A stretch of DNA of 64,000 nt from Hellea sp. (GTDB taxonomy: Bacteria; Pseudomonadota; Alphaproteobacteria; Caulobacterales; Maricaulaceae), in assembly GCA_029250925.1 (NCBI GenBank), contig JAQXEH010000052.1:62001-126000 (forward strand), written 5' to 3'. The position numbers and the translations under genes are program-made. Below the pieces are notes generated by a model. It saw only the letters and a program-made list of their open reading frames with translations. It was not told the origin of the DNA and did not search any database. Positions 1 through 64,000 of this stretch are shown piece by piece (position 1 is the stretch's first letter; each line of letters opens with the position of its first letter).

Positions 1-1210
<1,210 letters not shown>

Positions 1211-1217
1211 CTAACTC

Positions 1218-2045
1218 CTAATCCTGTAACACAATTGAGCCGTTGTCATATGAAACGACAGCTGTTGTAAATGCTCCGTCATTCGCAACCCAAGATTGAA
1301 AATCTTCTTTGCTGACCACTTCTATTTCTATAGGCATCTTGTAATGGTTAACTCCGCATAATTCAGAGCACTGACCGAAATATGTTCCTTCTTTTCCGGG
1401 GTTAACTTCAAACCAGGTTTCATTTATCCTGCCTGGTACGGCGTCCATCTTTATTCCAAATGCCGGCACGGCAAATGAATGCAAGTTGTTTGAAGAAGTT
1501 ATTAAGACTTTGATTTTAGTGTCCACAGGAACGACTAAAGATGCATCTGTCTTTAATAAATATAGGTCTCCAGCATCCTCTTTTTCAAGCGGATTTGAAA
1601 TAAATGACTCCACATTTGGGTGATCTGGGTAGGCATATTCCCAATTCCAAGTATTACCAGTTACTTTAATTGTCATCTCTGTTTCAGGAAGCGCATCTTG
1701 GAAATACAACAAACGCATGCTTGGTACAACCATGACTAACAGTATTATAATGGGTACTATTGTCCAAGCAACCTCAAGGCCTACATGATGGGTCGTTTTA
1801 GAGGCAGTTGGATTTCTTTTTGCGGAAAAACGAAACATAATCCAGCCCATCATAACCATCACGAAGAGAGTGATGCCTAGTATAATCCAAAAAACAAAAT
1901 TATGTAGCTTTGTAAGCTCTTCCATGACTGGTGTAGCCGCATCTTGTAACCAATATCCGCCATCCGTGGGTTTGTTTGCAAAAGCGATACCTGGCATTAT
2001 TAATAAAAGTGCTAAGCTTGCTGTAATATTATGAACTAGGCGCAT
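1218..2045 (-). CDS. ctaC: Cytochrome c oxidase subunit II
   Basis: Subunit II of the aa3 oxidase accepts electrons from cytochrome c through the binuclear CuA centre on the periplasmic face. The 275-residue protein has an N-terminal signal (about residues 1-23, ending AFA), two membrane helices (about 48-70 and 92-110) and a C-terminal cupredoxin domain. The CuA ligands are visible: His189, Cys226, Cys230, His234 and Met237 within YFGQCSELCGVNHYKMP. The aromatic stretch NTWNWEYAYP is the electron-entry patch known from this family. It is co-transcribed with ctaD and divergent from tldD across a 177-bp gap. Length and motifs are normal. Confidence 0.98.
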   Translation of the reverse strand: MRLVHNITASLALLLIMPGIAFANKPTDGGYWLQDAATPVMEELTKLHNFVFWIILGITLFVMVMMGWIMFRFSAKRNPTASKTTHHVGLEVAWTIVPIIILLVMVVPSMRLLYFQDALPETEMTIKVTGNTWNWEYAYPDHPNVESFISNPLEKEDAGDLYLLKTDASLVVPVDTKIKVLITSSNNLHSFAVPAFGIKMDAVPGRINETWFEVNPGKEGTYFGQCSELCGVNHYKMPIEIEVVSKEDFQSWVANDGAFTTAVVSYDNGSIVLQD

Positions 2046-2222
2046 GATTTATATTTATCCTGAGTGATGGCAGACCCGAGTCTACTCCGTTGATGCTTTA
2101 TAGAGCTACATGAAGACAAATGTCAGTCGCAAATGCCGCGCGGATTGTCGCAGAATATTACTTGTTTAAAATTCTAATCCCCTTAGATAGTTTATGAATT
2201 AAAATAGTAAGAATGGTTTAAT

Positions 2223-3641
2223 ATGTCCGATTTTGTGTTTGAAGAATGTGATCTAACTCAAGAAGAGGCTCAGCGCCAAATTGATGGTGTGTTAAAAGGT
2301 GCCGATGATGGGGAACTATTTGTAGAACGTAGTGTTTCAGAGTCCTTAACTTTCGATGATGGCAGACTTAAAAATGCGAGCTTCGACTCATCCCGTGGAT
2401 TTGGACTACGTTGCGTTGCAGGAGAAATGAGTGGTTTTGCTCAAAGTACTGACCTAACATCCAATTCGTTATCCAGAGCTGCAAGTTCTGTGGCAATGGT
2501 CAAAGATGGATACGACGGAACTACATCCGCTGCACCAGCTCGAACAAATATGAAACTTTATGATGATTTTGATCCCACGGATAATCCAGTTTTTGCCTTG
2601 AAAGTCGAGCTTTTGCAGGAAATTGACGCATACTGCCGTGCATTAGACAGTTCAGTAGTGCAGGTATCGGTTACTATGAGTGGTAATAGGCGCGCAATCA
2701 GTATCATGCGTTCTGGGGGTGAGCGGTATAACGATATTAGGCCATTAGTTAGATTAAATATATCCATTACTGCAGAAAAAAATGGGCGCAGAGAAAATGG
2801 ATATGCAGGTGCCGGCGGAAGACAAACGTATGATTCTTATATTGACCCATCATTTTGGAAGCCCCTAGCCCATGAGGCACTAAGAGGGGCAAAAGTGAAC
2901 CTAGAATCAGTACCTGCTCCGGCGGGACAAATGGATGTTCTGTTAGGCCCAGGGTGGCCAGGAGTTTTACTACACGAAGCAATGGGACATGGACTAGAGG
3001 GCGACTTCATACGGAAAGGCACTTCAGCCTTTTCTGGTAAGTTAGGTGAGCGCGTTGCTAGCAAAGGGGTTACTATTGTTGATGATGGAACGCTACCCGG
3101 TCGTAGAGGCTCACTTTCTATAGACGATGAAGGCACAGCTACATCTAGAACAACTTTAATTGAAGACGGTATACTTACTGGGTTTATGCAAGATAGAATG
3201 AATGCAAGACTTCTTGGTGTTGAAGCTACAGGCAATGGGAGAAGAGAGTCTTTTGCTCATTCACCAATGCCGCGCATGACTAATACTTTCATGCTTGCAG
3301 GCAAAAGCGAACCAGAACAGATGCTAAGCGAATTAAAAGATGGTATTTACGCCCCGAATTTTGGCGGAGGCCAGGTAGATATAACCAGCGGAAAATTTGT
3401 ATTTCAATGTACAGAGGCGTACAGAGTGAGAAATGGAAAGATAGAGGAACCACTGAAGGGCGTAACGTTAATAGGCGATGGACCAACTGTACTTACTCAA
3501 ATCAAACATATAGGTAACGACTTAAAACTCGACCCGGGAATAGGGGTTTGCGGAAAAGCTGGTCAGGGAGTTCCTGTTGGTGTTGGGCAACCCAGTCTTT
3601 ATGTAGAAAATATCACTATCGGCGGCAGCTCGACCGGCTAA
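2223..3641 (+). CDS. tldD: TldD-family metalloprotease
   Basis: TldD pairs with TldE/PmbA to form a cytoplasmic metalloprotease known to process modified peptides such as microcin B17 and to help degrade CcdA. The 472-residue length fits TldD. The zinc-binding HExxxH motif is seen as HEAMGH at residues 251-256, followed by the characteristic GLEGDFIRKG stretch and a glycine-rich C-terminus. The partner TldE is not in the window. Divergent placement next to the cox genes is a common alphaproteobacterial arrangement. The ATG at 2223 is the only sensible start. No sign that it belongs to the catabolic region further right. Confidence 0.95.
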   Translation: MSDFVFEECDLTQEEAQRQIDGVLKGADDGELFVERSVSESLTFDDGRLKNASFDSSRGFGLRCVAGEMSGFAQSTDLTSNSLSRAASSVAMVKDGYDGTTSAAPARTNMKLYDDFDPTDNPVFALKVELLQEIDAYCRALDSSVVQVSVTMSGNRRAISIMRSGGERYNDIRPLVRLNISITAEKNGRRENGYAGAGGRQTYDSYIDPSFWKPLAHEALRGAKVNLESVPAPAGQMDVLLGPGWPGVLLHEAMGHGLEGDFIRKGTSAFSGKLGERVASKGVTIVDDGTLPGRRGSLSIDDEGTATSRTTLIEDGILTGFMQDRMNARLLGVEATGNGRRESFAHSPMPRMTNTFMLAGKSEPEQMLSELKDGIYAPNFGGGQVDITSGKFVFQCTEAYRVRNGKIEEPLKGVTLIGDGPTVLTQIKHIGNDLKLDPGIGVCGKAGQGVPVGVGQPSLYVENITIGGSSTG

Positions 3642-3659
3642 ATAACTACTGTCGGGCTA

Positions 3660-3986
3660 TCAATCTAAACCAGCTTTTTTAAGTTCTGCTCTTATTTTAC
3701 CAGATAAAAAACAATAAAACATTCTAAAATCTGAAATTAAAGACCATAAAGGGTAAGTAAAAGTTGCAGGTTTATTTTTTTCTATTGCTGCATGACTCAT
3801 CCAAGCAAAAAAATAACCCGATACAAAAACCAAGGGCAGAAACTTCAAAGCTCCGGTAAACATGATATAAATCAAAATTAATAAACCAATAGCCGTTCCA
3901 ACGTAGTGCCAGCCACGAGTTGCAGATGAACTATGTTCCCGCAAATAATAAGGCCAAAAATCTTTATAATTCTTAATTTTTCGCAT
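3660..3986 (-). CDS. Mpo1-like (DUF962) small membrane protein
   Basis: A 108-residue protein resembling the DUF962/Mpo1 family, whose yeast member is an Fe(II)-dependent dioxygenase acting on 2-hydroxy fatty acids. Visible: the family-type N-terminus FWPYYLREHSS, a histidine in GWHYVGT followed by a hydrophobic helix (about 28-48), a second helix, and SHAAIEKNKPATFTYPLWSLISD, in which the H and N/P-rich stretch is typical. Bacterial members are usually about this size and are mostly uncharacterised. It converges on tldD with 18 bp between the stops. Family assignment is good; the bacterial function is unknown. Confidence 0.75.
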   Translation of the reverse strand: MRKIKNYKDFWPYYLREHSSSATRGWHYVGTAIGLLILIYIMFTGALKFLPLVFVSGYFFAWMSHAAIEKNKPATFTYPLWSLISDFRMFYCFLSGKIRAELKKAGLD

Positions 3987-4142
3987 AATTCTCTCTTACT
4001 TTCGCAGCCATTATTCTTATTTAGGTGTAATATTATAATTCAAAACAGCAAGAAAATAAATTTTTATCAGAAAATAGAATAATTACACTTGTCGGCACAA
4101 TAAAAATACTGTTATTAGGCGCACCTAACCAGAATGATCTAT

Positions 4143-4218
4143 TCCGCAATAGCTCAGTTGGTAGAGCAGCTGACTGTTAATCAGCTTGTCGCAGGTTCGA
4201 GTCCTGCTTGCGGAGCCA
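4143..4218 (+). tRNA. tRNA-Asn (GTT)
   Basis: A complete cloverleaf can be folded by eye: acceptor stem TCCGCAA (4143-4149) with TTGCGGA (4208-4214), an anticodon arm GCTGA/TCAGC (4169-4173 with 4181-4185) around anticodon GTT at 4176-4178, and a T-arm containing GGTTCGAGTCC. The discriminator G is at 4215 and CCA is encoded at 4216-4218. The anticodon reads AAC/AAU, so asparagine. It stands alone between the DUF962 gene and the S9 peptidase gene. Confidence 0.97.
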
Positions 4219-4325
4219 TTCTAATACCCTCACCGAATTATAAGTAACTGAAATCACAGGGATGGTATCTCTCTATGCCTTTAGATAAGTCATAATACCT
4301 CTTGCACCAACAGGCTTGGATAATA

Positions 4326-4383
4326 TGGCACTGTCGACGGGGTGACAGCAGAATTGTCCGCATTCCCATTGACAGCGATGCCA
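4326..4383 (+). other. Small GC-richer structured patch downstream of tRNA-Asn
   Basis: The 253-bp gap between the tRNA and the peptidase gene contains a locally GC-richer stretch. TGGCACTGTC (4326-4335) can pair with GACAG (4371-4375) plus TGCCA (4379-4383), leaving a 3-nt bulge; an alternative GACAG at 4344-4348 could pair with the same CTGTC. One frame also reads a short protein-like run (GDSRIVRIPIDSDAIIYERG) ending in a stop near 4420 without a convincing start. It may be the remnant of a gene eroded next to the tRNA or an RNA structure; neither is established. Confidence 0.2.
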
Positions 4384-4471
4384 TTATTTACGAACGTGGT
4401 TTATATACAAAAGAATTGTAATGAGTAAAAAACATACTCATTGAAAGTATTACACAAAAAAGAGTATATTT

Positions 4472-6499
4472 ATGTTAAACTTTTATATCTTAAATAAATT
4501 CAAATCACTTAGACTTTTTTTAGTAATATTTAGTATATTAAATATACAGTTAGCTCATGCAGAGCAAGATAACTCAACTAATCTCTCCATAGACCATATA
4601 ATGAAAATGAAGACTGTAAATAGTCTCGCTCTTAGTCCAAAGGGCGACTGGATTGCATACGTTGTAACACGCATGGATGAAGAAAAGGATAAGAAATTTA
4701 GCCAAATTCACATGACATCAACAGATGGTAAAACAACTTTACCGTTGACTGCAGTATACATGGACGCTTCAAACCCTCAATGGAGCCCAGATGGTAAATA
4801 CTTAGCTTTCCTGGGAGTAAGAGGGACTGAAGATACAGAAAACCAAGTTTGGACATTAGACCTGAGAGGCGGTGAAGCAGTTCAGTTCACCCATGTTCTA
4901 CAAGGGGTAAATAGCTTCCGATGGTCGCCTGATGGCACTAAAATGGCTTTAGTCATAAAGGATGCAAAACCATTAACTAATGCCTCTGATAAAAATTCTG
5001 CCAACGAAAAACTTGAACCATTTGTCATAGACCGCCTTCAATTTAAAAAAGATTATGTCGGATATTTAGATAGAAGACGAACGCATATTTACATTAAAAA
5101 TGGACATGAAAAACCGCTCCAAGTCACATTTGGAGATTATGACGATAGCGATCCTCAATGGAACCCTGATAATAAGACTATAGCTTTTGTATCTAAACGC
5201 GAAGGAGATCCTGATGCGAATAATAACAGTGATATCTGGCTAATAGATAGCTCTGATAATGAAAATAGAGAACTAAAAAAACTTACAGTAAATACAGGTC
5301 CTGATACTAATCCATCCTGGTCGCCTGATGGAAATACAATTGCTTATATATCGTCAATCGAGCCTGATAAACTTTGGTATGCTACAGAACATTTAGCAAT
5401 TATTGATAAAAATAATGGTGAAACTAAATTGTTGTCTCTTGACTATGATAGAATGATATCTTCACCAATATTCTCAAATGATGGTGAATCGATTTTTGCT
5501 CTAGCTTCTGATCAAGGAAACCGTCCTTTGATTAAGTTTAATTTATCAAATGGTAATAAAAAAAATATGACTCCTGGAGAGCAATCTGTTCGAAATTATG
5601 CAATTGGGGATAATGATAAAATTATCACTTTAATGTCCTCACATCACAGGCCATTTAATTTTTACCATGTAAAAGAGGATGAAGTAATAAATCTCACAAA
5701 TTACAATAAGGACATTTTGAAGAACACCAAACTAGCTAACGTAAAAAGACTAATTGTGCCAGGATGGAAAAAAGAACCTGTAGAGAGTTTTATTTATTAT
5801 CCACCCGATTATGATAGCCAAAATGTCTATCCAACAATTTTTGTACTTCATGGAGGGCCTGTCAGCCAACATGACACATCATTTGATGAATTTGCACAGA
5901 TATATGCTGCTAAAGGCTATTTAGCAGTACTGCCAAACCCCCATGGATCATCAGGTTATGGCCAAGCATACTCATATGCTTTAAATAAAAAATGGGGAGT
6001 TTCAGACTTTGCAGATGTAGACGCTATTGCAGATTACCTCGTAAAAAATGGCATCAGCGACCCTAATAAATTGGGAGTCGGGGGTTGGTCTTATGGCGGC
6101 ATTTTAACAAATTATGTGATCACAAAATCAACAAAGTTTTCTGGGGCAGTTTCTGGTGCTAGTGAGGTAAATCATCGTGCAAATTATGGTCATGATATTT
6201 ATCAAAATGAGTGGGAAGTAGAACTAGGGTTACCATGGGAAAACATTGAAGACTGGGAGGCAATTAATCCTTTTAATGACCTTGGTAAGGTTACAACACC
6301 AACATTAGTGATCGGTGGTCAATTAGACTGGAATGTTCCAATACTAAATTCTGAACAACTTTATCAAGTCCTTAAAAGACGCGGCATAGATACAAAATTA
6401 GTGGTATACCCTGGCGAATATCACGGCATTAATAGGCCTAGTTTTGTTCGAGATAGGTATGAAAGATTTATTGGCTGGTTTGATCAATACGTAAAATAG
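4472..6499 (+). CDS. Exported S9-family prolyl oligopeptidase/acylaminoacyl-peptidase
   Basis: A 675-residue serine peptidase. The N-terminus is a signal peptide (hydrophobic stretch about residues 14-28, ending AHA near 31), so it acts outside the cytoplasm. Residues about 45-400 show repeated SPDG/WSPDGK/WNPDNK motifs of a WD40-like beta-propeller; the C-terminal third is an alpha/beta hydrolase with nucleophile Ser540 in GGWSYGG, an acid in GGQLDWNVP and the histidine in GEYHG. This layout is that of S9C dipeptidyl/acylaminoacyl peptidases. It stands alone, and no strong Shine-Dalgarno is seen before the ATG at 4472. Likely role is nutrient peptide hydrolysis. Confidence 0.9.
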   Translation: MLNFYILNKFKSLRLFLVIFSILNIQLAHAEQDNSTNLSIDHIMKMKTVNSLALSPKGDWIAYVVTRMDEEKDKKFSQIHMTSTDGKTTLPLTAVYMDASNPQWSPDGKYLAFLGVRGTEDTENQVWTLDLRGGEAVQFTHVLQGVNSFRWSPDGTKMALVIKDAKPLTNASDKNSANEKLEPFVIDRLQFKKDYVGYLDRRRTHIYIKNGHEKPLQVTFGDYDDSDPQWNPDNKTIAFVSKREGDPDANNNSDIWLIDSSDNENRELKKLTVNTGPDTNPSWSPDGNTIAYISSIEPDKLWYATEHLAIIDKNNGETKLLSLDYDRMISSPIFSNDGESIFALASDQGNRPLIKFNLSNGNKKNMTPGEQSVRNYAIGDNDKIITLMSSHHRPFNFYHVKEDEVINLTNYNKDILKNTKLANVKRLIVPGWKKEPVESFIYYPPDYDSQNVYPTIFVLHGGPVSQHDTSFDEFAQIYAAKGYLAVLPNPHGSSGYGQAYSYALNKKWGVSDFADVDAIADYLVKNGISDPNKLGVGGWSYGGILTNYVITKSTKFSGAVSGASEVNHRANYGHDIYQNEWEVELGLPWENIEDWEAINPFNDLGKVTTPTLVIGGQLDWNVPILNSEQLYQVLKRRGIDTKLVVYPGEYHGINRPSFVRDRYERFIGWFDQYVK

Positions 6500-6528
6500 A
6501 TTCCAAGAATTTTTCATATAAAAAATCG

Positions 6529-6987
6529 CTATTTTTCCAAAGAGTATCCAGACCAAGCCTTAACGGTTTTCATTACGAGTGAACTTTCAATTCTGCTAAC
6601 ATGTGGCAGACTAGCAATAATACGTTTGTAAATTTGTTCATAACTTTTGGTGTCCTTAGCTGCAACTTTGACGAGGTAATCAGCAGAACCAGTCGTAAGG
6701 TAACACTCTAAAACCTCAGGCCGCTCCAAGGCTGCTTTTTCAAAGCTTGCCAAAGTTTTATCCGATTGATTCTCCAATGATACTTCAACAAAGAAAATCA
6801 TCGAGTAACCTAACTTCTCACCATTCAAAGAAGCTGTATATTTTTCAATCAGACCCTCTTGCTCTAAAATACCGATACGTCGATGAGTTGCCGATGTTGA
6901 TAAGCCAACTAGATTACCTAAATCTGATATCGATAACCTGCAATTATCTTGTAGATTCCAAAGTATTTTTCTATCTATTTTATCCAT
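6529..6987 (-). CDS. Lrp/AsnC-family regulator, probably of alanine dehydrogenase
   Basis: An Lrp/AsnC-type transcription factor with an N-terminal winged helix-turn-helix (about residues 3-60, LSISDLGNLVGLSTSATHRRI) and a C-terminal RAM ligand-binding domain with the GSADYLVKV motif. I chose the ATG at 6987, giving the family-typical start MDKIDRKIL; an upstream start at 7023 would add 12 residues unlike the family. It is divergent from ald, and regulators of this type next to alanine dehydrogenase are known to control it in response to amino acids (for example AldR in actinobacteria). The intergenic DNA is very A+T-rich. Confidence 0.88.
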   Translation of the reverse strand: MDKIDRKILWNLQDNCRLSISDLGNLVGLSTSATHRRIGILEQEGLIEKYTASLNGEKLGYSMIFFVEVSLENQSDKTLASFEKAALERPEVLECYLTTGSADYLVKVAAKDTKSYEQIYKRIIASLPHVSRIESSLVMKTVKAWSGYSLEK

Positions 6988-7113
6988 AATAGAATTATTT
7001 TCATAAAAAAATCTATTATTCAATATAATATTCTATCTTTTTTTATAATTTGAATAATTATCGTAAACAATATTATTAAGTGTCTGCTAATTGTTGTTCA
7101 AAAGGAAACAAAC

Positions 7114-8229
7114 ATGATAATTGGCGTGCCAAAAGAAATAAAGAACCATGAGTACCGTGTTGGCCTAACGCCTGAATCAGTTGAGGAACTGGTTAAAGAT
7201 GGACACAGAGTTATTATTGAAACATCAGCTGGAATTGGCATTGGAGCATCCGATACTTCATACAAAAAGGCCGGTGCCTCTATAGCTATGAATGCATCTG
7301 AGGTATTTAGAGATTCTGAAATGATAGTAAAAGTTAAAGAGCCTCAAGCCTTAGAAAGAAAGATGCTAAAGCAAGGTCAAGTGCTCTTTACATATTTGCA
7401 TCTGGCACCTGATCTTCAACAAACTATTGATTTGATTGAGTCCAAAGCCATATGCATTGCCTATGAAACTGTTACAGATAAACAAGGAGGGCTCCCCTTA
7501 CTGAAGCCGATGAGTCAAGTAGCAGGCAGGTTAGCTATTCAAGTTGGCGCCGCGGCTTTGCAAAAAAACGGAGGCGGACGCGGCGTTCTTCTTGGAGGCG
7601 TACCTGGGGTTGCACCAGCTAATGTTTTGATAATTGGGGGTGGAGATGTTGGGTTTAATGCAGCACAAATGGCGGTCGGGTTACAAGCAAATGTTACTAT
7701 CCTAGACAGAAGCAATGATGTGATGAAGGGACTTAACAGACACTTTGGCGTCACAGCAAATGTAATACGCTCTACTCCAGCAGTGCTTGAAGAGAAACTT
7801 AAAACTGCTGACTTAGTAGTTGGAGCTGTGCTTATACCAGGAGCTGAAGCTCCCAAATTAATAACTCGTAAAATGCTTTCACTTATGATGGAAGGCTCTG
7901 TGCTCGTTGACGTTGCAATTGATCAAGGGGGTTGTTTTGAAACATCAATAGCAACTACGCACGATGAACCAACATACATTGTTGATGGTGTTATACATTA
8001 TTGCGTGGCAAATATGCCGGGCGCGGTAGCTAGGACTTCAACATATGCCTTAAATGCGGCAACTTTGAGCCATGTGAAAGATATAGCCCGTAAGGGGTGG
8101 AAAAAAGCACTAAAAAATGACCCTCACTTACTTAATGGTTTGAATGTTTGTCAGGGAAATTTAACCTATGCAGCAGTTGGAAAGGCATTGGGACTGGATT
8201 ATATTGAACCCATTAATTGTATAAATTAA
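7114..8229 (+). CDS. ald: Alanine dehydrogenase
   Basis: NAD-dependent L-alanine dehydrogenase, which interconverts alanine and pyruvate plus ammonia. The 371-residue protein begins with the family signature MIIGVPKEIKNHEYRVGLTP and contains KPMSQVAGR and the nucleotide-binding loop GGGDVGFNAAQMA. Near the C-terminus VANMPGAVARTST is diagnostic. An AAAGGA ribosome-binding site precedes the ATG at 7114. It is divergent from the Lrp-type gene, which probably regulates it. The product is usually a cytoplasmic hexamer linking amino-acid use to central metabolism. Confidence 0.97.
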   Translation: MIIGVPKEIKNHEYRVGLTPESVEELVKDGHRVIIETSAGIGIGASDTSYKKAGASIAMNASEVFRDSEMIVKVKEPQALERKMLKQGQVLFTYLHLAPDLQQTIDLIESKAICIAYETVTDKQGGLPLLKPMSQVAGRLAIQVGAAALQKNGGGRGVLLGGVPGVAPANVLIIGGGDVGFNAAQMAVGLQANVTILDRSNDVMKGLNRHFGVTANVIRSTPAVLEEKLKTADLVVGAVLIPGAEAPKLITRKMLSLMMEGSVLVDVAIDQGGCFETSIATTHDEPTYIVDGVIHYCVANMPGAVARTSTYALNAATLSHVKDIARKGWKKALKNDPHLLNGLNVCQGNLTYAAVGKALGLDYIEPINCIN

Positions 8230-8231
8230 AA

Positions 8232-9857
8232 CTAAGAAACAACTTTACGAAAATCTTTTCCTAATACATCTTTTATCTGTGTAATTTCATCTGCAATTTT
8301 AATTAAATTACTCAATACCATTTGAGTATCCTGATAAAGATTTTCTTCTGGAGTGACATATTTCTCAAAATAGATCCTCAGAGTGGCTCCTGCAGTACCA
8401 GTCCCAGACAAGCGTATAACAATACGACTAGACCCCTCTAATTCTATAACAATGCCCTGGTTTTCTGATATGCTTTTGTCTATAGGATCTTTATAAGTAA
8501 ATATTTCTGCTGATAATACCGTTTCGCCCTCAAAAGCAAAACCCTTTAGCGTTGATAGTTTTTCTTCTATAGTGCGAAAAATATACATCGCTTTTGACTT
8601 CTCTATCTCTTCATAATCGTGCCTTGAGTAATAATGTCTGCCAAATTCTTTCCAGTGCTTATTAATTAATTGCGGTATACTTAGTTTGGTTACCGCAATT
8701 ATATTCAGCCACATAAGGACAGCCCAAATGCCATCTTTTTCTCTTATATGGCTTGAGCCCGCACCTGCACTTTCTTCACCGCAAAATGTAATTAGCTGAT
8801 TATCTATTAAATTACAGAAAAACTTCCAACCTGTCGGAGTCTCATAGCATTTTATATTTAACTTTTTTGCAACCAAATCTACAGCTTTACTGGTCGGTAC
8901 AGACCTAGCTACCCCCAAAATTCCATCTTTATATTTTTTTATTAATCTCGCGTTTGCTGTTAACAAAGCCAAACTGTCCGAAGGAGAAATAAAAGTTCTC
9001 TTTCCAAGGACAATACTTCTATCACCATCACCATCTGAGCAAGCGGCGAAATCAACACTATCCCCATCAAACATCATAGAAAAAATTTCTCGTGCGTTTC
9101 TATAATTCGGATCTGGATGCAGCCCGCCAAAATCTTCTTTTGGGGTCGAATTAATTATGCTTGTAGCAGGCGCAGCCAATCTATTAATAAAAATTTCATT
9201 CGCATAAGGGCCTGTGACAGCATTCATGGCATCGAAACAAAAGGTAAATTCTGTTGAGAATAATCTCTTAATTGCATCAAAATCAAAAATGCTATTCATT
9301 AAATTCGCATAATCATTAACGCTATCAATAATTTCGATAGTCATGCCCATAAAATCAAATGAACCCAGAGTATTCATATTTATGTTAACGTCCTGAACAA
9401 TCTTATAGTTTCTTATAAGTTTAGTTTGCTCATAAATTTTATTAGTTATTTGTTCACTAACAGGACCACCGTTTGAACCATTAAGTTTTATTCCAAAATC
9501 ACCTTCGATGCCACCTGGGTTGTGACTAGCAGACAATATAATACCAGCATCTGCCTGATATTTTCTTATTATACAAGATACGGCTGGGGTGGACAGAAGG
9601 CCATTACGACCCAAAATAAGTTTCGAAACTCCATTTGCAGAAGCCATCCCTACTATTTTTCGAATGGCCTCTTTATTAAAATACCTACCATCGCCTCCCA
9701 ACACAAGAGTTCCGCCAATCAATTCAGGAATGCTGTTAAATAAACATTGAACATAATTTTCAAGATAATTTTTTTTAGTGAAAACTTTAGTTTTCTTTCT
9801 TAAACCCGAAGTGCCTGGCTTTTGGTCATCAAAGTAAGTGGTTTTTATTATATTCAC
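8232..9857 (-). CDS. pgm: Alpha-D-phosphoglucomutase
   Basis: Interconverts glucose-1-phosphate and glucose-6-phosphate. The 541-residue protein matches the PGM1-type alpha-D-phosphohexomutase layout: the N-terminal DQKPGTSGLRKK, the phosphoserine loop LSASHNPGG, the metal-binding loop DGDGDRS, the sugar-binding loop GEESAGAGSSH and the C-terminal phosphate-binding RLSGTGT. Translation appears to start at a GTG (9855-9857 on the complement), preceded by an AGAGGTG-like ribosome-binding site; this start gives the conserved N-terminus. It converges on ald with only 2 bp between stops. It is the last housekeeping gene before the catabolic region. Confidence 0.95.
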   Translation of the reverse strand: MNIIKTTYFDDQKPGTSGLRKKTKVFTKKNYLENYVQCLFNSIPELIGGTLVLGGDGRYFNKEAIRKIVGMASANGVSKLILGRNGLLSTPAVSCIIRKYQADAGIILSASHNPGGIEGDFGIKLNGSNGGPVSEQITNKIYEQTKLIRNYKIVQDVNINMNTLGSFDFMGMTIEIIDSVNDYANLMNSIFDFDAIKRLFSTEFTFCFDAMNAVTGPYANEIFINRLAAPATSIINSTPKEDFGGLHPDPNYRNAREIFSMMFDGDSVDFAACSDGDGDRSIVLGKRTFISPSDSLALLTANARLIKKYKDGILGVARSVPTSKAVDLVAKKLNIKCYETPTGWKFFCNLIDNQLITFCGEESAGAGSSHIREKDGIWAVLMWLNIIAVTKLSIPQLINKHWKEFGRHYYSRHDYEEIEKSKAMYIFRTIEEKLSTLKGFAFEGETVLSAEIFTYKDPIDKSISENQGIVIELEGSSRIVIRLSGTGTAGATLRIYFEKYVTPEENLYQDTQMVLSNLIKIADEITQIKDVLGKDFRKVVS

Positions 9858-9955
9858 AAAGACACCTCTAAATTATTAAAAATCCTATAAAATCACTTCT
9901 ACTGAATGACTTGCTGCAGGCAATGACTTGTATATATCGTAAGTAAACAGTAATC

Positions 9956-9985
9956 ATCTTAATGATAAAGATAAATCATTAAGAT
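9956..9985. promoter_or_regulatory. Perfect 11-bp inverted repeat upstream of the AtuA-type gene
   Basis: ATCTTAATGAT (9956-9966) and ATCATTAAGAT (9975-9985) form a perfect 11-bp inverted repeat with an 8-bp spacer, 19 bp before the ATG at 10005. Arm centres are 19 bp apart, close to two helical turns, which suits a dimeric operator; it could alternatively be a hairpin in the 5' leader. It is unlike the TACGCA-type element of the other catabolic promoters here. Confidence 0.5.
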
Positions 9986-10004
9986 CTGTTTAGGGAAATA
10001 TTTA

Positions 10005-11783
10005 ATGGAAAGTTCAATCCACATTGGTGGTGCAAGCGGGTATTGGGGCGAGAGCGCTATGGCAACACCGCAGTTACTCTCATACAAAAAACTTGATTAT
10101 TTGGTTTACGACTATTTAGCTGAAATCACGATGTCTATAATGGCGCAAGCGAAAGCAAAGGATACAAACCGAGGCTACGCTACTGATTTCATAGATCATG
10201 TGCTCAAACCTAATTTAGAAGAAATAGCAAAAAATAAGGTAAAAGTAATATCCAATGCCGGCGGAATAAATCCAGAAGAATGTGGAAGAATAGTCCGCAG
10301 AATCTTAAAAGAAAAGAAACTTGATTTAAAAGTGGCCATCATCAGTGGTGATAATTTAATTGCAAACCTCAGTGAAATTTCCAAGAAAAAAAATAAAGAT
10401 ATGTTCAGTAAAACAGATTTTCCGAAGAAAATCGATATTATGAGTATAAATGCTTATTTGGGCGCATTTCCCATAGCAAAAGCTTTGGATGAAGGTGCTG
10501 ATATAATAATTACGGGAAGGTGCGTCGATAGTGCTGTTACTTTAGGGGCCTGTATACACGCGTTTTCTTGGGGAAATGATGATCTAGACGCTCTTGCTGG
10601 CGGCTCCCTAGCTGGTCATATTTTAGAATGCGGTCCTCAAGCTACCGGTGGTAATTTTACAGACTGGGAGAAAGTAGATGATATTTCCAACATTGGTTAT
10701 CCTATAGCTGAAATATACCCAGATGGATCTTTTACGGTTACAAAACCAAACAATACAGGTGGTTTAGTTAATATAGGAACTGTGTCAGAACAAATGCTTT
10801 ATGAAATAGGCGATCCAAAAGCCTATATCCTGCCAGACGTAATATGTGACTTCTCTGGAGTAAAGATCACTCAGACCGATAAAAATAAAGTTCATGTATC
10901 AGCGAGTAAAGGGTACGAGGCACCGAATAGTTATAAAACGTGTCTTACATATAAAGACGGCTATCGCTCAGGTACTTATCTTACCTTTTACGGTGAAAAC
11001 TCAACAAAAAAAGCTCAAAAATTTGCAGATGCTGCTATTACTAGAACAAGAAAAAGGATTTCAAGTTCTAATTTAGGCGAATTTGAAGCCATATCAACGG
11101 AAATACTTGGTTCTGAGAGTCAATTTGGAAACAAACTTGAAAACACTGAAGTTGTATTAAAAATAGCCTCAAAACATAACAATAAACAAGCAATAGAATT
11201 ATTCTTGAAAGAAATCTCAGGTTTATCGCTAGCTACTCCGCCAGGGTTATCAAGCTTTACTGGCGCAGGACGCGCAAAACCCTCACCAATTATTCGGCTA
11301 TTCTCTTATTTGACTCCTAAAAGTGATATTAAAGTTAAAATTGACCTAGATACAAAACAAGAAATATTTAAGGATAAAATTTCACTGAAAATTAATAAGC
11401 CATTACCAGCAGTTTTTCCAGAAAAGGTAGAGCAACCTGAGCTGGAGGTAATATTGAAAAAACTTGCATGGGGCCGGTCAGGAGACAAAGGGAATAAAGC
11501 TAATATAGGGTTAATTGCGAGAAAGCCAGAATTCATACCATATATATGGCACTCTCTTACAGAAAAAAAGCTCCGTGAAACTTTCCAGCATTTTTTAGGG
11601 TCAAACAGTATGATTGAACGCTTTTACTTGCCAGGTTCAAATTCAATAAATATATTAATAAGTGATGTGCTAGATGGAGGAGGGATGGCTTCAATAAGAA
11701 ACGATCCGCAAGCCAAGGGATTTGCACAGATACTTTTAATGCAGAAGATATCTATTTCAAAATTAATTTCTGATAATCTGTGA
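10005..11783 (+). CDS. AtuA-family (DUF1446) protein
   Basis: A 592-residue protein of the DUF1446/AtuA family, named from the acyclic terpene utilisation cluster of Pseudomonas; its biochemical role is not established. Visible: the N-terminal GGASGYWGES and KLDYLVYDYLAEITM, the SNAGGINPE stretch, TGRCVDSAVTLGACIH, and near residues 485-500 the AtuA-like C-terminal signature WGRSGDKGNKANIG. Bacterial members are often a single chain carrying both parts, as here. A TAGGGA-like ribosome-binding site precedes the ATG. It overlaps the downstream hydratase gene by 4 bp, so the two are translationally coupled and probably act on the same CoA ester. A role in branched or isoprenoid-like acyl breakdown is inference. 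Confidence 0.85.
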   Translation: MESSIHIGGASGYWGESAMATPQLLSYKKLDYLVYDYLAEITMSIMAQAKAKDTNRGYATDFIDHVLKPNLEEIAKNKVKVISNAGGINPEECGRIVRRILKEKKLDLKVAIISGDNLIANLSEISKKKNKDMFSKTDFPKKIDIMSINAYLGAFPIAKALDEGADIIITGRCVDSAVTLGACIHAFSWGNDDLDALAGGSLAGHILECGPQATGGNFTDWEKVDDISNIGYPIAEIYPDGSFTVTKPNNTGGLVNIGTVSEQMLYEIGDPKAYILPDVICDFSGVKITQTDKNKVHVSASKGYEAPNSYKTCLTYKDGYRSGTYLTFYGENSTKKAQKFADAAITRTRKRISSSNLGEFEAISTEILGSESQFGNKLENTEVVLKIASKHNNKQAIELFLKEISGLSLATPPGLSSFTGAGRAKPSPIIRLFSYLTPKSDIKVKIDLDTKQEIFKDKISLKINKPLPAVFPEKVEQPELEVILKKLAWGRSGDKGNKANIGLIARKPEFIPYIWHSLTEKKLRETFQHFLGSNSMIERFYLPGSNSINILISDVLDGGGMASIRNDPQAKGFAQILLMQKISISKLISDNL

Positions 11784-12601
11784 ATAATGAGACAATTATG
11801 AAACCACACACAAACTCAAAAATAATAAGCGAGATTAATAATGGCTGGCTAACAATATGGTTTAATTCTACAGAAAATAGAAATGCCTTATCGGAAGGCT
11901 TAATTAATGACCTCAAAGACTTATTAAACAAGACAAAAATAAACCCCGCAATAAGAGGTATCACCTTGAGAGGAAAAGGCGGTTATTATTGTTCTGGAGG
12001 GGACTTAAAAAGTTTTAAAAATAGTCAGAATAACTTAGTTAGTAAGAAATATTTTATAGAAACTAACAAAGAAATTGGGTCCCTTTTTGATTTAATTTTA
12101 TCAATGCCACAAGTCATCATAAGCTACGTAGAGGGAGCAGCGATAGCAGGGGGCCTTGGTTTAATGTGTTGCTCGGATTTAATTGTAGTAAAACAAGATG
12201 CTAAATTTTCTCTGACAGAAACAATGATTGGAATAGCACCAGCACAAATAGCTCCAATTGTGGTTGCCCGCGTAGGGCTGCCGATAGCTCGAAGGCTCAT
12301 GCTAACGGGTGCTCGCTTTGAGGGGTTAGATACGCCAAAGCTTAACCTGTCTGATTTTGTTGTAAAAAATGCTGAGGATTTTAAAATATTAGAGAGCAAA
12401 TTAAAAAAAGATATATTGAAATGTGCACCCATAGCAAACAGCATAACTAAAGAAATTCTACTAAAAACTCCCTATATGAGCAGAGAGGAACAAAAAAACT
12501 TTGCAGCAGAAAAATTTGCTGATTGCGTTATGTCTGATGAAGGGAAAGAGGGCATATCTAGCTTTTTTGATAAGCGAAAGCCTTCTTGGGCACCTACATA
12601 G
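11780..12601 (+). CDS. Enoyl-CoA hydratase/isomerase (crotonase) family protein
   Basis: Crotonase-fold protein of 273 residues. The oxyanion-hole segments are seen as YYCSGGDLKSF and VEGAAIAGGLGLMCCSD; a carboxylate in SLTETMIGIAP corresponds to one catalytic glutamate position, while the first (in GGLGLM) is not a glutamate, so a hydratase role is not certain. Translation may begin at the GTG at 11780, forming a GTGA overlap with the AtuA-type gene, or at the ATG at 11798. In the acyclic-terpene cluster a crotonase also accompanies AtuA. It converges on the large steroid operon with 11 bp between stops. Confidence 0.8.
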   Translation: MNNETIMKPHTNSKIISEINNGWLTIWFNSTENRNALSEGLINDLKDLLNKTKINPAIRGITLRGKGGYYCSGGDLKSFKNSQNNLVSKKYFIETNKEIGSLFDLILSMPQVIISYVEGAAIAGGLGLMCCSDLIVVKQDAKFSLTETMIGIAPAQIAPIVVARVGLPIARRLMLTGARFEGLDTPKLNLSDFVVKNAEDFKILESKLKKDILKCAPIANSITKEILLKTPYMSREEQKNFAAEKFADCVMSDEGKEGISSFFDKRKPSWAPT

Positions 12602-12612
12602 CTCACTAAAAT

Positions 12613-13023
12613 TTATATTTGTGTTATATTACTAGGACCCCAATAAGCATTCATTTCTGTAATTTGTCCTTCTTCATTAAACTTGAAGGTATCAATAACA
12701 TCTATCGACATTCCTCCTTTCGGAAGTTCAACTTCAACTGCAACATCTTTATCAACACTAGTCATAGCACCTACTGAAACGGTGAAGGCGAATGCAGCGA
12801 AATTTTGTGATATCCTGATAGGGCCATTTCTCTTAAGCCTAGCTCCATTTTTTACTGCTAATTTGTAAAATGATAATATAGCTTCTTTACCAACTTTAGT
12901 AGGAGTACCAACTGGGTCTGTTACTTTTGCATTATTCGCGTAAAGTTGCGCAATACCCTCAGCATCCTGATTATTAAAAAACTCAAAATATTCATCTACT
13001 GCTTTTATCATCTTTTCTGACAT
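12613..13023 (-). CDS. ksi: Steroid delta-isomerase (ketosteroid isomerase)
   Basis: A 136-residue SnoaL-fold protein that aligns by eye with Comamonas testosteroni ketosteroid isomerase (125 residues), which moves the double bond of 3-oxo-delta5-steroids to delta4. All three catalytic residues are present in matching contexts: Tyr12 (Tyr14 in Comamonas), Asp36 in VTDPVG (Asp38) and Asp111 in IDTFKF (Asp99); the AFAFTV strand is also shared. An insertion of about 12 residues lies in the loop before IDTFKF. It is the last gene of the 20-gene operon, 9 bp after the MaoC gene. Its presence points to 3-beta-hydroxy-delta5 sterols among the substrates. Confidence 0.9.
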   Translation of the reverse strand: MSEKMIKAVDEYFEFFNNQDAEGIAQLYANNAKVTDPVGTPTKVGKEAILSFYKLAVKNGARLKRNGPIRISQNFAAFAFTVSVGAMTSVDKDVAVEVELPKGGMSIDVIDTFKFNEEGQITEMNAYWGPSNITQI

Positions 13024-13032
13024 CTAAAACTC

Positions 13033-13491
13033 CTAAACGTAGTACCTACTGATAGTATCCACAACACAAGCAGGCTTTTCCTGACCATAAATCTCGATAG
13101 TAACCCTGAGCTTTGATTGGTAGCCACCTGGAACCTCGGTTATTTCTAAAAATTCACCATAACCTCTTACTCTAGATCCAGATGCTACTGGTTGAATGAA
13201 CCTTACTTTATCAGTACCATAATTAATACCCATTTTCATTCCTTTTATCTCAAGAATTTCGGGCATTAATTTTGCAGCTAGTGATAAGGTAAGATAACCA
13301 TGAGCAATCGTGGTTCCGAATGGGCCATCCTTAGCTTTTTCTGAATCAACATGAATCCATTGATGATCACCAGTGGCATCGGCAAAAGTATCTATTCTTT
13401 TTTGACTTACATCCATCCAATCGGATGGACCAATTTTCATACCTTCTTTACCTAATAGCTCACTTGCTTGTTGTATTATAGTTTTTACCAT
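13033..13491 (-). CDS. MaoC-like (R)-enoyl-CoA hydratase
   Basis: A 152-residue single hot-dog protein of the MaoC/NodN hydratase-2 type. The active-site motif is seen as DATGDHQWIHVDSEKAKDGP followed by FGTTIAHGYLTLSL, with the catalytic Asp and His in place. Such enzymes hydrate 2-enoyl-CoA to the (R)-3-hydroxyacyl-CoA. The gene lies 2 bp from ipdF and 9 bp from the isomerase, inside the long operon, so it probably supplies a hydration step in C/D-ring breakdown; which one is unknown. Length and motifs are normal. Confidence 0.88.
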   Translation of the reverse strand: MVKTIIQQASELLGKEGMKIGPSDWMDVSQKRIDTFADATGDHQWIHVDSEKAKDGPFGTTIAHGYLTLSLAAKLMPEILEIKGMKMGINYGTDKVRFIQPVASGSRVRGYGEFLEITEVPGGYQSKLRVTIEIYGQEKPACVVDTISRYYV

Positions 13492-13493
13492 CT

Positions 13494-14279
13494 TTATGCC
13501 CTTTGAGATGACGTGGAAATTACTTCGCCTGTCATATAACTCGAATAATCACTTGCTAAAAATATCATAGCATTTGCCTGCTCCCAAACTTCGCTACCCC
13601 TACCAAAAGCTTCTTTTGCCTCCAACTCAGCAAGAAGTTCCTTGCTAGTGACTTTATGCAGAAAGGGATGAAGGGCTAAACTTGGGGCCACTGCATTTAC
13701 CCGCACACCGTATTCAGCGCCTTCAAGACCTGCACATCGAGTTAAAGCCATAACACCTGCCTTAGCTGCAGCGTAATGCGCCTGACCTTTTTGCGCTCGC
13801 CACCCTAAAACTGATGCATTGTTTACAATAACGCCACCGCCATTTGCTTTCATAAACTGCATTGCGGCCCTATTAACACGAAAACAACCATTTAAAGTTA
13901 CGTCTAAAACAACCATCCATTGTTCATCAGTCATATCCACCAAATTAGCAGTTCCACCCAGTCCGGCGTTATTGATAACAATGTCCATTCCTGACATAGA
14001 TAGGGATGCTGTTGATATTAAATCATCAACGTCTGATTGCCTTGTCACATCACAGATGGCGTAATCTGGTTTATATCCAGTAAACTCATGCAAAGCATTT
14101 TGAGCTTTCTGCAAACGACCCTCATGTATATCAGATATAAAAACTACTGCTCCTTCCTCAATACATTTCTTAGCAACCGCAAAACCTATGCCAGTGCCAG
14201 CTGCAGCTGTAATTACTACTTTTTTACCTTTCAATAGATTATGCCCAGGTACATATTCTGGAATATTTTTTAAATTCAT
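13494..14279 (-). CDS. ipdF: IpdF-like short-chain dehydrogenase of C/D-ring degradation
   Basis: Classical SDR with an unusual cofactor loop, TAAAGTGIG, followed by FISDIHEGRL. From memory this pattern, together with NNASVLGWRAQ, HYAAAKAGVMALTRC and the C-terminal FLASDYSSYMTGEV, is that of actinobacterial IpdF (KstR2 regulon), which oxidises a hydroxylated HIP-CoA side-chain intermediate before thiolysis. The catalytic Tyr-x3-Lys is in HYAAAK. I chose the ATG at 14279: a GAGGG-type ribosome-binding site sits at good distance, whereas the GTG six bases upstream would be too close to it. It lies 2 bp after an acyl-CoA dehydrogenase gene in the operon. Confidence 0.85.
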   Translation of the reverse strand: MNLKNIPEYVPGHNLLKGKKVVITAAAGTGIGFAVAKKCIEEGAVVFISDIHEGRLQKAQNALHEFTGYKPDYAICDVTRQSDVDDLISTASLSMSGMDIVINNAGLGGTANLVDMTDEQWMVVLDVTLNGCFRVNRAAMQFMKANGGGVIVNNASVLGWRAQKGQAHYAAAKAGVMALTRCAGLEGAEYGVRVNAVAPSLALHPFLHKVTSKELLAELEAKEAFGRGSEVWEQANAMIFLASDYSSYMTGEVISTSSQRA

Positions 14280-14281
14280 TG

Positions 14282-15454
14282 TCACCCTTCCCTCACAGTT
14301 CCGCCCCCTCGGGGCTCCTTTGGCATTTCTAAAGCTCGCTCAGCTATAATGTTTCTTTGGATTTGATTCGTGCCGCCATAAATAGTATCGGAGCGTGAAA
14401 ACAGAAAAAGTTTTTGAAGCTTGCTATACTCACCATTGACTAAAATTTCTGCCTCATTACCCATTACATCCATCGCTAACTCACCTAAATCTCTATGCCA
14501 TGATGACCAAAAAATCTTTGATATATATCCCTCTTTAGTAGTCTCACCTTTCTCCGCGGCCTCTAAAGTACGTAAGGCAGTAAAACGCATTATCTTCAAC
14601 CCCGCATAAGACTTTGCTATTCTTTGGCGGATAAGTGGATTTTTTGCAGATCCATTTGATTTTGCTAAGTCAACAATTTGACGAAATTCATCTGCGAAGG
14701 TCATCTGCTGACCGAGAGTAGATGCACCACGTTCGAAACCCAACAAAGCCATAGCTATTTTCCAGCCATCTCCGACATCTCCTATAATATCATCATGGGA
14801 ACAAACCGCTTCATCAAAAAAAACCTCATTAAACTCGGATGTGCCACTCATTTGTTTAATAGGTCGAATTTTAATTCCGGGTTGGTTGAGTTGAACCAAT
14901 AAAAAAACTAGCCCGTGGCGACCTTTTGAACCTTCATCAGCGCGGGCGAGAACAAAAATATAATCTGAGTCCATAGCTAATGATGTCCATATTTTTTGAC
15001 CACTAATAACCCATTGGTTATTTTCAAGACGAGCCTTAGTTTTAATATTTGATAAATCAGAACCAGCATTGGGCTCGCTGTAACCCTGACACCAAAATTC
15101 TGTGCCAGCTTTAATTCCTGGCAAATAGCGTGCCTTCTGCTGTTCAGTTCCAAATGCAATGATAGTTGGAGCTAGCAGTGTTTCACCAATATGGCCGGCT
15201 CGTCCTGGCCCACCATGACATGCATATTCCTCATTAAAACCAACAATCTCATCTAAACTTGCACCTTTTCCACCGTATTCAGTGGGCCAACCAATTCCAA
15301 TCCAACCTGCAGTTCCCATTTCTCTTTCCCACTTAAGCCGTAATCCAGGAAAAGCATCTTCGTCGCCAGGAGTTGCTCTTCCTCGCAAACATTCATATTC
15401 GCCACAAAAATGGGTTTTCATCCATTTTGAAAAATTAATTCGCAGATTACTCAT
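14282..15454 (-). CDS. Acyl-CoA dehydrogenase, FadE30-like
   Basis: A 390-residue acyl-CoA dehydrogenase. The flavin/substrate segments are clear: FWCQGYSEPNAGSDLSNIKT, WVISGQKIWTSLA and FNEVFFDEAV, plus GFERGASTLGQQM. These match what I recall of mycobacterial FadE30 of the KstR2 regulon, which acts on the propionate side of HIP-CoA. The C-terminal block reads YGGTNQIQRNIIAER; Gly stands where many family members have the catalytic glutamate (YEGT), as is common in actinobacterial steroid FadEs. It overlaps the next upstream dehydrogenase by 4 bp, suggesting the two form a hetero-oligomer; that is inference from the pairing. Confidence 0.85.
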   Translation of the reverse strand: MSNLRINFSKWMKTHFCGEYECLRGRATPGDEDAFPGLRLKWEREMGTAGWIGIGWPTEYGGKGASLDEIVGFNEEYACHGGPGRAGHIGETLLAPTIIAFGTEQQKARYLPGIKAGTEFWCQGYSEPNAGSDLSNIKTKARLENNQWVISGQKIWTSLAMDSDYIFVLARADEGSKGRHGLVFLLVQLNQPGIKIRPIKQMSGTSEFNEVFFDEAVCSHDDIIGDVGDGWKIAMALLGFERGASTLGQQMTFADEFRQIVDLAKSNGSAKNPLIRQRIAKSYAGLKIMRFTALRTLEAAEKGETTKEGYISKIFWSSWHRDLGELAMDVMGNEAEILVNGEYSKLQKLFLFSRSDTIYGGTNQIQRNIIAERALEMPKEPRGGGTVREG

Positions 15455-16512
15455 AATTTATCTCCGAAAATATTATCAGCCAATAATTTATAGTCCTCTG
15501 AAAGTACGCCAAACATAGTACGATTAGCACGTGCTCTTTTAAAAAATAAATGAAGTGGGTACTCCCATGTAAAACCAATACCGCCATGAAGCTGTATCGC
15601 GTCACCTGCTACCTTAAAATATGCTTCAGTTGCATTGGCTTTTGCAATTAGCACAGCCTCTGTTTTTTCACTATCCGTTGCTACTGCGGCAGCATAAACA
15701 GCTGATCTCGCCGCCTCGATTAAAACAAACATATCTGCACAACGATGTTTTATAGCTTGAAAGCTAGCGATAGACCTTCCAAATTGGACCCTTTGTGAGG
15801 CATATTCTAAAGTCATATCTAAACATTTTTGCGCACCACCGATACATTCTGCAGCCAATGCAATTTGCGATTGAGAAATAATACCTTCAAAAAAATCTAA
15901 TTCTACAGTTCCAATTAATAAAAAATCAGTATCAGAAACTTGGCTCCAATCAACGTCACAAAAACTGCGCGTTGGGTCCATAGTTTTCTTTGAATTTATT
16001 TTAAGGCCCGGTGCACTTGCATCTAAAAATACAACTTCGATTAGTTTGTCATTTAACCGGGATATCAGAATAAAATCAGCCGTATCTGCATTAGGAGAAT
16101 TGATACATTTTTTTTCTTTTCCTACATGCCCTGAAGAGAAAACACCCTGTATTTCTCCTCTAGCAATTTTTGGCAAATACTCTTTCTTAAACTGCTTTGT
16201 TGCAATTTTTGAAATAATATCAACTACTTGCCCCCCAGTAGTCAAAAACGGAATGGCGCATAATGAAGAACCTAATTCCTCCATTACAACCACTCGGCCC
16301 AAATCTCCAAGTCCAGACCCACCAAAATCCTCACTTATTGCAACACCCACCATACCAAGGTCATGTGAAAAACCACTCCAAGCTTCCCTATCAAAGGCTT
16401 TTCCTGACTTATAAATACGTTCAGGTCCTTTTCCGTTTTCATACCAATCCTGAAGAAAACCAGATAAAGCTTCACGTATCATTTCATGGTCACTATTAAA
16501 GGGGTATACCAT
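15451..16512 (-). CDS. Acyl-CoA dehydrogenase, partner subunit type
   Basis: A 353-residue acyl-CoA dehydrogenase-fold protein. N-terminal helices (MVYPFNSDHEMIREALSGF) are followed by a divergent middle domain and a well-conserved C-terminal domain with RVQFGRSIASFQAIKHRCADM and LHGGIGFTWEYPLHLFFKRA. The middle domain lacks the usual SEPxAGSD flavin segment. Steroid-degrading bacteria often use alpha2beta2 dehydrogenases made of one canonical and one degenerate chain; overlap by 4 bp with the FadE30-like gene fits such a pair. I took the ATG at 16512 (1 bp after the preceding stop) rather than an upstream start overlapping the SDR gene. Confidence 0.82.
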   Translation of the reverse strand: MVYPFNSDHEMIREALSGFLQDWYENGKGPERIYKSGKAFDREAWSGFSHDLGMVGVAISEDFGGSGLGDLGRVVVMEELGSSLCAIPFLTTGGQVVDIISKIATKQFKKEYLPKIARGEIQGVFSSGHVGKEKKCINSPNADTADFILISRLNDKLIEVVFLDASAPGLKINSKKTMDPTRSFCDVDWSQVSDTDFLLIGTVELDFFEGIISQSQIALAAECIGGAQKCLDMTLEYASQRVQFGRSIASFQAIKHRCADMFVLIEAARSAVYAAAVATDSEKTEAVLIAKANATEAYFKVAGDAIQLHGGIGFTWEYPLHLFFKRARANRTMFGVLSEDYKLLADNIFGDKL

Positions 16513-16513
16513 T

Positions 16514-17398
16514 TTAACTTCCGTAAACTTTTTGGGCAGGCGGAGTGATAGCAACTAATTCAGATATAACTTCACCAAGCTCCTGCACATGGTAACGTTC
16601 ACCCTTATCCTTTATGGGGCCTGTTTTCCATCCCTCGGATATCGAAAGTTTACCGCCAAAGCTCTCAAAACAAATTCCGTTAATATTAGAAGACTTTTCG
16701 CTTACTAAAAAGCAAATCAAAGGAGCAACATTAGCTGGGTCAAATTTATCAAAACTACCATCCTCTGGCACTTTCATCATATCGGCGAATACTTCCTCAG
16801 TCATACCTGTGCGTCCTTGAGGAGCAACAGCATTAGCCGTTATCCCATATCTTTTTAATTCTGCGGACTGATTTAATGTTAAAGAAAGAATTCCTCCTTT
16901 TGCCGCTGAATAGTTTGTTTGGCCTATCGAGCCCTGAAGTCCTGCACCTGAACTAGTATTAATTATTCGCGCATTGACGGCATTTCCTTCTTTACATTGT
17001 TGACGCCAATATTTTGCTGCGTGGGAACTTATACAAAAATGCCCTTTCAAATGAACGCGAATAACTTGATCCCAATCATCTTCAGAGAGAGAAGTGAACA
17101 TACGATCACGATTATTGCCCGCATTATTTATAACTGCATGAAGGCTACCGAACTCTTTAATTGCCGAAGCTACGATATCAAATGATGCATCATAACTAGT
17201 GATATCATTGGTATCAATAATAGCCCTACCCCCATTAGAGATGATATCTTCTACAGTTTTACTTGCAGTATCCGGGTTTATATCATTCACCACAACGTTT
17301 GCACCTTCTAAACCCAAAGCTAATGCATAGGCTCTGCCAAGGCCCCCACCCGCACCTGTTATAATTACTGTTCGATCTTTACAGAAATCGACCATCAT
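16514..17398 (-). CDS. SDR-type 3-hydroxyacyl-CoA dehydrogenase
   Basis: A 294-residue short-chain dehydrogenase close to the dehydrogenase domain of 17-beta-hydroxysteroid dehydrogenase type 4/MFE-2. Seen: TGAGGGLGRAYALALGLEGANVVVND, the NNAG motif, IINTSSGAGLQGSIGQTNYSAAKGGI with catalytic Tyr and Lys, and a C-terminal extension of about 45 residues. Actinobacterial relatives are ChsB1-type beta-oxidation enzymes of steroid pathways. The start overlaps the thiolase stop (TAATG), so the two are coupled and probably catalyse successive steps: 3-hydroxyacyl-CoA oxidation and thiolysis. Confidence 0.85.
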   Translation of the reverse strand: MMVDFCKDRTVIITGAGGGLGRAYALALGLEGANVVVNDINPDTASKTVEDIISNGGRAIIDTNDITSYDASFDIVASAIKEFGSLHAVINNAGNNRDRMFTSLSEDDWDQVIRVHLKGHFCISSHAAKYWRQQCKEGNAVNARIINTSSGAGLQGSIGQTNYSAAKGGILSLTLNQSAELKRYGITANAVAPQGRTGMTEEVFADMMKVPEDGSFDKFDPANVAPLICFLVSEKSSNINGICFESFGGKLSISEGWKTGPIKDKGERYHVQELGEVISELVAITPPAQKVYGS

Positions 17399-18549
17399 TA
17401 AAGCCTTTCAATAATTGTTACATTAGCTACACCACCACCTTCACACATTGTTTGAAGCCCATATCGCACTCCTCGTCTCTCCATTTCATGGAGCAAAGTT
17501 GTCATGAGTTTAGTACCTGTAGACCCGAGTGGATGGCCTAAAGAAATTGCTCCCCCATTCACATTTGTTTTTTCATGCGGTATACCAGTTTCTTGCATCC
17601 ATGCCATTGGAACAGATGCGAAGGCTTCATTGCATTCAGCCAAATCGATCTCACTAGACTTCATTCCTGCACGCAATAAAGCGCGTTTGGTAGCCGCAAT
17701 TGGACCTGTAAGCATCAAGATAGGGTCATCCCCCATTACTTCTAAGTGGTGAATTCGAGCGCGGGGTTTTAGGTTATATCTTTTTATAGCATCTGCAGAA
17801 GCGAGTAATACTGCAGAAGATCCATCGCAGGTTTGACTAGCAACGCCAGCGGTAATGAGGCCATGCGCATCAAAAGCCTCCAATTCAGCCATTCGCGCCA
17901 TAGAAGTATTGGCACGGATTGTTTCATCCTGATCAAGACCGTTAATGCTTGATATTTCTTTATTAAACCAACCAGAATTTCTAGCCTTATCGGCTCGTTG
18001 GTGACTATTTAATGAAAATTCTTCTAAATCTTTTCTCGAAAATCCCCATTTCTTAGCTATTTCAGATGCACCATAAAATTGATCAACTGGGGCATCACCA
18101 AAACGCTTTAACCAGCCTGGAGATGTGTGAAAGGGGTGATCAAATCCTAATTGGCGACCCGCTATCATAGATGCCCCTATTGGTATCTTAGACATTGTTT
18201 GAACTCCACCAGCTATTACTACATCCTGAGTTCCGCTCATAATAGCCTGTGCTGCAAAGTGAACTGCTTGTTGAGATGATCCACATTGTCTATCTATTGT
18301 AACACCGGGAACTACGAGGTCATAACCTGCTACAAGCCAAGCTGTACGTGCTATATTACCTGCTAACGGCCCAACAGTATCTAAACAACCAAATATTACA
18401 TCATCATATTCGGTTTCAGGAATATTGTTTCTTTCTACTATTTCCTTGATCACATGCGCACCAAGATCGGCACCATGGATGTCTTGTAAAGACCCACGTC
18501 TTTTTCCTGTTGGTGTACGAGTGGCATCTATTATATAAGCTTCTGGCAT
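17398..18549 (-). CDS. fadA6: FadA6-like acetyl-CoA acyltransferase (thiolase)
   Basis: Degradative thiolase of 383 residues. Nucleophile Cys89 is in TIDRQCGSSQQAVHF; the second active-site block is NGGAISLGHPLGSTG (His) and the third is QTMCEGGGVANVTIIERL (Cys). The distinctive DRQCGSSQQA and AIMSGTQDVVIAGGVQTMS segments fit what I recall of mycobacterial FadA6, which removes acetyl-CoA during HIP-CoA and ring-C product breakdown. It sits between the SDR gene and a pair of acyl-CoA dehydrogenases. A FadA5-type side-chain thiolase is the main alternative, but the ipd context favours FadA6. Confidence 0.88.
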   Translation of the reverse strand: MPEAYIIDATRTPTGKRRGSLQDIHGADLGAHVIKEIVERNNIPETEYDDVIFGCLDTVGPLAGNIARTAWLVAGYDLVVPGVTIDRQCGSSQQAVHFAAQAIMSGTQDVVIAGGVQTMSKIPIGASMIAGRQLGFDHPFHTSPGWLKRFGDAPVDQFYGASEIAKKWGFSRKDLEEFSLNSHQRADKARNSGWFNKEISSINGLDQDETIRANTSMARMAELEAFDAHGLITAGVASQTCDGSSAVLLASADAIKRYNLKPRARIHHLEVMGDDPILMLTGPIAATKRALLRAGMKSSEIDLAECNEAFASVPMAWMQETGIPHEKTNVNGGAISLGHPLGSTGTKLMTTLLHEMERRGVRYGLQTMCEGGGVANVTIIERL

Positions 18550-18558
18550 ATATTTCTC

Positions 18559-19455
18559 CTAATTAAAGGTATTACCGGGGCCAAGTTTAGCATCCCCTTG
18601 CAATACATATTTCTCTATTTTTTTCATGTGATAGTTTCTATCGCCCCATTCTCCGCAAAGCGCCCAGACACGCTTCATAAATAAATGTAAATCCACCTCG
18701 TAAGTATAGCCCATCCCCCCATGAACTTGAATTGCAGTTTCTGCTGCCATCATTGCTGTATCAATTGCAGAAACTTTAGCATTATGAACATTTATTCCGC
18801 CCTTTATCGCTGCTAATTGAATGATGGGGCGTGTAAACTCAATCTGTGTATATACATTAGCTAAGTGGTGTTTAATCGCCTGAAAAGAACCGATAGGCTT
18901 TGAAAACTGATGCCGATCTTTTGCATAATCAACGGAAATATCAACCATTCGTTGAGATAAACCAATAAGTTGCGCCGCTGAGAGCACTGCCCCATGGTAA
19001 TTTGCCTTATCACTTTCATCACAAGAACCCTCAACCTTTACTAGTTTTCTAAGTGGATCAATGGATTTAACAGCAGTACCGTCTCCTAGGTTGTGGTCGA
19101 TATATTTTCGTAGTTCGGATAACACGGCTAATTGTGACGACCCAGATATCAATTTTTCAGGTGAAGCACTAAGCGGAATGGTGATTCCCGCAACCTCAAT
19201 AAAAGGATCTGGCAATCCAGAGTACCCTGCAGCCTCAGCTATAGCTGCCATTAGCACCAATGGCTGCCCCATACCCCCATCCTTTTCGTGTGCCATGACA
19301 CCTAAAAGACCAAGTTCTACAAATTGCGGCCATAAACTTTCTACCTTTTGACCCTTAGCAATTGACCTCATGCGATCAAAGGTGTTCTCACCATCAAAGA
19401 AATCCTTGGCGGCATCTATTAAATCTTGTTGGTCATCTGTAAAACAAAAATTCAT
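18559..19455 (-). CDS. Short acyl-CoA dehydrogenase partner subunit
   Basis: Only 298 residues, well below the 370-390 of a canonical acyl-CoA dehydrogenase. The N-terminal helical domain (MNFCFTDDQQDLIDAAKDFF) and C-terminal domain (DRHQFSKPIGSFQAIKHHLA, IQVHGGMGYTYEVDLHLFMKRV) are intact, but the middle beta-domain is largely missing. Such shortened chains occur in heteromeric dehydrogenases of steroid catabolism, where they pair with a full-length chain; the adjacent 384-residue gene, overlapping by 1 bp, is the obvious partner. Because the reading frame and ends are clean, I regard the shortening as functional and not decay. Confidence 0.82.
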   Translation of the reverse strand: MNFCFTDDQQDLIDAAKDFFDGENTFDRMRSIAKGQKVESLWPQFVELGLLGVMAHEKDGGMGQPLVLMAAIAEAAGYSGLPDPFIEVAGITIPLSASPEKLISGSSQLAVLSELRKYIDHNLGDGTAVKSIDPLRKLVKVEGSCDESDKANYHGAVLSAAQLIGLSQRMVDISVDYAKDRHQFSKPIGSFQAIKHHLANVYTQIEFTRPIIQLAAIKGGINVHNAKVSAIDTAMMAAETAIQVHGGMGYTYEVDLHLFMKRVWALCGEWGDRNYHMKKIEKYVLQGDAKLGPGNTFN

Positions 19456-20609
19456 TAGCGCGGTAACCCCAATACTCGTTCTGCGAGTATATTTCTCTGA
19501 ATTTCATTCGTTCCCGCATATATGGGGCCTGCTAAAGAAAACATATAACCATCAAGCCAACGACCATTATCAATAGAGTCTAGTCCTTCTTCAAGTTCGG
19601 CTTGAGCTCCCATAATTGTCATAGCCGTACGGTGCAATTGCCTATCCATTTCAGACCAAAACAGTTTATTTGCACTGGACTCAGAGCTAATTGATGCCCC
19701 TTTCTCAACTCTCGATACTAATTGATAGGTTGCAGCACAAAATCTTTCAGTATCCAACCAGGCTTGGATTACCTTCTCACCAACACCACTCGATAGATAT
19801 TTTTCCCTAGATTTATACAGTTTAACCAATCTAGCGGCAGCAGACTGAAATCTAGCAGGAGATCTCAATAAGAGACCTCTCTCAAAACCTGCAGTTGACA
19901 TAGCCACTCCCCAGCCACCATGCTCAGGACCAAGTAAGTTCTTAACAGGTACTCTAACCTCATCAAAAAAAAGTTCAGCAAAACCTGGATCTCCATCTAG
20001 TTGCGCAATTGGTCTGCGTGTCAGACCATTGGAATTGAGCGGAATAAGTATCTTGGACAATCCTTTGTGACGACTACTACCGTCTTCAGTGCGGACTAAG
20101 GCAAAGCACCAATCAGCAAATACGGCTCGAGATGACCATGTCTTTTGCCCTGTAATAATGTAATGGTCCCCGTCTTTTACAGCCTTAGTACGTATAGCTG
20201 CCATATCTGAACCTGCACTAGGCTCAGACCACGCTTGTGCCCAAATTTCTTCACCGCTAGCCATGGGGGGCAAAAATCGTGTTTTTTGTTCTTCTGTGCC
20301 GTATTCCATAATTGTGGGAGCGAGAAGGAAAATACCATTTTGACTAACACGCAAAGGGGCATCTGAACGATAATATTCTTCTTCAAAAATAAGCCATGAG
20401 ATTAAATCAAGACCCCTGCCTCCGTACTCTTCTGGCCAATTAACATTTCCCCAATTGTCTTTAGCTAGAACTCTCTCCCAATTGCGGTGCTGCTCAAAAC
20501 CCTCGGCAGTATCAAAGCTCATTAGTCTTTTCTTAGGAACATGTGCTGAAAGCCATGTACGGATTTCCTCACGGAATTCTCTTTGATTGGATGTAAACTC
20601 TATATTCAA
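19455..20609 (-). CDS. Acyl-CoA dehydrogenase of the ipd group (FadE31/32-like)
   Basis: Canonical-length (384 residues) acyl-CoA dehydrogenase with WAQAWSEPSAGSDMAAIRTKA, GQKTWSSRAVFADW and GFERGLLLRSPARF; the C-terminus is YAGTNEIQRNILAERVLG. These features resemble actinobacterial FadE31-33 group proteins of the KstR2 regulon. The reading frame has no ATG near the conserved N-terminus; a TTG at 20607-20609 gives the family-typical MNIEFTSNQREFREEIRTWL and is preceded by an AGAAAG stretch, so I take it as the start. It overlaps the short partner gene by 1 bp. The exact substrate within C/D-ring breakdown cannot be told. Confidence 0.83.
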   Translation of the reverse strand: MNIEFTSNQREFREEIRTWLSAHVPKKRLMSFDTAEGFEQHRNWERVLAKDNWGNVNWPEEYGGRGLDLISWLIFEEEYYRSDAPLRVSQNGIFLLAPTIMEYGTEEQKTRFLPPMASGEEIWAQAWSEPSAGSDMAAIRTKAVKDGDHYIITGQKTWSSRAVFADWCFALVRTEDGSSRHKGLSKILIPLNSNGLTRRPIAQLDGDPGFAELFFDEVRVPVKNLLGPEHGGWGVAMSTAGFERGLLLRSPARFQSAAARLVKLYKSREKYLSSGVGEKVIQAWLDTERFCAATYQLVSRVEKGASISSESSANKLFWSEMDRQLHRTAMTIMGAQAELEEGLDSIDNGRWLDGYMFSLAGPIYAGTNEIQRNILAERVLGLPR

Positions 20610-20612
20610 AGG

Positions 20613-21371
20613 TTATTTCTTTCTGTAGTCTGCTAAATTTCCGGTCTCAACGAAAGCATCCCGTGCTTTTTGGCTATCTTCATGCAAATACATTTCATAA
20701 GTAAAACCTTGTTCCCAACGATAATTGGTATCAACATCAAATGGTTCAATTCCGTTTAAAGCTTTTTTAGCTATCCGAAGAGCTACTCTAGATTTTTTAG
20801 TCAAGATGTGTGCATAATTTAGAGCCTCTTCTAAAAGAGATTCATACGGAACTACTTTTTCTATTCCCCCTAAACGATATGCTTCTTCGGCGGATATATT
20901 TCCTCCAGTCAAAAATGCTGAACGAACTTTTGCAACCCCAAGCATTCGTTGGAGATGCGATGCACCGCCCATAGCACCACGGTCAATCTCAGGTAGTGCG
21001 AAGTATGCATCATCAGAAGCGATTACGATATCAGCTGCTCCACACATAATCACGCCTCCGCCAATTATAAATTTATGCGCTGCTACAATAACTGGAATTT
21101 CACAATGATGAATAGCTTGTCCAGTAAGAAAGTTTCCTTCATTGACTGACACTATTGCATTAGAATCATCAGCCAGCTCCTTTATATCTACACCTGCACA
21201 AAACCCCTTACCTTTGGACCTAATTAATATTACTTTAACATCTGACCTTAAGCCCAAATCATTTATAACTTTTGGAATATCATTCCATGTTTTACTATTG
21301 AATGCATTAACTGGTGGAAACTCAAAAATAATTTCAGCAATTTCATTTTCAATATGGGTATGAATTGGCAT
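20613..21371 (-). CDS. echA20: EchA20-like CoA-ester ring D hydrolase
   Basis: A 252-residue crotonase-fold protein. PPVNAFNSKTW, GFCAGVDIKEL, the ALPEIDRGAMGGASHL block and the C-terminal NYRWEQGFTYEMYL closely resemble what I recall of mycobacterial EchA20. That enzyme hydrolytically opens ring D of a bicyclic diketone CoA ester formed after IpdC. Contiguity with ipdC (1 bp) and the ipdAB pair two genes upstream supports the assignment, since these act consecutively. It is therefore better called a hydrolase than a hydratase. The assignment is by remembered similarity and context. Confidence 0.85.
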   Translation of the reverse strand: MPIHTHIENEIAEIIFEFPPVNAFNSKTWNDIPKVINDLGLRSDVKVILIRSKGKGFCAGVDIKELADDSNAIVSVNEGNFLTGQAIHHCEIPVIVAAHKFIIGGGVIMCGAADIVIASDDAYFALPEIDRGAMGGASHLQRMLGVAKVRSAFLTGGNISAEEAYRLGGIEKVVPYESLLEEALNYAHILTKKSRVALRIAKKALNGIEPFDVDTNYRWEQGFTYEMYLHEDSQKARDAFVETGNLADYRKK

Positions 21372-21372
21372 A

Positions 21373-22431
21373 TTAACTCTCCAATCTTTTTAAGCTGAAA
21401 GCTGCTGTTTCTGTAATATTCTGAATGATTTCAGAACATTTAGGTAGATCGCTGATAACACCCGCAACTTGCCCACTTGGCAGAACACCATCATGTGGCA
21501 CACCCTCTACCATCGCTTTTTGAATAATCATTGGCGCATTTGAAGCCATGAGTGTTTGACCTAGCGTCATATCAGTATTCTTTGTCATACCCCAAGCTGT
21601 TTTTATAGCCTGAGAAACACTCATACCTGTCTGAGACTTGTATTTTAAACTGTTTCCAACTGCTCTAAATAACAACTCAGCTTTGCTTGAGTTTTCAAGT
21701 GTTTTCAAAGTCGAGTTTGAAATCATCCTTTGTGGTAGACCATCTAATTTTTTTGAGACTGGTATATTTGTAACCTCTGCTTTCACATACTCTGCTTTAG
21801 TTATGTCGGGCGTCGGGCTCTCGTAGCTCATCATAAAACGTGTTCCCATTGCTATACCATCGGCTCCAAAGGCAAGAGCAGCAGCAAGACCACGGCCGTC
21901 TTTAAAACCTCCACAAGCTACTACAGGGACGCCTAAGTTTAGATCTATAACCTGCCCCAAAAGTAACCATGTGGGCGTTGCCCCCGTGTGTCCCCCGCCT
22001 TCATGTCCTTGGCAGACCAGTATATCAGCACCAATTTTTACGGCTTTTTTAGCATGCCGACTTGAGCCAATTGTTGGAACACATTTCAACCCAGCTTTTT
22101 TTACCTTTTCAATAATTTTTGAGGATGGCCCTCTGCCGTAAGAAAGTGCAGTAACACCATAATCTATGCACATGTCGACTATTTTATCTACACCTGGCTG
22201 AAAAGCATGGATATTTACTCCAAAAGGCCTCTTAGTTTGGGATTTTATAAATTGAATTTCTTTTTCACATTCTTGAGGTGTCATAACTGCAGCAGCCAAA
22301 AATCCAAAAGCGCCTGCTTCAATACTTGCAGTAACGAGTTGAGATGTAGACACCCAACCCATGGCAGTCTGTATAACAGGGTAATCGCAGCCCAGCTCTT
22401 GTGTCAAAGGGGTTTGAAAGGATGGGTGCAT
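21373..22431 (-). CDS. ipdC: IpdC-like flavin-dependent oxidoreductase (nitronate monooxygenase fold)
   Basis: A 352-residue FMN TIM-barrel protein of the nitronate monooxygenase/2-nitropropane dioxygenase superfamily. Seen: ELGCDYPVIQTAMGWVS at the N-terminus, LVCQGHEGGGHTG and ACGGFKDGRGLAAALAFGADGIAMGTRF, the flavin-phosphate region. In steroid degraders IpdC oxidises the C/D-ring CoA intermediate (5-OH-HIC-CoA) before EchA20 acts. Placement directly between ech and echA20 and next to ipdAB makes this much more likely than a true nitronate monooxygenase. It abuts the upstream gene with no gap. Confidence 0.88.
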   Translation of the reverse strand: MHPSFQTPLTQELGCDYPVIQTAMGWVSTSQLVTASIEAGAFGFLAAAVMTPQECEKEIQFIKSQTKRPFGVNIHAFQPGVDKIVDMCIDYGVTALSYGRGPSSKIIEKVKKAGLKCVPTIGSSRHAKKAVKIGADILVCQGHEGGGHTGATPTWLLLGQVIDLNLGVPVVACGGFKDGRGLAAALAFGADGIAMGTRFMMSYESPTPDITKAEYVKAEVTNIPVSKKLDGLPQRMISNSTLKTLENSSKAELLFRAVGNSLKYKSQTGMSVSQAIKTAWGMTKNTDMTLGQTLMASNAPMIIQKAMVEGVPHDGVLPSGQVAGVISDLPKCSEIIQNITETAAFSLKRLES

Positions 22432-23328
22432 TCAATTCTCTCTATTTTTATTTGACTTTGCCATTTTCTTTCCATCAAAACCGGCAATATAATCACCCTT
22501 AACAATAGTATTATTAGCATGTGCGAAATGATGGTAACCAAATACCATATCCATGCCCGAACGTTTCCCTTGAAGGTCTTCAATATGATTGCAAGCTTGT
22601 TTGGTTAAAGCCATAGCCAACCTAGGCTGTTGAGATATTTTTTTAGCCCAATCTAATGTAGCTTGATCAAGCTCACTGCGTGGTACTATCTTGTTAATCA
22701 TACCTGCAGACAACACGCGGTCAGCAGTCCAACGCTCACCAAGCAACAAAAATTCTTTCGCAAGCCGTATATTAAGTTCAAACGGGTGAGCGAAATATTC
22801 TACACCTGGAAAACCCATCTGCACCACAGGGTCCTGAAAAAAAGCATCATCAGAGGCTATAATTAAATCACACACCCAAGCCAGCATCAACCCACCTGCT
22901 ATACAACCTCCCTGAACCTGAGCTATTGTAGGCTTTGGCACAGCCCTCCACCGTCTACAAAACTCCAGATAAACCTCTTGTTCACGGACGTAAGCTTTTT
23001 CAGCTCCTGGTTTGTTATCATGATTATAGTTCATAGAGCGCCTATCATCTCTACCTAGATGAAAATCCCGTCCTGGTGTTCCTATATCATGGCCAGCAGA
23101 AAAATGCTTTCCATTAGCCTTTAGAACAATAACTTTTACGCCATCATCCGACGTAGCCTTCAAAAAAGCATCGTCAAGCGCGTAGAGCATCTGGGAGTTT
23201 TGGCTATTATGGTATTTTGTTCGGTTTAAAGTTAAAAAAGCGATATTATCTTTCTTTTGATAGATAACTGGGTTTTCCTCTTCATAAACAATATCCACAT
23301 CAACCTTCGGTACCGTTTCATTATTCAT
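22432..23328 (-). CDS. Enoyl-CoA hydratase family protein of the ipd operon
   Basis: A 298-residue crotonase. After a 30-residue N-terminal extension it shows HFSAGHDIGTPG and VQGGCIAGGLMLAWVCDLIIAS as oxyanion-hole segments, and a 20-residue insertion rich in Asp, Arg and Asn (FHLGRDDRRSMNYNHDNK). Long crotonases of this sort occur in ipd clusters and are candidates for the hydration of the unsaturated HIP-CoA intermediate (the step ascribed to EchA13 in mycobacteria). Start overlaps the ipdB stop by 1 bp (TAATG). The precise reaction is not known from sequence. Confidence 0.8.
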   Translation of the reverse strand: MNNETVPKVDVDIVYEEENPVIYQKKDNIAFLTLNRTKYHNSQNSQMLYALDDAFLKATSDDGVKVIVLKANGKHFSAGHDIGTPGRDFHLGRDDRRSMNYNHDNKPGAEKAYVREQEVYLEFCRRWRAVPKPTIAQVQGGCIAGGLMLAWVCDLIIASDDAFFQDPVVQMGFPGVEYFAHPFELNIRLAKEFLLLGERWTADRVLSAGMINKIVPRSELDQATLDWAKKISQQPRLAMALTKQACNHIEDLQGKRSGMDMVFGYHHFAHANNTIVKGDYIAGFDGKKMAKSNKNREN

Positions 23329-24116
23329 TACAACCTCCGTCCATTTGGGTTATCCTTGAAAATATTTTTACGTAGGTTATTTGGGTCTAAACTATCAATT
23401 ATAGCAAGCTCAATTTCAGTCGGTGCTACAGTCTCAGCCAAATCCTTTGGTCTTATTAATTCAAATCCAGTATTATCCTGCACTTCATCAAAAGTAACCC
23501 CTGGGTGGAGAGACCTAACACGAATAGCTTTATTTTTACCTTCAAAGTCTAGAACACAAAGATTAGTTATTATCCTTCTATGGTCCAGACCTTTAGGAAA
23601 AACTCCATTAGGGTATCGTGCAGGGTTATAACCTGCTCCGCTGACCATATCTACTTCTCCAGGCACAAATGCACGCTTATTGTGGCTTTGAAAAAACATT
23701 GATGTTCGGTTATTTACTGTATTTCCTGGTAACCCTCTAACCCCTAGCATTGTTACTTTCGGTGAGGAATAGTCCCCAATGCAGGATAAATTCATTTGCC
23801 CATATTGGTCTACCTGAACAGGACCAACAAAAGCATGTCTATTACCCTTAGCAATCAGGTCAAATACACGTTCATAACCGATCGCACCCTCCTTTACTGG
23901 CATATAACCATTTCTTGGGCCGACAGGCACTGGTTCGTGTGCGAAATAATACTCGCCATCGCTCATCATTAAACCTGGTAAAAAAGTTTTCTTTGCTAAT
24001 GATCCTGCAAGCCTTGGCACTAAACCAATTACGGTTGCAAAAACCTCTGGTGTTTCATCACGAAAAATTTCTGATCCTGCGGTTATACAAAGTTCGGCTA
24101 ATGAAAATTCAGTCAT
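23328..24116 (-). CDS. ipdB: IpdB, CoA-transferase-like ring C hydrolase beta subunit
   Basis: Beta chain of the IpdAB heterodimer, a CoA-transferase-fold enzyme that hydrolytically opens ring C of COCHEA-CoA, the last ring of the steroid. Visible: FSLAELCITAGSEIFRDE, the GPVQVDQYGQMNLSCIGDYSSP block, VSGAGYNPARYPNGVF and the C-terminal LHPGVTFDEVQDNTGF typical of CoA-transferase beta chains. I chose the ATG at 24116: a GAGGA ribosome-binding site lies 6 bp upstream, whereas the ATG at 24122 would touch it. The gene follows ipdA with 9 bp between. Confidence 0.9.
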   Translation of the reverse strand: MTEFSLAELCITAGSEIFRDETPEVFATVIGLVPRLAGSLAKKTFLPGLMMSDGEYYFAHEPVPVGPRNGYMPVKEGAIGYERVFDLIAKGNRHAFVGPVQVDQYGQMNLSCIGDYSSPKVTMLGVRGLPGNTVNNRTSMFFQSHNKRAFVPGEVDMVSGAGYNPARYPNGVFPKGLDHRRIITNLCVLDFEGKNKAIRVRSLHPGVTFDEVQDNTGFELIRPKDLAETVAPTEIELAIIDSLDPNNLRKNIFKDNPNGRRL

Positions 24117-24125
24117 ATGCATTCC

Positions 24126-25004
24126 TCAAAAAACCGGAAGCGGTAGCTGTGAAATTTTTTCTACTCCCCCTACCGACCCAATATAATCTTCACAATTAAT
24201 AAACTCTTCGACATATTGTGACCAACCCTCTTTAGCCCTTGAGGAATACAATTTCAAATGATCGACATCGATACCGTAATCAGGTCCATTGCTAGTGGGG
24301 TGAGCACCAAATGGAACCTCAGAAACACCAGCTACCAAGCTTCTTTCTATCGGCATTCGCATTATCTTATAATCATCATTAAAACTTGATGTAGGAACAA
24401 TTTTTTCTGCTGTTAGATATGATTTATCCGCAGCACGGCAAAACCACTCATCAAAAAAAACATCAGGTCCTGATATAAAACTATTTCCAAGATTATCTGC
24501 TTCCGTAACATGGCATAGTGCGACATCTAACTTTATGGCAGGCATGGCTACGTAATTATCACTACTATAGGGACTCTGTATAACTTTTATCTCAGGATTA
24601 TGTTTCAGTACGTCAGTCCCGAGGCCAGCTATACAAGGTAAAAAGTCTAATCGTGCTGCGGCGGCCTTGAGACCCAACTGAAACATACCTTCATCTACCT
24701 CCATTACTTCGAACTCGCCTGCAGAACGTGCGCGCCTAAAATGAGCTTCCAACGGAATAACATCGAGAGAGACAAATCCAAATATGAGTTTTTTAATTTT
24801 CCTTGCACTTGCAAGCATTCCCACATCGCAGCCCCCATAAGAAACGATTGTCAGGTCTTTAAGGTTCGACTTTACTATTTCCCTAATTAGATGCATTGGC
24901 TTACGTCTGGCCCCCCAACCTCCAATACCTATTGTCATACCGTCTTCAATCTGACTCACTATTTGCTTTGGAGTCATACACTTATTAATTTCAAAACTAC
25001 TCAT
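24126..25004 (-). CDS. ipdA: IpdA, CoA-transferase-like ring C hydrolase alpha subunit
   Basis: Alpha chain of IpdAB. The N-terminal glycine loop MTIGIGGWGARRKPMHLIRE is typical of class I CoA-transferase alpha chains, followed by SYGGCDVGMLASARK and VMEVDEGMFQLGLKAAAARL, which contains the glutamate of the active-site region described for IpdA. The 292-residue length agrees with the family. Ordering ipdA-ipdB-ech-ipdC-echA20 reproduces the functional block known from actinobacteria and proteobacteria that grow on cholesterol or bile acids. It lies 1 bp after hsaC. Confidence 0.9.
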   Translation of the reverse strand: MSSFEINKCMTPKQIVSQIEDGMTIGIGGWGARRKPMHLIREIVKSNLKDLTIVSYGGCDVGMLASARKIKKLIFGFVSLDVIPLEAHFRRARSAGEFEVMEVDEGMFQLGLKAAAARLDFLPCIAGLGTDVLKHNPEIKVIQSPYSSDNYVAMPAIKLDVALCHVTEADNLGNSFISGPDVFFDEWFCRAADKSYLTAEKIVPTSSFNDDYKIMRMPIERSLVAGVSEVPFGAHPTSNGPDYGIDVDHLKLYSSRAKEGWSQYVEEFINCEDYIGSVGGVEKISQLPLPVF

Positions 25005-25005
25005 A

Positions 25006-25905
25006 TTAACCTACTACTGGAAAATCATACTCATGACCCCAAATATCACCAATTACTGATTTTGTGGGCTCATAAACATCCCAGTTCCCAATCTGCTTCC
25101 CATCATATCCAACTTCAAATCCAATACCCCCAGGGGCAAAGAAGTAGAAACTTATCATTTCATCGTTTGCATGGCGGCCTAAAGAAGCAAAAATATGAAG
25201 ACCCGCTGCTTTTACACGGTCTAAACAATGACCAACTTCATCCATACTCGTCATTTCTGCCATTAAATGAATTACCCCGGTCGGATTTGGAAAATTATAA
25301 AGACCAAGTGTATGATGTCGTGGGTTATCGCTATGCATAAAATAAATTCTTTGCTCTGGCATTTCGGGGGCAAAAGCAGGTAAAGTTAAATCATCACTAA
25401 CTCCAAATCCCATTAAGTCCTCGTAAAAGCTTATCGTTGCTTCATTTTCAGGCGCTGGGAGCACCATATGACCCAACCCCATAGCGCCAGTGATAAACTT
25501 CCTTATACTATGCCCAGGGAGAAAACTCTTATCAGGGGCACGCCCGTAAAAAATTTCAACATTATTTCCAGACGGGTCTTTTACAGATACGAAAGCCTCA
25601 ACAGCTCGGCAATCAGCCTCATCCTTAGTTCCGCGATAAACATCGATACCCGATACTTCAAATAGTTCTATTTGTTTCTCAAAATCAGACTTTGATGAGA
25701 TCTCATAACCTCCGGCTAAAAATCGATCCTTATCACCTTTTCTGACCATATAGCGGAAAGGGGCATTATCCATTCTTAGATATTTGGTACCAATTTCACC
25801 AAAAGACTCTGCTTCTCCAAAACCCAAAATATCTTGAGAAAATTTTGACCATTTTTCAGGGTCCTGCATTTCCAAGATCACATATCCTAAATTCATAATC
25901 CCCAT
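25006..25905 (-). CDS. hsaC: Extradiol dioxygenase HsaC (3,4-DHSA dioxygenase)
   Basis: Type I extradiol dioxygenase of 299 residues that cleaves the catechol 3,4-DHSA meta to the hydroxyls. Two vicinal-oxygen-chelate modules are present. Iron ligands are in place: His146 (MGLGHMVL), His213 (VIHLMAE) and Glu264 (GFEVGYDG); second-sphere His198, His245 and Tyr254 match the BphC pattern as well. A GGGGGAG ribosome-binding site precedes the ATG at 25905. In this operon it sits between hsaF and ipdA. The main alternative, a biphenyl-type BphC, is unlikely beside ipd genes. Confidence 0.93.
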   Translation of the reverse strand: MGIMNLGYVILEMQDPEKWSKFSQDILGFGEAESFGEIGTKYLRMDNAPFRYMVRKGDKDRFLAGGYEISSKSDFEKQIELFEVSGIDVYRGTKDEADCRAVEAFVSVKDPSGNNVEIFYGRAPDKSFLPGHSIRKFITGAMGLGHMVLPAPENEATISFYEDLMGFGVSDDLTLPAFAPEMPEQRIYFMHSDNPRHHTLGLYNFPNPTGVIHLMAEMTSMDEVGHCLDRVKAAGLHIFASLGRHANDEMISFYFFAPGGIGFEVGYDGKQIGNWDVYEPTKSVIGDIWGHEYDFPVVG

Positions 25906-25907
25906 AA

Positions 25908-26948
25908 TTACTCCCCCTTGGCCCTTTTTAAATCTAAAGCCACATCAATTATCATGTCTTCTTGACCTCCCACCATCCGGCGTCTACCTAATTCAACAAG
26001 AATTTCACGAGTGTCCATATCATAGTCATCTGCTGCTTTTTCCGCATGACGCAAAAAACTCGAATATACACCAGCATAACCAAGAGATAGTGTTTCCCTG
26101 TCCACTCTCACAGGCCTGTCCTGCAACGGCCTAACCAACTCTTCTGCAGCATCCATCAGCTTATAAACATCACACCCATGTTTCCAACCTTTCTTATCTA
26201 TTGCTGCTATGAAAACCTCTAAAGGAGCGTTGCCTGCCCCAGCCCCCATAGCAGCGAGAGAAGCATCAACTCTTCTGGCGCCATTTTGAACAGCAACTAT
26301 TGAGTTGGCCACTCCTAATGAAAGATTATGATGGGCATGAACACCGCGCTCAGTCTCAGGTTTAAGTATGTCATTATAAGCTTTAAAACGATCCGCATAA
26401 CCATCCATATCCAGCGCACCTCCTGAGTCAGTCACATAAATGCAAGTAGCTCCATAATCTTCCATCAATTTCGCTTGTTCAGCTAGATACTTTGGCTCCG
26501 CCATGTGGCTCATCATTAAGAACCCAATAGTATCCATTCCTAAATTTCTGGCCATTTCAATATGTTGCCGCGACACATCGGCTTCAGTACAATGTGTTGC
26601 AACACGAACTGAGCTAACACCTAAATCATGAGCGCGTTTAAGCTCATCAATTGTAGCAATTCCTGGCAATATTAAGGTAGTAACTACAGCATTATTTACC
26701 ACATCACTCACAGCCTCTATCCACTCCCAATCGGTGTGGGCTCCGAAACCATAATTAAAAGCTCCTCCATTGAGACCATCACCATGGGCTATTTCTATTG
26801 CATCTACACCTGCCTCATCTAAGGCTTTTGCAATGCTTCTGACTTGTTCAAGGGAATATTGATGACGAATAGCATGCATCCCGTCACGCAAAGTAACGTC
26901 CTGAATATATATATCTTCCATCTTAGGATTATGCAAAATACCTGTCAT
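25908..26948 (-). CDS. hsaF: 4-hydroxy-2-oxoacid aldolase HsaF
   Basis: DmpG/BphI-type class II aldolase of 346 residues, cleaving 4-hydroxy-2-oxohexanoate to pyruvate and propanal in the steroid pathway. The N-terminal [15 protein letters not shown] carries the metal-binding Asp and the active-site His; the metal-binding histidines are in [15 protein letters not shown]. The C-terminal dimerisation domain for the dehydrogenase partner is present. It overlaps hsaG by 4 bp, as expected for a channeling aldolase-dehydrogenase complex. Substrate chain length is inferred from the steroid context. Confidence 0.93.
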
Positions 26949-27883
26949 GTTTTTACCCCAAATTTCTTTCGGGCGATAGCCTCAGCAGTTCCCATTCCAG
27001 CCGATGTCATAATATCTAAATTTCCTGCATATTTTGGTAAATAATGCCCAGCACCCTCTACCTCGAGAAATATTGTTACTTTAGTTCCCTCATAGGTGCC
27101 TAAACCAGGTATATGAAGCTTATTATTACCCGTGTACTTTTCAAATTGAACTTCTTGCTTTAGCCTGTAGCCAGGAACATATGTCTGGACATCTTTAACC
27201 ATATCAGCAACTGATAACTTTATATCTTCCTCACTTGCACCAATTGATAGCACATATACAGTATCTCTCATTATCATCGGTGGTTCAGCAGGATTCAATA
27301 TTATAATTGCCTTGCCCTTTTGAGCCCCGCCAACAACTTCAATCCCTCGCGCAGTTGCCCTCGTGAATTCATCTATATTAGCTCTTGTGCCTGGGCCCGC
27401 CGAGCGTGACGAAACGGAAGCAACAATTTCAGCGTAAGGAGTGGACTTAGAAACTCTACTTACAGCCGCCACCATAGGTATTGTTGCTTGGCCGCCACAT
27501 GTGACCATATTTACATTTTCTGCGTCTAAATGCGCGTCCATATTCACAACAGGAACACAAAATGGACCCAATGCCGCTGGCGTAAGGTCAATCATTTGTT
27601 TACCTTCTGTGGCACAGATCATAGCATGTTTGGCATGTGCATATGCAGACGTTGCGTCGAAAACTAATTTAATATTTTTCCATTCACTGAGTTTTTGGGC
27701 TCCCTCAATTCCTTCATGCGTAGTAGAAAATCCTCTCTCTCTGGCAATAGCAAGCCCCTCGGAATTTTCATCAATGCCAATAACGCAAGCAACCTCCAGG
27801 AGACTGGAGCTCTCATCTATCTTAATCATCAAGTCAGTACCGATATTACCCGAACCAATTATAGCAACCTTTACCTTATCCAT
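26945..27883 (-). CDS. hsaG: Acylating aldehyde dehydrogenase HsaG
   Basis: DmpF/BphJ-type CoA-acylating aldehyde dehydrogenase, 312 residues, turning propanal from HsaF into propionyl-CoA with NAD. Seen: the Rossmann loop [16 protein letters not shown], the catalytic cysteine in [17 protein letters not shown], and the C-terminal [22 protein letters not shown]. The start overlaps the hsaE stop by 1 bp, and the aldolase gene follows with a 4-bp overlap. Length and motifs are normal. Confidence 0.93.
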
Positions 27884-28668
27884 CAGACAAACTCTACTTC
27901 ACAAGAACCTAAATTAGTGATTTCCATATGCATTTTATCACCTTTAAGCACAGGCTCTAGGGGTACCAGTGAACCAGAGAGTATTGTTTCACCAGCTAGA
28001 AACGGTATCCCATACTCTCCTAGAGTATTTGCAAGCCATGCAACAGCATTTTCAGGTGAACCCTGCACAGAAGAACTCATTCCACGGCTAATAGCAATGC
28101 CATTTTTTTCAACAACAACCTCAAGCGAAGCCATATCAAGATTATTGGGATTAACCTTTTTATCACCCAAAATAAAAACACCACATGAAGCATTATCAGC
28201 TACAGTGTCCTGAATTTTTATCTTCCAATCTAAGATACGACTATCAACAATCTCAAAGCATGGTTGAATATATTTAGTCGCATTCAAAACGTCTTTGCCA
28301 GTTATACCAGGACCCTTTAAGTCTGTATGTAATTTAAAAGCAATCTCAGCCTCAGCCCGAGGGGAAATAAGGCAGTCAACATTAACGCGTCCATCAAGCA
28401 CAGCCATTCCATCGGTTAAAAATCCAAAGTCTGGCTGGAAGACACCCAACATATCCTGAACTGCCTTTGAAGTTACACCTATTTTTTTACCAACTATTTT
28501 TTCATTATTTTTTACAACCCTTAGGTCTAAAAAAGCTAATGATATTTTGTATGCGTCATCTATATTAATGTTGGGGTGAGTTTCTGTGATTGGAGGCAAT
28601 GCCTTTCCGCTCTTTAAAGCACTGAATAAGGATTCAGCAATTCTCTTATGTTGCATAGGAGAGAGCAT
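27883..28668 (-). CDS. hsaE: 2-hydroxyhexa-2,4-dienoate hydratase HsaE
   Basis: A 261-residue member of the MhpD/HpcG/HsaE fumarylacetoacetase-like family that hydrates the dienoate released by HsaD. Visible: [17 protein letters not shown], the metal-binding [13 protein letters not shown], and [18 protein letters not shown] with the C-terminal [17 protein letters not shown]. It lies between hsaD and hsaG with 1-bp overlaps on each side. The six-carbon substrate is inferred from context; sequence alone would also fit a 2-hydroxypentadienoate hydratase. Confidence 0.92.
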
Positions 28669-29501
28669 TATCCAAACTTCAAAAAGTCGATTGACATCGA
28701 ATTAAACATTCGTGAATGCTCGATCATAACCCAATGACCGCAGGCATTTATTTCTATAAAACGTGATTTCAGATTCGCCTTCAGACATTTTTCTTTACCT
28801 TGTGGTGGCATAAATTCATCATCTGCACCCCAAAAAGTAAGAATCGGGCAACTCAATTCACTCATCCGCGAACCAAGCTCAGGTGTTCGCATTGTACTAA
28901 GCACTTCTTTGGGCTGATCTTTAGCTATTATCCACCGCATATCTATCAATTCTGGGGTAATATGCTTCGTGTCATAAGTGAAAAGCCTCATAATATCACC
29001 TTGAGTTTTTTTACTTACTCCAGCACTATTTACCTCCATCATTTTTTTAATTCCAGGCATTGACCAATATGCTGATTGCTCCTCTAAGCAACCCGGGCCC
29101 ATTAAAATTAATTTAGATACAAATTCGGGATTATCTAACGCAACCTGAATGGCAACACCTCCCCCAAGTGAGTTTCCGATGAAACTGCAGTTCTCAACCC
29201 CAAGCTTTTCAAGCGCATTCATCAAAGTAGTACAAAAAAAATCGAGAGTATAATCGCCCATGTTAGTAGGCTTATCAGAGTATCCAAAACCAACTAAATC
29301 AGGCATAATTACTCTATAGCCAGCCTTCACAAACGCATCTTTATTTAAGTGAAAGTTTGCCCATGCACTATTCCCCGGACCAGAGCCGTGCAAAAAAACT
29401 ACTGGGTGACCATTTTTATCGCCAAACTCCAAATAATGTATCTTTACTTGGTCAGCATCGATATACTGACCCTCAGGAGGGGCATTCTGACTTACAGACA
29501 T
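28668..29501 (-). CDS. hsaD: Meta-cleavage product hydrolase HsaD
   Basis: Alpha/beta hydrolase of 277 residues that splits 4,9-DSHA into HIP (the C/D-ring acid) and a hydroxyhexadienoate. Nucleophile Ser111 is in FIGNSLGGGVA; the acid is in FWGADDEFMPP and the base in ACGHWVMIEH. LHGSGPGNSAWANF is the oxyanion-hole segment typical of BphD/HsaD. I chose the ATG at 29501, which overlaps the hsaA stop (TGATG); a TTG one codon upstream is less likely. Its product is the substrate of the FadD3-like ligase encoded just upstream of the operon. Confidence 0.93.
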   Translation of the reverse strand: MSVSQNAPPEGQYIDADQVKIHYLEFGDKNGHPVVFLHGSGPGNSAWANFHLNKDAFVKAGYRVIMPDLVGFGYSDKPTNMGDYTLDFFCTTLMNALEKLGVENCSFIGNSLGGGVAIQVALDNPEFVSKLILMGPGCLEEQSAYWSMPGIKKMMEVNSAGVSKKTQGDIMRLFTYDTKHITPELIDMRWIIAKDQPKEVLSTMRTPELGSRMSELSCPILTFWGADDEFMPPQGKEKCLKANLKSRFIEINACGHWVMIEHSRMFNSMSIDFLKFG

Positions 29502-30676
29502 CAAACAAATACATCAGTGCTGTTTGCTCCTAAGTGAACAGCACCTAAGTTTCTTGCATAGCTTATAGGGTTATTGGCCACATGAGCTCGAGCTATGTGT
29601 ATGTCATGCCATATATCCTGAATTGGAGATTCCTTATAAACACTTCTTCCACCTGCAACATCAAAAAGCATATCCACAGCCTTTATCATGCGCTCAATAA
29701 CAAGACTTGCTTGGTAGCGATATTTAACCCTATCTGTCATAGGGATTTCTTTACCCGACTGAACAGCGCTCATCATTTCGTCAAAATTTCTGTATAAGAT
29801 GACTTCAGTTTCATCAATGAGATTAGACGCCTCCGCTACCCGTCGAGTGACATCGGGGTCACTGGCTAATCGCGTTACGTCAGTGGAACTATTTTGAGCA
29901 TTATCAATAAACAACTTCAAAGCGTGCTTTGCAGCCCCTATAGCAGGGGTACATACTACCCTCACAAACATTTGAGCCCACGGAATTGCATACATTTGGT
30001 TATCCTGATAATGCTTGCAATTAAATCCGTCCATCTGATGGTGAGTTCTGTATTCTGGAACAAAAACTGGCTTATCAATAATAATATCGTTTGAGCCGGT
30101 TGCCTGCAATCCCATTGCAAACCAGGTATCCTTTATTGAATAGTCAGGTTTTTTAACGAGAAATGTTCTGTAATGGATATTTTCTTGGCCCTGGTCAAAA
30201 ATAAGACCTCCCAGCAGAACCCAATCGCAATGACCGGAACCAGAACTCCAGCCCCACTGACCTGACAACAAAAAGCCACCATCCGTAGTTTCAACTTTGG
30301 CACCTGCAGGATTGTAAGAAGAGCTGATGAGGGTATCCGGGCCTGACGAATAAACATCATCAGCGGCCTTGGGGTCCATCAGTGATAATTGGTAAGCATG
30401 CACCGCTATTATACCGCTAGCCCAAGCAGTTCCCATATCTCTTTCAGCTATATCAACAGATGCCTTGAAAAACTCTTGGGGCGGGCGCTCTAATCCACCG
30501 TATTGCTTTGGTAAAAATGATCGGAAATAACCCGTTTTAGCTAAAGCACTCATCACTTTAGAGGGTATTTCTCTTTTTACTCTGCCTTCAGCAGCACAAT
30601 CGGTTATAATATCTAAAGCGCTGCTCACATCTAGACACTGATCACTCTGAACTGACCTCAAGGCTGCTTGTCCCAT
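29501..30676 (-). CDS. hsaA: 3-HSA monooxygenase oxygenase component HsaA
   Basis: A 391-residue flavin-dependent monooxygenase with the acyl-CoA dehydrogenase fold (group D). With reduced flavin from HsaB it hydroxylates the phenolic ring A of 3-HSA to the catechol. Seen: LPKQYGGLERPPQEFFKASVDIAERDMGTAW, SGQWGWSSGSGHCDW and the C-terminal FDVAGGRSVYKESPIQDIWHDIH block, which resembles HsaA and HpaB-like oxygenases. It is the first gene of the long operon, with an AGGAG ribosome-binding site before the ATG at 30676 and the tripartite element ending 35 bp upstream. Its reductase partner is encoded 8 kb away at 38342. Confidence 0.92.
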   Translation of the reverse strand: MGQAALRSVQSDQCLDVSSALDIITDCAAEGRVKREIPSKVMSALAKTGYFRSFLPKQYGGLERPPQEFFKASVDIAERDMGTAWASGIIAVHAYQLSLMDPKAADDVYSSGPDTLISSSYNPAGAKVETTDGGFLLSGQWGWSSGSGHCDWVLLGGLIFDQGQENIHYRTFLVKKPDYSIKDTWFAMGLQATGSNDIIIDKPVFVPEYRTHHQMDGFNCKHYQDNQMYAIPWAQMFVRVVCTPAIGAAKHALKLFIDNAQNSSTDVTRLASDPDVTRRVAEASNLIDETEVILYRNFDEMMSAVQSGKEIPMTDRVKYRYQASLVIERMIKAVDMLFDVAGGRSVYKESPIQDIWHDIHIARAHVANNPISYARNLGAVHLGANSTDVFV

Positions 30677-30711
30677 AATAAACTCCTAATTTGGTTATAA
30701 GCTTATCATAG

Positions 30712-30782
30712 ACTGCGCATTTTTCAATGGTAATAAATACGCAAAATCAAGTTTTTATGTAAAATTTTGTCGCATTTGCGTA
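30712..30782 (-). promoter_or_regulatory. Tripartite 71-bp element, copy A (hsaA operon)
   Basis: Read toward hsaA: TACGCAAA (30782-30775), 29 bp, TTTGCGTA (30745-30738), 18 bp, TGCGCAGT (30719-30712). The second half-site runs into TATTTA, a plausible -10 hexamer. The element starts 35 bp upstream of the hsaA ATG and would control the whole 20-gene operon. Confidence 0.8.
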
Positions 30783-30798
30783 AGAATATGTCCTAAAA

Positions 30799-32313
30799 TT
30801 ACGTTTTTAACAAAAACTTCATCACTTTGCCTGATGCATTTCTAGGTAAATGTTCATGAAAACTTATGCTTCTTGGTGCTTTGTAATTAGCCATATTTTC
30901 CCGGCACCATTGAATTAATTTGTCCTCAGTAATTGGCTTCTTTGTGACAACGTGCGCATGAGTAACTTCTCCAAGCCTTTCATTATGCACGCCAACAACA
31001 GCAGCCTCAAAAATATTACTGTGTTTTAGAAGCGCTTTCTCAACTTCAGCTGGATAAACATTGAACCCTCCTACAATCACCATATCTTTTTTACGGTCTG
31101 TTATTCGTAAATATCCATTTTTATCAAGAGTTCCTATATCACCAGTTTTCAACCAACCATTATTATCTATTACCTCAGCGGTAGCTTGTGGCATATCAAG
31201 ATAGCCCTTCATAACATTAAAGCCCCTCACCCAGATTTCACCAGAATCTCCGCATTGAACAATATCGCCTCTATCATTTACTAATTTAACTTCAGTACCA
31301 GGCAATGGCCTGCCGCATGTTGTTGCTATTGTCTCAAAGTCATCCCCTTTTCGGCATAATGACACAACACCGGTGGATTCCGTCAAGCCATATGCAGAAA
31401 AAACATCATTAATGCCTAATTTATGATGCATATCGGCTATAAGATCCACAGGTATAGTTGTTGCCCCTGTCGTGGCAACTCTAAGGCTAGAAATATCGTA
31501 TTTTGACAGATTAGGACAGTCCAAGATGCTTTGAAATATTGTAGGCGCACCAGGCATTACAGTTATTTTTGATTTTTGAATGATTTGAATGACCTCTTCT
31601 GCATTAAAAACGGCCACAGGGAAAATTGTAGCACCTCTTATGAGGCATGATAACCATCCAGCTTTATAGCCAAAACTATGAAAAAAAGGATTAACAATTA
31701 AATACCTATCGCTACTATTAAGTCCAATTGCTTCTGTAAAACTTTCAAAAACTTTTATATTTTGCGCGTGAGTTGTCATAGCGCCTTTAGGAGTGCCTGT
31801 AGTGCCAGAAGTAAAAATAATATCCGAGATATCGTCTTCATTGTTCTCTTCATTTTCAAGAAGCTTTACATCACTGTTCAAAAGATCATCAAATTTTCTA
31901 TGACCGCTACCATCGCGAATTATTATAATGTGCTCCAAATTGGGCAAATTATTTTTATTAATCAGACTTGGGTAATCATAACCTAAAAAGTCTCTCACTG
32001 TTAATAAAATTTTACAATTTGAGCGTTTAAGTATTTCCTCAGCCTCAGCACCCTTATAGCGAGTATTGAGGGTTACCAAAACTGCACCTATAGCTTGGCC
32101 GGCAAGAGCACTAATGATCCATTCGGCACAATTTGGTGCCCAAACTGCAAACTTATCTCCCCGTGAAAGCCCCATTTGACCCAAAACGGCGGCTGCCTTT
32201 CTAACTTTTTCTGCCAGCTCTGCATAGGAAAGACTCCAACCTAAATCTTCTATTGCTAATGCATTTGGTTGTTTGATAGCTTGTGCAAATAAAACACCAG
32301 GTATAGTACTCAT
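30799..32313 (-). CDS. fadD3: FadD3-like CoA ligase (HIP-CoA synthetase)
   Basis: ANL-family acyl-CoA synthetase of 504 residues. The P-loop is IIFTSGTTGTPKGAM, followed by NPFFHSFGYKAGWLSCLIRGATIFP, the A5 motif AYGLTEST, the A7-A8 stretch GWLKTGDIGTLDKNGYLRITDRKKDM and the catalytic lysine near the end (NASGKVMK). The FFHSFGYKAG and VMPGAPTIFQSILD segments resemble what I recall of actinobacterial FadD3, which activates HIP, the product of HsaD. I chose the ATG at 32313, with an AAAGAG stretch upstream. It lies just upstream of hsaA on the same strand and is divergent from an SDR operon. Confidence 0.86.
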   Translation of the reverse strand: MSTIPGVLFAQAIKQPNALAIEDLGWSLSYAELAEKVRKAAAVLGQMGLSRGDKFAVWAPNCAEWIISALAGQAIGAVLVTLNTRYKGAEAEEILKRSNCKILLTVRDFLGYDYPSLINKNNLPNLEHIIIIRDGSGHRKFDDLLNSDVKLLENEENNEDDISDIIFTSGTTGTPKGAMTTHAQNIKVFESFTEAIGLNSSDRYLIVNPFFHSFGYKAGWLSCLIRGATIFPVAVFNAEEVIQIIQKSKITVMPGAPTIFQSILDCPNLSKYDISSLRVATTGATTIPVDLIADMHHKLGINDVFSAYGLTESTGVVSLCRKGDDFETIATTCGRPLPGTEVKLVNDRGDIVQCGDSGEIWVRGFNVMKGYLDMPQATAEVIDNNGWLKTGDIGTLDKNGYLRITDRKKDMVIVGGFNVYPAEVEKALLKHSNIFEAAVVGVHNERLGEVTHAHVVTKKPITEDKLIQWCRENMANYKAPRSISFHEHLPRNASGKVMKFLLKT

Positions 32314-32327
32314 ATTATACTCTTTTC

Positions 32328-32398
32328 TACGCAATTATAGAGTTTTACTATACAAACCAATGATTTTGCGCAACATAAGACACAAAATATTACGCAGG
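32328..32398 (+). promoter_or_regulatory. Tripartite 71-bp element, copy B (SDR operon / fadD3)
   Basis: TACGCAAT (32328-32335), 29 bp, TTTGCGCA (32365-32372), 18 bp, TACGCAGG (32391-32398). It fills most of the divergent gap between fadD3 and the SDR gene; the third half-site ends 6 bp before the ATG at 32405. The orientation points to the plus-strand operon, but the first half-site lies only 14 bp before the fadD3 ATG, so both directions could be controlled. Confidence 0.8.
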
Positions 32399-32404
32399 TA
32401 TAAC

Positions 32405-33160
32405 ATGAACTTCAAAAATAAAACTATTATTATTACAGGTGGCTCGAGAGGTATAGGAAAAGGAATTTCACAAAGTTTTTCTGATTTAGGTGCTAATATC
32501 ATAATTTGCGGAAGAAAGACCCCTGAAAAAATAGCTAAAAATATTAACTTTATTGAACTAGACATCAGAAATAGTGATGCCGCAAAGAAACTCGTAAATT
32601 TTGCACTCGATAAAACTGGAAAAATAGATTGTCTGATCAATAATGCGGGCGGAGGACCTCCTGTTGAAAGTCACAAAGCTAGCCCAAACTTGACAGAAAA
32701 AGTAGTCTCTTTAAATTTACTAGCGCCCATAAACATTTCGCAGGCGGCATACGAATCATTAAAAAAAACTAAGGGTTCAATTATCAATATCTCATCGGTT
32801 TCTGCGACTAGAAGCTCTCCAGGTTCTGTTGCGTACGGTGCATCTAAAGCAGGGCTCATTAATGTTACTACGTCATTGGCGATGGAATGGGCTCCTTTGA
32901 TAAGGGTAAATGCTATTATAGCCGGTTTAATAAAGACAGAGGCTAGTTCTGATCATTATGGCGGTGAGGCAGGAATGAAATATCTTGCAGATAATCTTCC
33001 CATGAAAAGGATGGGTACTCCTAACGACATTGCTAAAGCTTGTATTTTCCTTGCAGACTCTGATAATAACTATGTTTCTGGCGCGTGTCTTGAAGTCTTT
33101 GGTGGTGGTGAACCACCAAGTTTTTTGAAAATAGCTGAAGAGGCTAACAATATAAAATGA
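32405..33160 (+). CDS. Short-chain dehydrogenase/reductase
   Basis: Classical SDR of 251 residues: cofactor loop TGGSRGIGKG, NNAG, catalytic serine in ISSVSAT and Tyr-Lys in YGASKAG, with the usual C-terminal FLADSDNNYVSG. The start is the ATG at 32405, giving the family-typical MNFKNKTIIITGG; longer upstream readings have no similarity to SDRs. It opens a four-gene operon with an NTF2-like protein, an MFS carrier and a crotonase, under element B. A hydroxysteroid or 3-hydroxyacyl-CoA dehydrogenase role is likely but the substrate is unknown. Confidence 0.85.
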   Translation: MNFKNKTIIITGGSRGIGKGISQSFSDLGANIIICGRKTPEKIAKNINFIELDIRNSDAAKKLVNFALDKTGKIDCLINNAGGGPPVESHKASPNLTEKVVSLNLLAPINISQAAYESLKKTKGSIINISSVSATRSSPGSVAYGASKAGLINVTTSLAMEWAPLIRVNAIIAGLIKTEASSDHYGGEAGMKYLADNLPMKRMGTPNDIAKACIFLADSDNNYVSGACLEVFGGGEPPSFLKIAEEANNIK

Positions 33161-33639
33161 AATCAACCAACAGCACTACTGATATAGGAGCAGAACTTTC
33201 CATAAGAAACGTAATAGCAAGATATGGCTTAGCTGTAGATTGCGGAGATATAGAAACAGCGGTAAATTGCCATACAAACGATGCCACTTACAAAGTAGCG
33301 AACCCTAATGCGGGTCGTGGATCAGAAACTCAAGACTTAGAACTTCGTGGCCACGAAGCAATTACAAAAATGCTAAATTCAGAAATACACCAGTCTTTGT
33401 TGCCTAGCTGTGCCCATACAGTTGGTCCTCTTGTTGTTAAAGTAAAAGGAAAGACAGCAGTCTCGTTGGGCTACTCTCGGGTCTATCATAATAATCAATT
33501 AATGCGGCTTGCAGTAAACAAATGGACAATGAAGGTTGTTAATGGACAATGGAGAATTGACAGCAGAGAAAGTCGTATTGTTGGAGATGAAAAAGCTCAA
33601 TTACTAATAAAAAAAGGTTTACATGATACAGAACTTTAA
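33157..33639 (+). CDS. NTF2/SnoaL-like protein
   Basis: A 160-residue protein with the SnoaL/NTF2-like alpha+beta pattern: ELSIRNVIARYGLAVDCGDIETAVNCHTNDATYKV at the N-terminus, then GHEAITKML and a C-terminal sheet ending RIDSRESRIVGDE. This fold is used by ketosteroid isomerases, dehydratases and dioxygenase beta subunits; the Tyr-Asp-Asp triad of ketosteroid isomerase cannot be assigned here. It overlaps the SDR stop (ATGA) and the following MFS gene by 17 bp, so it is firmly part of the operon. Probably a small enzyme on a steroid intermediate; function unknown. Confidence 0.7.
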   Translation: MKSTNSTTDIGAELSIRNVIARYGLAVDCGDIETAVNCHTNDATYKVANPNAGRGSETQDLELRGHEAITKMLNSEIHQSLLPSCAHTVGPLVVKVKGKTAVSLGYSRVYHNNQLMRLAVNKWTMKVVNGQWRIDSRESRIVGDEKAQLLIKKGLHDTEL

Positions 33640-34831
33640 AGGCTGGCACGTACTAGGTGCGAGCTTTACTACAGCGATGCTAATGGCTGGAGCAACCTTT
33701 TACTCCTTTCAACACTTTGTTACTCCCATTGAAGCAGAATTCAGCTTATCAAGAGATCAGGTCAATCTGGGAATGATAGCTTTTTTATTAAGTTCAGCGA
33801 TGTGGGCCGCGATTGTTGGAAAATCAATAACAAGGATAAACCCTAGATTATTAGCATTGCTAGGAATAGCATCGTTTGCAATCGGTTTCTTGGGTTTATC
33901 AATTTCACAAAGTCCAAAACAAATGATGTTTATTATATCGCTTCCTGTAGGCTTTGGCTTCACTGCGTGCGGGCCATTCATTGCCAATACCTTAACCACT
34001 AATTGGTTTTATAAAAAACGCGGTCGTGCACTAGGCATTGCAGCCGTTGCAACTTCAGCCGGTGGGTTTGTCATACAACCCATATTTAGTTATTTAATCT
34101 ATAGTTTTGGCTGGAGGTTAGCCTTGGTTTATATGGGCTTAAGCATAACATTAATTTCAGTTATTTTAATTTCGCGTTACTTTATTTCAACGCCTGAGAT
34201 AATTGGACAATTTCCTGACGGTGTAAATCAAATAGTTAAGCAAAAAGTAGTAGCTAAGGAGCCATCAATGATACTCAAAAACAGAGATTTTTGGATCATT
34301 TCTCTAGCTTGCGGCTTACTATTAGCTAGCGATCAAGCATTACTTGTATCTCTCAAGCCATTTGGTGAGAGTTTGGGTTTTAATAATACTCAGGCCACAT
34401 TAATTCCAACCGTAGTGGCTGGTTCTGCAATAGCTGGAAAACTTTTAATAGGATGGTTAATTGAACGCTTTGATAAACGTTTAGTTTTTGCGCTGGTTTG
34501 TCTCTCAAATGTTTCCTTTCTGGTTGCTGCAATATTTGTTACAAATTTTTCTACTCTCATCACTGTTTCGGCTATTGTTGGTATGGCTATAGGTGGCATA
34601 TATCCGGTTTGGACAGGCATCACTGCCGATACTTTTGGAAGAGCTTATTTCGCCCCTGCTATAGGAATGATGAATATTTTTACTGTTTTACTGGCAGTCA
34701 TAGCTGTTGGGTTTGTTGGGAATTCATTTGCTAAAAACCAAAACTATGATGAAGCTTTTACATTACTTATTCCTGTGGCTATTCTTGCTGGGGTGGTAAT
34801 GTCATTCGTGAGAATTAATAAAGGAACATAA
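33623..34831 (+). CDS. MFS transporter
   Basis: A 402-residue major facilitator with 12 predicted membrane segments, beginning after a short cytoplasmic start (MIQNFKGWHVLGASFTTAML). The conserved loop between helices 4 and 5, NWFYKKRGRALGIAAVATSAGGFV, resembles oxalate/monocarboxylate-type MFS carriers. It overlaps the NTF2-like gene and abuts the crotonase gene. In this operon it is a candidate for uptake or export of a steroid acid or breakdown product. Substrate cannot be told from sequence. Confidence 0.85.
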   Translation: MIQNFKGWHVLGASFTTAMLMAGATFYSFQHFVTPIEAEFSLSRDQVNLGMIAFLLSSAMWAAIVGKSITRINPRLLALLGIASFAIGFLGLSISQSPKQMMFIISLPVGFGFTACGPFIANTLTTNWFYKKRGRALGIAAVATSAGGFVIQPIFSYLIYSFGWRLALVYMGLSITLISVILISRYFISTPEIIGQFPDGVNQIVKQKVVAKEPSMILKNRDFWIISLACGLLLASDQALLVSLKPFGESLGFNNTQATLIPTVVAGSAIAGKLLIGWLIERFDKRLVFALVCLSNVSFLVAAIFVTNFSTLITVSAIVGMAIGGIYPVWTGITADTFGRAYFAPAIGMMNIFTVLLAVIAVGFVGNSFAKNQNYDEAFTLLIPVAILAGVVMSFVRINKGT

Positions 34832-35658
34832 TGAAAAATAGTATACTAACGGAATATTCAGATAAAATTCTTACAATTACACTTAACCGTCCTAAAAAGT
34901 TGAATGCATTATCACCTAATTTGCTTAAAGAACTAAAAGCTGAATTAGACGAGGCCTCTACAAATGATGCAATATCAGTAGTTATAATAAAATCATCTGG
35001 AAGAGCTTTTTGTGTTGGTTATGACCTCAATGAAGAAAACTGGATTACTTCACAATATCCAGCTAATTTTCCGAAAGGAATAGACCTTGAGCTCGATAAA
35101 AAAGATATAATGGAATTACTTGATTATTGGATAGAAGTTTGGAAATTTCCAAAACCAATCATTTGTCAAGTTCAAGGTGCTTGTTTGTCAGGAGCAGGTG
35201 AATTGTTGGCAGTCTCGGACATTGTAATAGCAAGCAAAACAGCGACTTTTGGGCATCCAGCAGGTCGTGACTTAGGAATTCCTCCAACTGTATTCTTTTG
35301 GCCTTTAACAATAGGCATGCGAAAAACTAAAGAAATGTTATATACTGCAAAAAGTATGGACGCGGATGAAGCTGAGAAACTTGGTCTTATAAATCACGCC
35401 GTTCAACCAGATGATCTTGAAAGCGCAACTAGAAATCTTGCTTTAAATATCGCTAAAACCCCCGTTAATCATTTAATTATACTAAAAAAAGCAACTAATA
35501 ATTTTTATGACAATATGAATATAGAAAAGTCAGTGCGTCAGGCATCAGACCTAGATGCTGAATTTCATCAAAGCCCCACATTTTTATCATTTTTTAAACT
35601 TGTTAGCACAAAAGGAATGAAAGCCGCTCTGAGGGAAAGGGCGAGGCTTTTTAATTAA
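34831..35658 (+). CDS. Enoyl-CoA hydratase/isomerase family protein
   Basis: Crotonase of 275 residues: ITLNRPKKLNALSPNLL at the N-terminus, oxyanion-hole segments GRAFCVGYDLNEEN and VQGACLSGAGELLAVSDIVIAS, then GHPAGRDLGIPPTVFFWPL. A glutamate is seen in SGAGELLAV at a catalytic position; the second is less clear. It is the last gene of the operon, overlapping the MFS stop by one base, and its stop overlaps the oppositely directed methyltransferase gene by 4 bp. It probably handles a CoA ester of the steroid pathway. Confidence 0.82.
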   Translation: MKNSILTEYSDKILTITLNRPKKLNALSPNLLKELKAELDEASTNDAISVVIIKSSGRAFCVGYDLNEENWITSQYPANFPKGIDLELDKKDIMELLDYWIEVWKFPKPIICQVQGACLSGAGELLAVSDIVIASKTATFGHPAGRDLGIPPTVFFWPLTIGMRKTKEMLYTAKSMDADEAEKLGLINHAVQPDDLESATRNLALNIAKTPVNHLIILKKATNNFYDNMNIEKSVRQASDLDAEFHQSPTFLSFFKLVSTKGMKAALRERARLFN

Positions 35659-36548
35659 ATTGTTGCTGATAAAATAGAAGTAGCCATATCCGGCATATCA
35701 AAAAAAGTTTTATTTCCATCTAAGTAGTTATCAACAAGCCATTTTGCAGATAAGAAATTTACATTTGAAAATCCTGATTCTTGTAAAATATTTTTCAGAT
35801 CATGTTCATAGTATTTGCTCTTTACTGGTTCGCCCATATCAGTCACAACCTTTTGTAGATAATCGACAGATTTTTCAGATATACCACCTTCAAGTACGTA
35901 GCTCGGACTTATAAAGTCCATTATCAATTCACTACCAACCGGATAGCGGCCAAGTACTTTTAGTGTAGCTCTTACAGCCTGGTCGGTTAAGTACATTTGC
36001 ACTCCAAGCCAAGTAAAAAAAGTAACTCGGTCAGTCCTAATATGACCAGCATTAAAAGCCTCTGACAAAGTCTGTTTCTCAAAATCGAATGCTACAAATT
36101 TTAAATTCTCAGGGATTTTAATGTTAGCCTGCTCGAGCTTTTGGCGCTTCCAAATTTGCGTTGAAGGATGATCAACCTCAAAAACCTGAAGCCCCTTTGT
36201 TAAATCAGTCCTTCTATAAGCTGTGCTATCAAGTCCTGCGCCTAAAATAACTAATTGCTTTATATTTCTTTTTTGAGCAAGGAGCAGTTTTTCTTCTACC
36301 ACTCTACTTCTCATGCAAACAGCGCAATTAATTCTATGCATAAAAATATTTGCGGTTTCAAAGTCACTTAAGCCCTCAAATGTCTTGATTAAGTTATCAA
36401 TAAAGACCTTTGCCTCAGCAGAAGAGACTCCCGCTAAATCAAGAGCTAAATTATCATTAAGGATTTTAGGTTCGGCCGCACAAGCATCATGGTAGCCTCT
36501 CTGCAAAGCAGTCATAAATGCGGTTCGGCTTGGTCTTCCCTCAATCAT
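35655..36548 (-). CDS. SAM-dependent methyltransferase, leucine carboxyl methyltransferase-like family
   Basis: A 297-residue protein of the Ppm1/LCMT-like family. The SAM-binding motif is LVILGAGLDSTAYRR, followed by FEVDHPSTQIWKRQKL and the TFFTWLGVQMYLT segment, all characteristic. Early on it has SRTAFMTALQRGYHDACAAEPKILND. Family members include carboxyl- and O-methyltransferases. It overlaps the old-yellow-enzyme gene by 4 bp, forming an operon with that gene and a SnoaL-type gene. A methyltransferase is not part of known ring degradation, so its role here is open. Confidence 0.82.
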   Translation of the reverse strand: MIEGRPSRTAFMTALQRGYHDACAAEPKILNDNLALDLAGVSSAEAKVFIDNLIKTFEGLSDFETANIFMHRINCAVCMRSRVVEEKLLLAQKRNIKQLVILGAGLDSTAYRRTDLTKGLQVFEVDHPSTQIWKRQKLEQANIKIPENLKFVAFDFEKQTLSEAFNAGHIRTDRVTFFTWLGVQMYLTDQAVRATLKVLGRYPVGSELIMDFISPSYVLEGGISEKSVDYLQKVVTDMGEPVKSKYYEHDLKNILQESGFSNVNFLSAKWLVDNYLDGNKTFFDMPDMATSILSATI

Positions 36549-37594
36549 GTATAATCAATGTATCCTTTTGGCCCAGGAGTATAAAGGGTTTTGAAGTCAG
36601 GTAAGAACAACTCCATATTACCTTTAAAACTCTCAACAAGCTTGGGGTTTGCAATGAATGCTCTGCCAAAAGATATAGCATCTGCCTCTTTATTCTTTAA
36701 AGCACGATTACCGCGTTCCAGATTATAGCTATCATTAAGAATAATATCACCCTGAAATTCAGATGCTAATTTAACGTTATCAACTCCAGCTTTCATTCGT
36801 ATGACATGCAAATAGCCTACTTTTAATAAGTTAGCTTTAGCAATAAGTTCCCTGAAAGTCTCTTCAGGGTTGCAATCTTTAAGGTCGTTAAAAGGGTTAC
36901 CCGGACAAATCCGTAGCCCTACGCGGCCAGCACCGAATATTTTAATTAGACCCTCTAAAACCTCAGTAGTAAAGCGCAATCTATTCGAAAGGCTCCCGCC
37001 ATAGATGTCTCGACGATGGTTAGTTCCTGTAGAGAGAAATTGTGCAGGCAGATAACCACTCGTACAGTGCAATTCAACACCATCAAAACCAGCAGCAAGC
37101 GCATTTTTAGCAGATTTAACATAATCTTTTATGGTTTGCTTGATCTCTACTATTGTCATTTCTTCAGGAATATCCATTGGAACCATACCCGATATGTCAG
37201 AATATATTTCTCCATTTGCACGTATAGCCGATGGAGCTAGAGTACGGGCATTCTTTGCCTTGTTATGATAACTTGCAATACGTCCACAATGCATAATTTG
37301 CATCACAATTTTACCGCCTTTGTCATGAACAGCATCAACAACATACTTCCAGCCTGATATTTGCTTATCTGTTACAATTCCTGGGGTTCGGACATAACCC
37401 TTGCCGTCAACATTTGGATAAACACCTTCTGTTATTATTAAGCCAGCTCCTGCACGCTGACCATAATAAAGCGCTGTAATTTCCGATGGTGCATCATCTT
37501 TGTCTGCACGTGAACGAGTCATGGGTGCCATAAAAATCCGATTCTTACAAAAGATATCGCCAATCGTAACCTCATCAAATAATGTAGGCATCAT
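36545..37594 (-). CDS. Old yellow enzyme family NADH:flavin oxidoreductase
   Basis: FMN TIM-barrel ene-reductase of 349 residues in the NemA/OYE group: FMAPMTRSRAD, GLIITEGVYPN, MQIMHCGRIA and the C-terminal FGRAFIANPKLVESF. The substrate-binding pair normally His-x-x-Asn or His-x-x-His reads HCTSGY here, so Ser stands at the second position; the following Tyr and YGGSLSNRLRF are normal. Such enzymes reduce activated C=C bonds, for example in enones; a delta4- or delta1-ketosteroid is a plausible substrate in this context. It overlaps neighbouring genes by 4 bp on both sides. Confidence 0.87.
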   Translation of the reverse strand: MMPTLFDEVTIGDIFCKNRIFMAPMTRSRADKDDAPSEITALYYGQRAGAGLIITEGVYPNVDGKGYVRTPGIVTDKQISGWKYVVDAVHDKGGKIVMQIMHCGRIASYHNKAKNARTLAPSAIRANGEIYSDISGMVPMDIPEEMTIVEIKQTIKDYVKSAKNALAAGFDGVELHCTSGYLPAQFLSTGTNHRRDIYGGSLSNRLRFTTEVLEGLIKIFGAGRVGLRICPGNPFNDLKDCNPEETFRELIAKANLLKVGYLHVIRMKAGVDNVKLASEFQGDIILNDSYNLERGNRALKNKEADAISFGRAFIANPKLVESFKGNMELFLPDFKTLYTPGPKGYIDYT

Positions 37595-38229
37595 CTTACC
37601 CTTATCTTAGGGTCGGGAGAATTACCCCGCATCGTTTTTAAAAACTCTCCGCGTGGAGCTGGTAAGGCAACTTCAGGTATGTCTTTGTCACTGGGCGGAT
37701 TTTTCCAAAATAAATTCCAAGACGGGAAGAGCTCATGATATGCTCCTTTATAATTTTCACGATCAGGCCATCGCATTTTATTTTCACCGACTGGCGGAGC
37801 ATTCAAATCTGCAGCGTACCAATAGCAAGGCAATCGACGCCTAAAATACCAAATATCGTCTATCCTCTGGTAATTGTCCCAATACATCATTTGCATTATT
37901 ACCCAATCAATGCCGCCATCATTCCTAGGTGTTTCATGCTCATTTTTTGAATACACAATACCATGTGCTCTATCGGGGTCATCAAATTCTATAATATGAT
38001 TACCAATATGATGGGATGTCCCGGTAAACTGAAAACGCAAAGTATCATCAAGCCATCTTTTTAATGCTTCCCGTCCAGAAGTATTTTTACTTACCCTTAT
38101 GTCCTCGGCAAACAAATTCACATGCGCGTCCAAATCTCTCATATCCAGAGATAATGAATATTTAGAAACTAGCTGTTTAATAGCCTCAAGAGACTCTAAC
38201 CTATCTATTCTTGCTTCTAAATCGTTCAT
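37591..38229 (-). CDS. SnoaL-like domain protein
   Basis: A 212-residue protein whose first 130 residues have a SnoaL-type start: LEARIDRLESLEAIKQLVSKYSLSLDMRDLDAHVNLFAEDIRV, then the sheet with GTSHHIGNHIIEFDD and WYFRRRLPCYWYA. The C-terminal 60 residues are Pro/Trp-rich and look like a lid or tail. SnoaL_4 proteins include dehydratases and dehydrochlorinases; conserved His and Asp are visible but no specific function follows. It is the first gene of a three-gene minus-strand operon, divergent from hsaB across element C. Confidence 0.7.
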   Translation of the reverse strand: MNDLEARIDRLESLEAIKQLVSKYSLSLDMRDLDAHVNLFAEDIRVSKNTSGREALKRWLDDTLRFQFTGTSHHIGNHIIEFDDPDRAHGIVYSKNEHETPRNDGGIDWVIMQMMYWDNYQRIDDIWYFRRRLPCYWYAADLNAPPVGENKMRWPDRENYKGAYHELFPSWNLFWKNPPSDKDIPEVALPAPRGEFLKTMRGNSPDPKIRVR

Positions 38230-38264
38230 CGGTACTCCAATGCTAATATTTCAACATAATAAAC

Positions 38265-38335
38265 TACGCAATTTACTCTATTCTTTTGACTTGTAACTTA
38301 TTTTGCGTATTTTATCAGCATGTTTACTACGCAAA
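38265..38335 (+). promoter_or_regulatory. Tripartite 71-bp element, copy C (hsaB operon)
   Basis: TACGCAAT (38265-38272), 29 bp, TTTGCGTA (38302-38309), 18 bp, TACGCAAA (38328-38335). A sigma70-like pair, TTGACT (38286-38291) and TATTTT (38308-38313), lies between, so the second half-site overlaps the spacer and -10. The third half-site ends 6 bp before the ATG at 38342, the same distance as in copy B. Confidence 0.82.
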
Positions 38336-38341
38336 TGTATA

Positions 38342-39292
38342 ATGTCCAAGATTAATCCAAATAATTTTCGTAATGCACTCGGTCAATTTGCGACTGGTGT
38401 TACTATAGTTACTACGATTGACGATAATAACCTTCCTGTCGGCGTGACTGCAAGCAGCTTTAATTCTGTTTCTCTAGATCCTCCTTTAGTTCTATGGTCA
38501 TTATCAAAGAATGCAAAGTCTATGCCCGCTTATCAGAATTCTGGTGGCTTTAATGTACATGTTCTCGCTAGTCATCAAATGGATTTATCCAATAAATTCG
38601 CACGTTCTACAGAGGACAAATTTGAAAATGTGGAGTGGGATTCCTGCGAAGAGGGCATACCTGTTTTAGCAGAATACGCTGCTCTATTTAGGTGTAAAAC
38701 TAATTTTCAATACGAAGGTGGAGACCATATCATCTTTGTTGGAGAGGTAATAAGTTACGAAACCAATAATTTACCAGTTCTAGTTTTTCACGCTGGGAAA
38801 TACGCAGATGCGAAACAAAAGTCTGTTAAAGCTGAACCAATCTTAGCAGGTATTGACCTTGGGTTAGGGCAGTTTTCAAACGATTTCTTATTATATTTAT
38901 TATCTAGAGCACATTTTCAAACAAGCTACCCTGTTAGAAAAGAATGTTTAAGAATGGGGGTTAGTGAACCGGAATATTTTTGTTTGTCATTACTTTCTAT
39001 GAGCGGACCAATATCTAGAAAAGATACAATCAGTCGTTTAGAGCACACGGGTCATCACCCTGACTCTGAAATATTTGCGAGGCTAGAACGAAAAAAATAT
39101 ATTGATTCAAACAATAATGACATAACTATTTCAAAAAAAGGCCGTGAAGTTTTTATTAGTATTCTAGCTCAATCTAAAGCTCTTGAAGAGCAACTTCTTA
39201 AACATTTTTCAAATGATGAGCTGTTAGAAGCTAACAACTTTCTTAAAAAATTAATTAAAATTACTGGATCAGACATTCCAGAGCTATGGTAG
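38342..39292 (+). CDS. hsaB: HsaB flavin reductase fused to a MarR-like winged helix
   Basis: A 316-residue two-domain protein. Residues about 5-165 are a flavin reductase domain (NNFRNALGQFATGVTIVTT, NSVSLDPPLVLWSLS, EGGDHIIFVGEVISY) that would supply reduced flavin to HsaA. Residues about 185-310 form a winged-helix domain resembling MarR (FLLYLLSRAHFQTS, ISRKDTISRLEHTGHHPDSEIFARLERKKYID). The same size and order occur in C1, the reductase of Acinetobacter p-hydroxyphenylacetate hydroxylase, where the MarR-like part senses the phenolic substrate and controls reductase activity. The ATG at 38342 is chosen by family alignment; no clear Shine-Dalgarno is visible. Confidence 0.85.
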   Translation: MSKINPNNFRNALGQFATGVTIVTTIDDNNLPVGVTASSFNSVSLDPPLVLWSLSKNAKSMPAYQNSGGFNVHVLASHQMDLSNKFARSTEDKFENVEWDSCEEGIPVLAEYAALFRCKTNFQYEGGDHIIFVGEVISYETNNLPVLVFHAGKYADAKQKSVKAEPILAGIDLGLGQFSNDFLLYLLSRAHFQTSYPVRKECLRMGVSEPEYFCLSLLSMSGPISRKDTISRLEHTGHHPDSEIFARLERKKYIDSNNNDITISKKGREVFISILAQSKALEEQLLKHFSNDELLEANNFLKKLIKITGSDIPELW

Positions 39293-39300
39293 GTATAAAT

Positions 39301-40053
39301 ATGCTTAAAAATAAAGTTGCGTTAATTACTGGCGGAGGCCAAGGCGTAGGCCAAGGAATAGCTAAATCATTGGCCAAACAAGGCGCGCACATAGTTGTAA
39401 CAGGAAGGACATTAGAAAAGTGTGATAAAACCGTTGAGCTACTGAAGCCTTTAAATGTTAATACATTATCCATTCGGTGCGATGTGAAATCCACAAAAGA
39501 TTTAGAGAATTGTATTGATTTGACAATTAAAAAATTTGGTCGTTTAGATATTCTTGTTAATAACGCTCAAGAGGTAGCACGCGGCCCTCTCCTGAACATT
39601 TCAGATACACAGTTTAATGATAATTGGAATTCCGGTCCTTTGGCAACCTTTCGCCTTATGAAAATGGCATATCCTTACCTTCAGGAAAGCAAGGGCAATG
39701 TTATTAATTTATGTAGCTCTGTTATGAAAAGATGGGATGTCGGCACTTATGGTGTTTATGCAGCAGTGAAAGCAGCAACCCAACAACTTACTCGGGCGGC
39801 GGCTAATGAATGGGGTAAAGATGGTATTAGGGTCAATGCAATAATGCCTCACGCAAAATCACCCGCATTGGCAGGATGGATGGATGCAAATCCAGTTGAA
39901 GCTAAACACTTTCAAAATAGCATACCGCTTGGTTATGTGGGCGATTGCGAGCAAGATATAGGTGAATTTGTTGCAATGATGTGTAGTGATGGGGCCCGCT
40001 ATCTATCAGGACAAACTATAGCACTTGACGGCGGACAGGTTTTCATAGGTTAG
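39301..40053 (+). CDS. Short-chain dehydrogenase/reductase
   Basis: A 250-residue SDR with cofactor loop TGGGQGVGQGIAKSL, NNAQ in place of the usual NNAG, catalytic serine in NLCSSVMK and Tyr-Lys in YAAVKAATQQL, and the C-terminal YLSGQTIALDGGQ. I chose the ATG at 39301, after an AGGTATAA stretch, over the ATG at 39286 that would overlap hsaB. It is the second gene of the hsaB operon and is followed after 2 bp by another SDR. A hydroxysteroid dehydrogenase role is likely from context. Confidence 0.83.
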   Translation: MLKNKVALITGGGQGVGQGIAKSLAKQGAHIVVTGRTLEKCDKTVELLKPLNVNTLSIRCDVKSTKDLENCIDLTIKKFGRLDILVNNAQEVARGPLLNISDTQFNDNWNSGPLATFRLMKMAYPYLQESKGNVINLCSSVMKRWDVGTYGVYAAVKAATQQLTRAAANEWGKDGIRVNAIMPHAKSPALAGWMDANPVEAKHFQNSIPLGYVGDCEQDIGEFVAMMCSDGARYLSGQTIALDGGQVFIG

Positions 40054-40055
40054 TT

Positions 40056-40772
40056 ATGTTTGATTTAAATGGACGTAAAGCACTAATAACTGGAGCTGGG
40101 CAGGGTATGGGGCTTGGAATTGCAAAAGCTTTAAAAGATGCTGGTGCAGAGGTTTATATTAATGATTTATATAAAGACCGTGCGGAATTTGCGGCTAATA
40201 AAATAGGCGCAATAGCGGTCTCAGGTGATATCACTGATGCTAATGTTCGAGAAAGCTTTTTAGAAATAACTAATGGTGTTGATATTTTAATTAATAACGC
40301 CGGCGTACCTGTAGAAATGCCTACCAGTTTAAATCAGGCAGAAATGCTGCAGGAAAATGACTACCAGAGACAGCTTGACCTTAATTTTAATTCAATACGT
40401 GGATTATGTATGCTGTTTTTACCAACTATGAAAAATCAAAAACACGGAAGAATTGTTATAATTACATCGGAGTCTCATAGATTAGGTTTTTCCATGGGTC
40501 TTTCGCACTATGCCGCTGCAAAATCTGCAGCTCTAGGTTATATGCGCCAACTAGCAGCTGAAGTTGGACATTATGGTGTTACTATTAATGCATTATCTCT
40601 TGGATCAATGAATAACTTTGAAGGGCATGAGCGAGCGGCTCAAACGACTATCGTTGGTAGGGCCGGCACACCAGAAGATGTGGGAGCAGCCTCCTTGTAT
40701 CTTTGTTCAGATGAAGCAAGCTGGATAACTGGACAAACTATTCCCCTTAATGGTGGAGCATGTACTGCATGA
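40056..40772 (+). CDS. Short-chain dehydrogenase/reductase
   Basis: A 238-residue SDR: TGAGQGMGLGIAKAL, NNAG, VIITSESHRLGFSMGLSHYAAAKSA with the Tyr-Lys pair, and WITGQTIPLNGG at the end. It follows the previous SDR by 2 bp and its stop overlaps the start of a small membrane-protein gene (ATGA). Two adjacent SDRs in one operon with hsaB suggest oxidation of two hydroxyl positions, or of both epimers at one position, on the steroid nucleus; this is inference. Confidence 0.83.
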   Translation: MFDLNGRKALITGAGQGMGLGIAKALKDAGAEVYINDLYKDRAEFAANKIGAIAVSGDITDANVRESFLEITNGVDILINNAGVPVEMPTSLNQAEMLQENDYQRQLDLNFNSIRGLCMLFLPTMKNQKHGRIVIITSESHRLGFSMGLSHYAAAKSAALGYMRQLAAEVGHYGVTINALSLGSMNNFEGHERAAQTTIVGRAGTPEDVGAASLYLCSDEASWITGQTIPLNGGACTA

Positions 40773-41083
40773 TACATGTAGATTTATCATTACTAAATCT
40801 ATTTGGTTTTATCGGAATATTTGGACTACTAAACCTAAAGACACCTGTTGAAAAAAATCAAAGTGGTAAAAATATAAGATTATTAGGTATAACAGGGTTA
40901 TTAGGCTTAAGTGGATTTTGGGTAAATGGGGCAGGCGCTCTGGGGGCCTTTGGAGCTTACAGCTTGTGGAATCATCAAAACTTAACTTATAAAAGGCTAT
41001 CTAATCTTGGGGTCTTTGGAATTCTAGGTTTACCTCATATATTTTCATATTTGATTTTAATTTTCAAAGGCACATTGTGGTAA
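40769..41083 (+). CDS. Small hydrophobic membrane protein of unknown function
   Basis: A 104-residue protein with three hydrophobic, glycine-rich stretches (LSLLNLFGFIGIFGLLNL, LLGITGLLGLSGFWVNGAGALGAFGAYSL, NLGVFGILGLPHIFSYLILIF) separated by short Lys/Asn-rich loops. I recognise no family. I chose the ATG at 40769, whose ATGA overlap with the preceding SDR stop indicates translational coupling; an ATG at 40760 is also possible. The repeated LLGLxG/FGILGL pattern suggests tightly packed membrane helices. It could be an accessory to the catabolic enzymes at the membrane, but there is no direct evidence. Confidence 0.6.
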   Translation: MIHVDLSLLNLFGFIGIFGLLNLKTPVEKNQSGKNIRLLGITGLLGLSGFWVNGAGALGAFGAYSLWNHQNLTYKRLSNLGVFGILGLPHIFSYLILIFKGTLW

Positions 41084-41103
41084 ATAATAATATCAGGATT
41101 AAA

Positions 41104-42240
41104 TTATTTTATCTTGAAGATACGTTCTAGAAATTCAATTTGAATTCCCTTACTTATATTATCAGCTTCAGGGTTATTTCCAACAATATAGCCTTCACCC
41201 AGACAAGATCCCGCTAATTCTCCTAATCCAGCCCTAACCTTTGCACGTTGCCCCCTACTCATTTCAGAAGTTGACTGAAATTGTCCAGATTTTCCGTTAA
41301 CTAAAAAAATTCCATTTTTATCAAATGAAAACGTACAATCTTTTACAAAACTTCCTGGAAAAACTTTTAATGGCTCAGAATTTTCCCAAGCATGCCCTGC
41401 ACCTGGAATTACATGGCTTTCAACACTGCTACCCCCCTTTACAATTTCTTCATAAACTTCTTGGCATAACTCAGGGTCAACTGAATTATCGTTATCGCCA
41501 TGCACAGCTAAATAAGGTGCACCAGTAGTGATTTTATGACCCAATGTTTGATGACATGGACCATAAATATCCATGTGCAAAGCAAAACGCGGGATATTTG
41601 GAGCCATTATTTTTTTTAAACGTTCATCCAAAACATATCTAGTTCCCATTCCTCCGTAACTGTAGCCAGTTATTCCAATACGCAAAGGGTCAATCGCCGG
41701 GTGGGTGGAGAGAATTTTCAAAGCTGAATATGCATCAGACATTATGTCTACTTCAGTTGCGATCATTGTTTTCATTACATAGGGCGTATCTTTTGTAACA
41801 CCCCTTGGTTCATAATAATCAATAATTAATGCTGCCATACCGTTTTCAGAAAAAAGTTTAGCGTAACCATTTTCTCTACCATTTTTTATTCCACCAGAAC
41901 CATGCATAATAATTACTGCAGGAACAGGATTGTCTACACTTGCACCACGGGGCATAAATAGCTCTGACTTGCCTGTGTGCGTTTGCAATTGGTCGTACCC
42001 ATTCAATACTCTGGAAAAATCATAAGGGCTCTTAATGGGGTAATAGATATATCCAGAATCGTCCTCATCAAGTTTTATTTTCGGTGCAGGGTAATCAGGA
42101 AATTTTGGTAATTCTAGAACATCTAAAGATTGAGGAACGCTTGATGTTTGTATTTGTAAATTTTGCAGTTCAGGGTCTTTGGGGCTACAAGATACAATAA
42201 TAAGAAAAACTCCAATTAAAAAATACTTATACAAAATCAT
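41104..42240 (-). CDS. Dienelactone hydrolase-family lipoprotein
   Basis: A 378-residue alpha/beta hydrolase with a lipoprotein signal (hydrophobic stretch then lipobox IVSC, Cys18), so it should be anchored outside the cytoplasm. Seen: VIIMHGSGGIKNG (oxyanion region), nucleophile Ser in GITGYSYGGMGTR, acid in GDNDNSVDPELC and His in PGAGHAWEN. The fold is that of dienelactone hydrolase/acetyl-xylan-esterase-like proteins. It is the last gene of the SDR-MFS-hydrolase operon under element D. Hydrolysis of an ester of an external steroid or sterol is a reasonable guess from location and context, not demonstrated. Confidence 0.8.
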   Translation of the reverse strand: MILYKYFLIGVFLIIVSCSPKDPELQNLQIQTSSVPQSLDVLELPKFPDYPAPKIKLDEDDSGYIYYPIKSPYDFSRVLNGYDQLQTHTGKSELFMPRGASVDNPVPAVIIMHGSGGIKNGRENGYAKLFSENGMAALIIDYYEPRGVTKDTPYVMKTMIATEVDIMSDAYSALKILSTHPAIDPLRIGITGYSYGGMGTRYVLDERLKKIMAPNIPRFALHMDIYGPCHQTLGHKITTGAPYLAVHGDNDNSVDPELCQEVYEEIVKGGSSVESHVIPGAGHAWENSEPLKVFPGSFVKDCTFSFDKNGIFLVNGKSGQFQSTSEMSRGQRAKVRAGLGELAGSCLGEGYIVGNNPEADNISKGIQIEFLERIFKIK

Positions 42241-42243
42241 CTC

Positions 42244-43392
42244 CTAAAAACTTTCTTCAGCAAGCTGGGGTTTAGCCAGAAAGATAAAAACTGAAGGTAA
42301 AAGTGAGCAAAGAACAACTAACACATAAAGACTACTTGCACTGCCTCCCTCTAAAAGACGACCCGCTATCTTTCCCCCAAAAATCATTGAAATACCAAAA
42401 GACATTGGCACCAATACTACTAGTTTATTTGATATATCAAATCTTACGATAGCAGCAGTTTGGTATAGACAGCCTAATGTAAAACCAAATTCCCATACCC
42501 AACTAGAGATCATAAAAAAAGTGAAGTTTTTAGCTATTACTAATCCCATCACGCCAAGAAGTAGAATTATGAAAGCATATAGATGAGGCATTCGTAAACC
42601 AGCTCTGGAACCAATAATAGCGCCCAAAACACCAGCACCGCCACCAAGCCATTTTAGAACGCCGAACATCATACCATTTTGAGCATCACTTGGTGAAAAT
42701 TTTTGGGCAATAATATAAAGAAAAAAGAACAACCCTACATTTGCGAGGAGGTATATTGTAAATATTACAAGAACTGACCAACTTGACCCCGATTGACGAA
42801 AACTTGGAAAACCTTTGAGTTTTTCTGCTGTCCTAGATGAACTATGCTTAGGAAATGCAAACACACCTATTCCCAAAAGCAATGTAAATAAAGCCATGCC
42901 GAACATTGCTCCTGTAAAACCTGCCTTCGAAACAAAGAATGCAGGTAGAAAAACAAGAAAGATTCCTATTGAAATTAGCTCCACTGACAATCGAGTACCA
43001 TAAGCACGTTCAGGATCAGGCATATCAGCCAATGCTCTCATTGCTAAGGCAATAGCAAGAGCACAGAAAAAACCAAAAATTAAAAATCCATAATAAATAT
43101 ACTCACCTGGAATTCTCATTGATACCAACAAAGAAAAAGTAACTGCTAAAATTATTAATAATGCAGTTTTCTGCCACTGAAAACTATCAACCCAAAGTGG
43201 GCCTGTTAAAGTTCCCGCAAGATAACCTACACCTGCCATAAGTGATAAATTACCTAATTCAGCATTATTAAAGCCAAAGGCTTCTCCAGCTGTCCCTAAT
43301 AAAATAGGCATGGTATTAAAAATTAATCCGCCTATCGCAGACACCATAGATACAGCAATGATAATTGTGAAATTGGCCTTCAATAATTTCAC
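42244..43392 (-). CDS. MFS transporter
   Basis: A 382-residue major facilitator with about 12 hydrophobic helices (for example MSAIGGLIFNTMPILLG, NAELGNLSLMAGVGYLAGTLTGPLW, ISMIFGGKIAGRLLEGG). Translation appears to start at a GTG (complement of 43390-43392) 1 bp after the SDR stop; no ATG is available nearby. It stands between an SDR and an exported hydrolase in a three-gene operon, suggesting uptake of a steroid released or modified by that hydrolase. Substrate cannot be told. Confidence 0.82.
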   Translation of the reverse strand: MKLLKANFTIIIAVSMVSAIGGLIFNTMPILLGTAGEAFGFNNAELGNLSLMAGVGYLAGTLTGPLWVDSFQWQKTALLIILAVTFSLLVSMRIPGEYIYYGFLIFGFFCALAIALAMRALADMPDPERAYGTRLSVELISIGIFLVFLPAFFVSKAGFTGAMFGMALFTLLLGIGVFAFPKHSSSRTAEKLKGFPSFRQSGSSWSVLVIFTIYLLANVGLFFFLYIIAQKFSPSDAQNGMMFGVLKWLGGGAGVLGAIIGSRAGLRMPHLYAFIILLLGVMGLVIAKNFTFFMISSWVWEFGFTLGCLYQTAAIVRFDISNKLVVLVPMSFGISMIFGGKIAGRLLEGGSASSLYVLVVLCSLLPSVFIFLAKPQLAEESF

Positions 43393-43393
43393 T

Positions 43394-44272
43394 CTAATAT
43401 ACTCTAGCCAAATTAGGTAAGTTTGGAGACCCTAACATCTCTCGATGGCTTGGTGGCTGCTTACCGTTGCGGTCTTTCATTCCATAGCGATTTTTTGCAA
43501 CTTCAGCTCCAATAAGTGTATGACCACTAATTTCTTGGGCTTTTGGGTCATTAGCAATCGCATGCAGAATATGCCCTGTGAACTGAGGGGTTTCGGCCAT
43601 TGCTATAAAATCTTTATATTGCTCAGGATGAACTTCGGCAGCAATGAGAGCTCTCTCTGTCAAAAGAGGACCCATCCATATGGATATGGCTTGAACAGTA
43701 AACGGCTCCAAATCTACCGCCATGTCATGAGCAAGTTTATCTAAGCCAGCTTTTTGAGCACCATAAGCAGGACCATGCATGTAACAACTCGCCCCAAAAG
43801 ATGAACCCATAGCAATTAAGCCACTTTTTTGTTTGGCCATAATCTTAGCTGCATGCCAGCTCGCCACATAAGCCGAACGTAATCCAACATTTAGTATATT
43901 CTGAGCATTTAATTCTTTATCCCAAAAAGGCTTTTGTTCTATAAGTTGATGGTGAATATAAGCTGCATTATTCATTAAAATATCCAGCCTCCCTTGTTCG
44001 TCCATGACCTTTTTAAAAAGATCAGCAATCTGATTGTCATCAGCACTATCGCAAATAACAGCAATACCTTTGCCGCCAATACTATCACATTCCTTAGCAG
44101 TTTGTTCGACTGTGCCCGGTAACTCAGTACCGTCCCACCCCTTTGCCTTTCCTACTATTTTTGTCCTTCCGGTAACATAAACTGTCATCCCCTTTTCTGC
44201 CAGACCCAATGCAATTCCCTTGCCGGCCCCTCTGCTAGCGCCTGTTACGATTGCAACTTTTGGATTTGTCAT
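43394..44272 (-). CDS. Short-chain dehydrogenase/reductase
   Basis: A 292-residue SDR with an extended C-terminus. Cofactor loop TGASRGAGKGIALGL; NNAA in place of NNAG; active-site MGSSFGASCYMHGPAYGAQKAGLDKL with the Tyr-Lys pair; and the tail HTLIGAEVAKNRYGMKDRNGKQ. This long form is frequent among oxidoreductases in steroid and terpene clusters. I chose the ATG at 44272 because a GGGGA ribosome-binding site is 6 bp upstream. It opens an operon with an MFS carrier and a lipoprotein hydrolase, and lies divergent from the KstD-like gene across element D. Confidence 0.83.
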   Translation of the reverse strand: MTNPKVAIVTGASRGAGKGIALGLAEKGMTVYVTGRTKIVGKAKGWDGTELPGTVEQTAKECDSIGGKGIAVICDSADDNQIADLFKKVMDEQGRLDILMNNAAYIHHQLIEQKPFWDKELNAQNILNVGLRSAYVASWHAAKIMAKQKSGLIAMGSSFGASCYMHGPAYGAQKAGLDKLAHDMAVDLEPFTVQAISIWMGPLLTERALIAAEVHPEQYKDFIAMAETPQFTGHILHAIANDPKAQEISGHTLIGAEVAKNRYGMKDRNGKQPPSHREMLGSPNLPNLARVY

Positions 44273-44325
44273 AACTGTCCCCATAAATTATAAAACACTC
44301 GGATAACCAATAACAGAGATGTTAG

Positions 44326-44396
44326 AATGCGCAATAATTTTGTCATAATTTTACGTATTCTAAGAAAAAATAGGTCATTTTACTTGATTTTGCGTA
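44326..44396 (-). promoter_or_regulatory. Tripartite 71-bp element, copy D (SDR operon / KstD-like gene)
   Basis: Read toward the minus-strand SDR operon: TACGCAAA (44396-44389), 29 bp, AATACGTA (44359-44352), 18 bp, TGCGCATT (44333-44326). The middle half-site is degenerate, but both spacings are exact. The other end lies 44 bp before the ATG of the KstD-like gene at 44441, so both divergent units may respond. Confidence 0.75.
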
Positions 44397-44440
44397 GTTT
44401 TTAAAAGAAAATAACATATAATTTGTGCTGAGGGTAGAAC

Positions 44441-46147
44441 ATGACACCAGATGATAAGAATTGGTACTCAGATATAGAACCAAAACTAATATTAGAAACA
44501 GAGAGTGATATAATTTGGTCAGCAGTGGCAGATGTTATTATTGTGGGTTTAGGTGGGGCCGGAGTAGCAGCTGCTTTGGAGTCAATTGAAGCTGGAAATA
44601 GTGTATTGGCGATCGATAAATATGAGACAGGAGGAGCAACAAAAGCGAGCGGCGGCGTAATCTATGCAGGAGGTGGAACAAGTCTACAAACAGAGGCGGG
44701 GGTAAAAGATTCTGTAAAAAATATGTTCAACTACTTAAAGTTAGAAACGCGTGATATAGTTTCAGATCAAACTCTCAAAGATTTTTGCAATAGAAGCGCA
44801 CCAACTATTGATTGGCTTATAGATCATGGTGTTGATTTAAGAAGCACCTTATGGAAGTATAAAACGTCATACCCTGCACCAAAATATTTTCTATATCACA
44901 GTGACAATAGTCTTGTTAAAAACTATAGAAAAAACGCTTTTCCAGCTGCACGTGGTCATCGTGGTTATGTACCTGAAAAACAGGGAGCCAAAGCAACAAA
45001 TCTTGGTGGATCGCTCTTTGACCCACTTAAGGCAAGTGCTATAAAAAAAGGATTATTAATTCATGATTTCACAGAAGTCAGGCAGCTCATAACTAACAAA
45101 AAAAATGAAGTTATAGGACTTAAAGCATATCAATTTAATAACAAGGTAGACCTTCAAGAGTATAAAAAACTCAGGAATAAAGCATCAAAATTATTAGTTC
45201 TATTCCCTCCCATAGTACCCGGATCTAAATATTTCTTCAAAAAAGCCATGGCATTAATGGCAAAGGCAAATGATTTATTAAACAAGAGAAAAGAAGTTTA
45301 CATAAGGAGTAACAAAGGGATTATATTATCTGCGGGAGGTTTTGTTTTTAACAGAAAAATGGTGGAATATTATGCACCAAAATACAAAGAGGGGTATCCC
45401 CTAGGAACTGAGGGCGACAATGGTTCGGGCATTAGACTCGGTCAATCAGTTGGAGGAGTTGCTAAAAATATGGACCGCATGACAGCATGGCGGTTTATAA
45501 ACCCACCAATTTCTTTTGCAAAAGGCATGATAGTAAATACTGATGGAAACCGTTTCATAAATGAAATGGTCTACGGGGCAACTCTTGGTGTTGAAATGAC
45601 AGAACATCATAATGGATCAGCATGGATGATACTTGATAAAAAATTAATCAAAAAATCTTTAAAAGATGTCAGCAAAAAGAAAGCATTAGCATTCCAGCGA
45701 GCACTCGCAAAATTAAATATCTACTTTGGATCTAAAAAGGCAAATTCTGTTGCTGGACTTGCCAAATTAATAGGAATTAATGCTGATAACCTCCATAATG
45801 AAATAATAGAATACAATAAAATAGCAAAAGGTGAAACTCTAGATCCATTCGGCAAGACCAAAGATGAAACAGCAGAATTAAATCTAGATAATATCGTTGC
45901 CATAGACATTAGTTTAAATGCAAAACTGTTTCCATGCCCCACCCTCTCTTTAGGTGGCCTTTCTGTAAACGAAAAAACAGGTTCAGTATTAAACGAAGAG
46001 TGTTTGCCCATTAAGGGACTATATGCAGCAGGAAGAAACGCTGTAGGTGTTGCATCGTGGTCCTATGTCAGCGGGTTATCCATAGCAGATTGTATTTATT
46101 CTGGTCGCCGCGCAGCAACCTCAATAAATTGCAAAAGCGGAAATTAA
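44441..46147 (+). CDS. 3-ketosteroid dehydrogenase-like FAD flavoprotein
   Basis: A 568-residue flavoprotein of the fumarate reductase/3-ketosteroid dehydrogenase superfamily. FAD motif: VIIVGLGGAGVAAALESIEAGNSVLAIDK, then TKASGGVIYAGGGTS; the C-terminal SLGGLSVNEKTGSVLNEEC, GLYAAGRNAVGVASWSYVSGLSIADCIYSGRRA closes the FAD site. The C-terminal pattern is nearer to the delta4(5alpha)-dehydrogenase and mycobacterial Rv1817-like branches than to classical delta1-KstD, so the bond desaturated (delta1 or delta4) is uncertain. A GAGGG ribosome-binding site precedes the ATG. Desaturation of ring A is required before KshA-driven ring opening, which fits the context. Confidence 0.78.
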   Translation: MTPDDKNWYSDIEPKLILETESDIIWSAVADVIIVGLGGAGVAAALESIEAGNSVLAIDKYETGGATKASGGVIYAGGGTSLQTEAGVKDSVKNMFNYLKLETRDIVSDQTLKDFCNRSAPTIDWLIDHGVDLRSTLWKYKTSYPAPKYFLYHSDNSLVKNYRKNAFPAARGHRGYVPEKQGAKATNLGGSLFDPLKASAIKKGLLIHDFTEVRQLITNKKNEVIGLKAYQFNNKVDLQEYKKLRNKASKLLVLFPPIVPGSKYFFKKAMALMAKANDLLNKRKEVYIRSNKGIILSAGGFVFNRKMVEYYAPKYKEGYPLGTEGDNGSGIRLGQSVGGVAKNMDRMTAWRFINPPISFAKGMIVNTDGNRFINEMVYGATLGVEMTEHHNGSAWMILDKKLIKKSLKDVSKKKALAFQRALAKLNIYFGSKKANSVAGLAKLIGINADNLHNEIIEYNKIAKGETLDPFGKTKDETAELNLDNIVAIDISLNAKLFPCPTLSLGGLSVNEKTGSVLNEECLPIKGLYAAGRNAVGVASWSYVSGLSIADCIYSGRRAATSINCKSGN

Positions 46148-47091
46148 TTACTACGTACAACCCTAAAACCAGTATGAGAAGTACTCAGCATAAGGTCTTG
46201 AGCTTGTCTTGCAGCTGGTCGGTATCGATAACAATATGACTTTGCGCATAGATATGAGCCTCCTTTGATTACGCCTACTGGTATATGTTTCTGAGCTGGG
46301 TCATAACCATCAGAATAAGTTTCTTTAAGATCCCCAGGCATATGGCCAGGATAATAAACAGAAGATGTCCACTCCCAAACATTCCCAATCATATCATACA
46401 GTCCAAAACCATTAGGCGGATAGCTTCCAACAGGCGCAACTCCGATGAAGCCGTCGTCTTTTGTATTAATTACAGGGAAAATTCCATCCCAAGTATTAGC
46501 TTTATCTTTTAAAGCGCTTCGCTCTGCATCAGGCCAGCTCATAAGAGTGCCATCTAAACCACCGCGGGCTGCATATTCCCATTCTGCCTCAGTCGGTATC
46601 CTACCACCAATCCATGAGGCGTATGCTTTTGCATCATCAAGGGTAATATGGACAACAGGTTCGTGAAGTTTAAAACTGGCCTTTTTTAAACCTTGGGGGT
46701 GTTTCCAATTTGCACCAACTTCATAACTCCACCAATTGTTAGATCCATTGTCTTCGGGAGCAATAAAGACAGCGGAGCCTGGATTTACATTAATACCCGT
46801 CTCAATACCCCACCCAGATTCTGCTTTAGATATATAACCTGTCTCATTAACAAATGTATTAAATTCATAATTTGATATTTCATGCGACCAAATTTCAAAA
46901 GGTTCTACGCAAACCTCCACGACTGGCCCCTCCTCCTTGTATATCGTGGACTCCCCCATACTGAAGCATCCTCCCTCAAGTTTAACCCAATCACTTTTAG
47001 TAGTTCTCGGGCTCTCCGTGTATTGATAAACTCCGTTGCATCCGAGAACGGAAAAACAAATAACAGGAAAAAAACTTTTCCTCAATTTCAT
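46144..47091 (-). CDS. Formylglycine-generating enzyme-like lipoprotein (sulfatase maturation)
   Basis: A 315-residue FGE/SUMF1-family protein. Its C-terminal block, VIKGGSYLCAKSYCYRYRPAAR followed by TSHTGFRVV, retains both catalytic-site cysteines that distinguish true formylglycine-generating enzymes from other family members; RIPTEAEWEYAARGG and MIGNVWEWTSSVYY are also typical. The N-terminus is a lipoprotein signal with lipobox SVLGC, so it should act in the periplasm. No sulfatase gene is seen in the window. It overlaps the KstD-like gene tail-to-tail by 4 bp and is 2 bp from the sulfotransferase gene, suggesting processing of sulfated steroids. Confidence 0.82.
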   Translation of the reverse strand: MKLRKSFFPVICFSVLGCNGVYQYTESPRTTKSDWVKLEGGCFSMGESTIYKEEGPVVEVCVEPFEIWSHEISNYEFNTFVNETGYISKAESGWGIETGINVNPGSAVFIAPEDNGSNNWWSYEVGANWKHPQGLKKASFKLHEPVVHITLDDAKAYASWIGGRIPTEAEWEYAARGGLDGTLMSWPDAERSALKDKANTWDGIFPVINTKDDGFIGVAPVGSYPPNGFGLYDMIGNVWEWTSSVYYPGHMPGDLKETYSDGYDPAQKHIPVGVIKGGSYLCAKSYCYRYRPAARQAQDLMLSTSHTGFRVVRSN

Positions 47092-47093
47092 CT

Positions 47094-48239
47094 CTACAGG
47101 TACTTTCTTATATAATCTTTAAATTTGTTACTTATTGATTCATTAGTTAAACCATAATCACTGAGCTTGTAGTTATGTTTTTGACGATTTTCACGCTTAT
47201 TTGCATTTATCCAGTTTTCCATCATTTCTTTCGTAAGAATATCATCATTTACATGAATAGACTTTAACACTTGAGTACCTATTTTTTCAGGCGCCTCAAC
47301 TAAATCTGAGTAATTGATGTCAATAAACCTATCATCTGGGATTGAATTTCGGACTTCTATAAAATTGTTTAACCACTCCGAAAGACGATCCAACCAATAA
47401 TTACCAATCTCAAAATCTGAAATAGCATCAGTATTCATTTTATAAAGGGCTGACTCCATACTGCAATAAGATGGAACCGTAGAAACAGGGTCGCGATGGG
47501 TCATTATTATTTTAGCCATAGGAAAATATTTAACAACAGCACCCAAGGACATTAAATGACCTGGCGTTTTAAGAATCCAACTTTTATTTTTACGGCTCGA
47601 GTCTTGCCACTGCAAAGATTGCAATATTTCTATTAGGTCAGAATAAGACTTACCTGGGTTTTGCTTAGTCAACCAGTTTGCATAATTAGGCACAAAGTAT
47701 GTACTCTCAAGCATTGAGCTAGAAAAGAGCTGTCCAAGAATAATTACCTCTTCATCTGCTTGCTCAATATCCATTGGGTGAATTGACATTAATTCGGGGA
47801 TTTTTTTTAGCATAAAGTTTAAAATATCTTTGGCGATATCTTTCCTTGGAGAGGGGTCATTATAATCTTCATTTTCTAGTGGTGTGTAGTTTTGAGCCTC
47901 ATACCACTTTACAGAAGTTAGTTCTGGTGCGGATGCCAGCATACGATGCAACATAGTACTACCTGTCCTAGGCAGACCAGTCAGTACCGCCTTAATATCT
48001 ACAGTCTCATTTAGTATTTCGGGGTTCATTTTTATGAGATTCTTATGCCGCAGCCTATTAACAAGTGCACCTGTAATCATTTGTTCGGCACCATAATAGC
48101 CCTCGCTCGACAGTTTAGCTTGACTGTTGAGTGATTCAATAAACACGTCAATATTTGGAAAAAACCATTCATCCCCAAAGTCACTTAAACCCGTAGCTTG
48201 TTCAGCCTTTTTAATCAGATACTCTTTTTCAGGGACCAT
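47094..48239 (-). CDS. Sulfotransferase family protein
   Basis: A 381-residue sulfotransferase_3-type protein. The 5'-phosphosulfate loop is LTGLPRTGSTMLHRMLASAP; the 3'-phosphate-binding segment is IIMTHRDPVSTVPSYCSMES; WILKTPGHLMSLGAVVKYFP lies between them as usual. It could sulfate a hydroxysteroid, but bacterial members of this group are mostly uncharacterised. I chose the ATG at 48239; a TTG at 48251 would add four residues. Immediately upstream in transcription order of the FGE-like gene (2-bp gap), and divergent from an SDR gene across element G. Confidence 0.82.
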   Translation of the reverse strand: MVPEKEYLIKKAEQATGLSDFGDEWFFPNIDVFIESLNSQAKLSSEGYYGAEQMITGALVNRLRHKNLIKMNPEILNETVDIKAVLTGLPRTGSTMLHRMLASAPELTSVKWYEAQNYTPLENEDYNDPSPRKDIAKDILNFMLKKIPELMSIHPMDIEQADEEVIILGQLFSSSMLESTYFVPNYANWLTKQNPGKSYSDLIEILQSLQWQDSSRKNKSWILKTPGHLMSLGAVVKYFPMAKIIMTHRDPVSTVPSYCSMESALYKMNTDAISDFEIGNYWLDRLSEWLNNFIEVRNSIPDDRFIDINYSDLVEAPEKIGTQVLKSIHVNDDILTKEMMENWINANKRENRQKHNYKLSDYGLTNESISNKFKDYIRKYL

Positions 48240-48275
48240 AATCTTAACCAATTCGTTTTAAAATCATCTTATTAC

Positions 48276-48345
48276 TACGAATCCTTAACAATTTTGAAAG
48301 ATTTTATTTCATATTCGTAAGAAATTAAGCTAAACTATACGCATG
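48276..48345 (+). promoter_or_regulatory. Tripartite element, copy G (SDR / DUF1214-like operon)
   Basis: TACGAATC (48276-48283), 28 bp, TATTCGTA (48312-48319), 18 bp, TACGCATG (48338-48345). This is the most degenerate copy and one base shorter (70 bp), but half-site order and the 18-bp spacing hold. The third half-site overlaps the ATG at 48343. The first half-site is 36 bp upstream of the sulfotransferase ATG on the other strand. Confidence 0.6.
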
Positions 48346-49122
48346 TTACTTCAAGATAAAGTTATTGTAATAAGTGGTGTTGGAGCTGGCATGGGAAGAA
48401 GAATGGCAAAATTAGCTTCTGATGAAGGAGCTAAGGTTGGTCTCGCTTCAAGAAATACAGAATACATAAAATCAATAGCAAAAGAAATAATGGACCAAGG
48501 TGGAGAAGCATTCGCTTACTCAACTGATGTTACGCTCAGCGAAGACTGTCATAAATTAGCAAAGAAAGTTAAAGAGAAATATGGACGTATCGATGGACTA
48601 ATTAATAGTGCCTACCAGCATGGAGATTGGGCAACGACTGATATTGCTGATGCAGACAACTGGGCTGATACTTATAATGTTAACTGCATTGGCGCACTCA
48701 GGATGGCGCAGGCAGTGCTTCCATACATGAAATCTAATGGCGGTGGTGCAATCGTTAATGTTTCCACCATGACTACTGTCAATCCATTTCCTGGTGAAGC
48801 CGCATATGGGGCAAGTAAGGGAGGGTTAAATGTATTAACTAAGCACATGGCAAAGGACTTCGGTCGTTTTGGAATACGTGTCAACGCATGCAGGATGGGT
48901 TGGATAGGCGGTGCTCCAGTTTATGGATATATCGACGCTCAGGTAAATAATGGGAGGAAACGCGAGGATGTCATAAACGAGATAACTGATAGAATTCCTA
49001 TAGGGATTATTCCACCGGAAGAGGATTGCGCCAAGGCTGTTCTCTATTTTGTGTCTGATTATGCCAAGGTCGTAACAGGGGCAACCCTAGACGTTAATGG
49101 TGGCCAATATATGGCGCCATAA
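48343..49122 (+). CDS. Short-chain dehydrogenase/reductase
   Basis: A 259-residue SDR: SGVGAGMGRRMAKLA as cofactor loop, NSAY in place of NNAG, VNVSTMTTVNPFPGEAAYGASKGGLNVL with Ser/Tyr/Lys, and a long substrate lid (MGWIGGAPVYGYIDAQVNNGRK) before VVTGATLDVNGGQ. The start codon overlaps the third half-site of element G. It leads a four-gene operon (SDR, DUF1214-like, SnoaL-like, SRPBCC), with a TAATG overlap to the next gene. Probably a hydroxysteroid dehydrogenase; substrate unknown. Confidence 0.83.
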   Translation: MLLQDKVIVISGVGAGMGRRMAKLASDEGAKVGLASRNTEYIKSIAKEIMDQGGEAFAYSTDVTLSEDCHKLAKKVKEKYGRIDGLINSAYQHGDWATTDIADADNWADTYNVNCIGALRMAQAVLPYMKSNGGGAIVNVSTMTTVNPFPGEAAYGASKGGLNVLTKHMAKDFGRFGIRVNACRMGWIGGAPVYGYIDAQVNNGRKREDVINEITDRIPIGIIPPEEDCAKAVLYFVSDYAKVVTGATLDVNGGQYMAP

Positions 49123-50183
49123 TGAGTGATACAAAAAAATTATGGAAAGAGTTTTGTAATCAATTAGAGATTTCCGGTGAACAAGTTCTGGAATCCAGTC
49201 TTGCAACAAATAAATTAGACAAAGCAGAAGGCATTAGATATCTTACCCGTCTACTAAGGATAGGCTTAGAGATGCATCTGGAAAATAGTAACCCAGAATT
49301 TCCCAGTTTTTATCAAGCCTCTCATGCAACTGCTAAAATAGGCGCAGATAATCCTGATAATTTTTATCAGAACGCAACTATCTCAAGTTCTTATAAATAT
49401 AAAATTTCAGGACGCAAAGGTACAGTTCCGATCCTCAGCTTTGGTACAAAAGCTAATAGATACGCCATGGATGGCACCATGGCATCAACAGGCGAACTCG
49501 ACATAAGAGATGTTGATTGTGAGAGTGATGGATCTTTTGAGATTATAGCTAGTAAAGATAAGGTTGATGGAAATTGGCTACCATTAGAAGATGACTCCAC
49601 CATATTAATTGTAAGGCAAACTTTTTTTGATCGTACAAAAGAAGAGATGGCTAAAGTAGAAATTAATACAATTGATAAACTTAACAAACCTGATCCAATC
49701 AGTTTAAAGGAAGTATCAGAGTCACTATCAAACGTCTCAAAGTTTATAAAAGGTACATCTAGTGTATTTTTAGATTGGTCATTACTATTTAAAGAGCAAC
49801 ATAAAAATAGTCTAAGTACGACTGAACAATCTATGTTTTCAAAAGCTGGTGGTGATCCAATGATTTATTATCTTCACGGTTGGTGGGAACTTGATGACAA
49901 TCAAGCTTTAAAAATATCTTGTAGTATACCAGATTGTATTGGCTGGAATTTTCAAATAAATAACATCTGGATGGAAAGCCTTGATTACAGAAATCATAAT
50001 ATTCATACAAATAATTTACTAGCAGAAAAAAATACTGATGGCAGTGTTACTATAATAGTTTCAAAAAAACCTCAGAAAGGTAATTGGCTTGACACAGCGG
50101 CGCATAAACAAGGTACAATGCTATGGCGGTGGACAGGAGCGGAAAACCATCCCTTACCAAAAGTGGAGATTATAAATGTATGA
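49122..50183 (+). CDS. DUF1214-like protein of unknown function
   Basis: A 353-residue protein with no catalytic motif I can name. The central part (DNPDNFYQNATISSSYKYKI, then GRKGTVPILSFGTKANRYAMDG, and GNWLPLEDDSTILIVRQTFFDRTKEE) resembles proteins annotated with a DUF1214 domain, which form beta-rich modules in many steroid- and hydrocarbon-degrading bacteria. A second similar module is hinted at the C-terminus (GSVTIIVSKKPQKGNWLDTAAHKQGTMLWRW). No signal peptide is seen. It is coupled to the SDR (TAATG) and overlaps the SnoaL-like gene by 8 bp. The function is unknown; family assignment is by remembered pattern only. Confidence 0.6.
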   Translation: MSDTKKLWKEFCNQLEISGEQVLESSLATNKLDKAEGIRYLTRLLRIGLEMHLENSNPEFPSFYQASHATAKIGADNPDNFYQNATISSSYKYKISGRKGTVPILSFGTKANRYAMDGTMASTGELDIRDVDCESDGSFEIIASKDKVDGNWLPLEDDSTILIVRQTFFDRTKEEMAKVEINTIDKLNKPDPISLKEVSESLSNVSKFIKGTSSVFLDWSLLFKEQHKNSLSTTEQSMFSKAGGDPMIYYLHGWWELDDNQALKISCSIPDCIGWNFQINNIWMESLDYRNHNIHTNNLLAEKNTDGSVTIIVSKKPQKGNWLDTAAHKQGTMLWRWTGAENHPLPKVEIINV

Positions 50184-50646
50184 ATTGGAATTACGAATCC
50201 AAAACCTTGAATCAGAGAGTGAAATAAGAAAATTAAAAGCTCGCTATCTAAATGCATGTGACGCTAAAAATGTTGAAGCAATACGCGATTGCTTTACTTC
50301 TGATGCAGAAATTCATTTTCCCCCACTTGGTAATTTTGACTTAGATGGATTAATCAAAATATTCCAAGAAGTTGCGGCAAATACACCGATATATGATATA
50401 CATCATGGGCATAATGGTGAAATTGAAATCGAGGGTTCTACTGCAAGTGGCAAATGGAATCTTGGGTTTGCAACTTATGATCCACGAAATAAAAACTTCC
50501 GTATGATGAGTAGTATATATGAGGATCGTTATAGAAAAACAGATGACGGCTGGCGAATTTGCTTTACTAAATCAACACCCAGAACAATAGTTGACGGCTG
50601 CCTTCAAGAGGATGGGTTAATTGTAAAATGGAATGAAGATACATAA
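50176..50646 (+). CDS. SnoaL/NTF2-like protein
   Basis: A 156-residue SnoaL-like protein: ELELRIQNLESESEIRKLKARYLNACDAKNVEAIRDCFTSDAEIHFP, then YDIHHGHNGEIEIEGSTASGKWNLGFATYD and a final sheet ending RICFTKSTPR. The His-rich HHGHNGE segment in the pocket region is a possible catalytic site. It overlaps the DUF1214-like gene by 8 bp and is followed after 9 bp by an SRPBCC gene. The fold suits small ligand-binding enzymes such as isomerases or dehydratases; the reaction is unknown. Confidence 0.7.
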   Translation: MYELELRIQNLESESEIRKLKARYLNACDAKNVEAIRDCFTSDAEIHFPPLGNFDLDGLIKIFQEVAANTPIYDIHHGHNGEIEIEGSTASGKWNLGFATYDPRNKNFRMMSSIYEDRYRKTDDGWRICFTKSTPRTIVDGCLQEDGLIVKWNEDT

Positions 50647-50655
50647 GGAAGAAAA

Positions 50656-51144
50656 ATGGACAATAGTTTAAATTATATAGACCCTGATGCTATAGTTGTC
50701 TCCAAAACTGTTGAAATAAATGCTCCTGCTAGTTTAGTGTGGAAGGTTTTACTTGATATGGAAAACTATAATAAATGGAACCCATTTTGTGTTGAGTGTG
50801 AATCAACATTAGAAATGGGTGCGGCGGTAAACATGAAGTTAAAGTCATACGTTAATTGTGAACCAACGCATTTTAATAATACTGAATATGTTTGTGAAAT
50901 TATTCCTGAAGAAAAGATATCATGGCAACTACCTCATTATGAGGCCTGGCCATATCCAGCACGAAGAGATCAATTAATACAAAAATTAAGTAATAACAAA
51001 AGTTCTTACTATTCCACAGATCAATTTTTAGGGCCAAATGGTATACATGTTATGAGATTTGCAGGGCCATGGGTTAAACAGGCATTTGATGATACAGCAG
51101 ATGCACTAAAAATTTATGCAGAAAGCCTCTATAAGCCTAATTAG
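50656..51144 (+). CDS. SRPBCC (START-like) domain protein
   Basis: A 162-residue protein with the SRPBCC/polyketide cyclase pattern: SKTVEINAPASLVWKVLLDMENYNKWNPFC at the N-terminus, a strand-rich middle, and the long C-terminal helix WVKQAFDDTADALKIYAESLY. These proteins form a deep hydrophobic pocket and often bind lipids, sterols or polyketides. An AAGGAAG ribosome-binding site precedes the ATG. Last gene of the operon; its stop overlaps the oppositely directed SnoaL-like gene by 8 bp. A steroid-binding or steroid-modifying role is plausible. Confidence 0.75.
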   Translation: MDNSLNYIDPDAIVVSKTVEINAPASLVWKVLLDMENYNKWNPFCVECESTLEMGAAVNMKLKSYVNCEPTHFNNTEYVCEIIPEEKISWQLPHYEAWPYPARRDQLIQKLSNNKSSYYSTDQFLGPNGIHVMRFAGPWVKQAFDDTADALKIYAESLYKPN

Positions 51145-51586
51145 TAATTGGCACAAAATCTTCAGGGACATTATGAAAATAACTAAGAGATTCATATCTT
51201 GAAGTAATTTTCCAACTGCCTTCAATTTTAACTAATTTATCGAAATACCAAAGACCCACAAAAAAAGTATGTGGGTTATTATTTCGTTCTATAACCATTG
51301 GATTAAATAGCATAGTTTTTGAGTGAGCAGTTAAACCACTAACCGAAATTTTTGGTAAGCCCATCATATGTTGCATCGACGAAAAGGGCTTGAGGGCACG
51401 CTGAAGATAAAGTTTGATCTCTTTTAAGTTTCCCTGGATACCACCGGCTTCCGTAAAATCGATAATAGCATTATCAGTAAAAATCTTATCCAGCAAATCC
51501 CATTCACGTGTATCTATAGCTTCACAGTAAGACACAAGAATATCTTGTATTTCTAAACGGTCAGATATTTCCTGAAGATTATACAT
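51137..51586 (-). CDS. SnoaL/NTF2-like protein
   Basis: A 149-residue protein with the SnoaL-4 pattern: EISDRLEIQDILVSYCEAIDTREWDLLDKIFTDNAIIDFTEAGG, QHMMGLPKISVSG, and WYFDKLVKIEGSWKITSRYES. A Tyr and Asp pair (SYCEAID, IIDFTEAGG) and a His in MQHMMG correspond roughly to catalytic positions of dehydratase-type members. It is transcribed after the two AsnC-type genes with 11 bp between, so it is probably in their operon. Function unknown. Confidence 0.7.
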   Translation of the reverse strand: MYNLQEISDRLEIQDILVSYCEAIDTREWDLLDKIFTDNAIIDFTEAGGIQGNLKEIKLYLQRALKPFSSMQHMMGLPKISVSGLTAHSKTMLFNPMVIERNNNPHTFFVGLWYFDKLVKIEGSWKITSRYESLSYFHNVPEDFVPITN

Positions 51587-51597
51587 TATCAGTAAAT

Positions 51598-52080
51598 CTA
51601 AAGTTTCTCTGATTGTGGTGTAACAATCTTTGCCACTCTGTTGTCATATTTGACAACATCTACAACAACAGAAGTCTCAACTAAACGAACTCCTTCAAAA
51701 TCTAATATTTTATTACTAGCCACCTGATGAACCTCAGAGAGACCTTCAAACAATCCTATTGCCAATATGTCAAAACGTCCTAATAAAATTATCACACCAT
51801 TAATTTCCGGAAGGTTAGCTATTCTTTCTGCTACCTTCTTAATTGAATTCTGCTCAGCATGTATACCTATGTATGCAAGTTGAGGTGTATCAAGATTGGA
51901 CATATTGGTGACTGCCGTAAAACGAATATAATTTTCGTCTTCCAGCCTTTTCACGCGTGAGCGAATGGTACCTTCAGTAAACCCAAGTTGAGTTGCTATT
52001 TTCCGGTTTGAAAGACGTGCATCAGTGGATAATAACTGAATTATTTTCTGATCTAGGTCATCAATTTTATAACTTGTCAT
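51598..52080 (-). CDS. AsnC/Lrp-family regulator (second of a tandem pair)
   Basis: A 160-residue AsnC/Lrp regulator: N-terminal winged helix (DLDQKIIQLLSTDARLSNRKIATQLGFTEGTIRSRVKRLEDENYI) and C-terminal RAM domain with LLGRFDILAIGLFE at the ligand-loop position. It follows another AsnC-type gene by 9 bp. The paralogues differ clearly, so they may respond to different ligands or form mixed octamers. With element F upstream of the pair, it is a candidate regulator of the catabolic genes. No other dedicated transcription factor apart from the winged-helix part of HsaB is seen between 10 kb and the right edge. Confidence 0.9.
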   Translation of the reverse strand: MTSYKIDDLDQKIIQLLSTDARLSNRKIATQLGFTEGTIRSRVKRLEDENYIRFTAVTNMSNLDTPQLAYIGIHAEQNSIKKVAERIANLPEINGVIILLGRFDILAIGLFEGLSEVHQVASNKILDFEGVRLVETSVVVDVVKYDNRVAKIVTPQSEKL

Positions 52081-52089
52081 TTATACCTC

Positions 52090-52554
52090 TTAAATGGGTG
52101 CCACATCAAAATCATACTTAATTATATCAACAGCAAAGCTAGGGTCTAGGCTTCTCACACCCTTTATTTGAGATAGTTTATTTAGTAAAAAATCTGACAT
52201 TTTATCCATACTGGATAATGTTACTAAGATTTCTATGTCATGCTTACCCGTTACAAGCTGCACCGAGGCAACCTCCGATAATAAAGCAATGTCTGCAGCC
52301 ACATCATTTGCGCGCCTTCCCTTAACATCAACACCAATTGGCAATAAAACATTGTAATCAAATGCAGAAAAATCTGAAACCGCAACAACCTTCATCGCTT
52401 TTGATTGTTCCATGCGTCGTATTCGTGTTGTAACCATTGAAGTTGTAACACCTAGTTGATCAGCAATTTTTTGGTTACTGGTTCGTCCATCTTTCTTGAG
52501 AATTTTTATTATAGCATTATCTAAGTCACTAAATTGGAAATTATTATCAGACAT
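52090..52554 (-). CDS. AsnC/Lrp-family regulator (first of a tandem pair)
   Basis: A 154-residue AsnC/Lrp regulator: FSDLDNAIIKILKKDGRTSNQKIADQLGVTTSMVTTRIRRME is the DNA-binding domain, and LVTGKHDIEILVTLSSMDKM the RAM domain. Family proteins form dimers to octamers that wrap DNA around repeated half-sites. It is the promoter-proximal gene of the pair; element F lies 83 bp upstream and points toward it, consistent with the autoregulation common in the family. Divergent from the GMC oxidoreductase. Confidence 0.9.
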   Translation of the reverse strand: MSDNNFQFSDLDNAIIKILKKDGRTSNQKIADQLGVTTSMVTTRIRRMEQSKAMKVVAVSDFSAFDYNVLLPIGVDVKGRRANDVAADIALLSEVASVQLVTGKHDIEILVTLSSMDKMSDFLLNKLSQIKGVRSLDPSFAVDIIKYDFDVAPI

Positions 52555-52637
52555 TACATTCCTTATTTTACTTGTTCAAACATTCCAATACATGGTAGCC
52601 TTTGTTAGCTTATAGATAATAAGTTATAAAATGCAAT

Positions 52638-52708
52638 ATTGCGTATATTTTTGTATCTTTTCCTCTGCAAACGTATAAATTTGTGTCATGTTTTTCTTAA
52701 AATGCGTA
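52638..52708 (-). promoter_or_regulatory. Tripartite 71-bp element, copy F (AsnC genes / GMC oxidoreductase)
   Basis: Read toward the AsnC-type genes: TACGCATT (52708-52701), 29 bp, TTTGCAGA (52671-52664), 18 bp, TACGCAAT (52645-52638). Both spacings are exact; the middle half-site is degenerate. The first half-site overlaps the ATG of the GMC oxidoreductase at 52702, so binding would directly affect that gene too. Confidence 0.75.
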
Positions 52709-54327
52709 ATTTAGTGATTAAAGAATTTGATTATATTATTGTAGGAGCAGGTTCAGCTGGGTGTGTTTTAGCTAATAGACTTAGTAAAAATCCTAATATT
52801 AAAGTTGCTTTGGTAGAAGCAGGTGGCGTCGATATCGATCCATCAATACATATGCCCATTGGGTATGGAAAAACCCTTCATAACCCAAAGCTTTCATGGA
52901 GTCTTAAGACTCAGCCAGAGCCCTTAATGAATGATCGAATTCTACCATTGCCACGCGGAAAAGTGTTAGGTGGTTCAAGTTCAATAAATGGAATGATTTA
53001 TATTCGTGGACATAAGGAGGATTATAACACTTGGGCTAACTTAGGCTGCAATGGATGGGGTTGGGAAGACATTTTACCTTATTTTAAAAAATCAGAAAAC
53101 TACAAATTAGGTAAAAATAGATATCATGGAGGAGATGGTCCTTTAGCCGTTTCAGAAATTATTGATAAAAATCCAACTAATGACTCAATTATAAAAGCAT
53201 TCACAGAATACGGCGTTACAGAAAATAAAGACTTTAATGGCGATAGCCAAGAAGGTGTGGGGCATTATGATGTAAATATAAAAGATGGCAAAAGGTGCTC
53301 TACTTCAAGTGCTTTTTTGCGACCCGTTAGAAAAAGAAAAAATCTTTCTATTCTCACGAATACAAATGTAAAAAAAATAATTTTCGAGAACAATCGCGCG
53401 AAAAGTTTAATGGTTGATAGTCGAAAAAAAATTGAAATACTAAAAGCGAATAGAGAAATTATTCTTAGTGCTGGTACTTACAAAACCCCTCAACTTTTGC
53501 AATTATCAGGTATTGGCCCAGCTAAACTTCTAAAGTCAGTTGGTATTAAAGTCTTGGTTAATAGTACAGAAGTTGGAAAAAATCTTCAAGATCACTATAT
53601 GGCGCCAATGGCTTGGTCACTTAAACCAGGAGTATTCAGTTATAATAATGAACTAAAAAACTTAAATTTATTAAAAAATATAATAAGATATTACTTTTTT
53701 CGAAAAGGCCCAATGACTATACCTGCAGCATCAGTAGGGGCATTTGTAAAAAGCAATCAAAGCTTAGACCGTCCTGATTTACAATTTCATTGCTTAGCAG
53801 TAACCGGTGACCTTTCAGCCGCAAGTAGAGGAGAAAATGCAGAATTAACTGAGTATTCAGGAGTTACTATAGGTGGAGCTCAGCTACGGCCAGAGTCCCG
53901 TGGATTTGTAAAATGTGCATCAAATAATCCCTTAGACGACCCTTTGATTATTCATAATTATTTATCTGCCGAAATGGATAGACATTTAATAATAAAAGCA
54001 ATGGATATAACTAGAGAGCTGGCAAAAATGCCAGCACTTTCCAAAATAATTGACAAAGAAAAACTTCCCGGACGCCAAGTTGTTTCCAATGATGAAAAAA
54101 TAGAATGGCAATTAAATCTTGGAACCACCATGTATCACCCCGTTGGAACCTGTAGAATGGGCAGCGACATCCATGCTGTGGTAGACACGGACCTTCGGGT
54201 TAATGGGGTGGATGGCTTACGAGTTATTGATGCCTCGATCATGCCGAGACTTATTTCCGGCAATACGAATGCAGCTACTGTAGCAATAGCTGAAAAAGGT
54301 GCTGACTTAATAACTAGTCAGAAGTAA
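52702..54327 (+). CDS. GMC-family FAD oxidoreductase
   Basis: A 541-residue choline dehydrogenase-like GMC oxidoreductase. FAD-binding YIIVGAGSAGCVLANRLS at the N-terminus, the GMC signature LPLPRGKVLGGSSSINGMIYIRG, the second signature SAGTYKTPQLLQLSGIGP, and the catalytic histidine region YHPVGTCRMGS with the final DASIMPRLISGNTNAATVAIAEKGADL. The family oxidises alcohols; substrates range from choline to long-chain and sterol alcohols. I chose the ATG at 52702; the upstream extension from a TTG lacks similarity. The start lies inside element F, placing it in the same regulon. Confidence 0.87.
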   Translation: MRNLVIKEFDYIIVGAGSAGCVLANRLSKNPNIKVALVEAGGVDIDPSIHMPIGYGKTLHNPKLSWSLKTQPEPLMNDRILPLPRGKVLGGSSSINGMIYIRGHKEDYNTWANLGCNGWGWEDILPYFKKSENYKLGKNRYHGGDGPLAVSEIIDKNPTNDSIIKAFTEYGVTENKDFNGDSQEGVGHYDVNIKDGKRCSTSSAFLRPVRKRKNLSILTNTNVKKIIFENNRAKSLMVDSRKKIEILKANREIILSAGTYKTPQLLQLSGIGPAKLLKSVGIKVLVNSTEVGKNLQDHYMAPMAWSLKPGVFSYNNELKNLNLLKNIIRYYFFRKGPMTIPAASVGAFVKSNQSLDRPDLQFHCLAVTGDLSAASRGENAELTEYSGVTIGGAQLRPESRGFVKCASNNPLDDPLIIHNYLSAEMDRHLIIKAMDITRELAKMPALSKIIDKEKLPGRQVVSNDEKIEWQLNLGTTMYHPVGTCRMGSDIHAVVDTDLRVNGVDGLRVIDASIMPRLISGNTNAATVAIAEKGADLITSQK

Positions 54328-56238
54328 CTATTTTGTCCAGATAGGTGAACTCCATGCGCGATCTTGAAGTGTGGCTTGCATATTGGGGTTTGGAGGAGTC
54401 CCATTACGAACTGCATCCCAAGTACTCCAACGACATTTTGGGGTTTCTAAAACACGAATATAATAAGCCGAATTTTGGCCTTTTTCGTAATTGGGGTCAG
54501 ACCAAAGAGCTTTGAGTTCACTGCTTCCTGTCGCATCGTTCGTTTTACAGTTAGTCAAATTAACTGTTGCTCCATTATCAGGACAACGGTTGGTTTGAGG
54601 TGATGGTTTTACCCCCCTTGAGCAGGAAATATCATAAATTTCTTCATGGTTTTTAGCCTCATCCGACCAAACCTTTATAATTTGTATTCGTTGTAGGGGA
54701 TATCCATCTGGGTCCATGACCGCCCAAGCAATAAAAACTGGAGATTCATTTTTGCTATTATAAACTCCTCCCATAGGCGTACCCTGTTCATAAGCTTCTT
54801 CAAGCATTTTAGTCGATGACAGAATCGTATTTTCATAGTTTCCAGCAAAAAACCGGGCTTTTATACGGGGGCCTGATGTTGCAAAAGTCTCTTTACGTTT
54901 CATGGCATCAAATATGTCTTCTCTAGTGTTAGACTCAGCCCAAACACCAGCTAAACCGGATGCTCCATATGAAGCAGAAGATATGAAGGCCAACTCAGTC
55001 TCTTCAGTTTCAACATTATCCCATGACTTTTTACCATCTGGGGGCACTGATCCTCGATTAGCAAGGTCAGTATCATGTGAGAACTTACCAAAATGCTCCT
55101 CTTCGGATAAAGATGGAGCGCTTACGTGGGTATCTGATGATCCAATAAAACCAAAAGCATATGGATTAAAACCAATATCCTGTTCAATACCAATTCCTCT
55201 GGACAAAGATTGACGAACAAAACTACCTGAAACTTTTTGACTTTCCTTGGCCATCCCAACTAGTATTTCATAAAGCTCGTGATTTGCGAATTCATCTTCC
55301 GGAGATAATAGCGGGTGAGTTTCAGAAGTGCCTTTGACTTGGGTAATTTCTACTATTGGCTCATTTTTAAGGCGGTTTTCGGCATAAGCCTTATCAATGA
55401 GGGAACCATCAGTAGTTGTCATAGAGAACATCTGACCATTAGATGCATTAGAGTTATGAGGTATAGCTAAAACATCAAAGCCCTCATCCCGCTTATCATT
55501 CATCCAGTTCCATAGGTCCTCAGGATTTGTTGAGTCCAGTGTTGAAAATAAGCGTTCAGGGGCCTTATCACGAAAAACTACATTACGGTGCAAATTAGTG
55601 GCTCCAAAATTGTCAGTTATTTTTCCAATGATATTCATATTAGTATATTCATAAGCTGCAAATGTTGTGAACTTTCCTGGTTCGTAATGCTTTTCTGCCG
55701 CAAGAATGTTCTCTGCCCAAGCGCTATCTATGAAGTCTCTATCGTAGATGTCTTCTATGGCATTACCAGTTACGATTGTTGTTCCAACCTTTGTAAATGC
55801 TTCAATACGGGCCTCCCTTGAACCCCCAAATATTCCGAAAATTGACTTTGCTGTATCCGTTTTGGACAGAGGATTTCCTCTATCTCGCATTGCAGCAAGA
55901 ACACCCATGTATTCTCCGTGATCTGTTACTCCGTAAAAGTCTAAAGGGGCACCAGAAATTGTAATATCTTTACCGGCTCCATTATCGATAGTATCGCCCT
56001 TTGCAAAACGGTATGCATCATCAGCATTAGTCCTAGTGCCTGTTATAAAGGCATCAAAAGAGTTTTTTGTATGCACATGCAGGTCACCAAAATAAGCATT
56101 TCTTGTAGCTATCTTTTCAACTAAGACTGGGGTTGAATGAGGCTGAACTTTAGGAATTTTTTTCTCTGGTCTTTCTGTACACCCAGCAGTAACCAACAAA
56201 CAAAATATAATACTACTTAAATAAAGGCTTCTTGACAT
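54328..56238 (-). CDS. DUF3604 lipoprotein
   Basis: A 636-residue protein of the DUF3604 family. The start MSRSLYLSSIIFCLLVTAGC is a lipoprotein signal with lipobox VTAGC; a GAGAGAG ribosome-binding stretch lies just upstream of the ATG at 56238. The mature protein opens with AYFGDLHVHTKNSFDAF, a PHP-like metal-binding segment, and also shows YGVTDHGEYMGV and FIGSSDTHVSAP, each supplying likely metal-binding His/Asp. The reaction is unknown; a metal-dependent hydrolase outside the cytoplasm is likely. It follows the crotonase gene of the kshA operon. Such proteins are frequent in marine bacteria that degrade hydrophobic substrates. Confidence 0.82.
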   Translation of the reverse strand: MSRSLYLSSIIFCLLVTAGCTERPEKKIPKVQPHSTPVLVEKIATRNAYFGDLHVHTKNSFDAFITGTRTNADDAYRFAKGDTIDNGAGKDITISGAPLDFYGVTDHGEYMGVLAAMRDRGNPLSKTDTAKSIFGIFGGSREARIEAFTKVGTTIVTGNAIEDIYDRDFIDSAWAENILAAEKHYEPGKFTTFAAYEYTNMNIIGKITDNFGATNLHRNVVFRDKAPERLFSTLDSTNPEDLWNWMNDKRDEGFDVLAIPHNSNASNGQMFSMTTTDGSLIDKAYAENRLKNEPIVEITQVKGTSETHPLLSPEDEFANHELYEILVGMAKESQKVSGSFVRQSLSRGIGIEQDIGFNPYAFGFIGSSDTHVSAPSLSEEEHFGKFSHDTDLANRGSVPPDGKKSWDNVETEETELAFISSASYGASGLAGVWAESNTREDIFDAMKRKETFATSGPRIKARFFAGNYENTILSSTKMLEEAYEQGTPMGGVYNSKNESPVFIAWAVMDPDGYPLQRIQIIKVWSDEAKNHEEIYDISCSRGVKPSPQTNRCPDNGATVNLTNCKTNDATGSSELKALWSDPNYEKGQNSAYYIRVLETPKCRWSTWDAVRNGTPPNPNMQATLQDRAWSSPIWTK

Positions 56239-56249
56239 AGCTCTCTCTC

Positions 56250-57017
56250 TTAACTTCCTGTCCAATGTGGTTTTCTTTTTTCCGAAAAAGCTTTAACACC
56301 TTCAGCAGCATCATCACTATTACGCCATTTTATGAATTCATGATAACTTTCTTGTTTAGCTAATGCAGTTTTCAAACTATCCTCTGAGAGCCCTCTTTTT
56401 AAGGTCATTTTAGATGCTTGAATTGCCAAAGGCGCTCCCTTTAAAATATCATCACAATATTTTTTTACAACATCCATCAACTTATCATGAGTTACTACTT
56501 TATTCACGAACCCCATGCGCAAACCCTCATTCGCTGTGTACTTTCTTGATGTAAGAATGATCTCCATAGCATTTTTTTGCCCTATTTGTCGAGGCAACCT
56601 ATGAAGGCCTCCACCCAATGCTACTGCACCAACTAAAGGCTCTGGTAAGCCAAACAAAGATCTCTCAGAGGCTAAGATCAAATCGCAAGCTAATGCTAGC
56701 TCAAAACCTCCCCCTAATGCATATCCGTCAACTGCAGCAATGACTGGTTTTGATAAATCAAAACGATTTATCAATCCAGCATACCCACCTCTTGGATAAC
56801 TACCATTTATACCGTCTTTTAAATCACTTCCGGCGCAAAATGCTTTACCGCCCTCGCCGGAAATTACCGCAACTAATTGATTTTTATCGGATGAAAAATC
56901 ATCAAATGCAGTATTTAAGTCACAATGCATTTCATCAGTAATTGAGTTCATTGCCTCAGGGCGATTAATTTTTATGAACGTGACTGAACCATCACGTAAT
57001 ATATCAATATACTGCAA
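56250..57017 (-). CDS. Enoyl-CoA hydratase
   Basis: A 255-residue canonical crotonase: FIKINRPEAMNSITDEM, AFCAGSDLKDGI and AAVDGYALGGGFELALACDLILAS with catalytic glutamate, then FGLPEPLVGAVALGGGLHRL with the second glutamate. Both carboxylates are present, so true hydratase activity is likely. The only suitable start is a TTG (complement of 57015-57017) immediately after the kshA stop, with AGGA about 9 bp upstream. It lies between kshA and the DUF3604 gene; the CoA-ligase gene of the same operon suggests they process a side-chain or ring acid. Confidence 0.85.
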   Translation of the reverse strand: MQYIDILRDGSVTFIKINRPEAMNSITDEMHCDLNTAFDDFSSDKNQLVAVISGEGGKAFCAGSDLKDGINGSYPRGGYAGLINRFDLSKPVIAAVDGYALGGGFELALACDLILASERSLFGLPEPLVGAVALGGGLHRLPRQIGQKNAMEIILTSRKYTANEGLRMGFVNKVVTHDKLMDVVKKYCDDILKGAPLAIQASKMTLKRGLSEDSLKTALAKQESYHEFIKWRNSDDAAEGVKAFSEKRKPHWTGS

Positions 57018-58130
57018 CTATTCAGTCCTGTTATCCATTTTGAGTTTGGTCATTTGCTTTTTATCGTTACCCCATTCTGCATAAAATTGTGAAAAGTATT
57101 TTCTGAAAGGGAGTATAGGGCCATCCCCATCACATATACTGGGCTTTGGCATATATTTTTGACGGTCCCATACGACTTTATCTTGATCCAGTTGTTTGCA
57201 AATTTCACGCCTCATAGCCTTAGCTAGACTGGCCATGGGGCCTTCAGCTTCTATTTTTGGCTGAGTAAATGCGAACCTGATATGCGTTCTTTCTTGATCT
57301 ATGGGAGTTATGCCAGCCACCATTAAAGTTTCAGAAATTCCAGAAAACTTAGTCCAACTTTGTCCTGCTCCAATAGTACCATAAGCTATAATCCCATCTA
57401 CAACACCTTTTGGGGTTGGCATTTTAGCATCAACACTCGCCGTTCGTTTATGTCCATCAAATTCAAAATCATAATCAGGGAAATCATTTGTACCGTGGAT
57501 GTATTTAAAATGGGCAGCATCAACGCCATTTTCAGCCATGTTTTGCACAGGTCCATGAACAATCCATTCATATTTTTTATAATCAGTCCAGTTTGCATCG
57601 TAAACTTGTTCAAAAGTTTCTGGCTGCCACTTCGGGGCCTCGTTAAATGGATGGTACCAAACTAATATTTGCTTATTACTCTCTTTGACAATCCACTCTT
57701 TTTCACAAGGCCTAGCAGCAGACGGTGGTATTTTTTTTGCATAAGGAACAGCAATAACACTTCCTTTACTATTGTATTCCCAAGCATGAAATGGGCATTC
57801 TAATGAGTTTCCTTTAACTCTACCACCATACCCCATATGAGCACCAAGATGTTTACAATACGCATCAATGACCCTTGCTCTACCATCCTCGCCTCGCCAT
57901 AGAACTAAATCTTTGCCAAAGTAAAAAAGAGGTTTAACTTCACCAACTAAGAGTTCATCTGTGTAAGCCACCATAAACCAACCAAATGGAATCGGTAAGG
58001 TATCAAGATTTCGGTCACTAATTGAAGCACGGTTATCAACTGGATTCATCCTCCATGACGTTAAATCATCACCCTTCAATCCCTCTAATTGAGACCATAC
58101 AGCAACATGAGATGTGGTATTTGAGCTCAT
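57018..58130 (-). CDS. kshA: Rieske oxygenase, 3-ketosteroid 9-alpha-hydroxylase KshA-like
   Basis: A 370-residue Rieske non-heme iron oxygenase. The [2Fe-2S] ligands are Cys92, His94, Cys112 and His115 in YCKHLGAHMGYGG and CPFHAWEYN. The mononuclear iron site is ENGVDAAHFKYIHG with His207 and His212, and Asp204 as the bridging residue. The ENGVDxAHFxYxHG string and PFGWFMVAYTDEL resemble known KshA proteins, which hydroxylate C9 of 1,4-androstadienedione-type steroids and so trigger ring-B opening. The reductase KshB is not in the window. An AAAGGATC ribosome-binding site precedes the ATG. Confidence 0.87.
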   Translation of the reverse strand: MSSNTTSHVAVWSQLEGLKGDDLTSWRMNPVDNRASISDRNLDTLPIPFGWFMVAYTDELLVGEVKPLFYFGKDLVLWRGEDGRARVIDAYCKHLGAHMGYGGRVKGNSLECPFHAWEYNSKGSVIAVPYAKKIPPSAARPCEKEWIVKESNKQILVWYHPFNEAPKWQPETFEQVYDANWTDYKKYEWIVHGPVQNMAENGVDAAHFKYIHGTNDFPDYDFEFDGHKRTASVDAKMPTPKGVVDGIIAYGTIGAGQSWTKFSGISETLMVAGITPIDQERTHIRFAFTQPKIEAEGPMASLAKAMRREICKQLDQDKVVWDRQKYMPKPSICDGDGPILPFRKYFSQFYAEWGNDKKQMTKLKMDNRTE

Positions 58131-59008
58131 ATTTGATCCTTTAATTTAAAGACTTTTATTGCATTCTCTCTCAAAAATTTAGGCCACACATGTGCCTTTA
58201 ATGGTACATTTTCCATATCACTAAAAATACGGTCTAAACTTAGACCCATCGGAAAGTACCCGGCATAGATAATCTTATCTGCACCCCTAGTATTCGCATA
58301 TTCTATTATTGCTTTTGGGTAGTGTTTAGGAGCAAAAGCGGATGTTGAATAATACAAGTTGGGATATTTTATCATAAGTTTTACAGCCAAATTCTCCCAA
58401 GGCTCGGCTCCATGTCTCATTACTATTTTCAAATCAGGGAAAAACCAACAAACTTCATCTAAATGCTCCACTTTCTGAGTGTGCATTGGTATTCTAGGAC
58501 CTGGCACGCCAACGTTAAGCACTATAGGGATATCAAGCTCCACACATGCTGCATAAAGCGGATACATCCTAGCATCATTTATAGCTATTTGCGGGCATGT
58601 CCCTGCGGGGAAAACCGAAGCTGATTTTATACCATATTTTTTATGTAAAAACTTTAACCGTTTTACTTCTTGCATTCCATCATTAGGGTTGCACGGCACA
58701 TCAAAAAAGAAACGCTTTGGATAATCTTTAGCAACTTGCTCTGAAGTTTTATCATCATTAAAACCAACCATAGCCATTTCGATGTTATGGGCATTCATCT
58801 GCTTAATTGTCCAAGTTACAAAATCTGCTTCATCAGAAGATGACTCGGGAATATCTTTAAACATATATTGGGCAGGCATTTTAAACATATCACGGCTCTG
58901 CTGGTCGTTCAACAAAGGACGAAAGCTACTGTACCAGTCCGATCTATCTGCATGAGTTGGGATACCCAACATTGTGTCTATAATTTTTATATCTTTAGGG
59001 TAAGTCAT
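58127..59008 (-). CDS. Amidohydrolase-2-like protein lacking most metal ligands
   Basis: A 293-residue TIM-barrel protein of the amidohydrolase_2 (ACMSD-like) family. In place of the N-terminal HxH metal motif it reads KIIDTMLGIP; the later histidine of the first barrel half is Asn in IPIVLNVGVPG; the HGAEPWENLA histidine is kept; and the final aspartate of the usual GSDYP is replaced in YAGYFPMG. It may thus use no metal, or act differently from known members. Its start (ATG at 59008) sits 1 bp after the CoA-ligase stop, and its stop overlaps the kshA start by 4 bp. Function unknown. Confidence 0.78.
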   Translation of the reverse strand: MTYPKDIKIIDTMLGIPTHADRSDWYSSFRPLLNDQQSRDMFKMPAQYMFKDIPESSSDEADFVTWTIKQMNAHNIEMAMVGFNDDKTSEQVAKDYPKRFFFDVPCNPNDGMQEVKRLKFLHKKYGIKSASVFPAGTCPQIAINDARMYPLYAACVELDIPIVLNVGVPGPRIPMHTQKVEHLDEVCWFFPDLKIVMRHGAEPWENLAVKLMIKYPNLYYSTSAFAPKHYPKAIIEYANTRGADKIIYAGYFPMGLSLDRIFSDMENVPLKAHVWPKFLRENAIKVFKLKDQI

Positions 59009-59009
59009 T

Positions 59010-60656
59010 TTACTTCTGCTCTTTTTTAAATAGCTTTGTATACGTTTCTCTAACTTTATTTTTTTCAATTTTTCCCATAGCGTTTAATTCAAAAGGCTCA
59101 TTTTGTATGATAATTCGCTCTGGTATTTTATACTTAGCTAAATTATTTATTGCAAAGCTTAAGATATCTTTCTCCGACAAGCCATCTTTAGCATAGAGAC
59201 ACACGATAAGAGCCTCACCCAGTCGTGAGTGAGGAATGCCATATGCACAAACTGCTAAAACATCTTTATGGCGACCCAATATTTGCTCAATCTCAGCACA
59301 ATAAATATTTTCACCGCCTGATATTACCATATCAGTTTTTCTATCAACAATATAAATATAACCTTGGTCATCTATTTTTCCTATATCGCCCGTCTTAAAC
59401 CAATCACGTGACATACAAGCTGCAGTCTCATCAGGTCTATTAAAGTAGCCTTGCATGAGCGTTGCACCCTTGACCCAAATTTCACCAATTTCGCCATTAG
59501 CTAAGCTGACACCTTCATCATCTGTGATCTGCACATCAAACATAGGAAGTATTTGACCCGAAGCAGATGGGTTAGCAAGATAAGCTTCGCCAACAGCTTG
59601 AGATATTGCTCCGCATGTCTCAGTCATTCCATAACCTGCACCTATAAAAGCTTTTGGAAATGATTTTTGAATCTGATCAAGGAGATTAATAGGTAAAGCT
59701 TGTCCTCCACAGGAAACTGAAACTAAGGAAGAAAGATCAAATTTCTCAAAATCCGGAGAACGCAGTAGATCCCAATACATTGTTGGAACCCCACCAAAAT
59801 TTGATATTTTTTCCTCTTCAATCAACATTAGGGCCTTTTCAGGTTTCCACCTTTCCATTATCACCAATTTTCCACCATTGATTAGTGCAGTCATAAAGAT
59901 TGCACTGCAACCACTTGTATGAAATAAAGGAAATATTAAAAGTGACCCACTTTGGGGCATCTGAGATTTTAATCTTTCGACATCAATACCATAATTTAAT
60001 GCCATTCTTTTAAGCACAGCAGCCATTGCCAACTGAGTATTCATCACACCCGATATAAAAGCGCCATGAGTAATCACAGCAGCTTTAGCAACACCAGTTG
60101 TACCAGAGGTAAAAAACATACATGCAATATCATCGCTCTCTGTAAGAGTGGCGTTGAATTGAATTGATTTCTTTGGAAAATTATCAGCTGACAGATATCT
60201 ACCTTTATAACCTTCTTTGAATAGAACATCTAGTCGAGCGCTATCACCAATTACACAAACACAATTAGTATCTTCAATAGCTTGGAGCATGGACTCTCCA
60301 GTTCCTCGGCTATTTATCAGAACTGCCACTCCGCCAGCATTTATTATGGCAATGAAGGCAATGATCCATTCAGGCTGGTTCTTCATACAAATAGCTACAG
60401 TTTTACCCTTAATTTCTGAAATTTCTTTTGTAAGCCAAAAGCTGAGCCCATCTGCATACCCAAATACGTCATCAAAGCTAAGACGAATATCTCCAGAAAC
60501 TAAAAATTCAGTAGTCCCAAATTTTCTTGCATTATTAAATATAACGCTCATATTTTTTGGAGAATTCTTAAAAATGCGAATTGACCCCTCAGAAATAACT
60601 TCGAATTCTTCGCCAGGGGACATTAACTCTTCAACTATTGGATCAGCGTTTACCAT
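59010..60656 (-). CDS. Acyl-CoA synthetase
   Basis: A 548-residue ANL-family CoA ligase with a 50-residue N-terminal extension. The P-loop is CMFFTSGTTGVAKAAV; FPLFHTSGCSAIFM, GAGYGMTETCG, and DWFKTGDIGKIDDQGYIYIVDRKTDM follow; the catalytic lysine is in NAMGKIEKNK. The sequence differs from FadD3 and may activate a side-chain or other steroid acid. It is the first gene of the operon with the amidohydrolase-like gene, kshA, crotonase and DUF3604, and is divergent from two SDR genes across element E. Confidence 0.87.
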   Translation of the reverse strand: MVNADPIVEELMSPGEEFEVISEGSIRIFKNSPKNMSVIFNNARKFGTTEFLVSGDIRLSFDDVFGYADGLSFWLTKEISEIKGKTVAICMKNQPEWIIAFIAIINAGGVAVLINSRGTGESMLQAIEDTNCVCVIGDSARLDVLFKEGYKGRYLSADNFPKKSIQFNATLTESDDIACMFFTSGTTGVAKAAVITHGAFISGVMNTQLAMAAVLKRMALNYGIDVERLKSQMPQSGSLLIFPLFHTSGCSAIFMTALINGGKLVIMERWKPEKALMLIEEEKISNFGGVPTMYWDLLRSPDFEKFDLSSLVSVSCGGQALPINLLDQIQKSFPKAFIGAGYGMTETCGAISQAVGEAYLANPSASGQILPMFDVQITDDEGVSLANGEIGEIWVKGATLMQGYFNRPDETAACMSRDWFKTGDIGKIDDQGYIYIVDRKTDMVISGGENIYCAEIEQILGRHKDVLAVCAYGIPHSRLGEALIVCLYAKDGLSEKDILSFAINNLAKYKIPERIIIQNEPFELNAMGKIEKNKVRETYTKLFKKEQK

Positions 60657-60697
60657 TTGTAATTAAAAGCACCCTCGTTTTTTTGTATAGCATATAT

Positions 60698-60768
60698 TAC
60701 GCATTATTGATAATCAACATGGCTTTTCAACAGAATTGCGTATTTTTTATGTTTATTTTCTACGCATT
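60698..60768 (+). promoter_or_regulatory. Tripartite 71-bp element, copy E (SDR pair / kshA operon)
   Basis: TACGCATT (60698-60705), 29 bp, ATTGCGTA (60735-60742), 18 bp, TACGCATT (60761-60768); an extra TACGCA half-site follows at 60783-60788. A TATTTT hexamer at 60741-60746 overlaps the second half-site, as in copy C. The third half-site ends 35 bp before the ATG at 60804, the same distance as in copy A. The other divergent gene is the CoA ligase of the kshA operon. Confidence 0.82.
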
Positions 60769-60803
60769 CTAAATTATAAGCCTACGCACAGAAGGGGAGT
60801 CTT

Positions 60804-61568
60804 ATGAATGATTTAAAAGATAAAACCGCTATTGTTAGCGGAGGCAGTGATGGTATTGGGCTAGCAATTGCAAGAAAGTTATCACTGAAAGGTGCTCATG
60901 TAATAATATGCGCTCGAAATGAAGATAAGCTATCGGTCGCAATTGAAAAAATAAAGCATGAAGGGGGTAAGTGCGAAGGAAAAGTTCTGGATGTAAGCGC
61001 AACAGAGGAATATTCACAGATGATAACTGATGTAGCTAAAAAATATGGATTAGATATTCTCGTTAACAATGCTGCACATGTTGGCATGGGACTAATTAAA
61101 GATGTAAACCTTGATGAATTTCAAAAAAATTTTAGAACTAATGTAGACGCTCCATACGCTGGCACTAAAGCAGCAATGTTAGCTATGTCGGAAAAAGGTG
61201 GTAGTATAATAAACGTGAGTTCAGTAAATGGAGACAGAGCGATGGTAGGCATGTCGGGTTATGGTGCATCAAAGGCTGCCCTCCTACATTTCACGCGAAA
61301 CGCCGCAATGGAAGGTGCGCGTCTTGGGGTAAGAATAAATTCCGTTACCCCAGGACCAATAATGACACCCGCCACAAAAGCTTGGTTTGATAGTGACCCA
61401 AATGCAGGAGCAGCTATCGCTGATGCAAACCCAATGGGCAGAATAGGAACACCAGAGGAAGTAGCAAACGTGGTATATTTTCTGGCATCAGATGAATCAT
61501 CTTATATCACAGGAGCGAGCATACCTGTCGATGGTGGAAAAGCTAACGAACTATATGTACCAACTTAG
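60804..61568 (+). CDS. Short-chain dehydrogenase/reductase
   Basis: A 254-residue SDR: SGGSDGIGLAIARKL as cofactor loop, NNAA in place of NNAG, INVSSVNGDRAMVGMSGYGASKAALLHF with Ser/Tyr/Lys and SSYITGASIPVDGG at the end. A strong AAGGGGAG ribosome-binding site precedes the ATG. It pairs with a second SDR 9 bp downstream, both behind element E. Likely a hydroxysteroid dehydrogenase; position and stereochemistry cannot be told. Confidence 0.85.
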   Translation: MNDLKDKTAIVSGGSDGIGLAIARKLSLKGAHVIICARNEDKLSVAIEKIKHEGGKCEGKVLDVSATEEYSQMITDVAKKYGLDILVNNAAHVGMGLIKDVNLDEFQKNFRTNVDAPYAGTKAAMLAMSEKGGSIINVSSVNGDRAMVGMSGYGASKAALLHFTRNAAMEGARLGVRINSVTPGPIMTPATKAWFDSDPNAGAAIADANPMGRIGTPEEVANVVYFLASDESSYITGASIPVDGGKANELYVPT

Positions 61569-61577
61569 GAAAAAACT

Positions 61578-62399
61578 ATGAATTTGATTAATAAAACAGC
61601 TATAGTAACTGGCGCGGGTCAGGGGATCGGAGCTGCAATAGTAAAAAAATTATCGGAAAATGGTGCTCGTGTCGCTGCGATAGATCTCAATATAGAGAGT
61701 GTAAAAACAGTAATTCAATCATTGAAAGGTGAGCATCTAGCACTGCAATGCAACGTTGGAAAAAGCAAGGATGTTATTAATGCTGTCAGAAAGGCAAGAG
61801 AGGTTTTCGGAAGGTTAGATTATGTAGTAAATTGCGCTGGAATCGGGCAAGCAAAAGGTGATGGATCAGAAAAGTTTTATGAAGCAATGAATAAAAGAAA
61901 TGATGAAATTACAAAAAATGGGAAATCAAGCACTTTTGTCGACCATCTGATACATATGGAAGATGAGGGATGGGAAACTGTTTTAGCAGTTAACTTAAAT
62001 GGAGCATTTTACACTTGCCGTGAGGCCGTCCGCATAATGGCTGAAGACAACAATGGAGGTTCAATTGTAAATATTAGCTCTACTTCAGCTCAATCTGGGG
62101 AAGGATCTCCTCATTATGTTACAAGTAAATCTGCTTTAATTGGCCTAACAAGGCAACTCGCTCGTGAGCTAGCCCCTAGGGGAATTCGTGTAAATGCTGT
62201 TGCACCGGGACCAACTAACACACCCATTATGAATGGGTTACCTCAAGAGTGGATAACCTCGATGGAGCAATCTGTTCCTCTGGGACGAATGGCAGATCCT
62301 AGCGAAGTAGCGAATTCAGTAGCATATCTCCTTTCAGATGAAGCCAGTTTTGTGACAGGTTCAATCTTAGTAGCTAACGGTGGTAGCTATTACTTTTAA
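61578..62399 (+). CDS. Short-chain dehydrogenase/reductase with a lid insertion
   Basis: A 273-residue SDR: TGAGQGIGAAIVKKL, an NCAG motif in place of NNAG, VNISSTSAQSGEGSPHYVTSKSALIGL with Ser/Tyr/Lys and SFVTGSILVANGG. After NCAG there is an insertion of about 25 residues (KGDGSEKFYEAMNKRNDEIT) that would form part of the active-site entrance, unusual for the family. An AGGAAAAA stretch serves as ribosome-binding site. Same operon as the preceding SDR. It converges on the MFS gene with 23 bp between stops. Confidence 0.84.
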   Translation: MNLINKTAIVTGAGQGIGAAIVKKLSENGARVAAIDLNIESVKTVIQSLKGEHLALQCNVGKSKDVINAVRKAREVFGRLDYVVNCAGIGQAKGDGSEKFYEAMNKRNDEITKNGKSSTFVDHLIHMEDEGWETVLAVNLNGAFYTCREAVRIMAEDNNGGSIVNISSTSAQSGEGSPHYVTSKSALIGLTRQLARELAPRGIRVNAVAPGPTNTPIMNGLPQEWITSMEQSVPLGRMADPSEVANSVAYLLSDEASFVTGSILVANGGSYYF

Positions 62400-62422
62400 A
62401 TAATATTTTTTAGTTAAGAATA

Positions 62423-63715
62423 TTAGGATAAATGATCAGATAAATACTCACGGTCGACCTCAAAGGTTTTACCAGCTATAAGTATAAACCATACGCTTGG
62501 TAACGCCGCTAGCAAAGTCACCGCCATGGCATAGCGAATGGCTTGATCTCCAAAATGAAATGTCAACAATTCGTTGAGTACTCCCACAAATTGAACTCCC
62601 AAAGCTAAACCAGTAAAAGTAAGCGCAAATGCCCAAAGGGCTGTTCCTGTTGCTCTTGCCTGGGCAGGTAATAAATCTTGGAGTGCTGCTTGCATGGCAA
62701 TCACCCAGCCTCCTGCCATTAACCCTGCCGGTAAAGTTAAAATAGTTGCTATATTTACATTATCCACAAAACACAAAGCTGTCATAGATATAAAAAAGCC
62801 AATTAAACCAATAGCTGATAGCCAGTATGGCCACCTATCATCCTTACTTGTTAAACGGTCACATAGTACACCTATTATCAGGGCTCCAGTGATACCAGCA
62901 ATGAATGATGGAGCTCCATAACGCGTATTTGCCTCAGTTAAAGAAAGCTCAAATCCTCTACTAAACAATGTAGGCGCCCATATTCCAAAACCATAGCTTG
63001 CAAATCCTCCAAGAGCAGTTCCTATAGTCATGAACCTAAAACTATTTCTTTGCCAAAGAGTTTTGAAAGTATAGCTGAATGAGTAATTTTTTATAGAGGA
63101 TGACACATTTGTATCTAATCTTCCGCGTGCCGGCTCTTTAACTAAAATTAAAGTAAGTAGACCAAGAATTACGCCAGGTGCTCCAAGAGAGATAAATGCT
63201 ATACGCCAATGAAAAGCTTCTGCTATTGCTGCTCCACCAACCAATCCAAAAATTTGACCAAAATAAACCCCAAAATTTAAAATCGCAAAAGCAAAAGCGC
63301 GCTTTTTAGGAGGGAAATAATCTGAAAGTAATGAAAATGCAGGTGCTAAAAAAGCAGCCTCTCCTACACCAACACCCAACCTTGAGAAGGCAAATGCCCA
63401 AGGAGTATTTGCAATGCCCGATAGAACGGTAAAACAACTCCATACAATGGCCCCAATTACAATTATTTTAACACGGTTTCTTCTGTCAGCTAATCGCGCA
63501 ATTGGTATAGCTAGAAGAGTATATACCACAGCAAATGCAGGACCGACTAAGAAACCCATAAATGTATCAGAGACCTCAAAGGTTTTTTTGATTTCCTCAA
63601 GTAACCCTGAAGCTAAGTAACGGTCAGCAACATTAACAAGATACAGTAAAACCATCATCAACAGGACAAACCATGAATATTTTCTACTTTGTCGTGTGGT
63701 GTATGAAAGACTCAT
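62423..63715 (-). CDS. MFS transporter, spinster-like
   Basis: A 430-residue major facilitator: N-terminal YLVNVADRYLASGLLEEIKK, the loop 2-3 motif ARLADRRNRVKIIVIG, GVGVGEAAFLAPAFSLLSDYFPPKKRAFAFAI and 12 hydrophobic segments. The NVADR and GVGEA motifs are those of the spinster-like MFS group, common in alpha- and gammaproteobacterial clusters for aromatic and steroid degradation. Its start overlaps the stop of the upstream CoA-ligase gene (ATGA), so they form an operon; uptake of a steroid acid followed by CoA activation is a plausible pairing. Confidence 0.86.
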   Translation of the reverse strand: MSLSYTTRQSRKYSWFVLLMMVLLYLVNVADRYLASGLLEEIKKTFEVSDTFMGFLVGPAFAVVYTLLAIPIARLADRRNRVKIIVIGAIVWSCFTVLSGIANTPWAFAFSRLGVGVGEAAFLAPAFSLLSDYFPPKKRAFAFAILNFGVYFGQIFGLVGGAAIAEAFHWRIAFISLGAPGVILGLLTLILVKEPARGRLDTNVSSSIKNYSFSYTFKTLWQRNSFRFMTIGTALGGFASYGFGIWAPTLFSRGFELSLTEANTRYGAPSFIAGITGALIIGVLCDRLTSKDDRWPYWLSAIGLIGFFISMTALCFVDNVNIATILTLPAGLMAGGWVIAMQAALQDLLPAQARATGTALWAFALTFTGLALGVQFVGVLNELLTFHFGDQAIRYAMAVTLLAALPSVWFILIAGKTFEVDREYLSDHLS

Positions 63716-64000
63716 TTTTTTTCGCCCTCATTTAATATGGACCTTACCCATTTATAGTCTTGCTTGCCTGCTGGAGACCTTTTCAGTATATTCACAACCC
63801 TTAATTGTCTGGGGCACTTATAACCAGCTAATTTCGACGCACAAAATGTTTTTACCTCCTCTAAACTTGGACTATCTAATCCCTCCGTTATGGAAATTAC
63901 TGCGCTTACTAATTCACCCCATTTTGAATCAGCCACTCCAACTACCGCTGCATCAAATATAGATGGGTGAGAACGTAAAATTTCCTCAACTTCTTCTGGG
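63712..64000 (-). CDS. Acyl-CoA synthetase, C-terminal fragment cut by the window edge
   Basis: The visible 95 residues are the C-terminal domain of an ANL-family CoA ligase: PEEVEEILRSHPSIFDAAVVGVADSKWGE, LAGYKCPRQLRVVNILKRSPAGKQDYKWV, with the catalytic lysine in PAGKQDYK. The rest lies beyond the right edge. The last codon overlaps the MFS start (ATGA). This is the third CoA ligase of the region, so several acids may be activated. Confidence 0.88.
   Translation of the reverse strand, partial: PEEVEEILRSHPSIFDAAVVGVADSKWGELVSAVISITEGLDSPSLEEVKTFCASKLAGYKCPRQLRVVNILKRSPAGKQDYKWVRSILNEGEKK

Follow-up and report, generated by a model that had tools for sequence, protein, structure and literature searches.

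We know of no regulator of steroid degradation in most of the Alphaproteobacteria that carry out this process, and the locus described here raises the question of whether two adjacent AsnC/Lrp genes in a steroid cluster encode one. Steroid degradation by Alphaproteobacteria occurs in the sea, in soil, and in other habitats (PMC5790920). The stretch of DNA analyzed, referred to below as the window, is 64,000 nucleotides long and corresponds to C19:62001-126000 of a Hellea MAG (1.84 Mb in 88 contigs). Our answer, which is read from sequence and held with considerable confidence, is that the two proteins very probably act as dedicated local regulators of a 9,10-seco steroid regulon by way of a repeated DNA element.

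The regulator pair and its surroundings

The first gene of the pair, asnC1 (52090..52554, minus strand), is followed in the same operon, after a 9-bp gap, by the second, asnC2 (51598..52080, minus strand). The earlier note had described two adjacent AsnC/Lrp paralogues, and this was borne out: both open reading frames exist, and each protein contains the AsnC helix-turn-helix (HTH) domain PF13404 (E 3.9e-14 and 1.5e-11) and the Lrp/AsnC ligand-binding (RAM) domain PF01037 (E 6.9e-11 and 2.2e-12), all above Pfam cut-offs. In the asnC1 product, the HTH occupies approximately residues 10-50 and the ligand-binding domain residues 73-142. The two proteins are about 34% identical to each other. None of the named Lrp/AsnC equivalogs (AsnC, Lrp, LrpA, LysM, and ChrS) matched either one, with best scores of 57-63 bits against NCBIfam cut-offs of 180-250. 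The best PDB sequence matches of both were PH0140 of P. horikoshii (9w4v) and the 7fby regulator (E ~1e-18 to 6e-18), and the PDB records of these two state no steroid link. Siroheme-decarboxylase-like enzymes have an AsnC-type fold without a regulatory function. This assignment was set aside for the pair on the basis of domain matches only, as both proteins match ordinary AsnC HTH and ligand domains.

The 9,10-seco steroid cluster in the window includes hsaA, hsaC, hsaD, hsaE/F/G-type genes, KshA, and a KstD-like flavoprotein, as identified with Pfam and by tblastn against the clusters of relatives. Among the other main open reading frames from 10 kb to the right edge, Pfam identified enzymes and transporters (SDRs, acyl-CoA dehydrogenases, a thiolase, ligases, and an MFS protein) and unassigned domains. 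No DNA-binding regulator beyond the pair was identified when the main open reading frames between 10 kb and 64 kb were scanned with Pfam. The pair had been proposed as the only transcription factors to the right of 10 kb apart from a winged-helix part of HsaB; the former stands for the reading frames scanned, and ORF 38303-39292, the HsaB of the note, matched a flavin-reductase domain only. A third AsnC/Lrp gene lies to the left of 10 kb (6529-7023, minus strand), beside an alanine dehydrogenase, and probably encodes a conventional amino-acid regulator with no connection to the element. Besides the pair, there are four AsnC/Lrp genes in this genome.

Architecture of the element

The element has the plan TACGCA-N33-TGCGTA-N18-TACGCA, in which three short points are separated by fixed spacers. 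It had been described as a 71-bp three-point operator; the three points were confirmed, and the length is 69 bp from core to core, with 71 bp obtained by counting one flanking base per side. A generic search for repeats picked up a single pair of copies, and the others required a spaced pattern. Seven copies were found in the window, five of which match all 18 of the specified core bases (TRCGYA three times). In dinucleotide shuffles of the window, 0.017 sites per window were expected at 16/18 and none at higher scores. Perfect TRCGYA hexamers in the window showed no repeated spacings within 120 bp other than 24, 39, and 63.

In an alignment of non-redundant elements, the orientation of the points alternates (TACGCA, its reverse complement, and T[AG]CGCA), and the points are not symmetric. 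The two spacings of 24 and 39 bp have a mean of 31.5 bp, about three helical turns, and sum to 63 bp. The outer points are therefore about six turns apart, and the middle point is off phase. Variants with 38/24 and 40/24 spacing also occur. When a symmetric fourth point was sought 23-24 bp beyond point 1, the mean match was 3.12/6, compared to 2.45 (sd 0.21) for other offsets; there may therefore be a degenerate fourth point, albeit a weak one.

The copies lie at promoters of the steroid genes. Element A (30714..30782, minus strand) is upstream of the hsaA operon, which runs leftward from 30676. Element B (32328..32396, plus strand) and element G (60698..60766, plus strand) are each located between an acyl-CoA ligase on the minus strand and an SDR operon on the plus strand, element C (38265..38333, plus strand) is upstream of the flavin reductase (HsaB-type) operon, and element D (44328..44396, minus strand) is between an SDR (minus) and the KstD-like flavoprotein (plus). 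Each of these five scores 18/18. Element C has a TTGACT -35-like box between points 1 and 2, and TTGAC is kept in aligned relatives. Element E (48275..48343, plus strand), between a sulfotransferase (minus) and an SDR operon (plus), combines a degenerate first point with a perfect TGCGTA-N18-TACGAA site (G000:C19:110314) as its 24-bp half. The seventh copy, element F, lies at the pair and is described below.

At least four further copies were found outside the window in this MAG, at steroid or TonB-receptor promoters. One precedes a ketosteroid dehydrogenase-like gene (C76:20021), one a TonB receptor (C76:29399), and one, with a weak first point, an acyl-CoA ligase (C19:127325); the fourth, a perfect copy with 38/24 spacing (C84:68861-68928), immediately precedes a TonB-dependent receptor distant from the cluster. 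Judged by element position, the predicted regulon comprises the hsaA operon, SDR and ligase operons, KstD, and TonB receptors. The 38/24 variant was also seen at TonB receptors in G198 and G375, which suggests a spacing class tied to uptake genes. The right ends of C19 and C76 are both close to a copy of the element, so these two contigs may be separated by an assembly gap that the steroid cluster spans. At C76:1-9000, a large TonB-receptor-like open reading frame is flanked by several flavoprotein genes whose N-termini, inspected by eye, resemble those of tryptophan halogenases.

The element upstream of the pair

Element F (52640..52708, minus strand; 39/24 spacing) scores 16/18 with a degenerate middle point and is a candidate operator of both the asnC pair and the divergent GMC oxidoreductase (52639..54327, plus strand; PF00732/PF05199). 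The likely start codon of the oxidoreductase, read from the sequence at about 52702, overlaps point 1. The 24-bp-spaced end faces asnC, whose start is 85 bp downstream. A consensus scan of element F detected neither a promoter nor a terminator, so the repressive geometry discussed below rests on other copies.

The claim that this copy lies upstream of the pair and is oriented toward it extended to relatives. An element is located directly upstream of the pair in this MAG and in G272, G348, G153, G078, G252, G333, and G330, and in all eight the 24-bp side points to the pair, while the upstream neighbor gene of the pair differs among these genomes. Counterparts of element F upstream of most orthologous pairs are perfect or near-perfect. 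The pair is apparently inside a longer operon in G198 and IMCC14465, with the element at the first promoter, and G375 looks alike. All relatives in the order sample that have this side of the pair on the contig carry an element either immediately 5' of the pair or at the start of the operon that contains it. These arrangements are consistent with autoregulation by the pair at its own promoter, as is usual in the Lrp/AsnC family.

Co-occurrence of the pair and the element in the order

The sample of the order consisted of 398 genomes, which are related and include several incomplete MAGs. The perfect three-point pattern was present in four to six copies in 10 of the 398, and a reversed control pattern had no hits in those ten. 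In every one of these 10 multi-copy genomes, the two AsnC genes are present side by side, in unchanged order and with 66-98% identity. G375 is the only other carrier of the pair, the eleventh; of its copies of the element, one is perfect at 38/24 and one scores 16/18 at 39/24. The co-occurrence has a Fisher P of ~4e-19, a value that is inflated by shared descent. Across the other 10 pair-carrying genomes of this sample, asnC1 orthologues are 68-98% identical, and in all genomes examined asnC2 adjoins asnC1 with constant gene order. The genome of Hellea balneolensis DSM 19091 carries the pair and elements. Relatives that lack the cluster, including G267 of the same genus, have neither the pair nor three-point elements. 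Lone perfect hits in G111 and G293, which belong to other families, were set aside as chance; each is a single copy with GC-rich spacers in a genome with no closely related pair.

Distant lineages and clusters that lack the pair

Distant pairs, at 35-70% identity, were found with hsa genes in other families and orders. The combination is present in G180, G304, G371, G641, G720, and IMCC14465 (PS1 clade), and on the Sphingomonadales plasmids pNL2 (Novosphingobium aromaticivorans), pMSHV (Sphingobium herbicidovorans), and pP6W1. The EGTIRxR recognition helix of asnC2 is kept in nearly all distant relatives, with EGAIRAR in G180b.

When the 24-spaced pattern was searched genome-wide with one mismatch, the count was at or below that of the reversed control, and only exact hits or promoter-restricted scores were therefore used. 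On this basis, TGCGTA-N18-TACGMA or a one-base variant (11-12/12) was found upstream of hsaA in 11 of the 12 pair-positive lineages scored. The twelfth, IMCC14465, has an 11/12 match upstream of hsaA at a spacing of 23. A three-point element of 16/18 with 39/24 spacing lies upstream of the pair on pNL2. Conservation of the full three-point form is best among same-family relatives and in the PS1 clade, and what distant lineages mostly retain is the 24-bp half. No clear element was found at the distant pair of G152 or at that of L203, the latter examined with 10-kb flanks only.

Complete hsa clusters that lack the pair (G248, G519, and G622) contained no exact element, and their best 24-spaced match within 300 bp upstream of hsaA was 7-8/12, which is background level. 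A Fisher test on steroid clusters, which ignores shared descent and leaves out L203, gave P = 0.003.

Around a single steroid-type cluster in G180 (C6:2785001-2845000) lie two distinct AsnC pairs together with two hsaC-like genes, and TGCGTA-N18-TACGAA is repeated there at several promoters. This locus offers a chance to study how the specificity of the pair diverged.

Proposed mechanism and alternative explanations

The pair had been put forward as the masters of the regulon. Support for this role comes from its co-occurrence with the element, which tracks the pair through changed neighborhoods and whose 24-bp-spaced core recurs at the hsaA promoters of distant lineages with the pair. Co-occurrence alone cannot separate a regulator from a passenger, and another possible explanation is that the element is bound by a regulator encoded elsewhere and co-inherited with the cluster, with the pair being a mere member of the regulon that senses amino acids or side metabolites. 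The genome has its four other AsnC/Lrp genes, and other regulator families were surveyed within the window. However, the pair is the constant companion of the hsaA element in distant lineages where clusters are rearranged or split, and the clusters that lack the pair also lack the element; we consider an outside regulator unlikely. That the element is a dispersed repeat or a structural DNA feature without any regulator is very improbable. It does occur in multiple copies with palindromic points, but only the points and their spacing are conserved while the spacers diverge, and the copies lie at promoters, are kept at orthologous positions, and co-occur with the pair.

Regulation by the pair would most simply proceed as follows. 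The two proteins would bind the element as a higher-order assembly, in which the promoter could be wrapped by three or four dimers. As long as no substrate is present, this assembly would exclude RNA polymerase and repress the catabolic operons together with the operon of the pair itself. A steroid-derived ligand bound in the RAM domains would relieve the repression; from the nature of the regulon, our guess is an acid or a CoA ester. A repressor that wraps the promoter is the favored reading because the distance between point 3 and the start codon is 0-45 bp for six of the window's seven copies and because the -10 predicted from the TTGACT box of element C would overlap point 2. The geometry of the element, 63 bp in total, is compatible with wrapping around an octamer. 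A mixed assembly of both paralogues is likely, given that the two unequal proteins are kept together and that the recognition helix of asnC2 is kept in distant relatives.

The pair could instead bind the element as activators, or play a dual role in which it represses itself and activates the catabolic operons when ligand is present. Lrp-type proteins can do either, and BarR represses its own gene and activates a divergent one from a shared region (PMC10201364). Most of the elements described here also lie between divergent genes. The positions of point 3 and of point 2 in element C suit exclusion of RNA polymerase better, and activation or dual control is thus a less probable, though serious, alternative to repression.

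If the pair does regulate through the element, a regulator pair with a readable operator would allow the regulon to be predicted from sequence alone, and the operator would mark which of the scattered TonB receptors and dehydrogenases serve steroid uptake and breakdown. The pair and its operator could also supply parts for a steroid biosensor. With an operator that alternates in spacing and two paralogues that always occur together, the system also allows mixed Lrp-type assemblies to be tested directly in cultured Hellea balneolensis DSM 19091. A broader proposal, held tentatively and with slightly more doubt than belief, is that this is a widespread alphaproteobacterial system in which an obligate mixed AsnC/Lrp assembly on an alternating 39/24 operator with opposed points senses a steroid ring-degradation intermediate and not an amino acid.

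Comparison with known systems

Local control of steroid catabolism is also found with KstR and KstR2 (TetR family, actinobacteria), TesR and TeiR (Comamonas), and EdcR (Caenibius), but these regulators and their operators differ from the Hellea pair and element. Of these, KstR and KstR2 act as repressors and respond to intermediates of the pathway (PMC6678751). A 2019 review names no AsnC/Lrp regulator of steroid degradation (PMC6678751). A close parallel is the bile-salt cluster of Sphingobium sp. Chol11, which contains the contiguous Lrp/AsnC genes NCHOL11_RS15865/RS15860, for which a role in amino-acid metabolism was suggested (PMC12882949, 2026). Like the Hellea pair, these are two contiguous AsnC/Lrp genes in an alphaproteobacterial steroid cluster, a likeness drawn from their description and not from sequence comparison. 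That paper notes the presence of the genes only and gives no operator, regulon, or conservation (PMC12882949). The expectation that AsnC control of a steroid regulon would be new therefore stands for the operator and the regulon, whereas a pair of this kind had already been noted in Chol11. In the literature searched, the regulator family is known, and the system, its operator, and its breadth appear to be undescribed.

Within that family, E. coli Lrp, AsnC, and the archaeal BarR have the same two domains as the pair. Regulators of the Lrp type control their own genes, bind at multiple phased sites, and can have DNA wrapped around an octamer (PMC2995911, PMC10201364). Their dimers contact semipalindromic sites of ~15 bp, and the usual distance between site centers is two or three whole turns (PMC10201364, PMC2995911), and FL11 with DM1 is a precedent for a hetero-octamer (PMC2995911). 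BarR binds between divergent genes at sites with two different spacings, as is the case for this element, and its authors regarded two spacings within one Lrp-DNA complex as new at the time (PMC10201364). In contrast to Lrp, AsnC, and BarR, the Hellea system consists of two unequal paralogues that are always co-inherited and has a steroid catabolic target, and its operator repeats a fixed, alternating 39/24 spacing at many promoters.
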